Made by a program: the position numbers and the translations under genes
Shown: positions 1 to 64,000 of the stretch, piece by piece
Numbering within the stretch: the stretch's first letter is position 1
Layout: every line of letters starts with the position of its first letter
Origin: Acinetobacter guerrae
GTDB lineage: Bacteria > Pseudomonadota > Gammaproteobacteria > Pseudomonadales > Moraxellaceae
Reading direction: 5' to 3'
Assembly (NCBI RefSeq): GCF_009372255.1
Contig: NZ_LXGN01000001.1
Coordinates: 310,001-374,000 of the forward strand
DNA length: 64,000 nt
Notes under the pieces: generated by a model
Told to the model about the DNA's origin: nothing
The model's input: the letters and a program-made list of their open reading frames with translations, nothing else
The model's database searches: none

Positions 1-130
1 TTTTTACAATGGGTGCAGGTGTTTGAGCTTTCATCGATATTTCAGCATGTACAGCAGATACACCCATACAACTGAGCATGCTAAACATACTCAGTCGAAT
101 TGGTGTTCGTTCAAAAGATTTGAACGACAT
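1..130 (-). CDS. N-terminal fragment of a secreted protein, truncated by window edge
   Basis: Reverse strand from ATG at 130 reads MSFKSFERTPIRLSMFSMLSCMGVSAVHAEISMKAQTPAPIVK without stop to base 1; preceded by GGAGAACCTT (RBS-like); signal-peptide-like N-terminus. Confidence 0.6.
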   Translation of the reverse strand, partial: MSFKSFERTPIRLSMFSMLSCMGVSAVHAEISMKAQTPAPIVK

Positions 131-151
131 AAGGTTCTCCAGTTTTTTGTT

Positions 152-3091
152 TTAATTGACTTGTTTAATCTGAAAACCAAGCTGCTCAAGTTCCTGACGT
201 TTTGCAAACGGTGCAACTACAGCTTTTGTCGGTTTCTGATTAATTAAATATTGTTTTGCCACACGTTCTAAATCATCCAAGGTGACATTTAACAAACGTG
301 TCCGCAAAGTTTTTCGAAATGCAGGTGTACGTGCATGTAAAAGCGCATAACATGCTGTAATCGCTTCTCCAGCAGGAGAACCTGGTTTATCCATACTTGA
401 GACTAAACCCAAAATTGCTTCTTCAAGTTGATGCGGCTGCTGTTCAGTATGCAAAAGCCATTCCACACTCGCGTCAAAATCTTTAAATGTTTCAGCCAGA
501 CGCGGATCACGATAACTGTAAAAACGGAATGAACACGCATTACCATCATAGCTTGCCCCACCGCCATAAGCCCCGCCTTTTTCGCGAATGGCACTATGTA
601 AATAGCCATTACGCAAATAAGCTGCTAACACCATTAAAGGTGCTGCATCAGGATGTGAAACATCAACAGCTGAATATGCAGATGCACAGAATTGGACGTT
701 AGCCTGAATCAGCCATGCTTCATCATGATCATTTTGTTGAGGATTAATTTGCTGAATATTAGCAATATTGCTATCGATTTCAACTGTATCCCAAACATTC
801 TGAATTTCTTCAATTAATTGTTCAGAAAGCTGTTCCTCACATACCAACAAAAATTGCTTAGGTGCCTGAAGCAGCTTTAAATGAATGCTTTTTAGTTCAT
901 TGATGAATGCGTCATAAGCTGCATCATCTTGCTCAATACCATCAACCAGATCATTAAGCCAATTTAAAGCACCCAAACCTGTATTATGATAATCACGTTG
1001 TGCCAATGCACTCATATTGCGTGATGCAATTTGCATCGCATAGCTATGACCAGAACCAGATAAACGAGATTTCCAGCGCGTTTTACGTTGTTGTAATAAC
1101 TCAATAATGCGTTCTTTTTCATCAAAACGAAGCTTTTCAAAGGCCAACTTTAATAGGCCAATCGCATCTAAACGTTCATTTAAAGATTTAGTGGTTAACG
1201 TCAACCATGCACTAATTTTGCCTTTATCATCGACTTTACTGCGTAATGAAGCGCCCATGCCCAAACCGCCACTTATCGCAGTTTGTAGTTGTTGCAAAGT
1301 TAAATAATCATATTCACCAGCACCAACTTCTCCCATCAAAATAGACAACAAACTAAAGTAAGGTGACTGAACAATTTCATTCGGGATTTCAATCAGAACT
1401 TGCTGATAATAAATACCATTTGTTCCAGCATGATATAAATTGAGCGGATAATCATGGCGATTTGAAATAATTTCTCTAAGTTGGCCCTGCACAATGTGCA
1501 AATCTGCTGGGACATCTTCAAGTCCGACTTTTGGCAATAAATCCAAATCATCAGGTGTATCCTGACGTTGTTTCAACGCTTCCGTATTTGCTTCAATTTC
1601 AGCACGATCAGCATCAGTTAAATGTTCACCAATTTTCGCCAAACGTGCTTTTTCATCCGCTTGCTCTTTCACAGATTTTTCAGCATCAGGAATAAGTGTC
1701 ATCTGTACGCGGTGTGGATTATCCAAAAGATACGTCTGAATCAGATTTGAAAGCCACATCGGATCTTTGAGTTCTTCTTTAACCTGATCAATTGCGGTGT
1801 CCACATCCCAGACATGAACGGGATCATTATGGTGAATCGCACTACTTAAACCATTTAAAATCAAACTCAAACCATAAGGCATACCATCGCCATTGATTTC
1901 GCGCTGATGCAATTCAATCTGGTGCAAAATCGCATCAACCAACGCCTGATCAATCGGTTTTGATGCAACATCCTGTAAAACCTTGAGAACACCTTGTTTA
2001 AATTCTTCGGCATATTCGGCATTTGAACCCTGAACGCCGCAATAAAATGTCATCTCAAAATTAGAATCATCTACACCCATTAATGGACCTGTAGACTGCG
2101 CATAGCCACATGTTTCCAGATAATGACGCAATGGAGAAGCAGAGTTTTCCAGTAAGATTCCTTCTACCAAACGCATACCCAAACGCAATTTAATATCACT
2201 TGCTTGAGGTAACAACCACGCCAAAACATGATACGTTTTATCAGTTAAATCTTCGCTATCTACCGCATAATTTTCAGTGACTTCAATTGGAGCGGTCAAA
2301 CGTTTTTCTGGCGTTGAATAAAGCGTAGTGCCTTTTTCAAATCTAGCCAACGCCAGTTTTTCAAATTGTTCTTGCAGTTCATAAGCACTTTGATTACCAA
2401 AGGTCATAAATACCGCATTACTTGGATGATAATGGGTCTTGTAAAAACGAACTAATTGTTGATAAGTCAGATCAGGAATATCTTTTGGATCACCACCAGA
2501 ATTATAGTGATACGTTGTTTGTGGGAATAAATGATGAGCCAATTGATGATAAAGTTGGTCTGAAGGTGCGCTCATTGCCCCTTTCATTTCATTAAAAACC
2601 ACACCCTTATAAACAGGCTCGCCATTTTCAAGCTCAATGCGAATCCCTTCCTGTGCAAAGTCTAAAGGGTTCAAATTGGCTGCAAAAGCTGCATCCAGAT
2701 AAACAGACAATAAGTTTTGAAAATCTTTTTTATTTTGTGTTGCAAACGGATAAGCCGTCCAGTCTGCCGCAGTAAAAGCATTCATGAAAGTATTCAATGA
2801 ACGGCGAATCATCAAGAAAAACGGATCACGTACAGGAAATTTCTCTGAGCCACACAATGCCGTATGTTCAAGAATATGCGCTGTGCCTTTCGAATCCATC
2901 GGCTGAGTACGAAATGCCACTAAAAAAACATTTTCATCATGCGAAGTGGCTAAGTGGTAGTGAATAGCGCCCGTCACTTTATGGGCGTATTCAGAAACTA
3001 GAATATCTAAAGCTTCAACATGGTGTTGACGTACCAACTGAAACGCAGGATGTACAGTTTGATTAATGGTTTCAGTGACATCTACCGTCAT
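152..3091 (-). CDS. M16C (PreP/insulinase-like) metallopeptidase, 979 aa
   Basis: HILEHTALCGSEKFPVRDPFF motif (inverted zinc site HxxEH), overall length and C-terminal M16C-like sequence. Confidence 0.9.
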   Translation of the reverse strand: MTVDVTETINQTVHPAFQLVRQHHVEALDILVSEYAHKVTGAIHYHLATSHDENVFLVAFRTQPMDSKGTAHILEHTALCGSEKFPVRDPFFLMIRRSLNTFMNAFTAADWTAYPFATQNKKDFQNLLSVYLDAAFAANLNPLDFAQEGIRIELENGEPVYKGVVFNEMKGAMSAPSDQLYHQLAHHLFPQTTYHYNSGGDPKDIPDLTYQQLVRFYKTHYHPSNAVFMTFGNQSAYELQEQFEKLALARFEKGTTLYSTPEKRLTAPIEVTENYAVDSEDLTDKTYHVLAWLLPQASDIKLRLGMRLVEGILLENSASPLRHYLETCGYAQSTGPLMGVDDSNFEMTFYCGVQGSNAEYAEEFKQGVLKVLQDVASKPIDQALVDAILHQIELHQREINGDGMPYGLSLILNGLSSAIHHNDPVHVWDVDTAIDQVKEELKDPMWLSNLIQTYLLDNPHRVQMTLIPDAEKSVKEQADEKARLAKIGEHLTDADRAEIEANTEALKQRQDTPDDLDLLPKVGLEDVPADLHIVQGQLREIISNRHDYPLNLYHAGTNGIYYQQVLIEIPNEIVQSPYFSLLSILMGEVGAGEYDYLTLQQLQTAISGGLGMGASLRSKVDDKGKISAWLTLTTKSLNERLDAIGLLKLAFEKLRFDEKERIIELLQQRKTRWKSRLSGSGHSYAMQIASRNMSALAQRDYHNTGLGALNWLNDLVDGIEQDDAAYDAFINELKSIHLKLLQAPKQFLLVCEEQLSEQLIEEIQNVWDTVEIDSNIANIQQINPQQNDHDEAWLIQANVQFCASAYSAVDVSHPDAAPLMVLAAYLRNGYLHSAIREKGGAYGGGASYDGNACSFRFYSYRDPRLAETFKDFDASVEWLLHTEQQPHQLEEAILGLVSSMDKPGSPAGEAITACYALLHARTPAFRKTLRTRLLNVTLDDLERVAKQYLINQKPTKAVVAPFAKRQELEQLGFQIKQVN

Positions 3092-3270
3092 GTGATCTCC
3101 TAAAATTTCGCTTTATAAATTGGCTTCCATTATAGCCTTACTCTCTAACCAATTTGGTAGTTTTAATCTGACACAATTTCTTTGTTTTGCTATATTTTTG
3201 TGCATGTTTTAAAAAGATCATTAAAATTCAAACTATATTTTTACTCCTCATCAAATAACTGAGCAAATTT

Positions 3271-3714
3271 TTAAAAATTCAAAAGATTCTTTTGATAATT
3301 ACTTTGCTCATCAACAAAAAAGCTATAGCCCATCTTTCTATAGAATTTAGCCGCATTTTCCGTATCTGTGTAAAGGTGTAAAACCTTAAAATAATTGTGG
3401 GCATAAGCTTCTACAGTCTCAAGCATCGCCTGACCAATACCTTGTTGGCGATATTCTGGATGTACATAAAAACGCCTTAAGCGACCAATCTGATCATCTT
3501 GCGAGAATGTATCTTGGTTTAAACCACATATTGCGACAAGTTGCTGATTCAAACGCGCTTCAAATAATGCTTCGCCAACACCTGAAAACTGATTTTTCCC
3601 CATTTCAAACTCATCATACAAACGCTTTAAGAAACGAAACTTCTCATGCACAGAATATTCAACTAATACATTGAAATCGCGGGGTAAATTTAAAATTTTA
3701 TTGATAGTTAGCAT
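3271..3714 (-). CDS. GNAT family N-acetyltransferase
   Basis: RRFYVHPEYRQQGIGQAMLETVEAYA acetyl-CoA binding motif; start chosen at MLTINK (GGGG RBS just upstream), ORF open to 3759. Confidence 0.85.
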   Translation of the reverse strand: MLTINKILNLPRDFNVLVEYSVHEKFRFLKRLYDEFEMGKNQFSGVGEALFEARLNQQLVAICGLNQDTFSQDDQIGRLRRFYVHPEYRQQGIGQAMLETVEAYAHNYFKVLHLYTDTENAAKFYRKMGYSFFVDEQSNYQKNLLNF

Positions 3715-3870
3715 ATTTACCCCATCAATCTTAAATAAAAATTTAATGAAGTGGCTCAACTCAATCCATAACGGCTTATGTGCTGAACCAATGAAATTTA
3801 TTCATCAAACTACAGCAAAACTGAACAATCGTGTAAACTGTGTGCTTTGATTTTTTATGTGAATACAATC

Positions 3871-4875
3871 ATGGCAACTGTAGACCTTTTTGCAATTGGT
3901 AACGCGCTTATTGATCAAGAATTTAAAATCTCTGATGATTTTTTAGCCCAGCAAGGCTTGCAAAAAGGCACAATGCAGTTAACCGATGGTCCAACTCAAG
4001 CAGCATTATATCAAAATCTATTAGATTCTCAGGATTATAAAGGTCAAGCCAGTGGTGGATCTGCGGCAAACACCACGGTTGCTTTTAGTGCTTTAGGTAG
4101 TTCTGCATTTTATGCATGTCGTGTTGGCAATGATGAACTTGGGCAAATTTACCTTGATGGTTTAAATGATGCCGATATTCATACTTCAGAAAAATCAAAA
4201 ACTGAAGGTGTTACAGGTACTTGTATGGTACTGATTAGTCCAGATACAGAACGCACCATGCATACGTATCTTGGGATTACCACTGAGCTATCTTCCGATC
4301 AAATCGATTATGAGCCATTAAAAAATGCGAAGTGGCTTTACATCGAAGGTTATTTATCAACCAGTCCTTCGGCTCGTTTAGCAGTAAAACAAGCACGTCA
4401 AATTGCACGCGAACATGGTGTAAAAATTGCATTATCACTTTCTGATCCTGCAATGGTTCAATATGCACGAGAAGGTCTGGAAGAATTAATTGATGACGGT
4501 GTCGATTTGCTTTTCTGTAATGAACAAGAAGCGCTCATGTATACAGAAACGCACACGCTTGATGACGCCTTTGCAAAATTGAAATTAAAAAATCATACCA
4601 TTGTCATTACACAAAGTGCCCAAGGTGCTTCTGTATATTCTGCTAATACACATTTTCACTTGGGTGGACGTCGTGTCGAAGCAATTGATGCTAATGGTGC
4701 TGGCGACGCCTTTGCAGGTGCATTTTTATATGCGCTAAACCACAAAATGTCTCTTGAGGATGCAACGCAACTGGCAATTCTTATTTCCAGCGAAGTCGTA
4801 GCCCAATATGGCCCTCGTTTAGATATTGAAAAATATGCTAAACTTCTGAAAAATTTCCAAACTGAATGTGCATAA
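3871..4875 (+). CDS. PfkB-family sugar/adenosine kinase
   Basis: SGGSAANT and DANGAGDAFAGAFL PfkB signatures; ATG at 3871 preferred over TTG at 3847. Confidence 0.88.
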   Translation: MATVDLFAIGNALIDQEFKISDDFLAQQGLQKGTMQLTDGPTQAALYQNLLDSQDYKGQASGGSAANTTVAFSALGSSAFYACRVGNDELGQIYLDGLNDADIHTSEKSKTEGVTGTCMVLISPDTERTMHTYLGITTELSSDQIDYEPLKNAKWLYIEGYLSTSPSARLAVKQARQIAREHGVKIALSLSDPAMVQYAREGLEELIDDGVDLLFCNEQEALMYTETHTLDDAFAKLKLKNHTIVITQSAQGASVYSANTHFHLGGRRVEAIDANGAGDAFAGAFLYALNHKMSLEDATQLAILISSEVVAQYGPRLDIEKYAKLLKNFQTECA

Positions 4876-5201
4876 TTATGGAAAAAATTTGCATGACCGA
4901 GGATATCCCTGAGCGTGAAGCGCGTTCTTATGAGACATCTCAGGGAGATACTATTTTTATTACACAACGCGATGGTGGATTTTTTGCCTACCAAAATATC
5001 TGCCCCCACCTACAAGTGGAGCTTGAATTTCTGGAAAATCAATTTCTCGATCAAGATCAGGAATTTATCCAATGTTCAACACATGGCGCATTGTTTAATG
5101 TAGAAACTGGTGAATGTATTTCTGGGCCTTGTTTGGGTGATTTTTTAACCAAAATTGAAATTCAGGTACACTCAGATGGCGGAATTTACTTAACAGAATA
5201 A
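4866..5201 (+). CDS. Rieske [2Fe-2S] ferredoxin-like protein
   Basis: CPHLQVELE...CSTHGALFNVETGECISGPC Rieske ligands; overlaps stop of the upstream kinase (start could be 4878). Confidence 0.88.
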   Translation: MCIIMEKICMTEDIPEREARSYETSQGDTIFITQRDGGFFAYQNICPHLQVELEFLENQFLDQDQEFIQCSTHGALFNVETGECISGPCLGDFLTKIEIQVHSDGGIYLTE

Positions 5202-5218
5202 TATCTCGGGTTTTTGCC

Positions 5219-5830
5219 ATGTCAGAATTTTTTTTCAACTATGACTTGATGCCTTTTCATTTAAGTGTGGTTGCCTTAATTCTGTTAAGCATGGCAGAAA
5301 CGATTGGAATATATATCGGCATACGACCTAGTGCGATAATACGAAAAATTTCTCCAAACTGGTTAGTTTATTCGCCCTTGCTTAATGTCAAATTTTCAAA
5401 AGTTCTTATTTTAGTTTTTTTACTAATCAATTTTAGTTTTGCTGGTTATTTTTTACAGTTGGCTTTTTTTGCCAAGCAACATAGCTTTGTTTCTCCCTTT
5501 TATCTTATTCTGCCTGCTTTCATTATTGCTATATTTTTCACTGTGTTCATGATTCACTGTCTGGATCAAGTGATTAAACCACAGCTTGAACATCATAACA
5601 CTAGCCTGCTTGGAAGGCTTGCAACAATTTCTAGCGGCAATGCTCGCCCTGGTTTTTCGGCTCAAGCACGCATTCGTGACGAATTTGGTCAAATTCACTA
5701 TGTTCAAGTCGAACCAGAGTTTGGTGAATTAGAATTTCGTTCACAGGTGATTCTAATCCGATTTAAACAAACACACTACATCGCCAAAAAAATTGCGGTT
5801 TCAAATCACTTATTTACACCTCAACAATAA
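5219..5830 (+). CDS. Inner-membrane protein of unknown function (OB/NfeD-like C-terminus possible)
   Basis: Two to three hydrophobic segments followed by a soluble C-terminus; directly downstream of Rieske gene. Confidence 0.7.
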   Translation: MSEFFFNYDLMPFHLSVVALILLSMAETIGIYIGIRPSAIIRKISPNWLVYSPLLNVKFSKVLILVFLLINFSFAGYFLQLAFFAKQHSFVSPFYLILPAFIIAIFFTVFMIHCLDQVIKPQLEHHNTSLLGRLATISSGNARPGFSAQARIRDEFGQIHYVQVEPEFGELEFRSQVILIRFKQTHYIAKKIAVSNHLFTPQQ

Positions 5831-6225
5831 TCATGTATATATTTTAATCAATTCAATAAAAAAACTCGCATAGGATAATTCAAACCCAAAGAGTAAATTA
5901 TAAAATTAATATTATATTGTGAAAAATGAAAAATCATTATAATCCGACGATATTAGTTGGTTATTTAATTTCGTCAAAAAATTAATTATTAGCATTTTAG
6001 TCGGATTTAAAACTTTAAATACAACCAATTTAGTCAGGTTTATTAAACCTTAAATACAAGTGTTTTAATATACTTTAATTTATTTTATATATTGAAATAA
6101 ATTTTCAACAAGACATTGATTTAAAACAATTTAATAATATATTTTTATTTTAAGTGTTTTTATTGTTTATTTTTTTATTTATGTCATTAATAATATACAT
6201 TATCCAACCATATAGGCTTATATAT

Positions 6226-6417
6226 ATGAGCTTAATGAAAAAAGATTTTAATCAACGTCTAGTCAAAGAAATTACCATCATATTAATAATTAAGATTGTA
6301 ATTTTACTGACGATTAAACATATCTGGTTTGATGCCCCAACCATCCCTAAAAATTTTGACAATCAAGTTGCCGAGCGTATCGCTGGCACAAATTCCCAAA
6401 TCAAGGAGACACGTTGA
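6226..6417 (+). CDS. cydP: CydP-like small subunit of cytochrome bd oxidase operon
   Basis: [41 protein letters not shown] resembles CydP; stop overlaps cydA start; ORF open further upstream to 6154. Confidence 0.75.
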
Positions 6418-8003
6418 TGATTTCTGAAAGCGTGGTCGATCTTTCGCGGTTCCAGTTCGCTATGACCGCAATGTATCACTTCATTTTTGTTCCACTGACT
6501 TTAGGATTGGCTTTTCTTCTTGCCATTATGGAAACGACATATGTCATTTCTGGTAAGGAAATTTATAAAGACATGACCAAATTCTGGGGAAAACTGTTCG
6601 GTATCAACTTCGCTTTAGGTGTAACCACAGGACTGACCATGGAATTCCAGTTTGGTACAAACTGGGCTTACTATTCTCATTATGTAGGTGACATTTTTGG
6701 TGCGCCATTGGCAATTGAAGGCTTAATGGCTTTCTTCCTAGAATCGACTTTTATTGGTTTATTCTTCTTTGGTTGGGATCGTCTATCCAAAGTACAGCAT
6801 CTCGGTGTCACATGGTTAGTTGCCATTGGCTCAAATATGTCAGCCCTTTGGATTTTGGTTGCAAATGGTTGGATGCAAAACCCTGTTGGTGCTGCATTTA
6901 ATTATGAAACCATGCGTATGGAACTCACAGATTTTGGCGCATTAATTTTTAATCCTGTTGCTCAGGTAAAATTTGTACATACTGTTTCTGCAGGTTATGT
7001 GACTGGTGCAATTTTTGTGTTGGCTATTTCCAGTTATTATTTATTAAAAAAACGTGATCTACCCTTTGCGCGTCGCTCTTTTGCGATTGCAGCAGTTTTC
7101 GGTTTAGCTTCTACATTATCTGTTATTTTACTTGGTGATGAATCAGGCTATGAGTTAGGTGATGTTCAAAAAGCAAAACTTGCCGCCATTGAGTCTGAAT
7201 GGGAAACTCAACCAGCTCCTGCGAGTTTTACACTATTTGGTATTCCAAATCAGCAAGAAATGCGAACTGACTATGCGATTAAAATCCCTTATGCACTGGG
7301 CTTAATTGCAACACGTTCAGTTGATAAGCAAGTAACTGGTATCACCGACTTGATGAAAGAGCATGAGCTACGTATTCGTAATGGTATGGTGGCTTATAGT
7401 GAACTTGAAAAACTTCGTGCTGGTGACAAATCTCCAGAACTGCTCAACTCATTTAAAGAAAACCAGAAAGATTTAGGCTACGGTTTATTATTGAAAAAAT
7501 ATACCGAAAATGTCACTGATGCGACTGAAGCAAATATTCAATCTGCTGTTAAAGACAGTATTCCTAATGTGACTGCGCTGTTCTTCACTTTCCGTATCAT
7601 GGTCGCTTGTGGTTTCCTTATGTTGTTGCTATTTATCTTAGCAGCATGGTCAGTAGCCAAACGTAATGCCGAAGAAAAACCATGGTTACTTAAATTTGCA
7701 TTATTTGCTTTACCCTTACCATGGATTGCAGCTCAAACTGGCTGGTATGTTGCCGAAGGTGGACGCCAACCGTGGACAATTGGTGAGGTTTTACCAACAC
7801 ACTTATCTGCTTCTAGCTTAAGTACAGGCGATGTCTGGGGTTCAATCATTGCACTTGCCGCGTTCTACACCGTACTGCTCATTATTGAAATGTACTTGAT
7901 GATCAAGTTTGCACGTTTGGGGCCAAGCTCACTTCATACTGGTAAATACCATTTTGAAAAACAAGAAAACTCAAATATGGTCGCTGGGGAGACTCAATCA
8001 TGA
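6414..8003 (+). CDS. cydA: Cytochrome bd ubiquinol oxidase subunit I
   Basis: [34 protein letters not shown] and [14 protein letters not shown]; long Q-loop. Confidence 0.97.
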
Positions 8004-9145
8004 TCGAATATGAACTCTTAAAAATTATCTGGTGGATCTTGGTCGGGGTTCTTCTGATTGGACTTGCCCTAACTGATGGTTTTGACATGGGTGCTATGAT
8101 TCTCATGCCTTTCGTGGGTAAAACTGATAGCGAACGTCGTGTAGCAATCAATACCATCGCCCCCCACTGGGATGGTAACCAAGTCTGGTTAATTACTGCT
8201 GGTGGTGCCATTTTTGCCGCATGGCCAATGGTATATGCTGTTGCCTTCTCTGGTATGTATTGGGCCTTATTGCTCGTTCTATTTGGACTTTTTCTAAGAC
8301 CTGTTGGTTTTGACTATCGATCTAAACTTGAAAATACCAAATGGCGTAATTCATGGGACTGGGGCTTATGTATTGGTAGCTTTGTTCCTGCTTTAGTGTT
8401 CGGTGTAGCATTTGGTAATATGCTTGTAGGTGTGCCTTTTAGTCTGGATGAAACTGTGCGCTCTCATTATGAAGGTAGTTTCTTTGCATTACTGAATCCA
8501 TTCTCAGTTGTATGCGGATTAGTCAGCGTCACAATGCTTTGTGCGCATGGTGGAGCATGGCTAATGCTACGTACAGACGGAGATTTACATCGTCGTGCGG
8601 CTAAAGCAACTCAAATTATGGCGATTATATATCTGGTGTGCTTTATTGCAGCAGGTGCTTGGCTGTATTTTGGCAATATAGAAGGCTATTCGATTGTTCA
8701 ACCATTCGATACTAACGGCGTTGCCAATCCTTTGGCAAAAGAGGTCGTTACTAACAATAATCATGGCTGGTTAAATAACTATAGCTTATACCCAATTACC
8801 ATGATTGCACCTATTTTAGGTATTCTCGGTGGTTTGATTGCTGTATTTGCATCTAGCAAAAATAAAGCGGGTTTCAGCTTTATGGGTTCGGCTTTGGCTG
8901 TTGTAGGAACAATTCTAACCGCTGGTTTCGCATTATTTCCATTCTTAATGCCATCTAGCATCAATCCTGTTTCAAGCCTTACAATGTGGGATGCAGTTTC
9001 AAGCCATAAAACATTGGGGGTAATGACTGTGGCTGCATGCATTTTTGTTCCGATTGTATTAAGTTATACATGCTGGTGCTACTATAAAATGTGGGGTGTC
9101 ATTACCAATAAAGACATTCAAGCTAATTCACATAGTTTGTACTAA
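8000..9145 (+). CDS. cydB: Cytochrome bd ubiquinol oxidase subunit II
   Basis: [50 protein letters not shown]; overlaps cydA stop. Confidence 0.97.
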
Positions 9146-9163
9146 GGTAACGAGGAGAAATAT

Positions 9164-9265
9164 ATGTGGTATTTCGCATGGATTCTTGGAATATTGATGG
9201 CTTGTTTTGCAGGTGTTCTGAGTGCACTTTATATTGAGCATCATCAAAATTTAGATGAGGAATAA
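9164..9265 (+). CDS. cydX: Cytochrome bd oxidase small subunit CydX (33 aa; not in supplied ORF track)
   Basis: Manual translation MWYFAWILGILMACFAGVLSALYIEHHQNLDEE*, GAGGAGAAATAT RBS, located directly after cydB. Confidence 0.93.
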   Translation: MWYFAWILGILMACFAGVLSALYIEHHQNLDEE

Positions 9266-9269
9266 CATC

Positions 9270-9566
9270 ATGGTAGAAGCAGTGACAACAGTAAAAAGAA
9301 GTAAAACGCAGACAATTGCGATGGTCATTTCATTTTTGTTGGCATTGCCACTTGCAGCCGTTTTATTAGTTCATCCTGCTATGATGCTAGATGCAAATGG
9401 ACATTATAATCATAGTGTCCTTATGTTAGTTATGTTGGGGATTTCAGGCGGCTTTATTCATGGTGTTGGTTACATTCCCCAGTTCTGGTTATGGAAATGG
9501 TTATTTAGCCCTTATATCGCATGGCCACTGATGTTAATTGGCTATTATTTATGGTTTGTTAAATAG
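9270..9566 (+). CDS. ybgE: cyd operon protein YbgE
   Basis: Small membrane protein with GGFIHGVGYIPQ...W after cydX; ATG at 9270 (alternative 9255 overlapping cydX). Confidence 0.85.
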   Translation: MVEAVTTVKRSKTQTIAMVISFLLALPLAAVLLVHPAMMLDANGHYNHSVLMLVMLGISGGFIHGVGYIPQFWLWKWLFSPYIAWPLMLIGYYLWFVK

Positions 9567-9578
9567 CTACCCTTATAA

Positions 9579-9607
9579 AAAACCTCCAAAATTTTGGAGG
9601 TTTTTTT
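9579..9607 (+). terminator. Rho-independent terminator after ybgE
   Basis: AACCTCCAAAATTTTGGAGGTTTTTTT. Confidence 0.85.
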
Positions 9608-9625
9608 ATAATTATTTTTAAAGAA

Positions 9626-10309
9626 TTAATTCGACTGTCCAGCTAACCAAGTCATAAATTTTTGGCGTTCTGTTTTTGAAGATTTTTGCCATAATTCAAC
9701 CAATTGTTGATCATTAGTTTTCACTGTATTACTCGACGAAGCCACTACAACAGTAGCAGGAACACTTGCTGTTTCTTTAACTGTCACGGCTTGAGTTGTA
9801 TATACTGGCGCAGGCTGATTTGCAGATGCGGATTTAGTTTGAGTTAAATCATATGCCTTACCAAAAAGCCCTCTGTTAAACCATGGTTTAGCTTCTGTAT
9901 TTGCACCTGTTTGTTGAACGAGTAGTTGATGATTGGCATTATAAAGTGCAATTGTTGGTTGCTCTGCATATTTTTTTGCATCTTCAAAATTTGTGGGTGC
10001 GTTTACTACATCCAGTTTATAACTTGCACCGTCTTTTAAAGGCGGCGTTTTTAACGTTACTATTCCAGATTTTACAATATCGTGTTCACCATCTAAATGC
10101 TGAAAAAATTCTTGATAACGAACACTGATACTGATTTCACCTGCATCAACTTTATAATCATTTTCTTTTTGACGTAATAAACCTGAATTCACCTCTTGGT
10201 CATTGACCGCAAGTATCACGATTTCCTCTGGAGCAGTAATCGTGGCAGCAGCAAATACAGAGCTACTTAAACATAAACTTAATGCAGCTAGGGTGAATTT
10301 TAAAGTCAT
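9626..10309 (-). CDS. DUF2057/YccT-like secreted protein
   Basis: Signal peptide; EEIVILAVNDQEV...YQEFFQHLDGEHDIVKSGIVTLKTPPLKDGASYKL typical of DUF2057 family. Confidence 0.75.
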   Translation of the reverse strand: MTLKFTLAALSLCLSSSVFAAATITAPEEIVILAVNDQEVNSGLLRQKENDYKVDAGEISISVRYQEFFQHLDGEHDIVKSGIVTLKTPPLKDGASYKLDVVNAPTNFEDAKKYAEQPTIALYNANHQLLVQQTGANTEAKPWFNRGLFGKAYDLTQTKSASANQPAPVYTTQAVTVKETASVPATVVVASSSNTVKTNDQQLVELWQKSSKTERQKFMTWLAGQSN

Positions 10310-10489
10310 TGTCGGATTTCTCTATTCGTTTTTTAAATCATGAGCACTATGCAGTGCAGTTATGACAATTTTATGACAAATATTTCAAGAATTTTACTAA
10401 GTTATTCAATTTTTTAATGATATTTAAATCAAGAAAAGAGAAATTATTTCATTTAATTATTTATTTCTCTACAAATATTGGCACATAAA

Positions 10490-10516
10490 AAAAGAGCGCG
10501 TAAAACGCACTCTTGA
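10490..10516 (-). terminator. Terminator downstream of nitroreductase gene
   Basis: AAAAAGAGCGCGTAAAACGCACTCTT stem with poly-U on the minus strand. Confidence 0.7.
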
Positions 10517-10538
10517 TTTTAAAGAAGATACTTCAAAC

Positions 10539-11135
10539 TTAATTGAAAATCTTAAAGCGCTCATCATCGCTCATAAAATCTTTATCGCCCGCTTCTGCTT
10601 CAATTGATCCAAATACCAACTGGGCACGAAGTTTCCAATTATGCGGAATATCAAAAGTTTCTGCGACTTCATCATCAACAATTGGGTTGTAGTGCTGAAG
10701 TGATGCACCAACATTATGCTCTGCTAACGCAGTCCATGCCGCAAATTGCGCAATTGCAGTTGAATGTTCAGACCAAACTGGGAAGTTATCAGCATAAAGT
10801 GCGAATTGCTCTTGTAAACCTTTGATAACAGCTTCATCTTCATAAAATAACGCCGTACCAAAACCTGCAGAAAAGCTATCAAGCTTGCCACTCGTTGCAG
10901 CAAAAGCAGCTTCAGGAACAATCTTTCTTAATGTTTCACGAACAATTTCCCAAAATTTATGATGAGAATCACCGAACAGAATGACAACACGTGAAGACTG
11001 TGAGTTAAATGAAGATGGGCTGTGTTTTACTGCATCTTTAATGATCTTCTCAATCTCACTTTGTTCTAATGCAACATTTTTCCCGATTGCATAGATACTG
11101 CGACGATTTTTAATTTTATCTAAAAACGATGTCAT
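10539..11135 (-). CDS. Nitroreductase family protein
   Basis: NRRSIYAIGKNV...KHSPSSFNSQSSRVVILFG...GASLQHYNPIVD. Confidence 0.88.
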   Translation of the reverse strand: MTSFLDKIKNRRSIYAIGKNVALEQSEIEKIIKDAVKHSPSSFNSQSSRVVILFGDSHHKFWEIVRETLRKIVPEAAFAATSGKLDSFSAGFGTALFYEDEAVIKGLQEQFALYADNFPVWSEHSTAIAQFAAWTALAEHNVGASLQHYNPIVDDEVAETFDIPHNWKLRAQLVFGSIEAEAGDKDFMSDDERFKIFN

Positions 11136-11284
11136 TTGTTATGTCCTGTGTGCATTTGACCCTAGAGGTCGTGATCTGGAATGAGTACAAGTCTATGCAA
11201 CTCTTATGGCGTATTCATTACTAATTTTATTACATACTGTTTTATTTTTAGAACAGTTAAATGATTTAATTCACAATCAGAACA

Positions 11285-11309
11285 AAAAACTCCACTTGAT
11301 GTGGAGTTT
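11285..11309 (-). terminator. Terminator downstream of ftsY
   Basis: AAAAAACTCCACTTGATGTGGAGTTT inverted repeat, poly-U on minus strand. Confidence 0.7.
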
Positions 11310-11326
11310 GATAAACTTAAATTCAG

Positions 11327-12460
11327 TTATTTATCTGTTTCAAACAATGCAGCGACAAAAGATTTTGCAGAAAATGGACGCAAGTCATCAATTTTTTCAC
11401 CAACACCAATAAAACGAATAGGCACATGAGTCCGGCTTGCGATATTAAATAGTACACCGCCTTTAGCAGTACCATCCAGTTTGGTAATGGTAATACCTGT
11501 TAAGCCAACCGCCTGATCAAACTCTTGAACCTGATTAATAGCATTTTGCCCAGTTCCAGCATCGACAACGAGCATAATTTCATGCGGTGCAGTGGCATCA
11601 ATTTTCTGCATTACGCGCTTCACTTTCTTAAGTTCTTCCATTAGGTTACTTTTGTTATGCAAACGACCTGCGGTATCGGCAATCAGGACATCAATCCCTT
11701 TCGCGCGCGCACTTTCAAAAGCGTCAAAAATCACAGATGCACTGTCTGCGCCATGTCCTTGTGCCACTACTGAGATGTTATTGCGTTCGCCCCAGATTTG
11801 TAATTGTTCAGTTGCCGCCGCACGGAATGTATCTCCTGCTGCCAACATGACTTTCTTACCTTCGCCTTGTAAACGTTTTGCCAGTTTACCAATTGTGGTG
11901 GTTTTGCCCACACCATTTACGCCCACCATAAGGATCACATATGGTGTTTTATTAGGATCGATATGTAATGGTTTTACACGCGGTGCAAGCAAGGCAACCA
12001 GTTCTTCCTGTAGAGCCTTGTAAAGTGAATGTGAATAAATTAGATCGCCACGCGCTGTACGTTCAGTCAGATTGGTAATAATGGTTTTAGTCGCATCCAC
12101 CCCAATATCAGACACCAATAATTGCTCTTCGACTTCTTCTAAAAGCTCATCATCAATCTCTTTCCCCCCAATCAGGATATTCACCATCCCATCTGCCAAA
12201 TTACGGCGTGTCTTGGTTAATCCATCCTTCATACGGCTAAAGAAGCCACTTTGGGATTGGGATTCGCCAGAGTTTGGAGCAGTATCTTGAAGATCAGAAG
12301 TTTCAGATTCAACAGCAACAGGTAAAGCGGATTCTTGAGTCTTTACAGTTTCATCAATAATTGGAACATTGACGGCAGGTAAATTTGGTAATGTGACATC
12401 GTCGTCCCCAATGTCAGCATCAATCAAGAATTTATTTTGCATATTCGATTGCTGTTGCAT
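11327..12460 (-). CDS. ftsY: Signal recognition particle receptor FtsY
   Basis: GVNGVGKTTTIGKLAKRL, GDTFRAAATEQL, DTAGRLHNKSNLMEELKK, TKLDGTAKGG; NG domain GTPase. Confidence 0.97.
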   Translation of the reverse strand: MQQQSNMQNKFLIDADIGDDDVTLPNLPAVNVPIIDETVKTQESALPVAVESETSDLQDTAPNSGESQSQSGFFSRMKDGLTKTRRNLADGMVNILIGGKEIDDELLEEVEEQLLVSDIGVDATKTIITNLTERTARGDLIYSHSLYKALQEELVALLAPRVKPLHIDPNKTPYVILMVGVNGVGKTTTIGKLAKRLQGEGKKVMLAAGDTFRAAATEQLQIWGERNNISVVAQGHGADSASVIFDAFESARAKGIDVLIADTAGRLHNKSNLMEELKKVKRVMQKIDATAPHEIMLVVDAGTGQNAINQVQEFDQAVGLTGITITKLDGTAKGGVLFNIASRTHVPIRFIGVGEKIDDLRPFSAKSFVAALFETDK

Positions 12461-12701
12461 ACCGATTCCCTTGAAAAGCAGCGGGTTAAAAAGAGAGATT
12501 TTAGCACAGATTCGCTGTATTACCTGACCTTATTCAGTCTGCTTTTGTACCACGCTTAAGCTTCAAGCCTAAAGTCCGATTCATCTTCTTGATCATGATG
12601 TATTTCAAAAAGATATTTATATTGGATATTAATCATCTTCACTAAAACACAACAGGATATTCTTGAGTTTAAACGCTATTTTTTTAAGAATAGATTGAAA
12701 T

Positions 12702-14099
12702 ATGAGAATCACCTATGGACGGCTTGTGCTCAAATCGTTGCTTCAACATTTTAAATTCGTCTTTTTATCTTGCTCTTTTTCTTTTCTCACTTTTACTGTG
12801 AGCCATGCAGAAACACAAAGCCAACTTGCGCGCACAACTTTTGAAACCACGCTGACCAATGGTTTAAAAGTCATTATTCGTGAAGATCATCGTGCTCCCA
12901 TTGCTCTTACTCAAATCTGGTATTCAGTCGGTAGTAGTGATGAATCAGGCAATATTTTAGGTGTGTCACATGCGCTTGAACATATGATGTTTAAAGGAAC
13001 TACAAAAGTTCCTGATAATGAATTCACTCGCCTAAGCCGTATCTATGGAGGTCGAGTCAATGCCGCGACCTCTAGCAATTATACAAATTATTATCAGCTT
13101 TATCCGAATGCTTATTTACCAATGGCTCTTGAGCTTGAGGCAGATCGTATGACCAATTTGGTATTACGTCAAAACGATTTTTTGACTGAAATGAATGTTG
13201 TGATGGATGAACGGCGACAACGTACCGATGATAATCCACGTGCGCTTGCGTTTGAACGGTTTAAATGGCTGGCTTACCCCAGCAGTCATGCACGACAACC
13301 TGTAATTGGTTATATGAAAAATCTGCAAAACATTCAGCTAGACGATCTGAAAAATTGGTACAAAACATGGTATAGCCCAAATCATGCTACCTTGGTGATT
13401 ATTGGTGATGTAGATGCAGAGACTACGCTAAAACACGTCCAAAAATATTTCGGACATATCCCCAAACAAATCTCAACAGAGCGTAATGACGTGCTTGAAT
13501 TTGATCGTGTCGGTTATCGACACATGGAGGTTGAATTGCCTGTGCATGTGCCTAATTTGTATATGGCATGGAATGTTCGCTCAATTAAAACCGCTAAAAA
13601 TCCACAAGATGCCTATGCTCTTACGATTATTCAAGCACTTTTGGATGGTCATATTTCTTCTCGTTTGCAACAGCGCCTAGTGCGTGACAAAAAAATTCTA
13701 AGTTCAATTAGTGTAAATTATGATCCATATAATCGTGGTGATAGTTTATTTACCATTACAGCTTTGCCTGCGGATGGTGTAAGCCTCGCTTCCGCTCAAG
13801 ATACCATTCAAAAAGAAATCGACATACTTAAAACAGAACTGATTGAACCCGTCGAACTAGAACGTGTCACCAATAATTTTGTCTCTAACCTGATCTACAG
13901 CCAAGACGATATTATTGGTCAGGCACAGATGATCGGTTTACTTGAAGTGAATGGTCTAAGCTATCGACTAGTAGATGATTTACCCGAACATTATCAAACC
14001 GTTACACCACAGGATATACAACGTGTTGCCAATGCTTACTTTGTAAAAAGCAATCTAACCACTTTATATTTAGAACCAGAACAAACTCAGGGAAAATAA
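12702..14099 (+). CDS. M16B zinc peptidase, catalytic-type subunit
   Basis: HALEHMMFKGT (HxxEH) motif; signal-like N-terminus. Confidence 0.92.
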   Translation: MRITYGRLVLKSLLQHFKFVFLSCSFSFLTFTVSHAETQSQLARTTFETTLTNGLKVIIREDHRAPIALTQIWYSVGSSDESGNILGVSHALEHMMFKGTTKVPDNEFTRLSRIYGGRVNAATSSNYTNYYQLYPNAYLPMALELEADRMTNLVLRQNDFLTEMNVVMDERRQRTDDNPRALAFERFKWLAYPSSHARQPVIGYMKNLQNIQLDDLKNWYKTWYSPNHATLVIIGDVDAETTLKHVQKYFGHIPKQISTERNDVLEFDRVGYRHMEVELPVHVPNLYMAWNVRSIKTAKNPQDAYALTIIQALLDGHISSRLQQRLVRDKKILSSISVNYDPYNRGDSLFTITALPADGVSLASAQDTIQKEIDILKTELIEPVELERVTNNFVSNLIYSQDDIIGQAQMIGLLEVNGLSYRLVDDLPEHYQTVTPQDIQRVANAYFVKSNLTTLYLEPEQTQGK

Positions 14100-14109
14100 A
14101 GGAATCAGC

Positions 14110-15621
14110 ATGAAAAAGTCGCTTTTAATGATACTGAGCAGTTCCCTCATCACTTTTCCAGTTTTTGCAGATATTGTGGATCAAAATATCCTTGAGCAAA
14201 ATGATTCCTCACAATTAAAATCTGTTTCACAACTTAGCAGCTTAAAAAATATTTTAAAAAGACAGACCGAACAAGCTCCCTACGTGCATGACTTAAAAAA
14301 TGCATATCAAGTAAGAACATTATTTGTAGAATCACAAGCCCTTCCTATTGTCGATATACAACTTACATTTAATGCAGGATCTGCGCGTGATGAAAGTATA
14401 GGAAAAGGTTTGTTTGGCATTGCCAATATGGCTGCCAACCTCATGACTGAAGGTACGGAAAACTATAGTACTGCACAAATTGCCAATCAGTTTGAACAAC
14501 TCGGCGCACAGTTTAATGTCAAAGCGTATCGAGATATGTTCGTCGTTCGTCTACGAGTGATGTCAGATCCACAAAAACTTGAATCTGCAATCAATCTTAT
14601 GCTTGAAGTACTCAACCACGCAACATTTACGCCTTCTAGTTTGAATCTTGTCTTTAGTAATACACAAGTGGGACAACGCCAGTTACAGGAAAATCCAAAT
14701 CGTTTAATAGATATCAAACTTTACCGTACTTTATATGGAACACATCCATACGCGCAGCCCATTACTGGAACCAATGCCAGTATTCGCAAGATTACCCCAG
14801 CATTACTCAAACAGTTTCGTGAGCAATTCCTCGTTGCTCAAAACATGAATATCGCGATAACGGGGCAACTTAACACACAACAAGCGAGTGACCTGAGCAT
14901 AAAAATTATGCAATCGCTTCCACAAGGTCATCCTGCTCCAGCCCTTCCTCTACCAGAGCCACAACGTGGCTTTAACATCCAGCATATTCCTTATCAATCT
15001 ACCCAAGCCTATGTCACGATGGGGCATTTGGGAATAAGTCGAAATGATCCAGATCAGCTTGCACTTGAACTCGCCAATCAAATGCTAGGTGGTTCAGGGT
15101 TTAACTCACTACTCATGAAAGAACTTCGAGTCAAGCGTGGTTTTACTTATGGTGCATACAGCGCATTTAGCCTGACGCAAACTGATGGTATTTTCAGCTT
15201 GAATTACTCAACCAAACAAGATCAGCTTATGGAAAGTATTCAGGTTGCACATAAAACTTTAATTAATTTTGTAAAACAACCTATTGATAAAAAACAACTT
15301 GAAGAAACAAGAAGCGGTATGCTGCGTGCTTTTCCCATGAGTTTTAGCAGTAATGCCAATATTAATGCTCAACTCGGTTCCATTGGATTCTATGGATTAC
15401 CTGCGGATTATTTGTCTAAATACCCAGAACAACTGAGAAAACTTACCGCTCTGGATGTACAACAAGCGATCAGAAAACATATATATCCTGAAAATTTAAC
15501 GGTTATTGTTGCTAGTGAGAAATTAGAAAAAGAAAAATTATTGCAAAACCTTAAAGACAATCTGTCTCCTCCACAGCCTGTAGAGATTGATCCAGAAACT
15601 ATTCATCCTCTAACGCCATAG
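14110..15621 (+). CDS. M16B peptidase-like, non-catalytic-type partner
   Basis: M16 fold sequence; position of HxxEH reads GIANMAANLMTEGT; C-terminal RGFTYGAYSAF conserved. Confidence 0.9.
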   Translation: MKKSLLMILSSSLITFPVFADIVDQNILEQNDSSQLKSVSQLSSLKNILKRQTEQAPYVHDLKNAYQVRTLFVESQALPIVDIQLTFNAGSARDESIGKGLFGIANMAANLMTEGTENYSTAQIANQFEQLGAQFNVKAYRDMFVVRLRVMSDPQKLESAINLMLEVLNHATFTPSSLNLVFSNTQVGQRQLQENPNRLIDIKLYRTLYGTHPYAQPITGTNASIRKITPALLKQFREQFLVAQNMNIAITGQLNTQQASDLSIKIMQSLPQGHPAPALPLPEPQRGFNIQHIPYQSTQAYVTMGHLGISRNDPDQLALELANQMLGGSGFNSLLMKELRVKRGFTYGAYSAFSLTQTDGIFSLNYSTKQDQLMESIQVAHKTLINFVKQPIDKKQLEETRSGMLRAFPMSFSSNANINAQLGSIGFYGLPADYLSKYPEQLRKLTALDVQQAIRKHIYPENLTVIVASEKLEKEKLLQNLKDNLSPPQPVEIDPETIHPLTP

Positions 15622-15922
15622 CAGGATAATGACGTGCTTTAGAGTTTTCAAACTGATACGCCCGCATCAACTTAAAATATTCAGCTCGATTAACCGACTG
15701 GTTATTTAACAACTGATGCGCCATTTTCTGCGTTTCAGGATTGTTGGCCATGTGAGATAAATTTACAATAATTTGATATTGGGGTGTAGAAATAGGACGC
15801 TGTAATGCAATAAAAGCCAATACCAACATCGCGATAATAATGACCGCGACTATAATATTGTAAATGCGCTCTAATTTGATTTGATTTCCTAATTTTAGAA
15901 AATTTTGTTTTGATATGAGCAT
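15599..15922 (-). CDS. Hypothetical single-TM protein
   Basis: ORF with TM IIVAVIIIAMLVLAFIAL; convergent 23-nt overlap with the M16 gene. Confidence 0.5.
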   Translation of the reverse strand: MLISKQNFLKLGNQIKLERIYNIIVAVIIIAMLVLAFIALQRPISTPQYQIIVNLSHMANNPETQKMAHQLLNNQSVNRAEYFKLMRAYQFENSKARHYPAMALEDE

Positions 15923-15976
15923 ACCTTACCTCGAATGAACGTAGTGTATGGCTCATTTGCTTCGTACACAAGTCAA

Positions 15977-16014
15977 AGTGCCTAATTCTCCAGAAGAATA
16001 GAACATTAGGCACT
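15977..16014. repeat. 10-bp perfect inverted repeat, hairpin between two minus-strand genes
   Basis: AGTGCCTAAT (15977-15986) / ATTAGGCACT (16005-16014). Confidence 0.6.
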
Positions 16015-16039
16015 CTAAAATCACCAAATTTGAAAAAAA

Positions 16040-16399
16040 TTAACTCATTAAGGCGCGAACAAATGCGAAATATAAGATGAAAGCAATAATTGCCAAAACA
16101 ATCAAAATGGCAAAATAACTTAAACCCGTTTCTGCATCTGCGGGATGCAAATCTTCCTCATCAGCAAGACGCAATAATTCGCCATCATACACTCGGTAAA
16201 ACCACGCCTTTAATTGTGGATCGAGTTGTCTGGTAAAATCATAAACACGTTTACGCTGTGCCAGACAATAATCCCCCAAGTGGATCTCTTGATGAAAAAT
16301 TGCTTCGTCCAATTGCTTACGGTGGTACTGCGCTAAAGCAATGATTTGAGATTCATCTGGCGGAACTTCAAAGTTGAAACCATCTATCGTTGTTAGCAT
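16040..16399 (-). CDS. Hypothetical protein with C-terminal TM
   Basis: ORF with GAGAAGAACATG start context; C-terminal FAILIVLAIIAFILYFAFVRALMS. Confidence 0.7.
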   Translation of the reverse strand: MLTTIDGFNFEVPPDESQIIALAQYHRKQLDEAIFHQEIHLGDYCLAQRKRVYDFTRQLDPQLKAWFYRVYDGELLRLADEEDLHPADAETGLSYFAILIVLAIIAFILYFAFVRALMS

Positions 16400-16630
16400 G
16401 TTCTTCTCCTTGTCATGTCATATTTAATTGTTATATTGATTTTACTAAAAAATATTTTTGTTTAATGTTTAATCATGTAAGCTTGCAATTCGGGAGTTAC
16501 ACCCCATCTAATACTTGACTTATCACGCTTATTGTAATATTAGTTTAACAATCAACTGCTAAAATTAGTTTTGCAAGGCAAGTAAGCCGAGTTGATGTGA
16601 TCATAATTACAACTATAAGGAGTTTTTAAT

Positions 16631-16864
16631 ATGATTCAACAAATTTCCCATCATGACTTAGAGCATGTGTACGCATCTGCGGTAAATACAATTCAATCAC
16701 AGATGAACTTTCAAGATGCAGTGAAACAACTTGAAGATGCAGCACGTGCAGGACACGGTAAAGCAGCAATGTTTCTGGCTGAACTTTACTATCAAGGCTT
16801 TCGTGTAGAACGAGATTCATTGAAAGCACAATACTGGCAACGAATGGCCACCATGCAAGCATAA
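16631..16864 (+). CDS. Small Sel1/TPR-like repeat protein
   Basis: AVKQLEDAARAGHGKAAMFLAELYYQGFRVERDSLKAQYWQRMA resembles Sel1-like repeats; AAGGAG RBS. Confidence 0.75.
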   Translation: MIQQISHHDLEHVYASAVNTIQSQMNFQDAVKQLEDAARAGHGKAAMFLAELYYQGFRVERDSLKAQYWQRMATMQA

Positions 16865-16865
16865 T

Positions 16866-16892
16866 AAAACGTCACTTAGGTGGCGTTTTTTA
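16866..16892 (+). terminator. Terminator after the Sel1-like gene
   Basis: AAAACGTCACTTAGGTGGCGTTTTTT. Confidence 0.75.
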
Positions 16893-16991
16893 ATGCCCTT
16901 GAAAAACTTTATTACGATTTAAAGCAAAGTTGTAACTGAAATTTAGTATTCATTTTTTATAATCAATACGAGTTTAAATCGCAGCAAACCC

Positions 16992-17369
16992 ATGAAAACT
17001 TATACACAGCTACATCCTGTATCTAAAGACTTGATAATTAAAATTTCTATTTTAAAAACTATGATGTATTGCGGCACACTTTGGGGTTTATATCATCAAG
17101 GATGGGCAATTAAATCTGATCAAGATGATTTTATTTTCCCTTTTTGGCTAAATGGTGTACAGGCACATCGTTATGCCAAAAAACACTGGCCAAATTATGT
17201 TCCAAAGAAAATTACGCCTAAAGATTTTCAAGAATCTCTATTACCTACGCTAACGCGTCTCAATGTTACACCTGCCCTATTTAATTCGAATCATCGCAAA
17301 TTTAAACTTTCTACGCAGCAAATGCGCCATTTTTTCTTTGCGCCTGTATCGACTTTAAAAATTGCATAA
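16992..17369 (+). CDS. DUF2750-like protein
   Basis: LWGLYHQGWAIKSDQDDFIFPFWLNGVQAHRYAKKHWPNYVPKKITPKDF pattern resembles DUF2750. Confidence 0.65.
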   Translation: MKTYTQLHPVSKDLIIKISILKTMMYCGTLWGLYHQGWAIKSDQDDFIFPFWLNGVQAHRYAKKHWPNYVPKKITPKDFQESLLPTLTRLNVTPALFNSNHRKFKLSTQQMRHFFFAPVSTLKIA

Positions 17370-17377
17370 TTTTCTTT

Positions 17378-17408
17378 GTATTGGGTCTTGAACAATAAGA
17401 CCCAATAC
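17378..17408. repeat. 12-bp perfect inverted repeat lacking a clear U-tract
   Basis: GTATTGGGTCTT (17378-17389), 7-nt loop, AAGACCCAATAC (17397-17408). Confidence 0.75.
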
Positions 17409-17524
17409 ATAAGCCAATCTCTTTGGCAAAATATTATCCATTTATACTTTCAAAGGCTTTGCATTTTCATAAAATCGCGCTAAGTTAAATTAAAACGATA
17501 AAACTAGCCAGAGGGACATAAAAG

Positions 17525-17956
17525 ATGACAAACGTTGCTCAAGTTATACAAGATAAAGCTGAACAAGCTATTTATACTGTTTCACCAGACGCAACCGTAC
17601 TTGAAGCAATTTCGATCATGGCAGACAAAGGGATTGGGGCATTGGTTGTCACACAAAATGAAGAAGTGGTCGGAATTTTGTCTGAACGCGATTACACGCG
17701 TAAAGTTGCACTGATGGAACGTTCTTCTTATGACACCATTGTTCATGAAATCATGACACCAAAGGTCTTAACCATCACGCGTTCAAACACCGTTGAAGAA
17801 TGTTTACAGCTGATGACAGATCGACATTTACGTCATTTACCTGTGGTTGAAGATAATAAATTGGTCGGCCTCATTTCGATTGGCGACTTGGTAAAAGCAG
17901 CTATGCAAGATCAGAAGAATTTAATTGATCAATTACAGCAGTATATTTCAGGTTAA
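17525..17956 (+). CDS. CBS-domain protein
   Basis: Two CBS motifs: GIGALVVTQNEEVVGILSERDYTRKV and HLRHLPVVEDNKLVGLISIGDLVK. Confidence 0.92.
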   Translation: MTNVAQVIQDKAEQAIYTVSPDATVLEAISIMADKGIGALVVTQNEEVVGILSERDYTRKVALMERSSYDTIVHEIMTPKVLTITRSNTVEECLQLMTDRHLRHLPVVEDNKLVGLISIGDLVKAAMQDQKNLIDQLQQYISG

Positions 17957-17958
17957 AT

Positions 17959-17990
17959 AAAAAAAGGCATCTTGATCAGATGCCTTTTTT
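17959..17990 (+). terminator. Terminator after the CBS-domain gene
   Basis: AAAAAAGGCATCTTGATCAGATGCCTTTTTT. Confidence 0.85.
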
Positions 17991-18045
17991 CAGTGTATTC
18001 GCAATACAGCTCTTAATTAATTAAACTGGTTTAACCAGTTAAGCA

Positions 18046-19233
18046 TTAACGCGAAAGATACCGCGTTAAATCTTCTATACCTTTTAAAGTCATTGGATAC
18101 ATGTGGTTATCAAAAATTTGCTTAATTAAGCTTATCGTCTGCGTATAGTGCCAATATCCTTCTTCTTCAGGATTAAGCCACGCTGTTTTATCAAAATGCT
18201 GACGTAATCGGCGCAACCAAATTTCCCCCGCTTCATCATTCATATATTCTACTGAACCTCCAACTGAACGAAGTTCATAAGGTGCCATACTGGCATCTCC
18301 AACAATGATCACACGATAATCACGTCCATATTTATGAAATAAATCCCATGTTTCCAGACGGCTTGCTTGTCTACGGTGATTATCTTTCCAGACATAATCA
18401 TATAAGCAATTGTGAAAGTAGAAATATTCAAGCGTTTTAAATTCAGTTTTGGCAGCACTAAATAGTTTTTCACACTGCGCGATATAAGAGTCCATCGATC
18501 CTCCCACATCAAACAGCATTAAAACTTTAATACGATTACGTCGTTCAGGAACTAACTGTACATCTAGTATGCCTTGTTTCGCTGTTTCACGAATCGTACC
18601 ATCTACATCAAGTTCTTCTGCTGCACCCTGACGCGCGAACTTGCGTAAGCGACGTAAAGCCAATTGCATTTGTCGCGTTCCCAAAATCTGATCATCATCC
18701 AGATTTTGATATTTACGTTGTTCCCAGACTTTTACTGCTGAACGCTTGCGTTCTGGCCCGCCAATCCGAACCCCTTCAGGATGATCTCCAAATGCGCCAA
18801 AGGGTGATGTTCCACCCGTGCCAATCATTCGATTGCCACCCTGATGTTTTTTATGCTGTTCCCGTAAACGTTCTTCCAGCATTTTCATCAACTCTTCAAG
18901 AGAGCCTGCTTTTTGTAAAGCCTCTCTTTGTTCAGGAGTCAGATGTTTTTCAAGCAGTTCTAAATCTAGCCAATCTTTTGGAATCTTCTGAACTTGTTTA
19001 AGCAACTCATCCAGATCAAAGGTTTCTATACCTTCAAAATAGTCCTTGATGGCACGATCAAATTTATCAAAAAAACGCTCATCTTTAACCAAAATAGTTT
19101 TGGCAAGCTGATAAAACTCGTCCTGATCTGCAAACACCAACCCTTCGGCAACGGCTTGATTTAAATCAATCAATTCACGCGTGGTAACTGGAACGCCATA
19201 TTTTCTTAAGGTATAAAATAGCCGCACAAACAT
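18046..19233 (-). CDS. VWA (CoxE-like) domain protein
   Basis: VLMLFDVGGSMDSYIAQCEKLFSAAKTEF (MIDAS-like DxGxS), adjacent to MoxR ATPase. Confidence 0.88.
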   Translation of the reverse strand: MFVRLFYTLRKYGVPVTTRELIDLNQAVAEGLVFADQDEFYQLAKTILVKDERFFDKFDRAIKDYFEGIETFDLDELLKQVQKIPKDWLDLELLEKHLTPEQREALQKAGSLEELMKMLEERLREQHKKHQGGNRMIGTGGTSPFGAFGDHPEGVRIGGPERKRSAVKVWEQRKYQNLDDDQILGTRQMQLALRRLRKFARQGAAEELDVDGTIRETAKQGILDVQLVPERRNRIKVLMLFDVGGSMDSYIAQCEKLFSAAKTEFKTLEYFYFHNCLYDYVWKDNHRRQASRLETWDLFHKYGRDYRVIIVGDASMAPYELRSVGGSVEYMNDEAGEIWLRRLRQHFDKTAWLNPEEEGYWHYTQTISLIKQIFDNHMYPMTLKGIEDLTRYLSR

Positions 19234-19245
19234 AAGCGACCATCC

Positions 19246-20097
19246 TTAACGACGTGTCATAAAGGCAAGGCGTTCTAGTAATTGCACATCTTGTTCATTT
19301 TTAATCAGCGCTCCATACAACGGCGGAATGGCCTTCGATTTATCATGATTACGCAATACATCTTCTGGCATATCATCAGCCATAAGCAAACTTAACCAAT
19401 CGATCAATTCAGAAGTCGATGGTGGTTTTTTTAGGTTTGGCACCTGACGTAACTTAAAGAAAACTTGTAATGCTTCACTGACCAATGTTGTTGAAATATT
19501 CGGAAAATGTACCGCAATAATTTCACGCATTGTGGCTTCATCAGGAAATTCAATATAGTGAAAGAAGCAACGACGCAAGAATGCATCAGGTAATTCTTTT
19601 TCATTATTTGAAGTAATAATGACAATCGGGCGCTGAATAGCTGTAATGGTTTCCCCTGTTTCATAAACATAGAATGACATTTTATCCAGTTCATGTAACA
19701 AGTCATTTGGAAACTCAATATCTGCTTTATCAATTTCATCAATCAATAAAACGCAACGTTCCTCACTGGTAAATGCTTCCCACAACTTTCCAGGTTTAAT
19801 ATAATTTTTGATGTCATAAACCCGATCATCACCAAGCTGACTGTCACGTAGGCGCGATACAGCATCGTATTCGTACAAACCCTGCTGTGCTTTAGTGGTC
19901 GATTTAATATGCCAAGTAATCAGCTTTAGCCCCAGACTTTCAGCGACTTGCTCTGCAAGTAATGTTTTGCCTGTACCTGGTTCGCCTTTTACCAATAATG
20001 GCTTTTGTAAAGCTCTTGCTGCTTTTACAGCAAGTTTCAAGCTATCCGTTGCGATATATTGGTCTGTACCTGAGAAATGTTGTGAATCAACCGCCAT
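19246..20097 (-). CDS. MoxR-family AAA+ ATPase
   Basis: KGEPGTGKTLLAEQVAESL Walker A; CVLLIDEIDKADIEFPNDLLHELD Walker B. Confidence 0.93.
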   Translation of the reverse strand: MAVDSQHFSGTDQYIATDSLKLAVKAARALQKPLLVKGEPGTGKTLLAEQVAESLGLKLITWHIKSTTKAQQGLYEYDAVSRLRDSQLGDDRVYDIKNYIKPGKLWEAFTSEERCVLLIDEIDKADIEFPNDLLHELDKMSFYVYETGETITAIQRPIVIITSNNEKELPDAFLRRCFFHYIEFPDEATMREIIAVHFPNISTTLVSEALQVFFKLRQVPNLKKPPSTSELIDWLSLLMADDMPEDVLRNHDKSKAIPPLYGALIKNEQDVQLLERLAFMTRR

Positions 20098-20119
20098 GTT
20101 TTAACCTTTATTTTTTTAC

Positions 20120-20521
20120 TTAAATGGGTGCGCGACTTTCATTGGAAGTAAGCTTGTTCATGCGATATTTTGACCACAAATAACCAATCACCAGACCCAC
20201 CCCAATCACCAAAAGAATAAGCGATGTATTCGCCCACACCAAAGGTTGCTCTTTAGTTAAAATACCAAATAGCACCCCGAAAATGGCAGGTGCGATTTCA
20301 GCATTTGCACCATCGGAAACAGTTGGTGTAGCTAAAATTGCAAATAGAACAATCCAACTTATCCCACCAAGGAGATGAGGAAGCCGTTTCGCCACTCCAT
20401 ACCAACACCATAAGACAATAATAGTTCCCACGACATACACAGTCACGGCAATACTATCTTCTGGAACTGAATCAAGTGAGGATAATAGACTGTTCCAAAT
20501 TGCAGCTAGTTGCTCAAGCAC
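20120..20521 (-). CDS. Hypothetical multi-TM membrane protein
   Basis: Four hydrophobic segments; overlaps YcgL gene. Confidence 0.7.
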
Positions 20522-20840
20522 CTCTTAACCCCTCTGGTTCATCAGTTGGATTGATAAATCCTTCTGGTGGCATTTGAATAAAGAAACCAGTGGTCTGTAG
20601 TGAATCCATCACATGTAACACATTTACACGCGCAAGTTTACGTGACTGAGAAAGTTCAAGATGCATGACAAATGTTGGTCGACCAAAGGCCTGACAAATA
20701 CTTTCAGGAACATTTTCTAACGGATCTTTCCCTTCTGTATCATCATTTGGATAGTCTGGACGGGCAATATAAATGTACATTTCATCTTTTTTGCTCGATC
20801 TATAAATATCACAGTGCATATTTAACTTAACTCTCATCAC
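20514..20840 (-). CDS. YcgL domain protein
   Basis: [20 protein letters not shown]...[31 protein letters not shown]. Confidence 0.88.
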
Positions 20841-20930
20841 TTATTAAAAAGCATACATCAAAAAATTGGTTGGAACATTAGCGAATCGTAACCCATCAGT
20901 CGTCATGAAAAGTCACTTTGCTATCAGAGT

Positions 20931-22091
20931 TTATCGCTCTACCTGCATTTGGGTCATCAAAAAACTTTCATCTTCACGCAAAATTTGAATCAAAGGCTGA
21001 GTTAATCGTTCATAACGCCATCCCAGTAAATACTTTGGTAAATCCTGTTCATCACCATGAAAAACAACATGTTGATAAAGTGCATTCATCCATTTTTTAC
21101 GCAATAAGACTTCTTTGGGAATTTCAGTTGTATCAACAATATCTTGGATCAAATGTTGCATTTTTGCGCTGACATTTTCCGAACATTGTTTAATCGGTCG
21201 CGCCAAACGTAACGGCCACTCATTTTCTGGAGGAAGAAATTTCAATAAATCCAGAATAGTTTTGCCATGCTCACGGATCACATGAGGACGCATCTCTTTG
21301 ATCTGAGAAAGCTGAAAATTATTTTTAGGATTTTTTTCAACCAGATCAATCATGGTTGAGTTCCTTAAAATAAAACTTCTTGGCTGATTGAGCGCTTTAA
21401 TGAGTTGCTCACGCCAGACGCTTAATTGTTGTAGCTGCATTAGCTGTTTACGCGAATGACGATAATTTCCAATATCTGTATAAAGTAAATGTACAGGTGT
21501 TTCCTGCGCAATTTCTTTGGTCAAGCTTTGACAATCTTCAAGTACATAGTCGTACTGATTTTTCTGTTGTAATTGTTGCTTAAGCTGCTCTGAAAGCCTT
21601 AACAAATAAATGACATCATTGGCTGCATAATTCAGTTGCTCAGTCGTTAAAGGTCGAGCCAGCCAGTCTGAACGTGTCTGATCTTTGTCAATTTCAATAT
21701 CTAAAATTAATTTCAGGGCATTTTGATAGCTGACTTGCAAACCATGTCCTAAAAAGGACAAAGCAACCTGTGTATCAAACACATTGTTTAACGTATCCTG
21801 CTGTGCATAGTGATAAATTAGATCAATATCCTCACCACAGGCATGGAAAATATTTTGCTTGGCAAGATACAGCTTTTTCCAAAAGGGAGCTAAATCTAAC
21901 GCGGCCCCATCCAGCAAATAAATTTGCCCATTCACATTAATCTGAAATACACCCAACTTCGGCCAAAGCGTATCTACTTTAATAAATTCGGTGTCCAAAG
22001 CATAAACTGGATATTGATCCATTTGTTGGAGGACTTGAGCAAAATCATCTTGCTGCTGAATAAAATGAAACATGTTTTCTCGATTTAACAA
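20931..22091 (-). CDS. rnd: Ribonuclease D
   Basis: YALDTEFIKVDTLWPKLGVFQI DEDD exonuclease motif; RSDWLARPLTTEQLNYAANDVIYLL; HRDC region. Confidence 0.93.
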   Translation of the reverse strand: MLNRENMFHFIQQQDDFAQVLQQMDQYPVYALDTEFIKVDTLWPKLGVFQINVNGQIYLLDGAALDLAPFWKKLYLAKQNIFHACGEDIDLIYHYAQQDTLNNVFDTQVALSFLGHGLQVSYQNALKLILDIEIDKDQTRSDWLARPLTTEQLNYAANDVIYLLRLSEQLKQQLQQKNQYDYVLEDCQSLTKEIAQETPVHLLYTDIGNYRHSRKQLMQLQQLSVWREQLIKALNQPRSFILRNSTMIDLVEKNPKNNFQLSQIKEMRPHVIREHGKTILDLLKFLPPENEWPLRLARPIKQCSENVSAKMQHLIQDIVDTTEIPKEVLLRKKWMNALYQHVVFHGDEQDLPKYLLGWRYERLTQPLIQILREDESFLMTQMQVER

Positions 22092-22327
22092 CTAGCGCAG
22101 TTAACTGCGTCTGTATATATAACACTACAATCTTGGAATTTTCTACCTAAAGCGCTATTAATGCTTTAATTTTTGAACAAAATCATCAGTATATTTTTTT
22201 ATTGCGCTACACTTCATTTTACTTCCCAAATAAAAATTTATTTTTTTCATAGGATTATAAAAAACGATTATTTTCAAAGTAGACATTGCTTCAGGTTTAA
22301 GTTGTTAACGTATGAAACAAGGATGCC

Positions 22328-22924
22328 TCATTTCATACGCATACGATTATGCACAGCTTGACTCAAAGTATGACTATCGACATATTCCAACTCACCACCT
22401 TGCGGCACGCCTTGTGCAATACGCGTCATATTGAGCGGTAAATGTTTGGTGGCTTCTACCAGATAATGCGCCGTTGCCTGCCCTTCTACTGTCGCATTGG
22501 TCGCCAAAATTACTTCTTCAATCTGCCCTTCACTTAGACGCTGAATCAGATAAGGAATGCCAATTTCTTCAGGACCAATGCCATCAAGGGGAGATAAATG
22601 TCCACCCAATACATGGTATTTCCCACGAAAACTACCGCTTTGCTCAATTGCCATGACATCGGCAGGAGATTCAACCACACACAACAATTGTTGATCACGA
22701 TCATTTGAAAGGCAAATATCGCAAATTTCATTTTCAGTCAGAGAATGACATATTTTACATTCATGAATATGTGAAGATGCCTCATGTAGTGCATGCGCTA
22801 GACCAAAAGCACCTTCACGATTTTTCATAAGTAAATGTAATGCCATACGTTGAGCCGATTTCGGCCCAACGCTTGGTAAAACTCGTAATGCTTGAACAAG
22901 TTGTTCAAATCGATCACTAAACAC
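22328..22924 (-). CDS. recR: Recombination protein RecR
   Basis: LRVLPSVGPKSAQRMALHLL HhH, CxxC zinc finger, Toprim YHVLGGHLSPLDGIGPEEI. Confidence 0.97.
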   Translation of the reverse strand: MFSDRFEQLVQALRVLPSVGPKSAQRMALHLLMKNREGAFGLAHALHEASSHIHECKICHSLTENEICDICLSNDRDQQLLCVVESPADVMAIEQSGSFRGKYHVLGGHLSPLDGIGPEEIGIPYLIQRLSEGQIEEVILATNATVEGQATAHYLVEATKHLPLNMTRIAQGVPQGGELEYVDSHTLSQAVHNRMRMK

Positions 22925-22948
22925 AGATATTCCTCTGATAAAATTGGC

Positions 22949-23278
22949 TTAGAACATACCTGCTAAGCCAGGTGGTAGCCCCATACCTGAGTTTGCACTT
23001 TTCATTTTCTCATCCGCAACCAATTCTGCCTGACGTACTGCATCATTCACTGCCGCAGCAATTAAGTCTTCAATCATATCTGGTTCGTCTTGAAGTAAAT
23101 CGGGACTAATTTCAACGCGTTTAACCACAAAACGACCTGTCATGGTCACTTTAACCAAACCACCGCCTGCTTCTGCTTTAACCTCAGTATTAGCCAACTC
23201 TTCTTTTGCCTTTTTGGCATTGGCTTCCATGTCTTTTTGCATGCGTTGTGCTTGCTGCATGAGCATATTAATGTTCAT
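22949..23278 (-). CDS. ybaB: YbaB/EbfC nucleoid-associated protein
   Basis: [18 protein letters not shown]...[23 protein letters not shown]...[12 protein letters not shown]. Confidence 0.96.
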
Positions 23279-23312
23279 AAATTTTTCTCCAAAAGATTTA
23301 AAACTAATAAGT

Positions 23313-24533
23313 TCAAATTAAAGCTAAACCACGTTCAATATCGCGAATAATATCTGAAATATCTTCAATTCCTACAGAAACTCGAATTAAGCCTTCCTGT
23401 ATGCCTGCTGCCTGCTTTGCTTCAGGTGACAATTTACCATGAGTCGTCGTGGCAGGATGGGTTATCGTCGATTTTACATCACCAAGATTACCCGTAATCG
23501 AGATAAACTGAGTATTATCGATGACTTTCCACGCACCTTCACGACCGCCTTTTACTATGAAAGAGACAATACCACCAAAGCCATTTTGTTGTTTGGCTGC
23601 ACGCTCATGACCAATATGTTCAGGCAAACCCGCATAATACACTTTTTCAACTTTGTCGTGCTGATTAAGCCATTCAGCAAGCTGTTGCGCATTTTCACAA
23701 TGTGCTTTCATTCTTAAACGTAAAGTTTCCAGACCTTTTAAGAACACCCAAGCATTAAATGGACTCATCGATGGACCCAGTGTACGCACCACACCAAATA
23801 CTTCTTCTAGTAACTTATGATTGCCTGTAACTGCACCACCTAAAGCTCGACCCTGTCCATCCAGATATTTAGTGGCCGAATATACAACTAAATCTGCACC
23901 GAGTTTTAGAGGTTGCTGTAAAACAGGCGTACAAAAACTGTTATCTACCACTAACATTGCATTTTGAGCATGTGCAATGTCGGCCAACACTGGAATGTCG
24001 GCAATTTCAGCCAAAGGGTTTGATGGTGATTCAATAAATAAAATTTTGGTTTCTGGGCGCATCGCATTTTTCCACGCATCCAGATCATTTAAATCGACAA
24101 AGGTGACATCAACACCAAACTTTGCGATATATTTTTCAAATAATGCAACGATTGAACCAAAAACAGCACGAGAACAAATGACATGATCACCTGCTTTTAA
24201 GAAAGCCATGCAAACAGACAAAATGGCCCCCATACCAGAACTCGTCGCAACTGCACGTTCAGCTCCATCCATTGCTGCAAGACGTTTTTCGAACATAGCA
24301 ACAGTTGGATTGGTAAAACGAGAATAGATATTTCCCGCGACTTCGCCAGAAAACTTTGCAGCTGCTTCTGCTGCATTTTCATATACGAAAGACGAGGTCA
24401 GAAAAATTGGCTCGGCATGTTCGCCTTCAAAGCTGCGAGTATGTCCTGTACGGATCGCCAGCGTATCTAACTGGTATTCTAATTCATCGTTTTGGCTATG
24501 CATTGCTTTGTTCTCAGTCAAAAGACCGCTCAA
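23313..24533 (-). CDS. metZ: O-succinylhomoserine sulfhydrylase
   Basis: Cys/Met metabolism PLP enzyme; [23 protein letters not shown] lysine motif; start at [11 protein letters not shown] or MHSQNDE. Confidence 0.88.
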
Positions 24534-24637
24534 GTGGAAAAACTGCCAACATTTTGAGCTTCTACGGTATTTAAGGTCAAGGTAAAAGATAAAATTATCG
24601 CTTAGACTTCATCCAAACTTTTTTGGATCTGAGAAAT

Positions 24638-25744
24638 ATGCAAAGAATGGAGTCGTTCAAATCACTTATCCATCATCAGCAAATCAAACTCAAACATCTT
24701 TCAGCACGTCTATTTAATGAAGAGTCTCTTGTTTTATCGCAAACTGCGCCTTATCAGGTTATTGCGGAATTTGATCAAACTCGGATTCGTTATTATGCAG
24801 CAGCCGATAAATCTTATAAAGAACCCTTAGTTTTTGTTGCACCTCTGGCAATTAATATGGCGATTTATGATCTTTATCCTTATCGCTCACTCATTCAATA
24901 CTTTCAAAATCACGGTTTCGATGTCTATCTGATTGATTGGGGACGTTTAACTTATGAGGATCGACATCTCAACTTTTTATCTTTTGTGAGTAAAGCACTG
25001 CCTGAATATATTCAAGTGATTCGTAAACATTCTCAAAGTGATGAAATTTCTCTACATGGCTGGAGTATGGCTGGCATTTTTGTGTTGTTATACAGTGCGC
25101 TCAATCAGCCAAATTACGTTAAAAATTTGATTGTTTTAGGAAGTCCGATTGATAGTTACGCGTCTGGTCGCATTGGTAAACTTTATCAGTTTATGCATAA
25201 AACCATTAATCGAAACAAAAAACTACAGTCCCGAATTTATAATGGACTACCAAAACGACTGATTCATACCCCCGGTATTTTAAATGCATTGGGTTTTAAA
25301 ATCCTTGATCCGAAAGGTTGGATTGATGGTCATATACAACTTTTAAAAAATCTTGAAAATAAAAAATTGGTGCAGGAACATGCCACACTTGGTAATTTCC
25401 TAAACAATATGATCGACTATCCGGGTGGAATTAATCAGGACATGCTCTTTAATGTCTGGTTACAGAACCCATTGAAAAAAGGGGCTATTCGCCTGAAGGA
25501 TCAAATTATTGATCTAAAAAACATTCAATCTTCTTTATTGATTGGCGCAGGTCGTAGTGATCAATTAGTAACAGCAGATGCAGTAAAACCGCTGACCCAA
25601 TTGACAAATAGTCCCGATGTCACGTTTACTCTAATTCCCGGCGGACACTTAGGGCTTATGTCCAGTCAGTCCAGTTCCGAAGAGTTTTGGCCAATGTTTA
25701 AAGATTGGCTCGCACAACGTTCAACACGGATAAAAAAAGAGTAG
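24638..25744 (+). CDS. PhaC-like alpha/beta hydrolase
   Basis: PLVFVAPLAINMAIYDLYPYRSLIQYFQNHGFDVYLIDWG; lipase box LHGWSMAG; ATG at 24638 (TTG at 24623 also open). Confidence 0.85.
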   Translation: MQRMESFKSLIHHQQIKLKHLSARLFNEESLVLSQTAPYQVIAEFDQTRIRYYAAADKSYKEPLVFVAPLAINMAIYDLYPYRSLIQYFQNHGFDVYLIDWGRLTYEDRHLNFLSFVSKALPEYIQVIRKHSQSDEISLHGWSMAGIFVLLYSALNQPNYVKNLIVLGSPIDSYASGRIGKLYQFMHKTINRNKKLQSRIYNGLPKRLIHTPGILNALGFKILDPKGWIDGHIQLLKNLENKKLVQEHATLGNFLNNMIDYPGGINQDMLFNVWLQNPLKKGAIRLKDQIIDLKNIQSSLLIGAGRSDQLVTADAVKPLTQLTNSPDVTFTLIPGGHLGLMSSQSSSEEFWPMFKDWLAQRSTRIKKE

Positions 25745-25747
25745 ATT

Positions 25748-26620
25748 ATGGTTCAATCAGTTGCATTTCTTGGTCTTGGCGCGATGGGTTATCGTATGGC
25801 ATCGCATTTACCTAAACATTTCGATACCGTTTATGTCTGGAATCGAAATATGGATAAAGCCAAACAACATGCAGCTACATATGGAACTCAAGCGATTGAT
25901 TTAGCTCAGGCTGTACAGGCAGATATCATTTTTTCATGTTTACCAACCAGTGCTGATGTCGAACATTTAATCAATAGTATCCAATTAAAATCAGGTAGCA
26001 TTTGGGTAGATTGTACCAGTGGTGTGCCTGATTCAGCTCGTAAATTATCGACTGAGCTTAAACAGCAGAATGTGGACTTTCTCGATGCGCCTGTAAGTGG
26101 ACAAACCATTGGCGCAGATAATGCAACATTGACGGTTATGGTGGGTGGAGATCAGGCTGCTTTTGAACGTGCTTATCCTGCTATTGAAGCTTTTGGTAAA
26201 CTTATTAAACATGTTGGCTCATCAGGTGCAGGTTTTGCAGTCAAAGCAGTAAATAACATGCTACTTGCAGTCAATTTATGGTCTGTTGCTGAAGGATTTA
26301 CCACCCTAAAAGCGCATGGCGTCAACCTAACAGAAGCATTAGACTGCATCAATGCTTCAAGTGGCAAAAGCGGCGTAACGGAAACTGTTTTACCACAACG
26401 TATTTTGAATCGTAGTTTTCCTGTGACTTTTGGATTGCCACTACTCGCTAAAGATACTGGTATTGCACTTGATCTGGTTCGTGATGCCAACTTACCAGCC
26501 CCTGTGATTGCTTTAGTCCAGAGTCTAATACAAGCTGCCAGCCTTACTGCTGAAGAAAACAGTGACTTTTCTGCTGCCATAAAAATGTATGAATCATGGA
26601 GTAAAATAACAATTGAGTAA
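25748..26620 (+). CDS. 3-hydroxyisobutyrate dehydrogenase-family NAD(P)-dependent oxidoreductase
   Basis: FLGLGAMGYRMASHL; FLDAPVSGQTIGADNATLTVMVGG; GSSGAGFAVKAVNNML. Confidence 0.92.
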   Translation: MVQSVAFLGLGAMGYRMASHLPKHFDTVYVWNRNMDKAKQHAATYGTQAIDLAQAVQADIIFSCLPTSADVEHLINSIQLKSGSIWVDCTSGVPDSARKLSTELKQQNVDFLDAPVSGQTIGADNATLTVMVGGDQAAFERAYPAIEAFGKLIKHVGSSGAGFAVKAVNNMLLAVNLWSVAEGFTTLKAHGVNLTEALDCINASSGKSGVTETVLPQRILNRSFPVTFGLPLLAKDTGIALDLVRDANLPAPVIALVQSLIQAASLTAEENSDFSAAIKMYESWSKITIE

Positions 26621-26705
26621 TGATTGATCATTGCTTTTTCCTGTAAAGCACCTATATTTAGACATAGGTCGTTACATTTACACCGATTATAAAGAGGACC
26701 CTCGC

Positions 26706-26975
26706 ATGAATAAGTTTGCTGTTGCACTTTTTACTGGAATGATTACCCTTGCAGGTGTCTCAGTGCATGCTGCAACACCTGAACAAGAGTGCAAAAAACT
26801 TCAGGATGACTCTAACCTCATTTATGCATCAAAAGGTTTTTGCTTTAAAGATCCAGAAGCTAAAGCTAAATATGGAAATGAAAACTGTCATACCACTAAG
26901 CCAAAGTTTTCGGATAAAGAACAGCAACGTCTTGACCAGATTGAACAGCGTCAAAAAGAACTGAACTGTAAGTAA
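26706..26975 (+). CDS. Small secreted YARHG-like protein
   Basis: Signal peptide MNKFAVALFTGMITLAGVSVHA; IYASKGFCFKDPEAKAKYGNENCHT resembles YARHG; ATG at 26706. Confidence 0.75.
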   Translation: MNKFAVALFTGMITLAGVSVHAATPEQECKKLQDDSNLIYASKGFCFKDPEAKAKYGNENCHTTKPKFSDKEQQRLDQIEQRQKELNCK

Positions 26976-27009
26976 TATCAATATATTCAGACGTTTGAAG
27001 GATACAAAT

Positions 27010-27423
27010 ATGGCTTACGATGAACAGAATATTTTTGCCAGAATCATTCGCGGTGAACTTCCAGCAATCAAGTTATATGAAGATGATCAAGTGATTGCGT
27101 TCATGGACATTATGCCTCAAGCAGATGGTCATGCCTTGGTCATTCCTAAAGTACCAGCGGTTACCCTGCTAGATTTACCACCTGAAGCAGCAGCTTATAC
27201 CATTCAAATTGTACAAAAAGTAGCTCAAGCAATTGAAAAAGCGCTTGATGCTAAAGGTATTGTTCTCATGCAATTGTCGGGTGAAGCTGCGGGTCAAACT
27301 GTGCCACATGTACACTTTCATCTAATCCCAAGTTCAATTCACCAACTGGGTCGCCATGCTGCGCAAATGGGTGATCAGGAAAAAATTAAAACGCTTGCGG
27401 AAAAAATTAAAGCTCAACTTTAA
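27010..27423 (+). CDS. HIT family protein
   Basis: VPHVHFHLIPS HIT motif; GHALVIPK. Confidence 0.95.
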   Translation: MAYDEQNIFARIIRGELPAIKLYEDDQVIAFMDIMPQADGHALVIPKVPAVTLLDLPPEAAAYTIQIVQKVAQAIEKALDAKGIVLMQLSGEAAGQTVPHVHFHLIPSSIHQLGRHAAQMGDQEKIKTLAEKIKAQL

Positions 27424-27447
27424 ATAAAAGTAACGTATATAAAAAAT

Positions 27448-27469
27448 GGAGCTTATGCTCCTTTTTTTA
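27448..27469 (+). terminator. Terminator after HIT gene
   Basis: GGAGCTTATGCTCCTTTTTTT. Confidence 0.8.
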
Positions 27470-27678
27470 TATAAAAATAATAAAATCAACTATTAAAGTA
27501 AATTTAATTCCATCACATGTCATCAAACTGTCACGTATTTTTCACCCATTTGTAACAAAGTTTAAAGATACTGCTTAGCAAGTTGGTGAGCTTCTGTAAT
27601 TTTTTGTACATAAGCAAACTTTAAAAAAATAGTGAACTTAGGCATACGCCACTGAACTTGTGTTTTGGAGAAATCTCA

Positions 27679-28770
27679 ATGAAAAAATTGCTTATCGCTG
27701 CCGCAGTATCAACGCTTAGCATAACCGCAGCGCAAGCAGCGCCAACTTTGTACGGTAAATTAAACGTTACCCTTGACCAAGTTGACAACAGTGATTTCGC
27801 AGGGAACGATGTCACTGCACTTAATTCAAATGCTTCACGTATTGGGGTAAAAGGTGAAGAAAAATTAACAGACAAAGTATCTGTTGTATATTTGGCTGAA
27901 TGGGCAATCTCTACAGATGGTTCAGGTTCAGATACTGATTTAAGTATGCGTAACCGCTTTTTAGGTTTAAAATTCAATAAAATAGGTACTTTGAAAGCTG
28001 GTCGTTACGATACTTATTTTAAAACGAATGCTGGTAACAATCAGGATATTTTCAACGACCACACGATTTTGGATATGACCTCTGTTCTTCATGGTGAAGA
28101 GCGCTCAAATAACGCGATTGGCTTTGAAACAGATAAAGAGTTAATTATCCCTGGTTTACAGTTCAATATCATGGCGCAGCAAGGCGAAGATACTAAAACT
28201 GATAATACTAGCCTTGGTAAAGAAGGTAAGCGTGATGGCTTTGGAGATGGTATCTCAACTTCTTTAACTTATGAAAATAAAGATTATGGCTTGGCTGCTG
28301 GTATTGCAGGTAATTTTGGATTAGCTGGTAAATATAACGCTTATAGCCTTTCTGGCATTTACTCAGATGCAATCCGCGTAACAGGTTCGATTGATTTAGC
28401 TAAAGCAGGTGTCGATGGGTTAGTATTCGGTGCTTTATGGCAAAATGCTCAACCTACTGACGATACCGTATCAACAACTAGTGGTACAACAATAACTTCT
28501 TATAAAGGCTTGGAAGAAGATGCATGGGGTTTGACCGCTGCTTATGCAATTGCCTCAACTCCTTGGAAAATCAAGGGTGAATATATTGAATCAAGTACCT
28601 CTGTAGATAATCGCTCTGACCGCAAAATTTCACAATATGGTTTAGGCGTAGATTACAACTTTAATAAACAAGCGCGTTTTTATGGTGTATTGGCGCAACA
28701 AAAACGTGACTGGTTATCAGATGATGACAAGAAAACTGTTGTTGGTGTAGGTATGGAATATAACTTCTAA
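27679..28770 (+). CDS. General porin (OmpC/porin_4-like)
   Basis: Signal peptide MKKLLIAAAVSTLSITAAQA; APTLYGKLNVTLD...SRIGVKGEEKL; C-terminal YNF. Confidence 0.88.
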   Translation: MKKLLIAAAVSTLSITAAQAAPTLYGKLNVTLDQVDNSDFAGNDVTALNSNASRIGVKGEEKLTDKVSVVYLAEWAISTDGSGSDTDLSMRNRFLGLKFNKIGTLKAGRYDTYFKTNAGNNQDIFNDHTILDMTSVLHGEERSNNAIGFETDKELIIPGLQFNIMAQQGEDTKTDNTSLGKEGKRDGFGDGISTSLTYENKDYGLAAGIAGNFGLAGKYNAYSLSGIYSDAIRVTGSIDLAKAGVDGLVFGALWQNAQPTDDTVSTTSGTTITSYKGLEEDAWGLTAAYAIASTPWKIKGEYIESSTSVDNRSDRKISQYGLGVDYNFNKQARFYGVLAQQKRDWLSDDDKKTVVGVGMEYNF

Positions 28771-28789
28771 TACCTCATTACAAAAAATA

Positions 28790-28820
28790 AAAGGGTACAG
28801 TCCATAGATTGTGCCCTTTT
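28790..28820 (+). terminator. Terminator after porin gene
   Basis: AAAAGGGTACAGTCCATAGATTGTGCCCTTTTATTTTTTT. Confidence 0.75.
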
Positions 28821-28855
28821 ATTTTTTTATTGATTTTTAAATGCTTTTTCTGTGC

Positions 28856-29872
28856 TTATACTACATTCGGATTTTTAAGCTCTGTCATTGGCCATCTTGG
28901 CGTTGTTGTCACTTCGAGTCCATCGTGTTGTCCAGCCTTTAAGCGCTGATATCCTGCAAATGCAATCATGGCACCATTATCAGTACATAAAGCAGGTTCT
29001 GCATAATAGACCTGAGCCTTGATCTTTTTCAGTGAAATTTCTAATTGTTCTCGCAAGCGAAGATTGGCACTCACCCCACCCGCAATAACCAAACGTTTTA
29101 AACCCGTTTGTTTTAAAGCTTTGACGGATTTTTTAACTAAAGTATCTACGATCGCTTCCTGAAAGGATGCAGCAATATCTGCATCACGATTTTCTTCGCC
29201 CAATTTTTTAAGTTGCACAGAAACTGCAGTTTTTAAACCGCTAAATGAGAAATCCAATCCCTGATGCAACATCGGCCTTGGGAATTCAAAAGCTCGAGCA
29301 TCACCCATTAAGGCTAATTTCGCGATATTGGGGCCACCAGGGTATGCTAAATTCATCATTTTGGCGACTTTATCAAACGCTTCACCTGCCGCATCATCAA
29401 TCGATTCACCTAGTAATTCATATTGACCAATGGCATAAGCCGCCATCAACTGAGTATGTCCACCTGAAACCAAAAGTGCCACAAATGGAAATTCAGGCGG
29501 CGTAATCGATAGCAATGGCGCAAGCATATGCCCTTCCATGTGGTGGATACCAATCGCTGGTTTATTCAATGCTAAAGCCAGCGTACGACCAAAGAGTGCT
29601 CCTGTCATAAGTGCGCCCATCAAACCTGGCCCACGCGTGTAGGCAACAGCATCGATATCTTTTTTATCGACTTGGCTTTGCAAAAGCAATTCGTTCAATA
29701 ACGGAATAAGTTTACGTACATGATCACGTGAAGCAAGTTCTGGTACAACACCGCCATATTCCGCATGGAGTTTGATTTGACTGTAAAGTACCTGTCCACG
29801 CAGTCCTTGCTCGCTATCATAAATCGCCAAGCCAGTTTCGTCACAAGAGGTTTCCAAGCCTAAAACAATCAT
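28856..29872 (-). CDS. tsaD: tRNA N6-adenosine threonylcarbamoyltransferase TsaD
   Basis: [42 protein letters not shown]. Confidence 0.97.
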
Positions 29873-30018
29873 TAAAATGCCTATATTTTCGCGACTAAAA
29901 TTCTGTCAGCGCTATTATAGACTTGTGATATCAGTTGTAAATGAGTAAAATACTGACCTTCACTTGTCATCGAGGCAATAATGCGCTCGGTGTTATCCAT
30001 AATCTATGAGGATTTTAC

Positions 30019-30234
30019 ATGCCACAAGTTAAGTTGAAAGAAGGCGAACCAGTTGACGTAGCAATCCGTCGTTTCAAACGTTCATGCGAAAAAGCTGGTG
30101 TTTTAGCTGACGTTCGTAAGCGCGAGTTCTACGAAAAACCGACTCAAGAACGTAAGCGTAAAAAAGCTGCTGCTGTTAAGCGTTACCAAAAGAAATTGGC
30201 ACGCGAATCTGTACGTACTACTCGCCTTTACTAA
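30019..30234 (+). CDS. rpsU: 30S ribosomal protein S21
   Basis: [42 protein letters not shown]. Confidence 0.98.
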
Positions 30235-30265
30235 TTAATTTGTGATTGACTGTCTGGAAAGCTAA

Positions 30266-30712
30266 ATGACTACTTTGAAAAGCCAAATAACTGAAGTTTT
30301 AAAAGCAACTATGCGTGCCAAAGAAATGGGTAAGTTAACGGTGATTCGTAGTTTACAGGCAGCAATTAAGCAAATCGAAGTCGATGAGCGCGTAGAGCTT
30401 GACGATTCGCAGGTTCTTGCGGTCATTGAAAAGCAAATTAAACAGCGTAAAGAATCGGTCAAAGCCTTTGAAGGCGCGGGCCGTGATGATTTAGCTAGTA
30501 AAGAACAAGCCGAAATTGAGGTGTTATCCCAATTTCTACCAGAAGCTATGACTGAGGAAGAGCTTGATTCTCTCATTGAGCAAACGATTGCTGCTCAAGG
30601 TGCTACTAGCATGAAAGATATGGGTAAGGTGATGAACTCTCTACGTCCGATCATAGCCGGACGTGCCGATCCTGCACAAGTTTCTGCCAAAATTAAAGCA
30701 AAACTAGGCTAA
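30266..30712 (+). CDS. yqeY: GatB/YqeY domain protein
   Basis: TVIRSLQAAIKQIEVDERVELDDSQVLAVIEKQIKQRKES; FLPEAMTEEEL; downstream of rpsU. Confidence 0.93.
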   Translation: MTTLKSQITEVLKATMRAKEMGKLTVIRSLQAAIKQIEVDERVELDDSQVLAVIEKQIKQRKESVKAFEGAGRDDLASKEQAEIEVLSQFLPEAMTEEELDSLIEQTIAAQGATSMKDMGKVMNSLRPIIAGRADPAQVSAKIKAKLG

Positions 30713-30833
30713 TAAGCTAATTGTCTTCGAGCTTCATTTGCCACTTCTCTAGTTCACATACAAGTTGTAAAATGGATTGATTAGATTCATATTAAATGAA
30801 TCGTCTATAAATTTTCTTTCTGATTGTATTTAT

Positions 30834-31205
30834 TTACTGCAAATGACATTGAATATTATATTTCTTTAATATTTGCATTTCTTTTGATGCCAAAACTTGA
30901 TTAATAAAATCTTGTTTAGTCATTTTTGCATATGAAAGCGGTAAGTCTGATCGATATTGATCATTAACCTGATATAAATCTTGTACATACTGATTCACAA
31001 TGCCACAAAACTGTGTTTGTTGAACTGGTGTAAATTGCGTTTGTTGTGGATTCAATGATCGTAAAAAATTACGCATATCGGTATTGTAAGTATTTGAAAT
31101 TTTTTCAACTGAACGGACATAGCGCTCAGGCGGCGCAGCAAAAATTGATTGCCCCAAAATCACTAAACTTAACAATAATGTGATCTTTTTCATAAATATA
31201 ATCAA
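30834..31205 (-). CDS. Secreted hypothetical protein
   Basis: Signal peptide MKKITLLLSLVILGQSIFA (internal Met at residue 5). Confidence 0.7.
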   Translation of the reverse strand: MIIFMKKITLLLSLVILGQSIFAAPPERYVRSVEKISNTYNTDMRNFLRSLNPQQTQFTPVQQTQFCGIVNQYVQDLYQVNDQYRSDLPLSYAKMTKQDFINQVLASKEMQILKKYNIQCHLQ

Positions 31206-31304
31206 TATGATATCTCTATATGTAGCTTAATGTCTAAATTAATTTTTGCAAAGTAAATTTCATATACAAGCGATAATTTAAAAATAAATTAGCACAAGTT
31301 TAGA

Positions 31305-32768
31305 TTAAATTTTTAATAGACGCTCCGATTGCATTTCCTTCAATCTTGTATCAATTGTTGCACTCATGGCATTATTTCCTTTTGCCAGACGTTGTGCGTG
31401 TAGCATTGATTTAATTGCATTTTCTTCATAACCTGACCAATATTCAACCTCTGCCCGATAACGCAATACATTCACTGTTCTTAATGGTGACTGGGTATCT
31501 ACATTGGCTGACTGTTGCAAAAGTCGCCACCCCTCAATATCTTTATTATTGTTATTAATAAATCGTTGCACCAGTTTTTGCGCGTCACTACTTTTACCTT
31601 GCCGAATTAAAATTTCAGCCAATTTATAAGCCAAAGGACGATTTTCAGGCATTATTCGCTGTGTACTGATAATTGCTTGATAAGCATCGCTTAACTTATT
31701 TTGATTTAAAAAAATATCCGCCTGCAATATAGTTGTTAATGTATTGTCTGAAAATGTTGTTTTCACGCCATCAAGCATCCCCTGCGCTTTGGCGTAATCT
31801 CCCTGATTATTGTAAAAAGCACTCATCGCCAACTGAGCAGGTTTATTATTTTGATTAACTTGAGTTTGTAATAACTGTTCTGTGACCTGATTGGTTTCAA
31901 CCAAGGTGTACCATTTTAAAATCTGAAAATCAGGATCGTACAATTTAGACTTTACTTTAGGGAACTGATTCGCACGCAAACGCGATTCACTCATGCGCTC
32001 GGATGTTAATGGATGCGTCATCCAAAAATCAGGCAAATAGCTTAATCGACTTGTGGAACGATTCATGGTTTCAAAAAAATCTGCCATACTTTGTGGATTA
32101 TAGCCCGCTGCATACATATATTGCATGCCTATACGATCTGCCTCACGCTCCTGATTTCGACTGTAGGTCAATTGATTGTCCATCAAAGCGGCTTGTGTTC
32201 CCAACATTACCGCAGCACCTGCATCAGATTTGGTCTGTGCAGCAATTGCAGCACCAACCAGTATCCCTGCAAGCGCTAATAAGCCCTGCCCCTTAAATGC
32301 TTCTTGTGATCGACTATAATGACGTTGACTGACGTGCGCAATTTCATGCGCCATTACTCCTGCGACTTCATCAATATTGTGAGCAGACGCAATTAAACCC
32401 GAATTTAAAGCAAACAGCCCACCAGGCACAGCAAATGCATTAATTTGAGGATCATTCACCACCACCATTCCAATCGGCTGACCGAGTTGCGTCTGACTGA
32501 GTATTTGAGCGAACACTCGAAAAAATTGATCCTCAAGCCACGGATCATGCAAAACAGGTAATTGTCTTTGCACTTGGCGATAAACTTTCTCTCCAATCAT
32601 TTTTTCTTTTTGTTGATCAATCAGCCCGATACCGCTTCCAATTTCAGGCACTTCAACCTGTGTAATTGCAGATTGGTAACGATAGTCTGCATGTGCCTGC
32701 GCTACTCCAGTCACCATACTTAAAGCCAATATAGTCGCCACATATTTCAAATCTTGATCTCTCATCAA
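31305..32768 (-). CDS. M48 metallopeptidase with TPR tail (BepA-like)
   Basis: VMAHEIAHVSQRH zinc motif; C-terminal TPR-like region. Confidence 0.92.
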   Translation of the reverse strand: MMRDQDLKYVATILALSMVTGVAQAHADYRYQSAITQVEVPEIGSGIGLIDQQKEKMIGEKVYRQVQRQLPVLHDPWLEDQFFRVFAQILSQTQLGQPIGMVVVNDPQINAFAVPGGLFALNSGLIASAHNIDEVAGVMAHEIAHVSQRHYSRSQEAFKGQGLLALAGILVGAAIAAQTKSDAGAAVMLGTQAALMDNQLTYSRNQEREADRIGMQYMYAAGYNPQSMADFFETMNRSTSRLSYLPDFWMTHPLTSERMSESRLRANQFPKVKSKLYDPDFQILKWYTLVETNQVTEQLLQTQVNQNNKPAQLAMSAFYNNQGDYAKAQGMLDGVKTTFSDNTLTTILQADIFLNQNKLSDAYQAIISTQRIMPENRPLAYKLAEILIRQGKSSDAQKLVQRFINNNNKDIEGWRLLQQSANVDTQSPLRTVNVLRYRAEVEYWSGYEENAIKSMLHAQRLAKGNNAMSATIDTRLKEMQSERLLKI

Positions 32769-32862
32769 AAAATAAGGGATAACCGATCAGAATAATTTGA
32801 TCAGTGATCCCCAATATAGCATTGGAAACTCAAAGAATTTGCAATAAAGTGTTATAGAAAAT

Positions 32863-33822
32863 TTAGCCATTTACCAGATATTGTGGCGTTTTCCCTTCCA
32901 GTGCATCGACTAAATTTTTATATGCGAGCTTTGCCATTTTTAAGCGTGTTTCTGCGGTTGCAGAACCGATATGCGGCAAAGTGACTACGTTAGATAAATT
33001 AAACAATTCAGAGGACTGCAATGGCTCTTTTTGATAAACATCAAGACCCGCTGCAAAGATTTGTTTTTGTTGCAAGGCATTCACCAATGCCTCTTCATCG
33101 ACCACGGAACCACGTGCAATATTTACAAACACGGCATGAGGCTGCATTTTTTCAAATTGAGCCTGACCCATGAGTGCTTTGGATTCAGGATTTAAATCAA
33201 CTGCAACCACGACAAAATCTGACTGGCTTAAAAGTTCATCCAAACCACAATAACGTGCATTTAAAGGCTGTGCCAATTCAAGTTTTTCACGACGATTGTG
33301 ATAAAGAATATTCATATTAAAACCGTAAAAACCACGTCGTGCGACTGCTGCACCAATATTTCCAAGTCCAATAATACCCAGTGTTTTACCAAAAACATCC
33401 TGTCCAAATTGTGCAGGACCGACTGTACGCTTCCATTCACCTTGCTTAGTCCAGCGGTCAAGTTCAGGGACTTTACGTGCAGCACTGACCAATAAAGTAA
33501 AAGCCAGATCCGCAGTTGTTTCTGTTAGCACATGGGGAGTATTGGCTAGCCAAATATTATTTTTTGTGAGGTAATCCACATCATAATTATCATAGCCCAC
33601 ACTTACAGTTGAAATGATTTTTAATTTTTGTGCAGGCGCAAGGTTATTTTCATTGAGTAAACGACCCGCTCCAATCATGGCATCTGCATCTACCACTTCA
33701 GTGCGAATTTGCTCATTAATATCACCCTGTTTTGGGTTTAATACGACTACTTGATAATCTTGCTCTAGCTGAGCCAATACGGTTGAATCAATTTGACTAA
33801 AAACGACGACTTTCTTTTTCAT
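32863..33822 (-). CDS. D-2-hydroxyacid dehydrogenase (glyoxylate/hydroxypyruvate reductase-like)
   Basis: GKTLGIIGLGNIGAAVARRG; FVNIARGSVVDEEALV; LPHIGSATAETR. Confidence 0.93.
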   Translation of the reverse strand: MKKKVVVFSQIDSTVLAQLEQDYQVVVLNPKQGDINEQIRTEVVDADAMIGAGRLLNENNLAPAQKLKIISTVSVGYDNYDVDYLTKNNIWLANTPHVLTETTADLAFTLLVSAARKVPELDRWTKQGEWKRTVGPAQFGQDVFGKTLGIIGLGNIGAAVARRGFYGFNMNILYHNRREKLELAQPLNARYCGLDELLSQSDFVVVAVDLNPESKALMGQAQFEKMQPHAVFVNIARGSVVDEEALVNALQQKQIFAAGLDVYQKEPLQSSELFNLSNVVTLPHIGSATAETRLKMAKLAYKNLVDALEGKTPQYLVNG

Positions 33823-33895
33823 TACACATCCTTATTCAATAAACTAAATATTTAGTATGAGAGAGATACTGACTAAAATATCAAGAAATGCAGTT

Positions 33896-34558
33896 TTAAG
33901 GAGATATCATGAGTTGCCATAAACGACGTTTGAGTAAAGGTTGATCAATCATTTCCTGCAAACTGGCAAGTTGCATGCTATGAATATGAGAAATAAAGTC
34001 GAGTTTACCCAAAATCAAAATCTGCTTATCAATTGCAAGCGCATCCAAAAAACCCTGTACATATGCTTGTACACCACGCCCATCACGAAAGTTTTCGAGA
34101 GGTAATGGCCATTTTAATTCATGATAAAGACCCGACAAAGCAGACTGGATATTCATCCAAAGTTGTCGTTGTTGATTAGATAATTGTGAAGTTTCGACTA
34201 TTAAAATGACGCGATCAAGACAGTAAGCTTCCAATATAAATGCCTGTTGTATAACCGCAACTTGAGGCTGTTGCTTAGGCATAGAATTTGAAAGTGATAG
34301 ATCTGAATTTGATTGTACAACCTCAACAAAGCTATCTTTTACTGAAGGTTCAATCTCGATGCTTTTGGCAACGTCTGGTTCTGATGGAATAGCATCCACT
34401 TGCTGGTTTAGAACTAAAACTGTAGCTTCAGTTACAATGGGAGTTTGGTCACGCCAAAAACTGACAGGCTGCTTTTTTTGGCATGACAATGCTCGTGGAA
34501 TCCAGACATCCACCCCCATAGTCGCCAAAATATTCCGCTGCTGCCCTGTCATACTCAC
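33896..34558 (-). CDS. Hypothetical protein; possible HolD (DNA pol III psi)-like
   Basis: N-terminal RNILATMGVDVWIPR and C-terminal alpha/beta-like segment; assignment is inference. Confidence 0.55.
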   Translation of the reverse strand: MSMTGQQRNILATMGVDVWIPRALSCQKKQPVSFWRDQTPIVTEATVLVLNQQVDAIPSEPDVAKSIEIEPSVKDSFVEVVQSNSDLSLSNSMPKQQPQVAVIQQAFILEAYCLDRVILIVETSQLSNQQRQLWMNIQSALSGLYHELKWPLPLENFRDGRGVQAYVQGFLDALAIDKQILILGKLDFISHIHSMQLASLQEMIDQPLLKRRLWQLMISP

Positions 34559-34643
34559 ACTATTAAACTTATTTCTGAACCCTATTCTACTCTGCTTTCC
34601 AGCCTTTTTCAGTGATTTGATTCAAAGAGGTATTAAATGCAGT

Positions 34644-36569
34644 TTAAATAATCATAAGGGTATTTTTCTTTTGCATTTGGTCGACAATATCACCTGTTTC
34701 AAAGCCAAATCTCCAATATAGTAATTCCAGAACATCCAACTCATCTTGTGTAATGATACGATCACTCCACAAACACATTTCTGCAATACCCAATATACTC
34801 AGTCGATCACGCAATAATAATCCCGCACAATCATTCAAGATTTCAGCCAGATCGATGGGCTCATCTGAAATTTCTTCGTACAACACCATTTCTTCCAAAG
34901 TCAAAATATGACTCAGAATACGATCACGCACTTCAAGCTGATTGGGACTATTAATTTGCTGGACATGCAATAAAGCATCAATTAAACGAACCATTTGTGG
35001 TTTAACTTCTTCAATTGATGTTGGCATATGTATTGGCATCAGATTGAGCTCAAACTTCACCCGCTCTAATAGTAAGGCATCAAGCAAACCAACCTCACCA
35101 TCTTCCTGAATAATTAAAGCCAAACGCGTTAAAAACTGCCGTGCAATACTGGCTGGAAGCGAACCAATATTACGGCATGCTTCATGAAAAATCTGTACGT
35201 GAACACGGCCATCCAGATACAGCAAGGCATCGACAATTGCTCGGCTTACTTGGGCATTTGGTGGAAGAAATTCACGATATTGACGAATCATTAAAATCGC
35301 AACCATGACTTCACGCGATCCCGTTGCTGTCTGTAAGGCTCTTTGAATTAGCTCTGGCCGCTTGATATTTTGGCGTATTTCAGCTTTTAGCGGTTTAATC
35401 GCATCATTTAAAGCAAAACTGATCGGAGACAATCTTAACAAAGGCAGCGGTTGTGGCGATACCCACGGCGTATAAACACTTCCATCCATTTCTTCAAGGG
35501 AACGAAATAAGCTAAATAATGGTCGATTTCTCAACTTTTTCAGGTTTTCAAGTTGTAATTCTTGCAAGATCGTAGGATTGAGTTCATATATACGATCTTC
35601 AATACTTGGATGGATATTTAACCAGCTTTGCGGACTTAATGAGTTAGCAAAACACATATGTGCAATCGATTCGGAAAATACGCTGTGAATTTGAGAACCC
35701 GCATGATGCACATAAATTCGAAGTAAAGTCTGAGTATTGGCATTATTCTGAATCAATTGCATGGTTTTATAATCGTTACGAAAAGTTCGCCCACTTAACG
35801 TTAAATATTTGATTAAACGAGTAATTAATACTCCCATGCTTCCGAGCAACCAAATAATTCCACCCACTGCGATAAAGAATGTTTCAAACTTACGCTGTTT
35901 ATTTTTTTGATAAGGCTTAAAACCACGCTTGGCAATTCTGCTCCCCAATTGACTAAAAGTAATTAGACCGCTGTATAGAATTTTGAGTTTTGTGTTCTCT
36001 ACTGCCTCACCTGATAATATCTGATTAAACTCATGACTGAGTAAACCATATAATTCAACATCATCCAGATTTTGCAAAGCTCCCCATGTCACGATGATCA
36101 CCACATTTTGCTGATCAAATCCTGCTGTTAGAGCATTAACTCCGACTTCATCAGGCAGCACATATAAGACAGGAGCTTCGATTCTAAAGCGTTCCGCCAA
36201 TTGTTGTGATATTTTAAGTGCGACACTTTCTTCAGGTGTACTTTCAAGTAGATCTAAACGACGACCTTTTAATTGCTTCGCTAAAGAATGACCGCCTTCA
36301 CGAAAAATATAAAATTCGTAAATTGCGGAACTAATCACAATAAAAAATAATAAAACAAGGAGATAAGGGCTTAGACTGTGCCACAAAATAGACTGGCTAT
36401 AATCAAAATAGTGAACCAAAAGTCCAAGTGTTGTATTTAAAATGAACATTGTCAGTAGCATTGCGACAACACACATGCTTGCTGACCACATCATATTTTT
36501 GTTTTCAACGAGATAATGACTAACTTCTTTCAATGTAAATATGTCCTGATTACATTGTTGCTCCATCAT
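34644..36569 (-). CDS. M48-family membrane peptidase homolog with degenerate zinc motif
   Basis: Two N-terminal TMs; LYGLLSHEFNQILSGEAVENTKL in place of HExxH; large C-terminal domain. Confidence 0.8.
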   Translation of the reverse strand: MMEQQCNQDIFTLKEVSHYLVENKNMMWSASMCVVAMLLTMFILNTTLGLLVHYFDYSQSILWHSLSPYLLVLLFFIVISSAIYEFYIFREGGHSLAKQLKGRRLDLLESTPEESVALKISQQLAERFRIEAPVLYVLPDEVGVNALTAGFDQQNVVIIVTWGALQNLDDVELYGLLSHEFNQILSGEAVENTKLKILYSGLITFSQLGSRIAKRGFKPYQKNKQRKFETFFIAVGGIIWLLGSMGVLITRLIKYLTLSGRTFRNDYKTMQLIQNNANTQTLLRIYVHHAGSQIHSVFSESIAHMCFANSLSPQSWLNIHPSIEDRIYELNPTILQELQLENLKKLRNRPLFSLFRSLEEMDGSVYTPWVSPQPLPLLRLSPISFALNDAIKPLKAEIRQNIKRPELIQRALQTATGSREVMVAILMIRQYREFLPPNAQVSRAIVDALLYLDGRVHVQIFHEACRNIGSLPASIARQFLTRLALIIQEDGEVGLLDALLLERVKFELNLMPIHMPTSIEEVKPQMVRLIDALLHVQQINSPNQLEVRDRILSHILTLEEMVLYEEISDEPIDLAEILNDCAGLLLRDRLSILGIAEMCLWSDRIITQDELDVLELLYWRFGFETGDIVDQMQKKNTLMII

Positions 36570-36574
36570 AAATG

Positions 36575-36600
36575 AAAAAAGCGGGAAAAACCCGCTTTTT
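36575..36600 (-). terminator. Terminator after purF
   Basis: AAAAAAGCGGGAAAAACCCGCTTTTT. Confidence 0.85.
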
Positions 36601-36615
36601 CCTAGAGAATTTAGC

Positions 36616-38154
36616 TTATGATTCTTCTTTGATTCCTGTCAAATCAACAGAAGCAGCATCAATGTTGACATCAATATAACCATCTGTACCTTTAGCCATA
36701 TCGTTACGCTTACGTTCAAGGTTTTCAAGGTAAGTTTGATCAATACCACCTGTCACATAAATTCCATCAAAAACTGAACTATCAAATTCTCTCAAATCTG
36801 GAACTTTGCTCGTACGCACTGCATTTTTCAAATCTTCCAAATCTTGAAAGATCAAGCGATCAGCACCAATAATGTCTTGAATTTCTTCAACACTACGCTG
36901 TGAAGCAATCAATTCAGTTTTCGCTGGCATATCAATACCATACACATTTGGATATTTAACCATTGGTGCAGCCGAAGCGAAATAAACCTTTTTTGCACCC
37001 GAATCACGCGCCATCTGAATGATTTCATTACAAGTGGTACCGCGAACGATCGAATCATCTACAAGCAATACATTTTTGCCTTTAAACTCAAGTTCAACTG
37101 GGTTGAGTTTTTGACGTACTGATTTTTTACGTTGCTGTTGGCCTGGCATAATAAAGGTACGACCGATATAACGGTTTTTCATGAAACCTTCACGAAATTT
37201 GACCCCAAGAATATTTGCCAGTTCAAGTGCAGAAGTACGACTCGTATCTGGAATTGGAATGACCACATCAATATCATGCTCCTCACCCCATTCGCGCAAA
37301 ATTTTATGCGCCAGTTTTTCACCCATTTTTAAACGGGCTTTATAGACTGAGATTCCATCGATAATTGCATCTGGACGCGCAAAATACACATATTCAAAAA
37401 TACATGGACGATGCTGCGGTTCAGCAGCACATTGCTGAGTGAAAAGTTCACCTTTATCATTGATAAAAATTGCTTCACCCGGCTGAATATCACGCTCGAT
37501 CTTAAAGCCAAGCGCTGTAATTGCAACCGACTCAGAGGCAATAATGTATTCAAGACCTTGTTCAGTTTCACGCGAACCATAAATTAATGGACGAATACCA
37601 TTCGGATCACGAAAACCCACCAAACCGTGTCCAGTAATCATGGCAACTACGCCATACGCTCCTTTGCAGCGCTCATGCACGCGCTTCACAGCATGAAAAA
37701 CATCTTCAGCGGTTGGGTTTAAAGTTCCACTTTTTTGCAACTCATGCGCAAAAACATTTAAAAGAACTTCAGAATCAGAATCCGTATTCATATGCCGTAA
37801 ATCTGTTTTAAACAGATCTTCGTGAATTTCTTCAGCATTGGTCAAATTACCATTATGCGCCAGTGTGATTCCATAAGGTGAGTTCACATAAAATGGTTGC
37901 GCTTCTGCACTACTTGCTGAACCCGCAGTTGGATAACGTACATGACCAATACCATAATTACCAATTAAGGCGCGCATATGACGGGTATGGAACACATCTC
38001 GCACCATTCCGTTGTCTTTACGCAGAAAAAGACGACCATTATGGCAAGTTACTATCCCGGCTGCATCCTGTCCACGATGTTGCAACATCGTTAATGCATC
38101 AAACAACATTTGGTTAACGGGTGCTTTACCAGCTATACCAACTACTCCACACAT
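36616..38154 (-). CDS. purF: Amidophosphoribosyltransferase
   Basis: [35 protein letters not shown]. Confidence 0.98.
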
Positions 38155-38178
38155 AGCAACCTCGCAGACAAGCTAGGA

Positions 38179-38769
38179 TTAATAAAAAGGATTCTGGGTT
38201 GAATGACTGACCTGATCTTTGTCTAAATCAGACTCAGCCACTTCATGTGAAGGGCGATGAAATAAACTCCCCTCTGATGTCACATGCTGTAATGCTTCAC
38301 TGGCCGCATCTTTCGATAACTCTGTTGCTAAAGGTGCATAAGGCAATAAAACCTGAACAAATTTAGACTGTTTCCAGTGCGGAGAGCTTTCGACCCATGG
38401 ACCAAGACCTTGCATGGTCACCAGTACAATCAACAACCCTTTTAATGTACCAAAAGCACCACCAGCCAAACGATTTAACGGGCCAAGGCTCATACTTCTG
38501 AGTAGCAAATTGAGTAAACCCGTAACCAACCACGTAAGGACAATAATGATTAGGACAATAAAGGCAAATGCTGCAATCTTCTGAACAACTGGATCATGAC
38601 TCAACACCACCATGCTTGGCGCCAAAAAGTTGGCATATTTCGCACCTACAATCAGTGCTAATATCCAACCAATCAAGTTCGCAAAGGCTTTTACGAATCC
38701 TTGTCGCAAACCGTTTAGCCCTCCAATGAGCAGAAGTATCAGAATAATGATATCCAGTGTATTCATCAC
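38179..38769 (-). CDS. cvpA: CvpA family protein
   Basis: LDIIILILLLIGGLNGLRQGFVKAFANLIGWILALIVG; upstream of purF. Confidence 0.95.
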   Translation of the reverse strand: MMNTLDIIILILLLIGGLNGLRQGFVKAFANLIGWILALIVGAKYANFLAPSMVVLSHDPVVQKIAAFAFIVLIIIVLTWLVTGLLNLLLRSMSLGPLNRLAGGAFGTLKGLLIVLVTMQGLGPWVESSPHWKQSKFVQVLLPYAPLATELSKDAASEALQHVTSEGSLFHRPSHEVAESDLDKDQVSHSTQNPFY

Positions 38770-39783
38770 TTAGTTGAAAGCACTCACGCAATCTTTAATT
38801 AGGCTCGGACCTGTATATATGAGGCCACTATAAATTTGTACAAGGCTAGCACCTGCATCTTTTTTTGCAAGCGCATGTTCACCTTGAGTGATTCCCCCAA
38901 CACCAATCAGAGGAATTTGACCATTTAAGCATTTTGCAAACTGGCGCAAACATTCAGTACTTTTTTCAAATACAGGCGCACCAGATAAACCACCTGCTTC
39001 ATTACCGTAAGGCAAGTCTTCTACGCCAACACGTGACAATGTGGTGTTGGTAACAATGAGACCATCAATTTTAAACTGCAACAACTGAGTTGAAATAAAT
39101 TCAATATCTTCTTCAGTTAAATCAGGTGCTACTTTAAGAACTAAAGGAACATAATGATGGTACTGCTCCGCCAAGTCTAACTGGCGTTGTTTTAATGTTT
39201 CCAGTAATTCTGTCAAAGCATCACCACTTTGTAAACTACGCAGATTTTTAGTGTTTGGTGAAGAAATATTGACTGTAATATAAGATGCGTATTGATAAAC
39301 TTTTTCTAAACAAATCAGATAATCATCTACTGCATTTTCAACGGGCGTGTCGGCATTCTTGCCAATATTGATCCCCAAAATGCCTTTAAATTTTGACGAT
39401 TTTACATTTTCAATGAGCTGATCCACACCATCATTATTAAAACCCATACGGTTAATAATGGCTTTTGCTTGAGGAATACGAAATAGTCTTGGTTGTGGGT
39501 TCCCAGCTTGCGGACGCGGAGTAATTGTTCCGATTTCAATAAAACCAAAACCCAAACCCGCCAATGCATCAATATAAGCACCATTTTTATCCAGACCTGC
39601 TGCAAGACCTACAGGATTTGGGAATTGTATGCCCATACATGTGACGGGTTTAGGTGCAATATGCTGACGCAATAAGCCAATTTTATGGGCAGACTTCAGA
39701 GCTGATAAGGTAAGTTCATGTGCACGCTCGGGTGACAAGGCGAATAACATAGGGCGAGCAAGCGAATATAACATATCAATCAA
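38770..39783 (-). CDS. pyrD: Dihydroorotate dehydrogenase (quinone)
   Basis: [40 protein letters not shown]. Confidence 0.97.
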
Positions 39784-39865
39784 AGTCTACTGCTTTTTCA
39801 GGTAGGCATATTATAGGCATAGCAAAACTAAAACGCCATGCTTGCAACCCTTTTATTTTGAGGAC

Positions 39866-40345
39866 TTATTGTACTGTAGCCGTTAATTTAATCTGATTGT
39901 TACCCGAAACCATCTCCATTTTTTCAATCGACACGCCCATTTTCGCTAGTTGGGTTATAAAATTTGCCAAAACTGCATAATTTTGATGTTCAGCAACAAT
40001 TTGCAACTGCTCTCCCATTTGCTGAGATGACACGGTTAACCCCTGCTGCTGAGAAACACGCTGGACTTTTTCAGCTATAGTTAACTGGCTTTCTGATGCA
40101 GGTTTCATTGTGGCTGCATTGCTTTGCATCCAGACCATTAAATCCTTGAGATCATTAACCCGCTTTTGTTGCTGATCAGCTAGACTATGCATTTTCCACA
40201 GTGAAAAACTTATAATTGATACCACAACTAAAACGCTCGCGAAAATCACCATGTAGCGTTCACGTACAGACATGCGCTGTAAGGCATCAACAATACGTTC
40301 AATTTTTTGATCCAAGCTGTGCTGAATTCGAGTCATTGTGTTCAT
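39866..40345 (-). CDS. gspM: Type II secretion protein M
   Basis: Single TM protein following gspL; LALRER-like RMSVRERYMVIFASVLVVVSII. Confidence 0.85.
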   Translation of the reverse strand: MNTMTRIQHSLDQKIERIVDALQRMSVRERYMVIFASVLVVVSIISFSLWKMHSLADQQQKRVNDLKDLMVWMQSNAATMKPASESQLTIAEKVQRVSQQQGLTVSSQQMGEQLQIVAEHQNYAVLANFITQLAKMGVSIEKMEMVSGNNQIKLTATVQ

Positions 40346-41484
40346 TATTGTACTTTTACCATCCCAATCGCGCCTGCACCATCTGCTTGAACATTACCCA
40401 GTTCCGCTTTAAAACCTTGCTGATTGAGTTGTTGCGTTAAACTTTGCAAGTCATTTGCAGATTTAGCTTTTAACGACAAGCTCAAAGAAGAATCAGTATA
40501 ACTTAGCTGTTGAGCGACAATTTGGCGTTGCATAAGAATTGGCCCTACTCTACTTAACAGATTTAGTGCCGTTGTATCGCCGCTTTGACTCATTCTAAGC
40601 TGACTTTCGAACATACTTTTTACATTCTGCTCGGTCACACGACTATTGGCACCAAACCAATATTTATATTGATCAACTGCTTGCATCGCTGTTTGGTTTG
40701 CAAGTTTTTTCAGTTTATACCAACGCAAAGCATCATAACTAAATTGAACAACCAATACCGCAATCAGAACAGCAATACATGCTTTCCAATAACCAGAAAC
40801 TTGAGTTTCTTTTTTTGTTTTCGGCAAAACATTAAATGGATGCTGCTTCGGTTTTAATATTTTTTGAAACTGATAATCAAAAGGTTGCCGAGTTTCTACG
40901 GTAGATACGTTAGCCAGACTATCAAGTTGCTGTGTGGTCAAATTAGTATAATGGTAAAAGGTCTGCGAAGGCTGGAACTCAAGATACACAGCCAAATCAT
41001 CTATTGACATACCTTTATACAAATTTTCACGAACTAAAGTCTGCCCATGCAAATGTGCGATATTCACTTGACCTTGTTCAGGTGCAGGTAATATCAGAAA
41101 ATCAGGGAGTAAAGCGATCAATTTAATCGGCAATAAATTAAGTGCATGTTGCCACGTTTCAACCAGACTCTGTGCAACTCCCAATATCGTCAATTGATCT
41201 GGGGATTCAAAATGGTGAACCACCCGCATATGATCGATTGGTAAGGTTACATATTCTTCCATGAGATATTTAACACCATCTGCTCCCAGTTGCTTCACAT
41301 GAGCTTTAGTCATGTGCTGTTGCAAAATCTGGATATGCCGACTGGAAAAGAAAACTACTGTCTCTTGTCCTTGATGGGATTGTAAATCATGAATAAGCTG
41401 TTCAAGGCTGGAAGCCTGCAACCAATTTTCACCTGTTGACCAAAACCAAGCCCCATTGGCTTCAGGCATCCATAAATACAGCAT
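40345..41484 (-). CDS. gspL: Type II secretion protein L
   Basis: Cytoplasmic actin-like domain plus TM ACIAVLIAVLVVQFSYDALRWYKL and periplasmic ferredoxin-like domain. Confidence 0.88.
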   Translation of the reverse strand: MLYLWMPEANGAWFWSTGENWLQASSLEQLIHDLQSHQGQETVVFFSSRHIQILQQHMTKAHVKQLGADGVKYLMEEYVTLPIDHMRVVHHFESPDQLTILGVAQSLVETWQHALNLLPIKLIALLPDFLILPAPEQGQVNIAHLHGQTLVRENLYKGMSIDDLAVYLEFQPSQTFYHYTNLTTQQLDSLANVSTVETRQPFDYQFQKILKPKQHPFNVLPKTKKETQVSGYWKACIAVLIAVLVVQFSYDALRWYKLKKLANQTAMQAVDQYKYWFGANSRVTEQNVKSMFESQLRMSQSGDTTALNLLSRVGPILMQRQIVAQQLSYTDSSLSLSLKAKSANDLQSLTQQLNQQGFKAELGNVQADGAGAIGMVKVQ

Positions 41485-41507
41485 AAATTATAAGTACCGT
41501 GTTTTCG

Positions 41508-41981
41508 TTATAGCGTAGGTATAAAACTATGTCCTTGTGTTGACAATCCGTTGGCAATCACGCTTTGGCTATAAATACGCGCTTCAGCCAAAGCAAAAGG
41601 ATTAAAGTTCTCATGCGTGAGCTGTTCAGCAATATGCCCAACAACATTCATATGACAAACCACAACAACAGACTCGAATGGAAGTTGAGACAGCCAATCT
41701 ATCGCATCTTTTGCATCATCATCTGGTTTGATCTTATCACAAAGTAAAACAGGAACTTCAGGAAAATATGTCTGAATATGACCAAGTGTTTCTTGTGCAC
41801 GCAATAAAGGGCTTACCACAAAAACCTCGGGCTTGACCATCTCCTTAAGGTATTGTGAGGTTTGTTCAGCCTGAGCATGACCCAAAGCAGTGAGTGGTCG
41901 CTTGATATCATTACCATCCACTGGAGGCGCTGCTTCCCCGTGACGAACTAAAGTCAGTTGCATAACCATTCCTTTTTTCAA
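41508..41981 (-). CDS. sixA: SixA-like phosphohistidine phosphatase
   Basis: LTLVRHGEAAP; SPLLRAQETL; VVVVCHMNVVG. Confidence 0.9.
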   Translation of the reverse strand: MKKGMVMQLTLVRHGEAAPPVDGNDIKRPLTALGHAQAEQTSQYLKEMVKPEVFVVSPLLRAQETLGHIQTYFPEVPVLLCDKIKPDDDAKDAIDWLSQLPFESVVVVCHMNVVGHIAEQLTHENFNPFALAEARIYSQSVIANGLSTQGHSFIPTL

Positions 41982-42031
41982 TCTTTCTTTATGATAACAA
42001 GTGTGTATGACAGTTTTTATTAAATGCCTTA

Positions 42032-43105
42032 TTACACTTCATGATGCGGCAGTACAAATTCTACATCACTACGGTGACCATTTTTCATTAGGGAGAGCGC
42101 AATATTTAAAGGTGGTGCCCCCTCAAAAATCACCTCATACAAGGCATTAGTAATTGGCATATAGACATCAAGCTCTTGTGCGCGTTTGCGCACTTGCACA
42201 ATCGTATTAATCCCTTCAGCCGTTTGCCCTAGCTCTTTAGTTGCCTGTTCTAGTGTCTTTCCTGAACCTAAAGCATATCCAATTTGATAATTTCGACTGA
42301 GTGGACTATTACAGGTCGCAAATAAATCCCCTACACCAGACAAACCAAGAAAAGTCAAAGGATTTGCGCCTAATTCAACCGCGAAACGACTCATTTCAGC
42401 CAAAGCACGAGTGATAATCATACTCTTGGTGTTTTCACCAATATTATAAGCAACCGCCATCCCCATCGCGACCGCATAAATATTTTTGAGTGCGCCTCCC
42501 AACTCTACACCATGCACATCATCGCTACCAAAAACACGAAATAAAGCACTATGTAAGGCATGCTGTACAGCATAACGCACCAATTCAGAATGACTGGCAA
42601 TCACCGTTCCAGATGGCATCCCCGCCATAATTTCTTTCGCTAAATTTGGGCCAGAAAGTACACCATATGGCACTTCTGGTAATTCTTCACGAATAATATC
42701 GCTCATAAAGCTAAAAGTATCTGCTTCGATACCTTTGGTAAGCGATACAACAGCCTGTGAGCTAATAAAAGGAGCAATTTGTTTGAGCACCTTACGGAAC
42801 GAATGGCTAGGTATTGCGACTAAAATAATATCCCGATCACAAACTGCTTCTTCTATATTACAGACTGCACGCAATCCAGTTTCTAAACTAAAATCAGGCA
42901 AATAACGCTTATTAACATGACTTTGATTGATATCATCCGCTGCATCCTGATCACGAATCCAGATCATGGTATCGCAACCATTTCGAACTGCTAGATTCGC
43001 CATTGCTGTACCAAAACTACCGCCACCCAATACTGTTATGCGAAGTGCTGTTTTCTTATCAACTTCAATGGGTTGTACTAGATCTGAAAAGTTTAGTTCC
43101 GTCAT
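42032..43105 (-). CDS. gpsA: Glycerol-3-phosphate dehydrogenase [NAD(P)+]
   Basis: VLGGGSFGTAMANLAVRNG; GVLSGPNLAKEI; start chosen at MTELNFSD (ORF open to 43156). Confidence 0.96.
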   Translation of the reverse strand: MTELNFSDLVQPIEVDKKTALRITVLGGGSFGTAMANLAVRNGCDTMIWIRDQDAADDINQSHVNKRYLPDFSLETGLRAVCNIEEAVCDRDIILVAIPSHSFRKVLKQIAPFISSQAVVSLTKGIEADTFSFMSDIIREELPEVPYGVLSGPNLAKEIMAGMPSGTVIASHSELVRYAVQHALHSALFRVFGSDDVHGVELGGALKNIYAVAMGMAVAYNIGENTKSMIITRALAEMSRFAVELGANPLTFLGLSGVGDLFATCNSPLSRNYQIGYALGSGKTLEQATKELGQTAEGINTIVQVRKRAQELDVYMPITNALYEVIFEGAPPLNIALSLMKNGHRSDVEFVLPHHEV

Positions 43106-43143
43106 GCGCTGTTCATTCCTGCCAAAACAATACCAATATTTTT

Positions 43144-43725
43144 TTAAGACTGCCAATTTTTAATAAAGTCAGTCACTGTTATTTCTGTACGAGGTGCAAT
43201 TGCTTTCGCAGCAGTGCCAATATAAATAATCCCCGAAATTAGATCACGTTCAGCCAAACCAAGATGTTGTTTTAACCACTTTGATTCAACAACTGCACCT
43301 GAGCGCCATATGCTTGCAAATCCCTGTACTTGTAAAGACAGAAGAAAATTTTGAATAGCAGCACCTGTACTTAATGTCTGCTCAAATAATGGAACTTTAG
43401 GATGATCTTGAAATTGCGTCACCGCAATCACCAATAACGGCGCACGAAAAGGATGCTGCTTAACACGATCGAGCTGAGTTGGATCAGTTTCACCAAGATC
43501 AGCCAAAGCCTGAGATAAACTTTCTCCAAAAGCTGCACGTTGCTCAGATTGAATCACAATAAAACGTGTTGGTTTTAATCGATGATGATCTGGCGCTGTC
43601 AGTGCAGCATCAAATGCTTTATTTAATTGTTCAGAAGATGGTGCAGGCTCAATGAGATGCCCAATTGATTGACGCTGATGAATATTTTGATGAACCGTAT
43701 TTACGTCTAAATCCGTCATGAACAT
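43144..43725 (-). CDS. Nitroreductase family protein
   Basis: HQRQSIGHLIEPAPSSEQLNKAFDAALTAPDHHRLKPTRFIVIQ. Confidence 0.88.
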   Translation of the reverse strand: MFMTDLDVNTVHQNIHQRQSIGHLIEPAPSSEQLNKAFDAALTAPDHHRLKPTRFIVIQSEQRAAFGESLSQALADLGETDPTQLDRVKQHPFRAPLLVIAVTQFQDHPKVPLFEQTLSTGAAIQNFLLSLQVQGFASIWRSGAVVESKWLKQHLGLAERDLISGIIYIGTAAKAIAPRTEITVTDFIKNWQS

Positions 43726-43925
43726 TGATCTAATTTAAAAAACCAAAAATAGATTAGCACATTCTTTTTTATTTCTGCCATGCTAATTCTTGGCATTTCT
43801 TTAGTTTTCCAAAATTTGACACGGTTACTGCATAAAACCATCAAAATCTATACAACATACTCAAAACAAATAGAAATTTTTATGTTCAACTTAAAAACTA
43901 ATTTTTAATTTTCAAGGACTGGTTT

Positions 43926-44303
43926 ATGAAAAAACAAATGACAGCCAGCATACTCACCGTATCTGCTATTTTACTCACAGCCTGTGCATCTAACCCCACT
44001 GCAACCACAGCAGTTCAAAAAGAAAATAATCAATTTGAAGTCACTGGTGTAGGTAAAACTAACCTTATTGCAAAAAACAATGCTGTCGATGCAGCCAATA
44101 AGACCTGTAAACGCAGCACAGCTGTGGTCGTGGATGAAAAAACCACTTATAACGGCGTACTTAAAGGTGTCGTAGACGAAGAAACTGGAAAAATGGTAGA
44201 GGCAGCGGCTGGAGTTATTGGCTCAATTACAGGTAAAAATGCCTCACTCGCCAAAGACGATGACTATCAAACTACGCTCACTTTTTATTGCAAAGCAGAT
44301 TAA
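43926..44303 (+). CDS. Small lipoprotein of unknown function
   Basis: Lipobox AILLTAC; GGACTGG upstream. Confidence 0.75.
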   Translation: MKKQMTASILTVSAILLTACASNPTATTAVQKENNQFEVTGVGKTNLIAKNNAVDAANKTCKRSTAVVVDEKTTYNGVLKGVVDEETGKMVEAAAGVIGSITGKNASLAKDDDYQTTLTFYCKAD

Positions 44304-44321
44304 ATCAAGTTTTAAGCCATA

Positions 44322-44358
44322 AAAAAATGCGCTCTAAGATGTTAAGAGCGCATTTTTT
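44322..44358. terminator. Bidirectional terminator
   Basis: AAAAAATGCGCTCTAAGATGTTAAGAGCGCATTTTTT between convergent genes. Confidence 0.85.
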
Positions 44359-44384
44359 ATTACCCAATATTGATTAGGTATCTT

Positions 44385-45536
44385 TTAACAATAGCCTTCC
44401 AAGCGAGTTAAAGGCAATTTCTTTCCAATCGCTTTTTCAATTTCAGGCAAATAAAAAGCATCGTCTTCAGATAAAAAGCTAATGCTGACCCCTTGTGAAC
44501 CTGCACGCCCAGTACGACCGATACGATGTACATAATCATCAGACTGTTCAGGTAAGGTGAAGTTCACAACATGAGATACACCATCGACATGAATACCACG
44601 ACCTGCAACATCTGTGGCAATCATAATATTATTTTTACCTTGCTTAAATTGGTCGAGCATTTTAAGACGTTTATCTTGTGCAATTTCACCCGACAACATC
44701 CCTACGCGATAACCATCTTTTTTAAGATGATCATATAAGCGACGAACCTGATCTCGACGGTTGGCAAAGATCATAACTTTATCAATCGGTTCATCACGTA
44801 AAATATCTTGTAGCAAACGATATTTATCTTTTTTCTCAACCACATAGACGCGTTGTTCTACATCATTATTGGTTTTTTGCTCAGGTTCAATTTCTACCGT
44901 AACAGGTTCAAACAACCATTGACGAGCCAGATTTAACACATCATAACTAAAGGTCGCCGAAAACATTAAAGTCTGACGTTCCTCTTTACGAGGAGAGTAA
45001 CGGACGATCCGCTTTACCGAAGGAATAAACCCCATATCCAGTAAACGGTCAGCTTCGTCTATCACCAAAAACTCAATTTGATCGAGCCAAATTTCTTTCT
45101 GTTCAACAAAATCAATTAAACGGCCTGGTGTTGCCACCAAAATATCAAGAAAATTGGCATTTAACGGTTTCTTTTGCTTATCGAAATCCACACCACCGAC
45201 CAATGTCAGTAATTTTAAATCTGTAAATTTGGTCAGTTCTTTAGCATCACTTTCGATCTGTAAGGCTAGTTCGCGAGTTGGCGCAAGAATCAAAGCGCGA
45301 GGTTCCCCCCGATAGCGTTGTTCCTGAATAGGATTATTTAGCAAGTCGTTGATAATGCTAATTAGAAACGCGGCTGTTTTACCTGTTCCTGTTTGCGCAC
45401 GACCAATTGCATCATGTCCTGCCAGTGTATATTTTAAAACCTTTTGCTGAATTGGGGTCATTTGCTTAAACCCTAATGCATCAATCGCTTTTTGCAGTTG
45501 CGGATGTAGATTCAAGGTTTCAAAACCAGATACCAT
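44385..45536 (-). CDS. rhlB: DEAD-box RNA helicase (RhlB-like)
   Basis: [44 protein letters not shown]. Confidence 0.93.
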
Positions 45537-45589
45537 AAACTCGTGCTCTAACTGTTAATCACTCTGATAAGAGGGATAGTATAAAACAA

Positions 45590-45618
45590 AAGCGCCCCAA
45601 TTTAAAAATTGAGGCGCT
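45590..45618 (-). terminator. Terminator after csp
   Basis: AGCGCCCCAATTTAAAAATTGAGGCGCT, U-rich on minus strand. Confidence 0.75.
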
Positions 45619-45637
45619 ATTCAACATAAAATGTTGA

Positions 45638-45850
45638 TTAGTCTAAAGGCTGTACATTCTCAGCCTGAAAACCTTTTTGTCCTTGCACAACGCTGAATTC
45701 AACACGCTGGCCGTCACGTAACGAACGATGTCCGTCACCCATAATTGCACGGAAATGTACAAATACGTCGTCGCCGCCATTACGTTGAATAAAGCCAAAA
45801 CCCTTAGTGTCGTTAAACCATTTAACAACGCCTTGTTCGCGAGCTGTCAT
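45638..45850 (-). CDS. Cold-shock protein (CspA family)
   Basis: [30 protein letters not shown]. Confidence 0.97.
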
Positions 45851-46241
45851 AAGTCAATCCTCAGAAGTGAAAATAAAGGACCTTCCGGTGTTGCAAACAG
45901 CAGAGCAAACAAGTTTAAAATTCTTTATTATTTCAAAGCTTGTAATCATTCTGTAAAACTATCAACAATTTCCGGTTACATCCATTTGTCATAGGCCTAA
46001 CTAAAACAAGGTTTTTGTTCGTAGTAGCCACCCCTAAAACGCTTCGAGCTTAACACGGGTTTATCACAATTAATAGAAATTTTTTAGATAATTCTATATA
46101 AAATGTTGCTTAATTTTTAGACTCATCAATTTTTTTTACCATCAATAAAATATATACTTCTTAAAGCATTCGACTTTTTTCACAAATACGCATTTTTTTG
46201 ATAAAATAAATTTAAACCAACATCTTTGAATATTTTTACGG

Positions 46242-46481
46242 ATGAATGACTTAAACCCCGTTATTCCTACTGAAATAAATGCAATCGGTCAACCATGTCC
46301 TATGCCTCTTTTAATGTTAAAGCGCGGTTTAAAAAAAGCGACTATTGATCAAGCTTTTTTACTTAAATCTTCCGATCCTCATAGTGAAATAGATGTGCTA
46401 CGTTATTGTCAGCTTCATAAACTGGATTGTCATTTGACAAAAATATCTGAACACGAATTTCATTATTTGATCCAACCTTAG
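46242..46481 (+). CDS. TusA-family sulfurtransferase
   Basis: INAIGQPCPMPLLMLKRGL (CPxP motif). Confidence 0.9.
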   Translation: MNDLNPVIPTEINAIGQPCPMPLLMLKRGLKKATIDQAFLLKSSDPHSEIDVLRYCQLHKLDCHLTKISEHEFHYLIQP

Positions 46482-46614
46482 ACATACAGCTTTGATATTC
46501 CAATCAACTCATGTATAAAATTTTACATTTCTCTACCCAATTTTCCTTAATTATGAACTTGCTTCGCATTAAGATGAAACTATTGGTTATACCACCATCC
46601 TATAAGGAGAACTC

Positions 46615-47481
46615 ATGAGTGACAGCAGCAATCAATTGATGCCCCTGTCCTTATCTGCGCCCGGTGTAAATCTCGGTGCTTATATCAGCACTGTTAATCA
46701 AATTCCAATTTTGACGGCTGAGCAAGAGAAAGAACTGGCTGAGCGTTATTATTATGATCAGGATCTGGATGCGGCAAAAATGCTCGTCATGTCGCATTTA
46801 CGTTTTGTTGTGCATATTGCAAGAAGTTATGCTGGCTATGGCTTGCCACAAGGTGACCTGATTCAAGAAGGTAATCTTGGTCTAATGAAAGCAGTGAAAC
46901 GGTTTGATCCAAATATGGGTGTGCGGTTAGTTTCCTTTGCCGTCCACTGGATCAAAGCCGAAATTCACGAATATGTAATTCGTAACTGGCGTATCGTCAA
47001 AATTGCCACGACTAAAGCACAACGCAAACTGTTTTTTAATTTGCGTAGTCTAAAAAAGTCGAGCAAAAAATTAACACTTGATGAAGCCAAAGCCATTGCA
47101 AGTGATTTAAATGTTACGCCAGAACAAGTGCTGGAAATGGAAGGTCGTTTGACTGCCTATGATGCTGCGTTTGAAGCTCAAGGTGATGATGACGATGATT
47201 CTACCCATGTTGCACCTGCATTATATCTGGAAGATAACCGTTATGATCCTGCTCGATTGGTAGAAAATGAAGACTATGAAGAACAAAGTAGCTCTGCATT
47301 ATATCAAGCGATGAACCAGCTTGATGATCGTTCACGGAATATTTTACAGCGTCGTTGGTTGGACGATGATAAATCGACCTTGCATGAACTTGCTGCTGAA
47401 TACAATGTTTCGGCTGAACGTATTCGCCAGCTTGAAAAAAATGCAATGGAAAAAATTAAAGTTGCCATGTCGGCAAGTTAG
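46615..47481 (+). CDS. rpoH: RNA polymerase sigma-32 factor
   Basis: [59 protein letters not shown]; region 4 HTH. Confidence 0.98.
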
Positions 47482-47496
47482 TATTTCCCATGTTTT

Positions 47497-47523
47497 AAAA
47501 AGAGGCGTTTGCCTCTTTTTTAT
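47497..47523 (+). terminator. Terminator after rpoH
   Basis: AAAAAGAGGCGTTTGCCTCTTTTTT. Confidence 0.85.
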
Positions 47524-47594
47524 GAGCCTTAAGTATTTTTAGCTCACTGGATTTATGCTAAGGTGCTTGGGTCTTTTTTTAAGTGTTTTGGCTT

Positions 47595-47960
47595 ATGTGG
47601 ATCGCAATTGCAGCTGTTAATCTTGCTTTGGCTGTTATATTGGGGGCCTTTGGTGCTCATGGCCTAAAAGCTTTTGCTACACCAGAACAAATTGGCTGGT
47701 GGGGAACAGCAACACAATATTTCTTCTACCACGCACTAGGTCTACTTGCACTAGGTATTTTGTCTAAAGTAAGCCACCATTTTCCCATCAAAACATCTTT
47801 TATTCTGATTCAGATCGGTATTTTATTATTCTGTGGTTCTTTATATATCATGGCCTTGGGTTTACCACGTGGTCTTGGTGCGATTACCCCAATAGGAGGG
47901 GTATTTATGATTTTAGGTTGGTTCGTTCTAGCTTGGAATGCCATAAAATACGGAAAGTAA
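47595..47960 (+). CDS. DUF423 family membrane protein
   Basis: LAVILGAFGAHGLKAFATPEQIGWWGTATQYFFYHALGLLALG; GTG at 47583 also possible. Confidence 0.88.
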   Translation: MWIAIAAVNLALAVILGAFGAHGLKAFATPEQIGWWGTATQYFFYHALGLLALGILSKVSHHFPIKTSFILIQIGILLFCGSLYIMALGLPRGLGAITPIGGVFMILGWFVLAWNAIKYGK

Positions 47961-47971
47961 CTGGAAACAAT

Positions 47972-48169
47972 ATGCAGATTTATTTGAATGGCGAGCTTAA
48001 ACAAACTGCTTGTCAGAATTTATTAGAACTTGTTCAGGAATTAGCACTTGAAGGTAAACGATTTGCCGTTGAACAAAATGAGCAAATCATTCCTAAAAGC
48101 AAACTCGAACAATCTCCCCTTTCAGACCATGATCGTATTGAAATTATTCACGCTGTTGGCGGCGGCTAA
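47972..48169 (+). CDS. thiS: Sulfur carrier protein ThiS
   Basis: MQIYLNGELKQTACQNLLELV...RIEIIHAVGGG C-terminal GG. Confidence 0.95.
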   Translation: MQIYLNGELKQTACQNLLELVQELALEGKRFAVEQNEQIIPKSKLEQSPLSDHDRIEIIHAVGGG

Positions 48170-48182
48170 AATGGAGTAAACC

Positions 48183-48968
48183 ATGCAAGATTCACCTTTA
48201 ATTATCGGTTCACGTACATTTCAATCACGCCTTTTAGTCGGCACAGGCAAATACAAAGATCTCAATGAAACAGACTTAGCTATTCGGGCAAGTGGGGCAG
48301 AAATTGTGACGGTTGCGATTCGCCGTGTAAATATTGGACAGCATCCTGATCAACCAAATTTACTATCGGTCATTCCACCTGAAAAATATACCATTTTACC
48401 AAATACCGCAGGCTGTTTTGACGCCGATAGTGCGGTTCGTACTTGTATGTTGGCACGTGAGCTTCTAGATGGCCACAATCTGGTTAAACTTGAAGTTTTA
48501 GGTGATGAAAAAACACTTTATCCCAATATTACTGCCACGCTTAAAGCTGCCCGCACCTTAATTGATGATGGTTTCGAGATCATGGTATATACCTCGGACG
48601 ATCCTATTGTCGCTCAAGAACTTGAAAGTATGGGCTGTGTTGCGATTATGCCTTTAGGAAGTTTGATTGGTTCAGGTCTGGGAATTTTAAATCCGCATAC
48701 CATTTCGATTATTAAAGAAAATGCCAAAGTACCTGTTTTGGTCGATGCAGGTGTAGGAACTGCAAGTGATGCAGCAATTGCAATGGAATTGGGCTGTGAC
48801 GGCGTACTTATGAATACGGCAATTGCAGCGGCACAAAATCCAGTACTTATGGCATCTGCCATGAAAAAAGCAGTAGAATCTGGTCGAGAAGCTTATCTGG
48901 CTGGACGTATGCCACGTAAACGCATGGCAAATGCCAGTTCTCCAGAAACAGGTTATTTCTTTAAATAA
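48183..48968 (+). CDS. thiG: Thiazole synthase ThiG
   Basis: [62 protein letters not shown]. Confidence 0.98.
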
Positions 48969-48997
48969 TTCCATGTTTTAATGAAGAAAATTTTTAA

Positions 48998-49024
48998 AGG
49001 ATTCTTTGGGATCCTTTTCTTTTA
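48998..49024 (+). terminator. Terminator after thiG
   Basis: AAAGGATTCTTTGGGATCCTTTTCTTTT. Confidence 0.7.
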
Positions 49025-49051
49025 AAGAATAAATAATAAGAGTAAATTTAC

Positions 49052-49750
49052 ATGTTCAACGCAATAATGAGATTTTTTTGTTTAGGCTGTTTGGGTTTCA
49101 CAACTACTGTATTTGCAGATCCTGATCCATCACAATATCAACAATTTATCCCTAAACATTGGAAAATAATTGAAACAGTCCGAGGTGATTTAAACCGCGA
49201 TGGTAAAGAAGATATCGTTTTTGTGATTGAAAAAAATGACCCAAAAAATATTCTTTCCAATGATGGACTAGGAAGCCCTGAACTTAATACCAATCCCAGA
49301 ACTTTACTGGTTTTATTTAAAACAACTCATGGTTATCAATTGATCAGCACAAACCCATATTTGCCAAGTGAAAATGATGCAGAATCCACTTGCCTTGCAG
49401 ATCCATTAGAAGAAGGCAATATCAAAATTTCAAAAGGTATTTTAAAAATAAATCTAAATTATTGGCTAAGCTGTGGTTCATGGTATATCACCAACAATAC
49501 TTTTAGCTTTCGTTACCAAGATCTGGGTTTTAAATTAATTGGTTTTGATCAAATGAGTTTTCATCGTGCTTCTGGTGAAGAAAGCACATTGAGCATTAAC
49601 TTTTCGACAGGAAAGTTAAAAAAAATAACAGGTGAAAATGAATTTGAGAAGACTGAGCAACCCATAAAAACTCAGTGGCAAACGTTAAAACACCATTATA
49701 ATTTAAAATTAGAGCAAATTAATTTTAAAGAACCGCCAGAGTTTAAATAA
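49052..49750 (+). CDS. Secreted protein with FG-GAP/VCBS-like DxNxDG motif
   Basis: Signal peptide; GDLNRDGKEDIVFVIE. Confidence 0.75.
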   Translation: MFNAIMRFFCLGCLGFTTTVFADPDPSQYQQFIPKHWKIIETVRGDLNRDGKEDIVFVIEKNDPKNILSNDGLGSPELNTNPRTLLVLFKTTHGYQLISTNPYLPSENDAESTCLADPLEEGNIKISKGILKINLNYWLSCGSWYITNNTFSFRYQDLGFKLIGFDQMSFHRASGEESTLSINFSTGKLKKITGENEFEKTEQPIKTQWQTLKHHYNLKLEQINFKEPPEFK

Positions 49751-49781
49751 AAAAAGCCTCAATTTTTTGAGGCATTTTTTT
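49749..49781. terminator. Bidirectional terminator
   Basis: AAAAAAAGCCTCAATTTTTTGAGGCATTTTTTT. Confidence 0.8.
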
Positions 49782-49794
49782 ATGCATGTGAGAT

Positions 49795-50406
49795 TTAAGG
49801 AATTAATCCTTCATCACGCATTGCGATATTCACAGATTGACGTTCAGCAACCTTATTACGAAGAGCAACAATATTTGTGTATGGCGTCAAATCATGTTCA
49901 ATGCCATTTGACCAATTTGTAAGCACAAATAAATAAGCATCAGCAGGGCCAAAACCATCATCTACAAGATATTCATGATCTGACTCACCAATGGCTTTAT
50001 CGATATAAGCCAACAATCGATCAATTTCAGCATAGGCTTTTTCTTTTGCTTCAGCATCCAAAGCACCACCAAAGAATACCGCATAGGCATCATGCAATTC
50101 TGAGTTTAGGTACCCTAACCATTCCAAAACTTTGGCACGACCTAAACCCGATGGTGGAATCAAGTTCTGAGCTGGATCATGCTGCGCAATAAAAGGAAGC
50201 ACTGCAACGTTTTCAGTGAGAACCAATCCTGGTGTAATTTCAAGTGCAGGGACATAACCCTTAGGATTAATTTCATAATAATCCGCACCTTTTTCAGTTT
50301 TATGTGTTTTTAGATCAACCCGTTCAAGATCAAAATCGACATTAATTTCGTTCAAAAGAATATGTGCAGCCAATGAACATGCACCAGGTGAATAATACAA
50401 CTTCAT
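49795..50406 (-). CDS. Glutathione S-transferase
   Basis: MKLYYSPGACSLAAHILLNEINVDFDLERVDL; NPKGYVPALEI. Confidence 0.93.
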   Translation of the reverse strand: MKLYYSPGACSLAAHILLNEINVDFDLERVDLKTHKTEKGADYYEINPKGYVPALEITPGLVLTENVAVLPFIAQHDPAQNLIPPSGLGRAKVLEWLGYLNSELHDAYAVFFGGALDAEAKEKAYAEIDRLLAYIDKAIGESDHEYLVDDGFGPADAYLFVLTNWSNGIEHDLTPYTNIVALRNKVAERQSVNIAMRDEGLIP

Positions 50407-50623
50407 AGATAATCCTTGTTATAGCTCTCTTCACTGTTTTAGAACGCTTTACTCGAACTTTCAAGCTCTACCCGCTTTAAAATTTTTAAAAAACGTAACG
50501 ATCTGAAAATACTTACCATTAGACTATTGAGTAAAATGGCAACTTTTTCAAGTGAAAAACGTTGTCTTTTATAATTACCAATGTGTATGACGAAAAAATG
50601 AACTTTAGATAATTTATTTGAAC

Positions 50624-50663
50624 AAAAAAAGGAAAACCAGTCATATTGCTGTAATAGACTGGT
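50624..50663 (-). terminator. Terminator-like hairpin of the unannotated small unit (minus strand)
   Basis: Minus strand ACCAGTC..GACTGGT stem followed by TTTTCCTTTTTTTG. Confidence 0.6.
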
Positions 50664-50711
50664 CTAAAATAACGCTGTTATTAGAATTTTATCATTATTA
50701 TAAAGTGACAT
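50664..50711 (-). other. Candidate micro-ORF (15 aa, MSLYNNDKILITALF) or part of an sRNA
   Basis: ATG at 50711 preceded by AAAGGGAGAA; stop TAG immediately before terminator hairpin; not in ORF track; coding status unproven. Confidence 0.3.
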
Positions 50712-50792
50712 TTCTCCCTTTAAACTTAAAGTGATAAGTTCTAATTAAAAACTAAAACTTAGATTCAATTTAAAGTGTTTTATATATGACGA

Positions 50793-50812
50793 ACATCCCT
50801 GAAATTGGTGAT
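50793..50812 (-). promoter_or_regulatory. Motif copy A (minus-oriented ATCACCAATTTCAGGGATGT)
   Basis: Direct reading; matches copies B and C. Confidence 0.55.
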
Positions 50813-50848
50813 TTTTACGAGATTTGAATTTTTTTTTGATCTTGTGAT

Positions 50849-50878
50849 AAAAAACCAGTCAATGTAGACTGGTTTTTT
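50849..50878 (-). terminator. Terminator of the adhesin gene (also symmetric on plus strand)
   Basis: AAAAAACCAGTC AATGTA GACTGGTTTTTT, 12-bp perfect arms. Confidence 0.85.
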
Positions 50879-50897
50879 TCATATTTAAAAATTTGTA

Positions 50898-53800
50898 TTA
50901 CCAACTAAAACCTACACCGACACCACCCGAACTTTCCTCTTTACTTAGTGCTCCGCTGATACTCAAACTGGTATTTTCATTAATCATACGTTGATAGCCT
51001 ACAGCAACAGCTTGTTCCGCACCTTGCAGACCAGCCCCAACCCCAATGCGGTTCTGCCCACGCAATCCAGCCGTACTGGTCGCCATATTCATCATGGCTG
51101 CACTCATCGCGCCCTGACGGTCAAAACGTTTGTCAACCTCTTGAAAACGGCGTTCTGTTTGCAGACTATAGTCCTTAAATGTACTCTCCAAACCCGCAAA
51201 ACGAGTATCTGTATAGCTGTTTGCGCTTGAAAGGGTTTCTGAACTTGATGTATTCATTTGCGCAACATTAACGGCATCTGTGTCTGCCGTACCTGCTGCC
51301 ACATGAGTAATTTGACGTTGATTGGTCGCAGAGCCTACAGATACCGTATTGTCTCGATCTGAACTTGAATTATTGCCCAACACTACAGCATTTTTAGCAT
51401 CTGTATTGACGTTATTACCTAACACAAAGGTATTATCACCTTTCACTGTATTGTCATTGCCTACAACATAACTGCCGTTGCCACTGATCGTATTTGGATC
51501 TCCAAAGGCTCCTGATCCATTGCCAGAAACAGTATTACCAACACCCACAGCGGTTGAGTTATTCCCTGTAACCACAGTGTTTGGTCCTATTGCTGTTGAG
51601 TTTTTACCAGTTGCATTTGAACTTGTACTTGCACCAGCGCCATTTCCCCCAATACTGATATATTGTCCTGCATCTGCTACTTTTTGATCAGTATAGGATT
51701 TAGCCGTATTTAAGGTCGATGCGGTTTGTTGGTCGGTATAAGTTTTGGCATCATTCAATGCAGTTGTGGTTTGTTGATCGGTGTAGCTTTTTGAGTCATT
51801 TAAAGATTGTGAGGTTTGTTGATCTGTATAAGATTTTGCATCATTGAGATTTTTGGCATCTTGTTGGTCAATATAAGATTTTGCATTTGCCAGTGTGCCT
51901 GAGCTTTGTGTATCCGTGTAGGTATTTGCATCGGATAAAGTTTTAGCATCTTGCTGATCAACATAATTTTTTAGGTTGCTCACAGAACCTTTTAATGCGG
52001 TTAATTCATTATTCACAGCACCAAAGGTGGCACCAATATTAGAATAACTTGTGCCCTGAATCGTAAAGGTCGGTAATGTAAATACGCCATTATTGAATCC
52101 CGCTCCGCCACCTAATACAGAAGCTAATTGATTTGCGCTACTACTAAACTGCGTTGATAATGTGCTGATATTTTGATTGGTCGTATAAAGCTGCCCACCC
52201 GTAACTGCATCTTTAGAATTGCTTGAACTGATATCACCCGCTTGTAGATTGGTGAGTTTTGTTCCGCTCTGGCCCGTCAAAGTAATTGTTTCTTTTGATG
52301 AATTGTCATAAACAACAGCATTAGCCGAAATATTACCCAAACCTGTTTGTAAGGCTGAAATATTATTGGTATTTGTGGTGATTTTGCCATCTAAAACCAA
52401 ATCCTTTTGATCTGCATAACTTTTTGCATCATTTAATGTATTAGACAAACCTGTCGTTAATGCACTTGTCGATGCCTTCGTATCCAAACCTGTCGTTGCA
52501 TCATTAACTTTGCTATTTAATGCATCAAATGTAGTTTTATCAGTTTTTAAAGCTAGACCATCAGTTAAATCAGACTGTGACGCTTTTGTAGCCAAACCAG
52601 TATCTACATAGCCTTTATTAGCAGCATCTGTTGCTTGAGTTGGTGTTGCAACATTGGTAATGCGTTTTTCAGCACCACTACGACCAACGGAAATAGTATT
52701 CGCTTCATTGGCTACGGAATCATGACCTATCGCAGTTGAACCATAAGCTGTAGCCTGACTACTACTACCGAAAACACTACTATAAATAGCGGATGCCGTA
52801 TTATTTGAACCTACGGCAGTGGAAACACCACCTATTGACTTGTTTGAAACACCTAGACTTGTGCTATTTACGCCTAGCGCCTGATTGTCATAGCCCACCG
52901 CACTACTTTGAACACCTAATGCAATATTATGTGAACCAACCGCAGCACTACGATCACCAAATGCCACGGAACCACCATTGCGAAGCGTGGTTTCAAAATC
53001 TGCTACTTGTTGTGAATTTACAGATGTATCACCAATTTTGGTAATAGATGCGGTCGTTAAATTTGTTGCCTCGACTTTAATGCCATTAATAGCAGTGAGC
53101 TTTGTCCCATCATCTTCTGCATTATAGTTTTGTCCACTGGCTGCCCCCACAACGGTTGAACCACTACCTTTTGCCAAGTTTTGTGAACCTGCGGCGAAGC
53201 TCCCTGTGCCATTTGCTTTATTATAAGTACCAACCGCATTACTTCCTTTTCCAGAAACAGTATTGCTAATCCCTAAGCCAGCACTTTCATCTTGAGTAAC
53301 ATTGTTATTAAAACCGATACCAGTACTAAACACACCATTTACAGTATTTTGACTACCAATTGCGTTGGAGAACATACCGTTTGCAGTATTACTTGATCCT
53401 ATTGCATTGCTTGAGCTACCTAATGCAGTGTTTGAATTACCAAATGCGCTACTAGAATCCCCTGACGCTGTGTTACTTCTACCTACCGCACTACTAGAAT
53501 CAGCCAATGCAATATTATTAGAACCAATGGCGCTACTTAAACTAGCCATTGCCCGATTATAATCACCAATAGCACTGCTCGCCTCACCATTTGTAGTATT
53601 ATCAGAGCCGAATGCGCTACTTTGCTTTCCTTGCGCTCTGTTGGAATCACCTACAGCGCTAGCAGACTCGCCTGATGCAATGTTTGAATTACCCACAGCA
53701 TTACTCGATTCACCAGATGCAGTATTCCAATACCCTAAAGCACTACTTCCATTAGCTTCGGTTAAATTAAATCGTCCGATTGCATTACTTGCCTCACCTA

Positions 53801-54857
53801 TTGCCGTATTTCCGTCGCCCATAGCACTGCTATATTTTCCTGAAGCTTTGTTAGACGACCCTATGGCATTACTTAATAAACCAGAAGCGATATTAGAGGA
53901 TCCCATGGAGGAGCTATAAGCACCAATTGCAATATTAGCGCCTTTTTTGGCAGCATTTTTAAAAGCAGCTACTTGAGTTGGATTTGTTATAAAATTGCCA
54001 TCAGGTAATGTAATTGACGTGATATCATCGATATTGTTTGTTGTTGCGGTAACTGTAATACCCGCGACACTTGTCAGTTGCGTCCCATTACTTTCTGAAT
54101 TATAAGCTGTACCGGATGCAGCACCTAAAGCAGTATCCGTTGAACTACGGGCATAGTTATCACTTGCCACTGCTGTTGGAATGGCTGCAATTGCAGTATC
54201 AACATAGCCTTTATTAGCTGCATCTGTTGCTTGAGTTGGGGTTGCAACATTAATAATTTGACGTTGCGTAGTCGTACTTCCAACCGAAAAACTGTTATTT
54301 CTATCCGCGATAGAATTTGCGCCAATGGCGACACTATTAATTCCACTCGCTTTTGCTTGATTACCAATAGCAACATTACCAATTCTTTTTGCAACAGCAT
54401 CTGTTCCGATCGCCACTCCGCTTACCGCCGCCGCCGCACCACCAATTGCCACAGCATGATCTAATGCCAGAGTGAGATTTGTACAATCCCCCCCAATTGC
54501 TATAGCACCATCAACAGGGTTTGAAAATCCAACAATTGCAGACATAGAGCCTGCAGAAGTTAACCCTAACTGACCATCTATATCTTCTATAAAGTCAGCA
54601 GCAGTAACAGAAGTAGGACAACTCACACCTTGAACAATATTCCCTGCCCAAACATTAGCACCGATAATGGTTGCAATACTTAAAACCAGAGTTTGCAAAC
54701 CAAATATCCGACGTTTACTTATATCTATAGTTAAAACCTCAGAACTAGCCATTGCCCCAGTGATATGATCGGTTTTCCCTGCACTTTTAGCATTTTCCGA
54801 AACCACCACCATCTGCCCCAGTGATTTATTCCAGATCAGTTTAAAAATCTTGTTCAT
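50898..54857 (-). CDS. Trimeric autotransporter adhesin (YadA/Ata-like), 1319 aa
   Basis: ESPR MNKIFKLIWNKSLGQMVVVSENAKSAGK; YadA head repeats; NVATPTQATDAANKGYVD neck; C-terminal YadA anchor RIGVGAGLQGAEQAVAVGYQRMINENTSLSISGALS...VGVGFSW. Confidence 0.95.
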   Translation of the reverse strand: MNKIFKLIWNKSLGQMVVVSENAKSAGKTDHITGAMASSEVLTIDISKRRIFGLQTLVLSIATIIGANVWAGNIVQGVSCPTSVTAADFIEDIDGQLGLTSAGSMSAIVGFSNPVDGAIAIGGDCTNLTLALDHAVAIGGAAAAVSGVAIGTDAVAKRIGNVAIGNQAKASGINSVAIGANSIADRNNSFSVGSTTTQRQIINVATPTQATDAANKGYVDTAIAAIPTAVASDNYARSSTDTALGAASGTAYNSESNGTQLTSVAGITVTATTNNIDDITSITLPDGNFITNPTQVAAFKNAAKKGANIAIGAYSSSMGSSNIASGLLSNAIGSSNKASGKYSSAMGDGNTAIGEASNAIGRFNLTEANGSSALGYWNTASGESSNAVGNSNIASGESASAVGDSNRAQGKQSSAFGSDNTTNGEASSAIGDYNRAMASLSSAIGSNNIALADSSSAVGRSNTASGDSSSAFGNSNTALGSSSNAIGSSNTANGMFSNAIGSQNTVNGVFSTGIGFNNNVTQDESAGLGISNTVSGKGSNAVGTYNKANGTGSFAAGSQNLAKGSGSTVVGAASGQNYNAEDDGTKLTAINGIKVEATNLTTASITKIGDTSVNSQQVADFETTLRNGGSVAFGDRSAAVGSHNIALGVQSSAVGYDNQALGVNSTSLGVSNKSIGGVSTAVGSNNTASAIYSSVFGSSSQATAYGSTAIGHDSVANEANTISVGRSGAEKRITNVATPTQATDAANKGYVDTGLATKASQSDLTDGLALKTDKTTFDALNSKVNDATTGLDTKASTSALTTGLSNTLNDAKSYADQKDLVLDGKITTNTNNISALQTGLGNISANAVVYDNSSKETITLTGQSGTKLTNLQAGDISSSNSKDAVTGGQLYTTNQNISTLSTQFSSSANQLASVLGGGAGFNNGVFTLPTFTIQGTSYSNIGATFGAVNNELTALKGSVSNLKNYVDQQDAKTLSDANTYTDTQSSGTLANAKSYIDQQDAKNLNDAKSYTDQQTSQSLNDSKSYTDQQTTTALNDAKTYTDQQTASTLNTAKSYTDQKVADAGQYISIGGNGAGASTSSNATGKNSTAIGPNTVVTGNNSTAVGVGNTVSGNGSGAFGDPNTISGNGSYVVGNDNTVKGDNTFVLGNNVNTDAKNAVVLGNNSSSDRDNTVSVGSATNQRQITHVAAGTADTDAVNVAQMNTSSSETLSSANSYTDTRFAGLESTFKDYSLQTERRFQEVDKRFDRQGAMSAAMMNMATSTAGLRGQNRIGVGAGLQGAEQAVAVGYQRMINENTSLSISGALSKEESSGGVGVGFSW
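51654..51968 (-). repeat. Seven 15-residue (45-nt) coiled-coil stalk repeats within adhesin
   Basis: NYVDQQDAKTLSDAN / TYTDTQSSGTLANAK / SYIDQQDAKNLNDAK / SYTDQQTSQSLNDSK / SYTDQQTTTALNDAK / TYTDQQTASTLNTAK / SYTDQKVADAGQYIS. Confidence 0.85.
53160..53915 (-). repeat. Eighteen contiguous 14-residue (42-nt) YadA-head repeats within adhesin
   Basis: SSSMGSSNIASGLL ... SFAAGSQNLAKGSG, gapless register, 756 nt. Confidence 0.88.
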
Positions 54858-54931
54858 ATGTCCATCCCCGCCGATTATTTTGTGATTTAAATTTATGCAC
54901 TTATTATTTGAACATGATCACAAGTTTTCCA

Positions 54932-54951
54932 ATATCCCTGAAATTAGTGAT
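54932..54951 (-). promoter_or_regulatory. Motif copy B (minus-oriented ATCACTAATTTCAGGGATAT), upstream of adhesin
   Basis: 74 nt between motif and adhesin ATG. Confidence 0.6.
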
Positions 54952-54972
54952 ATTTTTGTTGTCTATTGGAAA

Positions 54973-54992
54973 ATACCCAATCTCAGGGATAT
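54973..54992 (+). promoter_or_regulatory. Motif copy C (plus-oriented ATACCCAATCTCAGGGATAT), upstream of response regulator
   Basis: 36 nt between motif and regulator ATG; divergent from copy B. Confidence 0.6.
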
Positions 54993-55028
54993 AAAAAGTA
55001 AAAAAATATTGGCAAATTAGGGGAAGAA

Positions 55029-55736
55029 ATGAATCTTTTGAGTAATGTAATGCTGGATCCAGACTTGGTTTTACCTGTACCCGTCATTGTGGTTGAGGAT
55101 GAACCACTCATTCAAAAAAGGCTAAAAGAAATATTATTAGGTATTGGCTATTTACCAGAAAATCTTATTTTTGCACAAACTTTAGCTCAAGCTCATGAAC
55201 AACTGAAACAACATTCTGCATCTTTGGCGTTGGTTGATTTAGGCTTACCTGATGGCAACGGTATAGATTTTATCAAACAACTAAAAATATATGACCCAAC
55301 CATCGCGATTTTAGTCATCTCGGCATGGAGTACGGAGGATGCGATTTTAAATGCACTGATAGCAGGTGCAACGGGCTATGTACTTAAAGAACGTGATGAT
55401 ATTGAAGTCGCCCTATCTATCCGTAGTATTTTACGTGGTGGCGCGCCTATCGACCCTTTTATCGCTCGTCAAATCTTAAAACAACTTCCTTCATCTAATG
55501 AACACATTGAGAAAAAAAATATTGAAAATGAGATAGATGACGCTTTACTTTCCAAACGTGAACATGAAATATTATTACTGGTTGCGCAAGGTTTAAGTAA
55601 TAAAGAAATTGCCAGCCAGATCAATTTGTCACGTTATACGGTTGAGTCTCATATCAAGCACATTTATCGGAAACTTGCAGTATGTACACGCATCAAGGCA
55701 GTCGATACTGCAAGATCACTTGGTTTGCTCGATTAA
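55029..55736 (+). CDS. NarL/FixJ-type response regulator (REC + LuxR HTH)
   Basis: VIVVEDEPLIQKRL, LVDLGLPDGNGIDFI; SKREHEILLLVAQGLSNKEIASQINLSRYTVESHIKHIYRKL. Confidence 0.95.
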   Translation: MNLLSNVMLDPDLVLPVPVIVVEDEPLIQKRLKEILLGIGYLPENLIFAQTLAQAHEQLKQHSASLALVDLGLPDGNGIDFIKQLKIYDPTIAILVISAWSTEDAILNALIAGATGYVLKERDDIEVALSIRSILRGGAPIDPFIARQILKQLPSSNEHIEKKNIENEIDDALLSKREHEILLLVAQGLSNKEIASQINLSRYTVESHIKHIYRKLAVCTRIKAVDTARSLGLLD

Positions 55737-57607
55737 AATCTTTTTTTTCTTGCTGCTTATTTATGTTAGTTGGCAGTATTGCTCAAATTCATGCCTCATC
55801 ATTGAATGAATTGGTATTGCTCCCCAAAGACCATAACTGCCATGTCAATATCATCAATATTCAATCTATTCAAACCTCTCCAGACACCCAGATTAGCGAT
55901 ATAAATAAACTTACTAATTGGCAAACGGTAAAATTACCTGATTTTTGGGAAAATCGTTGGAAAAATTATTCTGGTATAGTTTGGTATCGCATTTTATGGT
56001 CAAAAGCCTGTCAAACTTCTCAGACTGAACCACTTGCCTTAAATATTGACAGTATCAATATGGCAGGAGAAGTTTATTTAAATAAACAATTGATTTGGCG
56101 CGATAAAAATCTGACCGAACCTTTAAGTCGTAGTTGGAATATGCCGCGCTATTGGGTTTTACCCAATTCAGAGCTTAAACAAGGTGAAAACGAATTTTTG
56201 ATTCGGGTTGTAGGCATCTCTACACAAAGTCCTGGTTTAGGCAAAGTTTATATTGGTACTCCACATGCGATTATTGAACAAAATTCAAAATATGTATTTG
56301 AACATCGCACGCTGTATTTTATTAATTTAGTTATTTCCCTAACGCTTGGTGCTATTGCTTTTCTAGTGTGGCTGCTGCGTAGAAAAGACTCAACCTTTGG
56401 TTGGTTTGCTTTGGCTTCTTTGCTATGGGGACTTTTTATTAGCAATATTTTAGCCACCGAAACTTATCCATTTTTATATACGCTGCAACTTGCTAAGATT
56501 AATATGTTGTTTCTAGTGGGTTATGTGATTTCTTTTACAATTTACACGTGGCGTTTTGCAGGGAAAAAATATAAAAAGATCGAAAATTTGCTTTGGCTAA
56601 CTGGCTTCATCGGTGGTGTAGGACTATTTATAGCACCGTCTTCGTACATAGGGCTTATTCTTTTTCTTCTCTTTTTGTTTGTAACCATTGTATTTTTAGC
56701 CTGCTGTATTTTTTATCAATGGATTGCTTATAAAACACCTAAAGCAGATATCCGTTTCCTTGCCCTAATTTTACTTGGTTTTATTGGGATCAATATCCAT
56801 GACGTTTATCTGATTTTGACTCAAAATACTGAACATACTTATATTACCCCTTTTGCAGCACCATTAACTGCATTAGCTATTTCTATGATATTGGCTTGGC
56901 GGATTGCACAAAACGTTAATCATATTGAAGAATTTAATCAAACATTGACACAAAGCGTAGAGCGAGTTAGCGCCGATTTAAAAAATTCTTTAGATAAAAA
57001 GCATCAACTTGAAATCGAAAATATGCGTTTGCAGGAACGGCTCAGCCTTTCTCATGAACTACATGATGGCTTAGGCGGCTCTTTGGTACGTTCCATGATT
57101 TTAGTCGATAAAAGTGATGATATTGATAAACAACATTTTTTATCAATTTTAAAACTTTTACGTAATGATTTACGCCAAGTCATCGACAGTGGCTCTACAA
57201 TTGGCGCAAAAGTTCCAGAATCACCCATTGTTTGGGCATCCTCAATTCGTAGGAGGTTTGTACAGCTTTTTGAAGAACTTGAAATTGAATCAAAATGGCA
57301 ATTGCCCAATCATTGGCTCACACAACCAACAGCCTTGCAATGCCTAACGCTTGCACGTGTCGCCGAAGAAGCATTGACCAATATTATTAAACACAGTCAT
57401 GCAACATTGGTTAAAGTCAGTTTATCTCAGGAAGATCAACAATTAATCCTTGAAATTGAAGATAATGGCATTGGTTTTGATCCACTTACTGTTCAAGAAG
57501 GCTTACATGTTGGCTTGCAAAGTATGCAGATCAGGGTTCATCGTATTGGGGGAAATTTTGAAATTTATTCTAAAACAGGACAAACCCTGATTCGAGTCAA
57601 ATTATAA
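55682..57607 (+). CDS. 7TMR-DISM-like sensor histidine kinase (HisKA_3/HATPase)
   Basis: Periplasmic jelly-roll-like N-terminal domain, ~7 TMs, SLSHELHDGLGGSLVR H-box, EEALTNIIKHSHA and IEDNGIGFD N/G boxes; 55-nt overlap with regulator. Confidence 0.9.
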   Translation: MYTHQGSRYCKITWFARLKSFFSCCLFMLVGSIAQIHASSLNELVLLPKDHNCHVNIINIQSIQTSPDTQISDINKLTNWQTVKLPDFWENRWKNYSGIVWYRILWSKACQTSQTEPLALNIDSINMAGEVYLNKQLIWRDKNLTEPLSRSWNMPRYWVLPNSELKQGENEFLIRVVGISTQSPGLGKVYIGTPHAIIEQNSKYVFEHRTLYFINLVISLTLGAIAFLVWLLRRKDSTFGWFALASLLWGLFISNILATETYPFLYTLQLAKINMLFLVGYVISFTIYTWRFAGKKYKKIENLLWLTGFIGGVGLFIAPSSYIGLILFLLFLFVTIVFLACCIFYQWIAYKTPKADIRFLALILLGFIGINIHDVYLILTQNTEHTYITPFAAPLTALAISMILAWRIAQNVNHIEEFNQTLTQSVERVSADLKNSLDKKHQLEIENMRLQERLSLSHELHDGLGGSLVRSMILVDKSDDIDKQHFLSILKLLRNDLRQVIDSGSTIGAKVPESPIVWASSIRRRFVQLFEELEIESKWQLPNHWLTQPTALQCLTLARVAEEALTNIIKHSHATLVKVSLSQEDQQLILEIEDNGIGFDPLTVQEGLHVGLQSMQIRVHRIGGNFEIYSKTGQTLIRVKL

Positions 57608-57705
57608 AAGTTTTAATATGATAGGCACAATTGCCAGATTAGGTTTGACTTCATTTATTAAGCCTTTAAAATACGGCATTCAGATTTTTGAGTCATACCA
57701 AAATT

Positions 57706-58422
57706 ATGTCGACTGATCAGTTAGAAACGCAAATTACTGAACTGGATAATTTGCCAGAACATCGTGAAATTGTGACATTTATGCGCCGCTCCGCGCCTTT
57801 AAATACGTCACAACGTACTGCTCTGGAACAATATCAGCATTTAATTTTGGAATACCCTGTCGGTGATTTACGTCAGCATTTTGAACATCCAGAGCGTCCT
57901 TTAACTGTTGAAATCGGTTTTGGAATGGGACGGTCTTTAGTGCTTATGGCAAAGGCCAATCCTGAACGCAACTTTATCGGAATTGAAGTTCATGTGCCTG
58001 GTATTGCACAATGTGTCTATGAAGCTGGAATGGCAGAACTGACTAACCTTCGTGTATTGGATGCAGATGCTATTCAAGTACTTCGTGAAATGCCCGATAA
58101 CAGTATTAATTGTGTTCAGCTTTATTTTCCAGATCCATGGCAAAAAAAACGTCACTTCAAGCGCCGTTTTGTCATCCACGAACGTATGCAATTGGTTGAG
58201 CAAAAACTTGAACTTGGTGGAACTTTCCATGCCGCAACCGACTGGGAACCTTATGCCGAGTGGATGCTGGATATATTGGATCAACGAGAAAATCTTGAAA
58301 ATCTGGCAGGTAAAGGCAATAGCTACCCGCGTCCAGATTGGCGACCTCAAACTAAGTTTGAACGTCGCGGTTTAGAATCAGGTCATAAAATTAATGACTT
58401 TATTTTCAAAAAAATAAATTAA
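57706..58422 (+). CDS. trmB: tRNA (guanine-N7-)-methyltransferase
   Basis: LTVEIGFGMGRSLVLMAKANPERNFIGIEVH; NCVQLYFPDPWQKKRHFKRRFV; ATG at 57706 (TTG at 57688). Confidence 0.96.
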   Translation: MSTDQLETQITELDNLPEHREIVTFMRRSAPLNTSQRTALEQYQHLILEYPVGDLRQHFEHPERPLTVEIGFGMGRSLVLMAKANPERNFIGIEVHVPGIAQCVYEAGMAELTNLRVLDADAIQVLREMPDNSINCVQLYFPDPWQKKRHFKRRFVIHERMQLVEQKLELGGTFHAATDWEPYAEWMLDILDQRENLENLAGKGNSYPRPDWRPQTKFERRGLESGHKINDFIFKKIN

Positions 58423-58430
58423 AATACCGT

Positions 58431-58471
58431 TATATCAAGCACTTTTGCTGTTCTGAAAAGTGCTTGATATA
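58431..58471. repeat. 16-bp perfect inverted repeat downstream of trmB
   Basis: TATATCAAGCACTTTT (58431-58446), 9-nt loop, AAAAGTGCTTGATATA (58456-58471); no U-tract on plus strand. Confidence 0.85.
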
Positions 58472-58997
58472 CAAAGAATAAAAACAAATTCTACCTCAAG
58501 CGTATCTTTATATTTCTGTTTTGGTGCAGTGATTGCTTGTACTAGATCTATGATCTGTTGAATCTCGATTCAAAAAAAAGTGTTTCTCATATTAAATTGA
58601 CCACTTAATTTTCAATAAATTTAAATCTTATATTAAAAGAAACTGGGCACAATGATTTGCCTGAACATAAGATATACATGCCAAATTGAGTTGAACATTG
58701 ATCAAAATCTATATTTGATTTTGAAAAATAGCGTTTTAAATTATTTCAATAACCTTTTGTGACAAATCAATAACCTAACTGTTATGCGAAAAGTTGAAAA
58801 AATACACTATTTATAAGAAGAACAAAAAATAACTTTTTAGCTTGATCAGTAAAATAGGGAAATTAAGCTATTCATTTTATAAAGATTTCTCTTATAAAGA
58901 CTTTGATACGTCATTGATTTAAGTAAAAAGTTACATCTTTTTCCATTATTTTTAACGCATTGATTTGATTTAAAATGCAACTACCCAAGGAGTAAGT

Positions 58998-61484
58998 ATG
59001 ACTTTTTTCCTGTTTATCGTTGCTATTTTGGTACAGCTATTTACCGTTTGGGCTGTTTTCTATTTTAGCCTGTCCAGAACTGTGGGCAGTATTGTGACCA
59101 TTGTTGTGGCAATTGTTTCAGCCTTTATTTTTACAGCTTGGTCATTATTATTAGGGCTTCCGCTTATTATTGTGAGCCTCATTCTGTTAATAGATCCATT
59201 ACGTTTTAATTTAATTACCAAACCCGCATTTAATAGTTTGGGTAATTCGATGCCAAGTATTAGTACTACAGAACAGGAAGCTCTTGAAGCTGGTACAAGT
59301 TGGTGGGAGAAAGAGCTATTTATGGGAGCCCCAAACTGGGAAACCTTTAATGCCTATCCATTTCCACAGTTATCCGAAGAAGAACAGGCTTTTATTGACA
59401 ATGAAGCCGAACAGTTATGTAGCATGTTAGATGAATGGGAAATTCACCATCAAACTAAAGACTTACCTGAACACGTCTGGCAATTTATTAAAGATAAAGG
59501 GTTTTTAAGCTTAATTATTCCAAAATCATACGGCGGTAAAGAGTTTAGTTCTTTTGCACAAAGCCGCATCATGAGTAAAATTGCCTCGCGCTCACTGACC
59601 ACAGCCGTGAGTTGTATGGTTCCCAATTCTTTGGGGCCGGGTGAATTACTCATGCATTATGGAACAGATGAACAGAAGCAACGTTATTTACCAGGTCTGG
59701 CAGCGGGTACAGAAATCCCTTGTTTTGGTCTTACTAGCCCAGAAGCAGGTTCTGATGCAGGTGCAATTCCAGATACTGGTGTAGTTTGCTACGGTGAGTT
59801 TGAAGGGCAAGAAGTTCTTGGTTTACGTATGAACTTTTCAAAACGTTGGATTACCCTTGCACCGATTGCCACTGTGGTAGGTTTAGCTTTTAAATTATAT
59901 GATCCCGATGGATTGCTTGGTGATAAATCCAAAACAGAATATGGTATTACCTGTGCTTTAATTCCTGCCAGTCATGATGGTGTAGAAGTCGGACCGCGAC
60001 ACTATCCAGGTTCACCGTTTATGAATGGTACGGTTGAAGGACGCGATGTATTCATTCCTATTGATTATATTATTGGCGGCCCTAAAAATGCGGGTAAAGG
60101 CTGGCGTATGTTGATGGAGTGTCTGGGTGTGGGGCGTGGTATTTCCTTACCAGCACTTTCTACCGCAGCAGGTGAAATGTCTTATTTAACTGTCGGCGCC
60201 TTTGCTAAAGTTCGCGAGCAGTTCAAACTTTCTGTAGGTAAGTTTGAAGGTGTGCAGGAGGCTACTAGTGACATCGCAAGTGATGCCTACATGTTGGAAT
60301 CCTTTCGCTATATGGTCACTTGTGGATTGAATCAAGGCGGCACCCCTGCTGTCATGACCGCTATGGCCAAATATTATGCCACTGAAACCATGCGCAAAGT
60401 GGTCAATCATGGTATGGATGTTGTTGGAGGACGGGCCATTCAGCTTGGACCTCGTAATTTTTTAGCACTTTCTTATCAAGCGATTCCTGTCGCGATCACG
60501 GTTGAAGGTGCAAATATTCTGACTCGATCATTAATGATTTTTGGTCAGGGTTCTATGCGCTGTCATCCATATTTATTTGAAGAATTGCAATTATTGCAGT
60601 CTGATGATAAACCAAGCGCACTAAAACAGTTTCATGAAATTTTATTTAAACACTTAGGTTATACCTTTAATCGTGGAGCACGTTCATTTGCCTTCGGTTT
60701 TACGGGTGGTTCAAATGACTCCCCTGTGATTTCAGATGATTTTACTCAGCCTTACTATAAAATTATCAATCGTTTAAGCGCTAATTTAGCGTTAACCGCA
60801 GATATGTCTTTAGGTCTACTTGCAGGTGATATCAAACGTAAAGAGATGTTATCTGGGCGTTTAGCTGATATTCATGCCTATCTATTTATTGCGACGTCTA
60901 TCTTAAAATTTTATGCCAATGGCACAAAATCTGAAGCAGAACAGTTACATGCTAAACTCGCCCTTGAAAAATCACTTTATAATGTGCAAGAAGCATTCTA
61001 CGGCTTGTTTGAAAATTTCCCGATCAAACTTGGTGCGGCACTGGTTAAATTTGTTTGTTTCCCTCTCGGACGACCAATCAATAAACCTAGTGACGAACTT
61101 AAACAGCAAGTCGCAGAATTAATCATGCAAGAAAACCCGTTCCGTGCTCAACTGAAAAAGCATGTGTACTATTCACAAGACGCAAATGATGTGACTGGTC
61201 GGATGGAATCAGCCTTTCAAATGCTATTACAAATTGAACCTCTGTGGCATAAATTCAAAAAAGCAGAATCTAAAGATCAGTTTAAAGGTCTAACTTTTGA
61301 AGAACATATCACGGATGCCGTTGCGACAGGCTTTATTACAGAAGCAGAAGCGCAAAGTCTGATTCTTTATAATGCTAAACGCTTTGATAGCATGTTAACC
61401 GATATCTTTGATATGGAACTCAATCATGATCTTGAACTCGAAAATCCACATATGCCTATTACAGGTGAAGCAACTTTGGACTAA
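58998..61484 (+). CDS. fadE: Acyl-CoA dehydrogenase FadE
   Basis: N-terminal TMs and CFGLTSPEAGSDAGAIPDTGVVCYG; VEGANILTRSLMIFGQGSMRCHP; 828 aa. Confidence 0.95.
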   Translation: MTFFLFIVAILVQLFTVWAVFYFSLSRTVGSIVTIVVAIVSAFIFTAWSLLLGLPLIIVSLILLIDPLRFNLITKPAFNSLGNSMPSISTTEQEALEAGTSWWEKELFMGAPNWETFNAYPFPQLSEEEQAFIDNEAEQLCSMLDEWEIHHQTKDLPEHVWQFIKDKGFLSLIIPKSYGGKEFSSFAQSRIMSKIASRSLTTAVSCMVPNSLGPGELLMHYGTDEQKQRYLPGLAAGTEIPCFGLTSPEAGSDAGAIPDTGVVCYGEFEGQEVLGLRMNFSKRWITLAPIATVVGLAFKLYDPDGLLGDKSKTEYGITCALIPASHDGVEVGPRHYPGSPFMNGTVEGRDVFIPIDYIIGGPKNAGKGWRMLMECLGVGRGISLPALSTAAGEMSYLTVGAFAKVREQFKLSVGKFEGVQEATSDIASDAYMLESFRYMVTCGLNQGGTPAVMTAMAKYYATETMRKVVNHGMDVVGGRAIQLGPRNFLALSYQAIPVAITVEGANILTRSLMIFGQGSMRCHPYLFEELQLLQSDDKPSALKQFHEILFKHLGYTFNRGARSFAFGFTGGSNDSPVISDDFTQPYYKIINRLSANLALTADMSLGLLAGDIKRKEMLSGRLADIHAYLFIATSILKFYANGTKSEAEQLHAKLALEKSLYNVQEAFYGLFENFPIKLGAALVKFVCFPLGRPINKPSDELKQQVAELIMQENPFRAQLKKHVYYSQDANDVTGRMESAFQMLLQIEPLWHKFKKAESKDQFKGLTFEEHITDAVATGFITEAEAQSLILYNAKRFDSMLTDIFDMELNHDLELENPHMPITGEATLD

Positions 61485-61514
61485 ATGAGGCTTTTAAGCG
61501 TCCCCCATAATGTG

Positions 61515-61547
61515 ATAAAAGCGTCTACAGACGCTTTTATTTTTTTA
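61515..61547 (+). terminator. Terminator after fadE
   Basis: ATAAAAGCGTCTACAGACGCTTTTATTTTTTT. Confidence 0.85.
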
Positions 61548-61560
61548 ATTTTCAGGAAAG

Positions 61561-61953
61561 ATGATGTCACAACAAGATTATGAAAATGGCTTAAAGGTTC
61601 GCACAGAAGTGATGGGTGAGTCTTTTGTCAAACGTGCGCAGGACAACACTGTACCATTTACAGAGCCACTTCAAAGCTGGATTAATGAACATGCATGGGG
61701 ATCGACGTGGCAACGTGAAGGTATATTACCACGTAAATACCGCTCACTTATTACGCTTGCTATGTTAACAGCATTAAAAGCCCCTACAGAACTTAAAGGT
61801 CATGTGCGCGGCGCCTTAAATAATGGCTGCACGGTTGAAGAAATACAGGAAACTTTGCTACATAGCTTGCCTTATTGCGGCGCACCTGCCGCGCAAGAAG
61901 CTTTTCGGGCAGCACTGGAAGTAATTGAGGAATATCAAAATAATCAGGCGTAA
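61561..61953 (+). CDS. Carboxymuconolactone decarboxylase family (PcaC-like)
   Basis: PRKYRSLITLAMLTALKAPTELKGHVRGALNNGCTVEEIQETLLHSLPYCGAPAAQEAF. Confidence 0.9.
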   Translation: MMSQQDYENGLKVRTEVMGESFVKRAQDNTVPFTEPLQSWINEHAWGSTWQREGILPRKYRSLITLAMLTALKAPTELKGHVRGALNNGCTVEEIQETLLHSLPYCGAPAAQEAFRAALEVIEEYQNNQA

Positions 61954-61986
61954 ATGAAAGTTATTTGAGATTAGATTTATTTATTA

Positions 61987-63063
61987 CTAATAGATCCTAA
62001 TTCCGTTTCGACCATTACGTTTGACATAATAAAGTGCTTTATCAGCCAAACCAAACCATTCAGAGACTGTTTTTGCAGTCTCTACGGAGGCAATCCCGAT
62101 ACTAATACTAGCAAAAAACTGGTCGTCACTTTGCAGTCTAATTTTCTTGATAGATTCTGAAATATTCGTGGCTAGTTTTAAGATCTGTTCGTTAGTTTGA
62201 TCTACTACAATGATCGCCAACTCATCGCCGCCAAATCGAGCAGGTGTATCTTTAGGTCCGATGATATGTCTTAGGATACTCGACATTTCTGCCAAAAAAT
62301 AATCACCAGCTTCATGTCCATAGGTATCATTAATGTACTTAAAATTATCAACATCCAATAACATCAAATGTGCATGTGTTCCATTTCTTTGAGTTTGCAC
62401 AAAAATTGAAGATAAGCGTTGTTCAAATAAACGTCTATTAGGAATATGCAAACGCGGATCCATCAAGGCAATTCTTTCAAACTCACGATTTTTATTGATT
62501 AATTGAACTGCTAGATTACGGGTTAACATACTTAAAGACATGATATAAACAGTCGCTAAGGGTAAAGAACACCAGACTATACTTGCACTAAAACTTAGGT
62601 TTAAAGGGAAACCCAAAACTGCCCAAACAATCACAAAAGTGACAAACATTGCAATTAAAGAGGGTTTAAGTACATTCCACCCACCTGCGGCATAACGATC
62701 CGAGATCAAAATCGCAATCATAATTAACGCTGGGAAAGGACTAACTGCCATCATTGCGACCCAAAAACCACCTAGAGCCGCATCAATCACCAAACTTAAA
62801 TTTGTTGTTTTAACAGCATCCATTGTTTTTTTTGCATAAAAAAATGCAATTGTTGGCCAACAAAATGCGTTAAACCCTAGCAAAACATACACAAAAGGAG
62901 AATAATTTAAGTAATGAAGTACAGAAGCAATGGACAAAAAGCACAGTACTGTTCCTGTTTGTCGCATCAAAAAAATACGATAAACATACCGCTTGCTTCG
63001 CTGTAATAGTATTTTTTCATCTGTTTTTATATATGACATAACGACCAGCAGCTTTCTGAACAA
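61987..63063 (-). CDS. Membrane-bound diguanylate cyclase (GGDEF domain)
   Basis: Six-TM-like N-terminus (MASE-like) then LMLLDVDNFKYINDTYGHEAGDYFL...ARFGGDELAII. Confidence 0.92.
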   Translation of the reverse strand: MFRKLLVVMSYIKTDEKILLQRSKRYVYRIFLMRQTGTVLCFLSIASVLHYLNYSPFVYVLLGFNAFCWPTIAFFYAKKTMDAVKTTNLSLVIDAALGGFWVAMMAVSPFPALIMIAILISDRYAAGGWNVLKPSLIAMFVTFVIVWAVLGFPLNLSFSASIVWCSLPLATVYIMSLSMLTRNLAVQLINKNREFERIALMDPRLHIPNRRLFEQRLSSIFVQTQRNGTHAHLMLLDVDNFKYINDTYGHEAGDYFLAEMSSILRHIIGPKDTPARFGGDELAIIVVDQTNEQILKLATNISESIKKIRLQSDDQFFASISIGIASVETAKTVSEWFGLADKALYYVKRNGRNGIRIY

Positions 63064-63434
63064 TGATAAACCAATAGCTTATGACTAAGCTGCCCAATCC
63101 ATAATACGTTATCTTTAATCCAAAATTTTACCGATATTTTATTCGAAATATAATGTACTTATATACCAATTTTTTAAAATATAATCGATATAAATTGTCT
63201 ATATTTACAACTATATTTTTAATTGTCTTCGATGATTTTGATTCGGTTCTTTATATCATGTAAAAAAGAGAGAGCTATATAACTTAGCCAACCATAAATA
63301 TGGATATCGACTAAACTCCAGACATGTATTACATAAACACATCATAGTCACTACATTTTCTTCATGATCATGCAACACATAAAAAAGCAGTATCGTTCTA
63401 AAATTATAATCAACTGATATTTATCATTTTAAAC

Positions 63435-63472
63435 AGATCATCTATTCATTGATATCCATTATTAGATGATCT
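63435..63472. repeat. 10-bp perfect inverted repeat upstream of proP-like gene
   Basis: AGATCATCTA (63435-63444) / TAGATGATCT (63463-63472). Confidence 0.6.
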
Positions 63473-63580
63473 AGACCCGTTAATTACAAAGATTAACTTC
63501 ATTATTTTTTAAACTAAACTTGTTTTTGTGTTGATTGCTAGTGCCTTAAACTTAATCTTTACTTGGGAAATAAGCCTCTT

Positions 63581-64000
63581 ATGTCCAAAAGAAAAATGAA
63601 ACCACTTGAAATAGATGATGTTGAAATTGTTGATTATGACAAAACCAAAAAAGCGATTAAAGCGGCTGCTTTAGGCAATGCAATCGAATGGTTTGATTTT
63701 GGTGTTTACGGATATGTTGCATATGTATTGGGGAAGGTATTTTTTCCCAATTCATCTCCTAGCGTACAAATGATTGCTGCTCTTGCAACATTTTCAATTC
63801 CCTTTATTTTTAGACCGTTAGGCGGCTTATTTTTTGGTCGTTTAGGCGATAAATATGGGCGGCAAAAGGTACTTGCTATTACAATTATCATCATGTCGGT
63901 CAGTACATTTGGGATTGGTTTAATCCCCTCTTATGACAGTATTGGTATTTGGGCTCCAATTTTATTATTAATCGTCAAAATTGCACAGGGCTTTTCTGTC
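63581..64000 (+). CDS. proP: MFS transporter, ProP-like (truncated by window edge)
   Basis: [56 protein letters not shown]...[19 protein letters not shown]. Confidence 0.85.

Follow-up and report, generated by a model that had tools for sequence, protein, structure and literature searches.

Three copies of a 20-letter motif lie at an adhesin gene and its neighbouring two-component system in the 64-kb window, the whole stretch of Acinetobacter DNA analysed here, and raise the question whether they are binding sites of the adjacent response regulator and whether they define a regulon of their own, as an earlier note had proposed from the sequence of the window. The adhesin (50898-54857, minus strand; 1319 aa) is by its profile matches a trimeric autotransporter with an ESPR, YadA head repeats, a stalk and an anchor, and with PF13018, PF05658, PF05662 and PF03895 all above their cut-offs it falls into type Vc. 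It thus shares the YadA type with AtaA of Acinetobacter sp. Tol 5 and Ata of A. baumannii, which are trimeric autotransporter adhesins as well (PMC3498257, PMC6363060), but lies outside the Ata family, as it scores 83 bits against a cut-off of 2500 with NCBIfam NF033481. We found no report that links AtaA or Ata to this regulator or motif.

The regulator, annotated at 55029-55736 on the plus strand, is of the NarL/FixJ type, with a receiver domain (PF00072, 67.9 bits) and a GerE helix-turn-helix (PF00196, 65.7 bits), both above cut-off, and its best relatives in the PDB are DevR, NarL and VraR. It is not NarL proper (91 bits against a cut-off of 250 for the curated equivalog NF007935), and none of the NCBIfam equivalogs fits it. 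The phospho-acceptor D70 and the conserved receiver lysine K120 are invariant in 16 family members, and the recognition-helix region TVESHIKHIYRK is largely invariant among regulators of 59-97% identity. Since the orthologues begin at the matching residue, 54-57 nt from their own motif, the true start probably is the next ATG at 55050, seven codons after the annotated one, which puts the regulator 57 nt from its motif. Overlapping the regulator gene is that of a sensor histidine kinase with a 7TMR-DISM membrane domain and a HATPase domain (55682-57607, plus strand; profile matches, start codon approximate).

The positions and orientations given for the motif in the earlier note, 50793-50812 (minus), 54932-54951 (minus) and 54973-54992 (plus), are accurate, and the start codons named there do lie 81, 74 and 36 nt away; the copies deviate from the consensus proposed there by 1, 1 and 3 mismatches, respectively. 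No further copy with up to 3 mismatches is present in the window, and 0.00 were expected in shuffles. Site A (ATCACTAATTTCAGGGATAT, 54932-54951, minus; PWM score 27.1 of 34.3) lies in the adhesin promoter and site B (ATACCCAATCTCAGGGATAT, 54973-54992, plus; 31.5) in that of the regulator operon. Both are contained in the divergent intergenic region of 171 bp, their centres 41 bp apart. Site C (ATCACCAATTTCAGGGATGT, 50793-50812, minus; 24.4) precedes a small unit behind the adhesin gene. Alignment with the orthologous loci of three close species indicates that the motif is conserved, site A and the spacing of 41 bp in G115, G040 and G170 and site C in G115 and G170, and a counterpart of site B is kept before regulator orthologues of several genera.

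The small unit behind the adhesin

Site C stands between the adhesin's bidirectional terminator-like hairpin (50849-50878) and the small unit, which consists of a -10 box TTAAAT (50768-50773, minus; sequence inspection), a 15-codon open reading frame of uncertain coding role (MSLYNNDKILITALF, 50664-50711, minus; sequence inspection and alignment) with the Shine-Dalgarno sequence AAGGGAG, and a terminator-like hairpin with T-run (ACCAGTC...GACTGGT, 50622-50663, minus), recognized by eye, of which stem and T-run are kept in G115 and G170. The two terminators share the stem ACCAGTC/GACTGGT. Of the four close species three carry the unit (G000, which is the genome of the window, G115 and G170), and it was not detected in the plasmid collection. 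From G040 it is missing, a single terminator stem being left at the junction, and this genome looks to have lost it by deletion between the two similar terminators.

Such a loss at repeated stems, together with the loss of the stop codon in G170, would fit a leftover promoter-terminator segment rather than a functional gene. We regard this as possible though rather doubtful, as the site, the -10 box, the block of Shine-Dalgarno sequence and ATG (GAGGGAGAAATGnCACTTTATAA), the ATTCTAATAACA block and the terminator stem are all shared by three species whose leader sequences have drifted. What a functional unit would encode is a separate matter. A peptide role is unproven, since most of the codon changes alter the amino acid and G170 has lost the stop codon, and judged from this alignment a regulatory RNA appears at least as likely. 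A search of Rfam gave no credible match in the region 50400-55100, the small unit included, and predicted RNA duplexes of the unit with the 5' ends of the adhesin, regulator, GST and two-partner-secretion (TPS) genes lie within about 2 standard deviations of shuffles.

Promoter geometry and distribution of the site

Column counts over 58 non-redundant Acinetobacter sites, aligned on the motif, reveal an imperfect dyad ATAYCC-N8-GGRTAT with AAA immediately 5' of it and a T..AAT hexamer at +21 to +26. Of 56 non-redundant Acinetobacter sites, 42 have a -10-like hexamer 20-21 bp after the motif as compared to 2-15 at other offsets, and the -10 box had played no part in the choice of the sites. In 30 of 43 regulator promoters, those of Acinetobacter included, the -10 box at this offset is the poorer [CT]A.A.T. 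In the window the adhesin promoter has the -10 box TCAAAT (54906-54911, minus; +21 to +26 after site A), and the regulator promoter the weak -10-like box CAAATT (55013-55018, plus). The site alignment shows no conserved -35 hexamer downstream of the dyad. The sites thus keep a fixed spacing to the -10 box and overlap the -35 position, as in a class II activator-dependent sigma-70 promoter, and with the start site taken as 6-7 nt after the -10 box the centre of the dyad would be near -42.5, where classical activator sites lie. The lux box at -42.5, an example of the class II promoters activated by LuxR/NarL proteins, is likewise a dyad of about 20 bp that takes the place of the -35 element, with a fixed spacing to the -10 box. 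To our knowledge, neither the half-site ATAYCC nor this regulator family is among the known class II LuxR/NarL activators. Sites of NarL proper are TACYYMT heptamers in a 7-2-7 arrangement and differ from the present dyad in spacing.

A relaxed pattern matches the 3.42-Mb genome of the window perfectly at four places, the next match being two mismatches off. The fourth copy, 86 kb away on the minus strand (G000:C1:274861), lies 75 nt before the gene of a TPS exoprotein of 1513 aa with an ESPR, followed by the gene of its ShlB/FhaC transporter. A -10-like box lies 20-21 bp after all four good sites, and after essentially no other match, the weakest being that of the regulator promoter. The proposal of a self-contained local regulon is not supported, given a promoter 86 kb away at a TPS system and, in other species, targets scattered over the genome. 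Two other ESPR genes of the same genome are without the site, which therefore is not a general feature of ESPR genes. A fourth ESPR start (G000:C59:63614-63724) begins a frame of just 116 aa and possibly belongs to a broken exoprotein gene. A candidate fifth site (C56:313241, kept in G040 and G115) was rejected, as it has no -10 box and apparently lies within coding sequence.

Across 149 Acinetobacter genomes, that of the window included, 81 sites were found as compared to 3 in the reversed control. The site is present in 47 of the 79 genomes with an orthologue of the regulator versus 5 of the 70 without (Fisher p 3.8e-12, not corrected for relatedness). In the remaining 32 genomes with an orthologue no site with up to 2 mismatches is present; some of these genomes contain diverged sites, and A. 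lwoffii has no autoregulatory site. Sites in G098, G132, G079:C3 and G066 were dropped for want of a -10 box. Beyond the genus, a scan of genome contigs yielded relatives of the regulator at 80 loci. Upstream of their genes the dyad occurs again in Achromobacter (e.g. ATACCCAATTTCAGGGATGT), Delftia, Comamonas, Pseudomonas, Stutzerimonas, Lampropedia, Ottowia and others, in most cases on the strand of the gene and between about -57 and -125; controls with the reversed sequence were mostly negative. The flanks at these loci do not align, yet the dyad and its distance to the -10 box are kept at the regulator's own gene. Pseudomonas cuatrocienegasensis has two further sites, before two ESPR-TPS exoproteins.

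The candidate binder and its effect

Conservation of the site and of its -10 distance at the regulator's own gene within otherwise unalignable DNA is the best evidence as to what may bind. Because of this conservation at its own promoter across genera, the co-occurrence of site and orthologue and the fixed -10 geometry, the comparison strongly supports the proposal of the earlier note that the neighbouring NarL-type regulator binds the motif. We consider it very probable that this regulator uses the motif as its operator and thereby activates the adhesin, the TPS exoprotein, the regulator-kinase operon and the small unit. Binding, its dependence on phosphorylation and the sign of regulation we infer from sites, a geometry and targets that are themselves seen in the comparison. 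In the mechanism that we propose, the 7TMR-DISM kinase would phosphorylate the NarL/FixJ-type regulator, a dimer of which would then occupy the dyad ATAYCC-N8-GGRTAT, with its centre near -42.5, and, by class II activation, activate RNA polymerase at promoters that have a -10 but no -35 element. This would switch on the trimeric autotransporter adhesin, the TPS exoprotein and the small unit behind the adhesin, and by way of the weaker -10 box also the regulator-kinase operon, probably as a feedback loop.

But might another NarL-type regulator, paralogous or additional, read the dyad, so that the neighbour is only one of several factors? Paralogues of 35-51% identity do lie near the motif or are preceded by it (G122:C1:1400322; G037, G074 and G133, in the latter three of which the sites are a few hundred bases from the paralogous gene). 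Moreover, five genomes carry the motif but no orthologue, and the sites in three of these (G033, G130 and G133) are convincing; two of the three carry a paralogue, and G033 keeps its site with no clear one. We nevertheless hold this to be improbable, in view of the strong co-occurrence of the site with the orthologue, the autoregulatory position conserved across genera and the fact that only one regulator gene in the genome of the window has the site. About equally unlikely, in our estimate, is that the adjacent regulator represses these promoters. Binding near a promoter can cause repression, the -10 box is consistently poorer at regulator promoters, and PprB of Pseudomonas aeruginosa controls itself negatively (PMC6821963). 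However, a fixed place at -35 where no -35 hexamer is conserved is the signature of activator dependence, and a repressor site would be expected to vary in position. Finally, that the copies arose by chance or belong to a dispersed repeat family is refuted for practical purposes by the shuffles, the reversed control, the fixed -10 spacing and flanks that are unrelated between genera.

Known systems and targets elsewhere in the genus

That a two-component system turns on adhesins is known already. In P. aeruginosa PprAB, a NarL/LuxR-type regulator with a dedicated kinase, turns on CupE, Tad/Flp and BapA, and PprB binds its own promoter (PMC3510237, PMC6821963). By description, both systems are regulator-kinase pairs for a set of surface adhesion systems, but the targets differ, and the PprB site GGCTAATAC (PMC6821963) is not contained in the conserved columns ATAYCC-N8-GGRTAT. 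In Burkholderia thailandensis the NarL/FixJ regulator of BfmSR lies beside the csu adhesin locus, is needed for its promoter and, by inference, activates its own expression; a small unannotated open reading frame lies in between (PMC12124856). This likeness, too, is one of description. BfmSR controls an archaic chaperone-usher pilus, and we found no operator for it described in that paper. The regulator family, the operator, the promoter geometry and the target set described here appear to be new; within the open-access literature, to which our search extended, we found no published description of this operator or regulator. How type V adhesins are switched on in environmental Acinetobacter and their relatives is poorly known, and a precise operator of fixed geometry, a regulator-kinase pair and a short list of targets make the regulon directly testable. 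With the operator as a query, further genomes can also be searched for adhesins, small proteins and small RNAs that belong to this programme.

Elsewhere in the genus the site precedes YadA-type or other ESPR adhesins (G115, G040, G051, G144, G014, G044, G075, G068), TPS-like exoproteins with an ESPR of the MNKIYKVIWN type (G000, assigned by Pfam; G079, G127 and G093, by similar N-termini), a PATR autotransporter in G100 and a type IV pilin-like gene in G034. It also precedes a family of membrane proteins of 27-32 aa (MDLYLVAIGFLLLIALLLAVSIFRSRF and relatives). These single-helix proteins (MDLYL...LLLIALLL...SMYKSRF), encoded about 75 nt after the motif in L156, L158, L159, L134, L151 and L162, are too short for normal annotation.

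Some sites precede RNAs without an open reading frame, one class of which, in at least 14 genomes, has a long hairpin of about 18 bp and an inner G-rich hairpin with stem sequences that vary by clade. The folds are single-sequence folds, and since MAFFT slips by one column there the pair counts understate covariation. This hairpin RNA is a candidate new small-RNA family of A. lwoffii-like and other Acinetobacter (L163:1056-1210, L160:1055-1209, L143:1021-1175 and 11 more loci), and the eight loci tested had no match in Rfam. Tentatively, we can imagine a hitherto undescribed adhesion regulator, common to several genera, that would switch on adhesins together with dedicated regulatory RNAs, namely the Acinetobacter hairpin family and the small unit, from one operator. 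If so, the sticky state would be controlled at both the transcriptional and the post-transcriptional level by way of a single operator.

A second class of transcripts without an open reading frame behind the operator has a terminator of the GCTTATCC..GGATAAGC type (L129, L058, L136, L166, L137), the sites near a paralogous regulator gene in G037, G074 and G133 being noted with this class. In G093 a copy of the motif also lies behind an adhesin gene (L040:13578-13597), and the place of the small unit is taken there by a different one, a 28-aa open reading frame with a lipobox-like LIGC (MHTQKTLIYIAVMQVILIGCNSIYFFLS).
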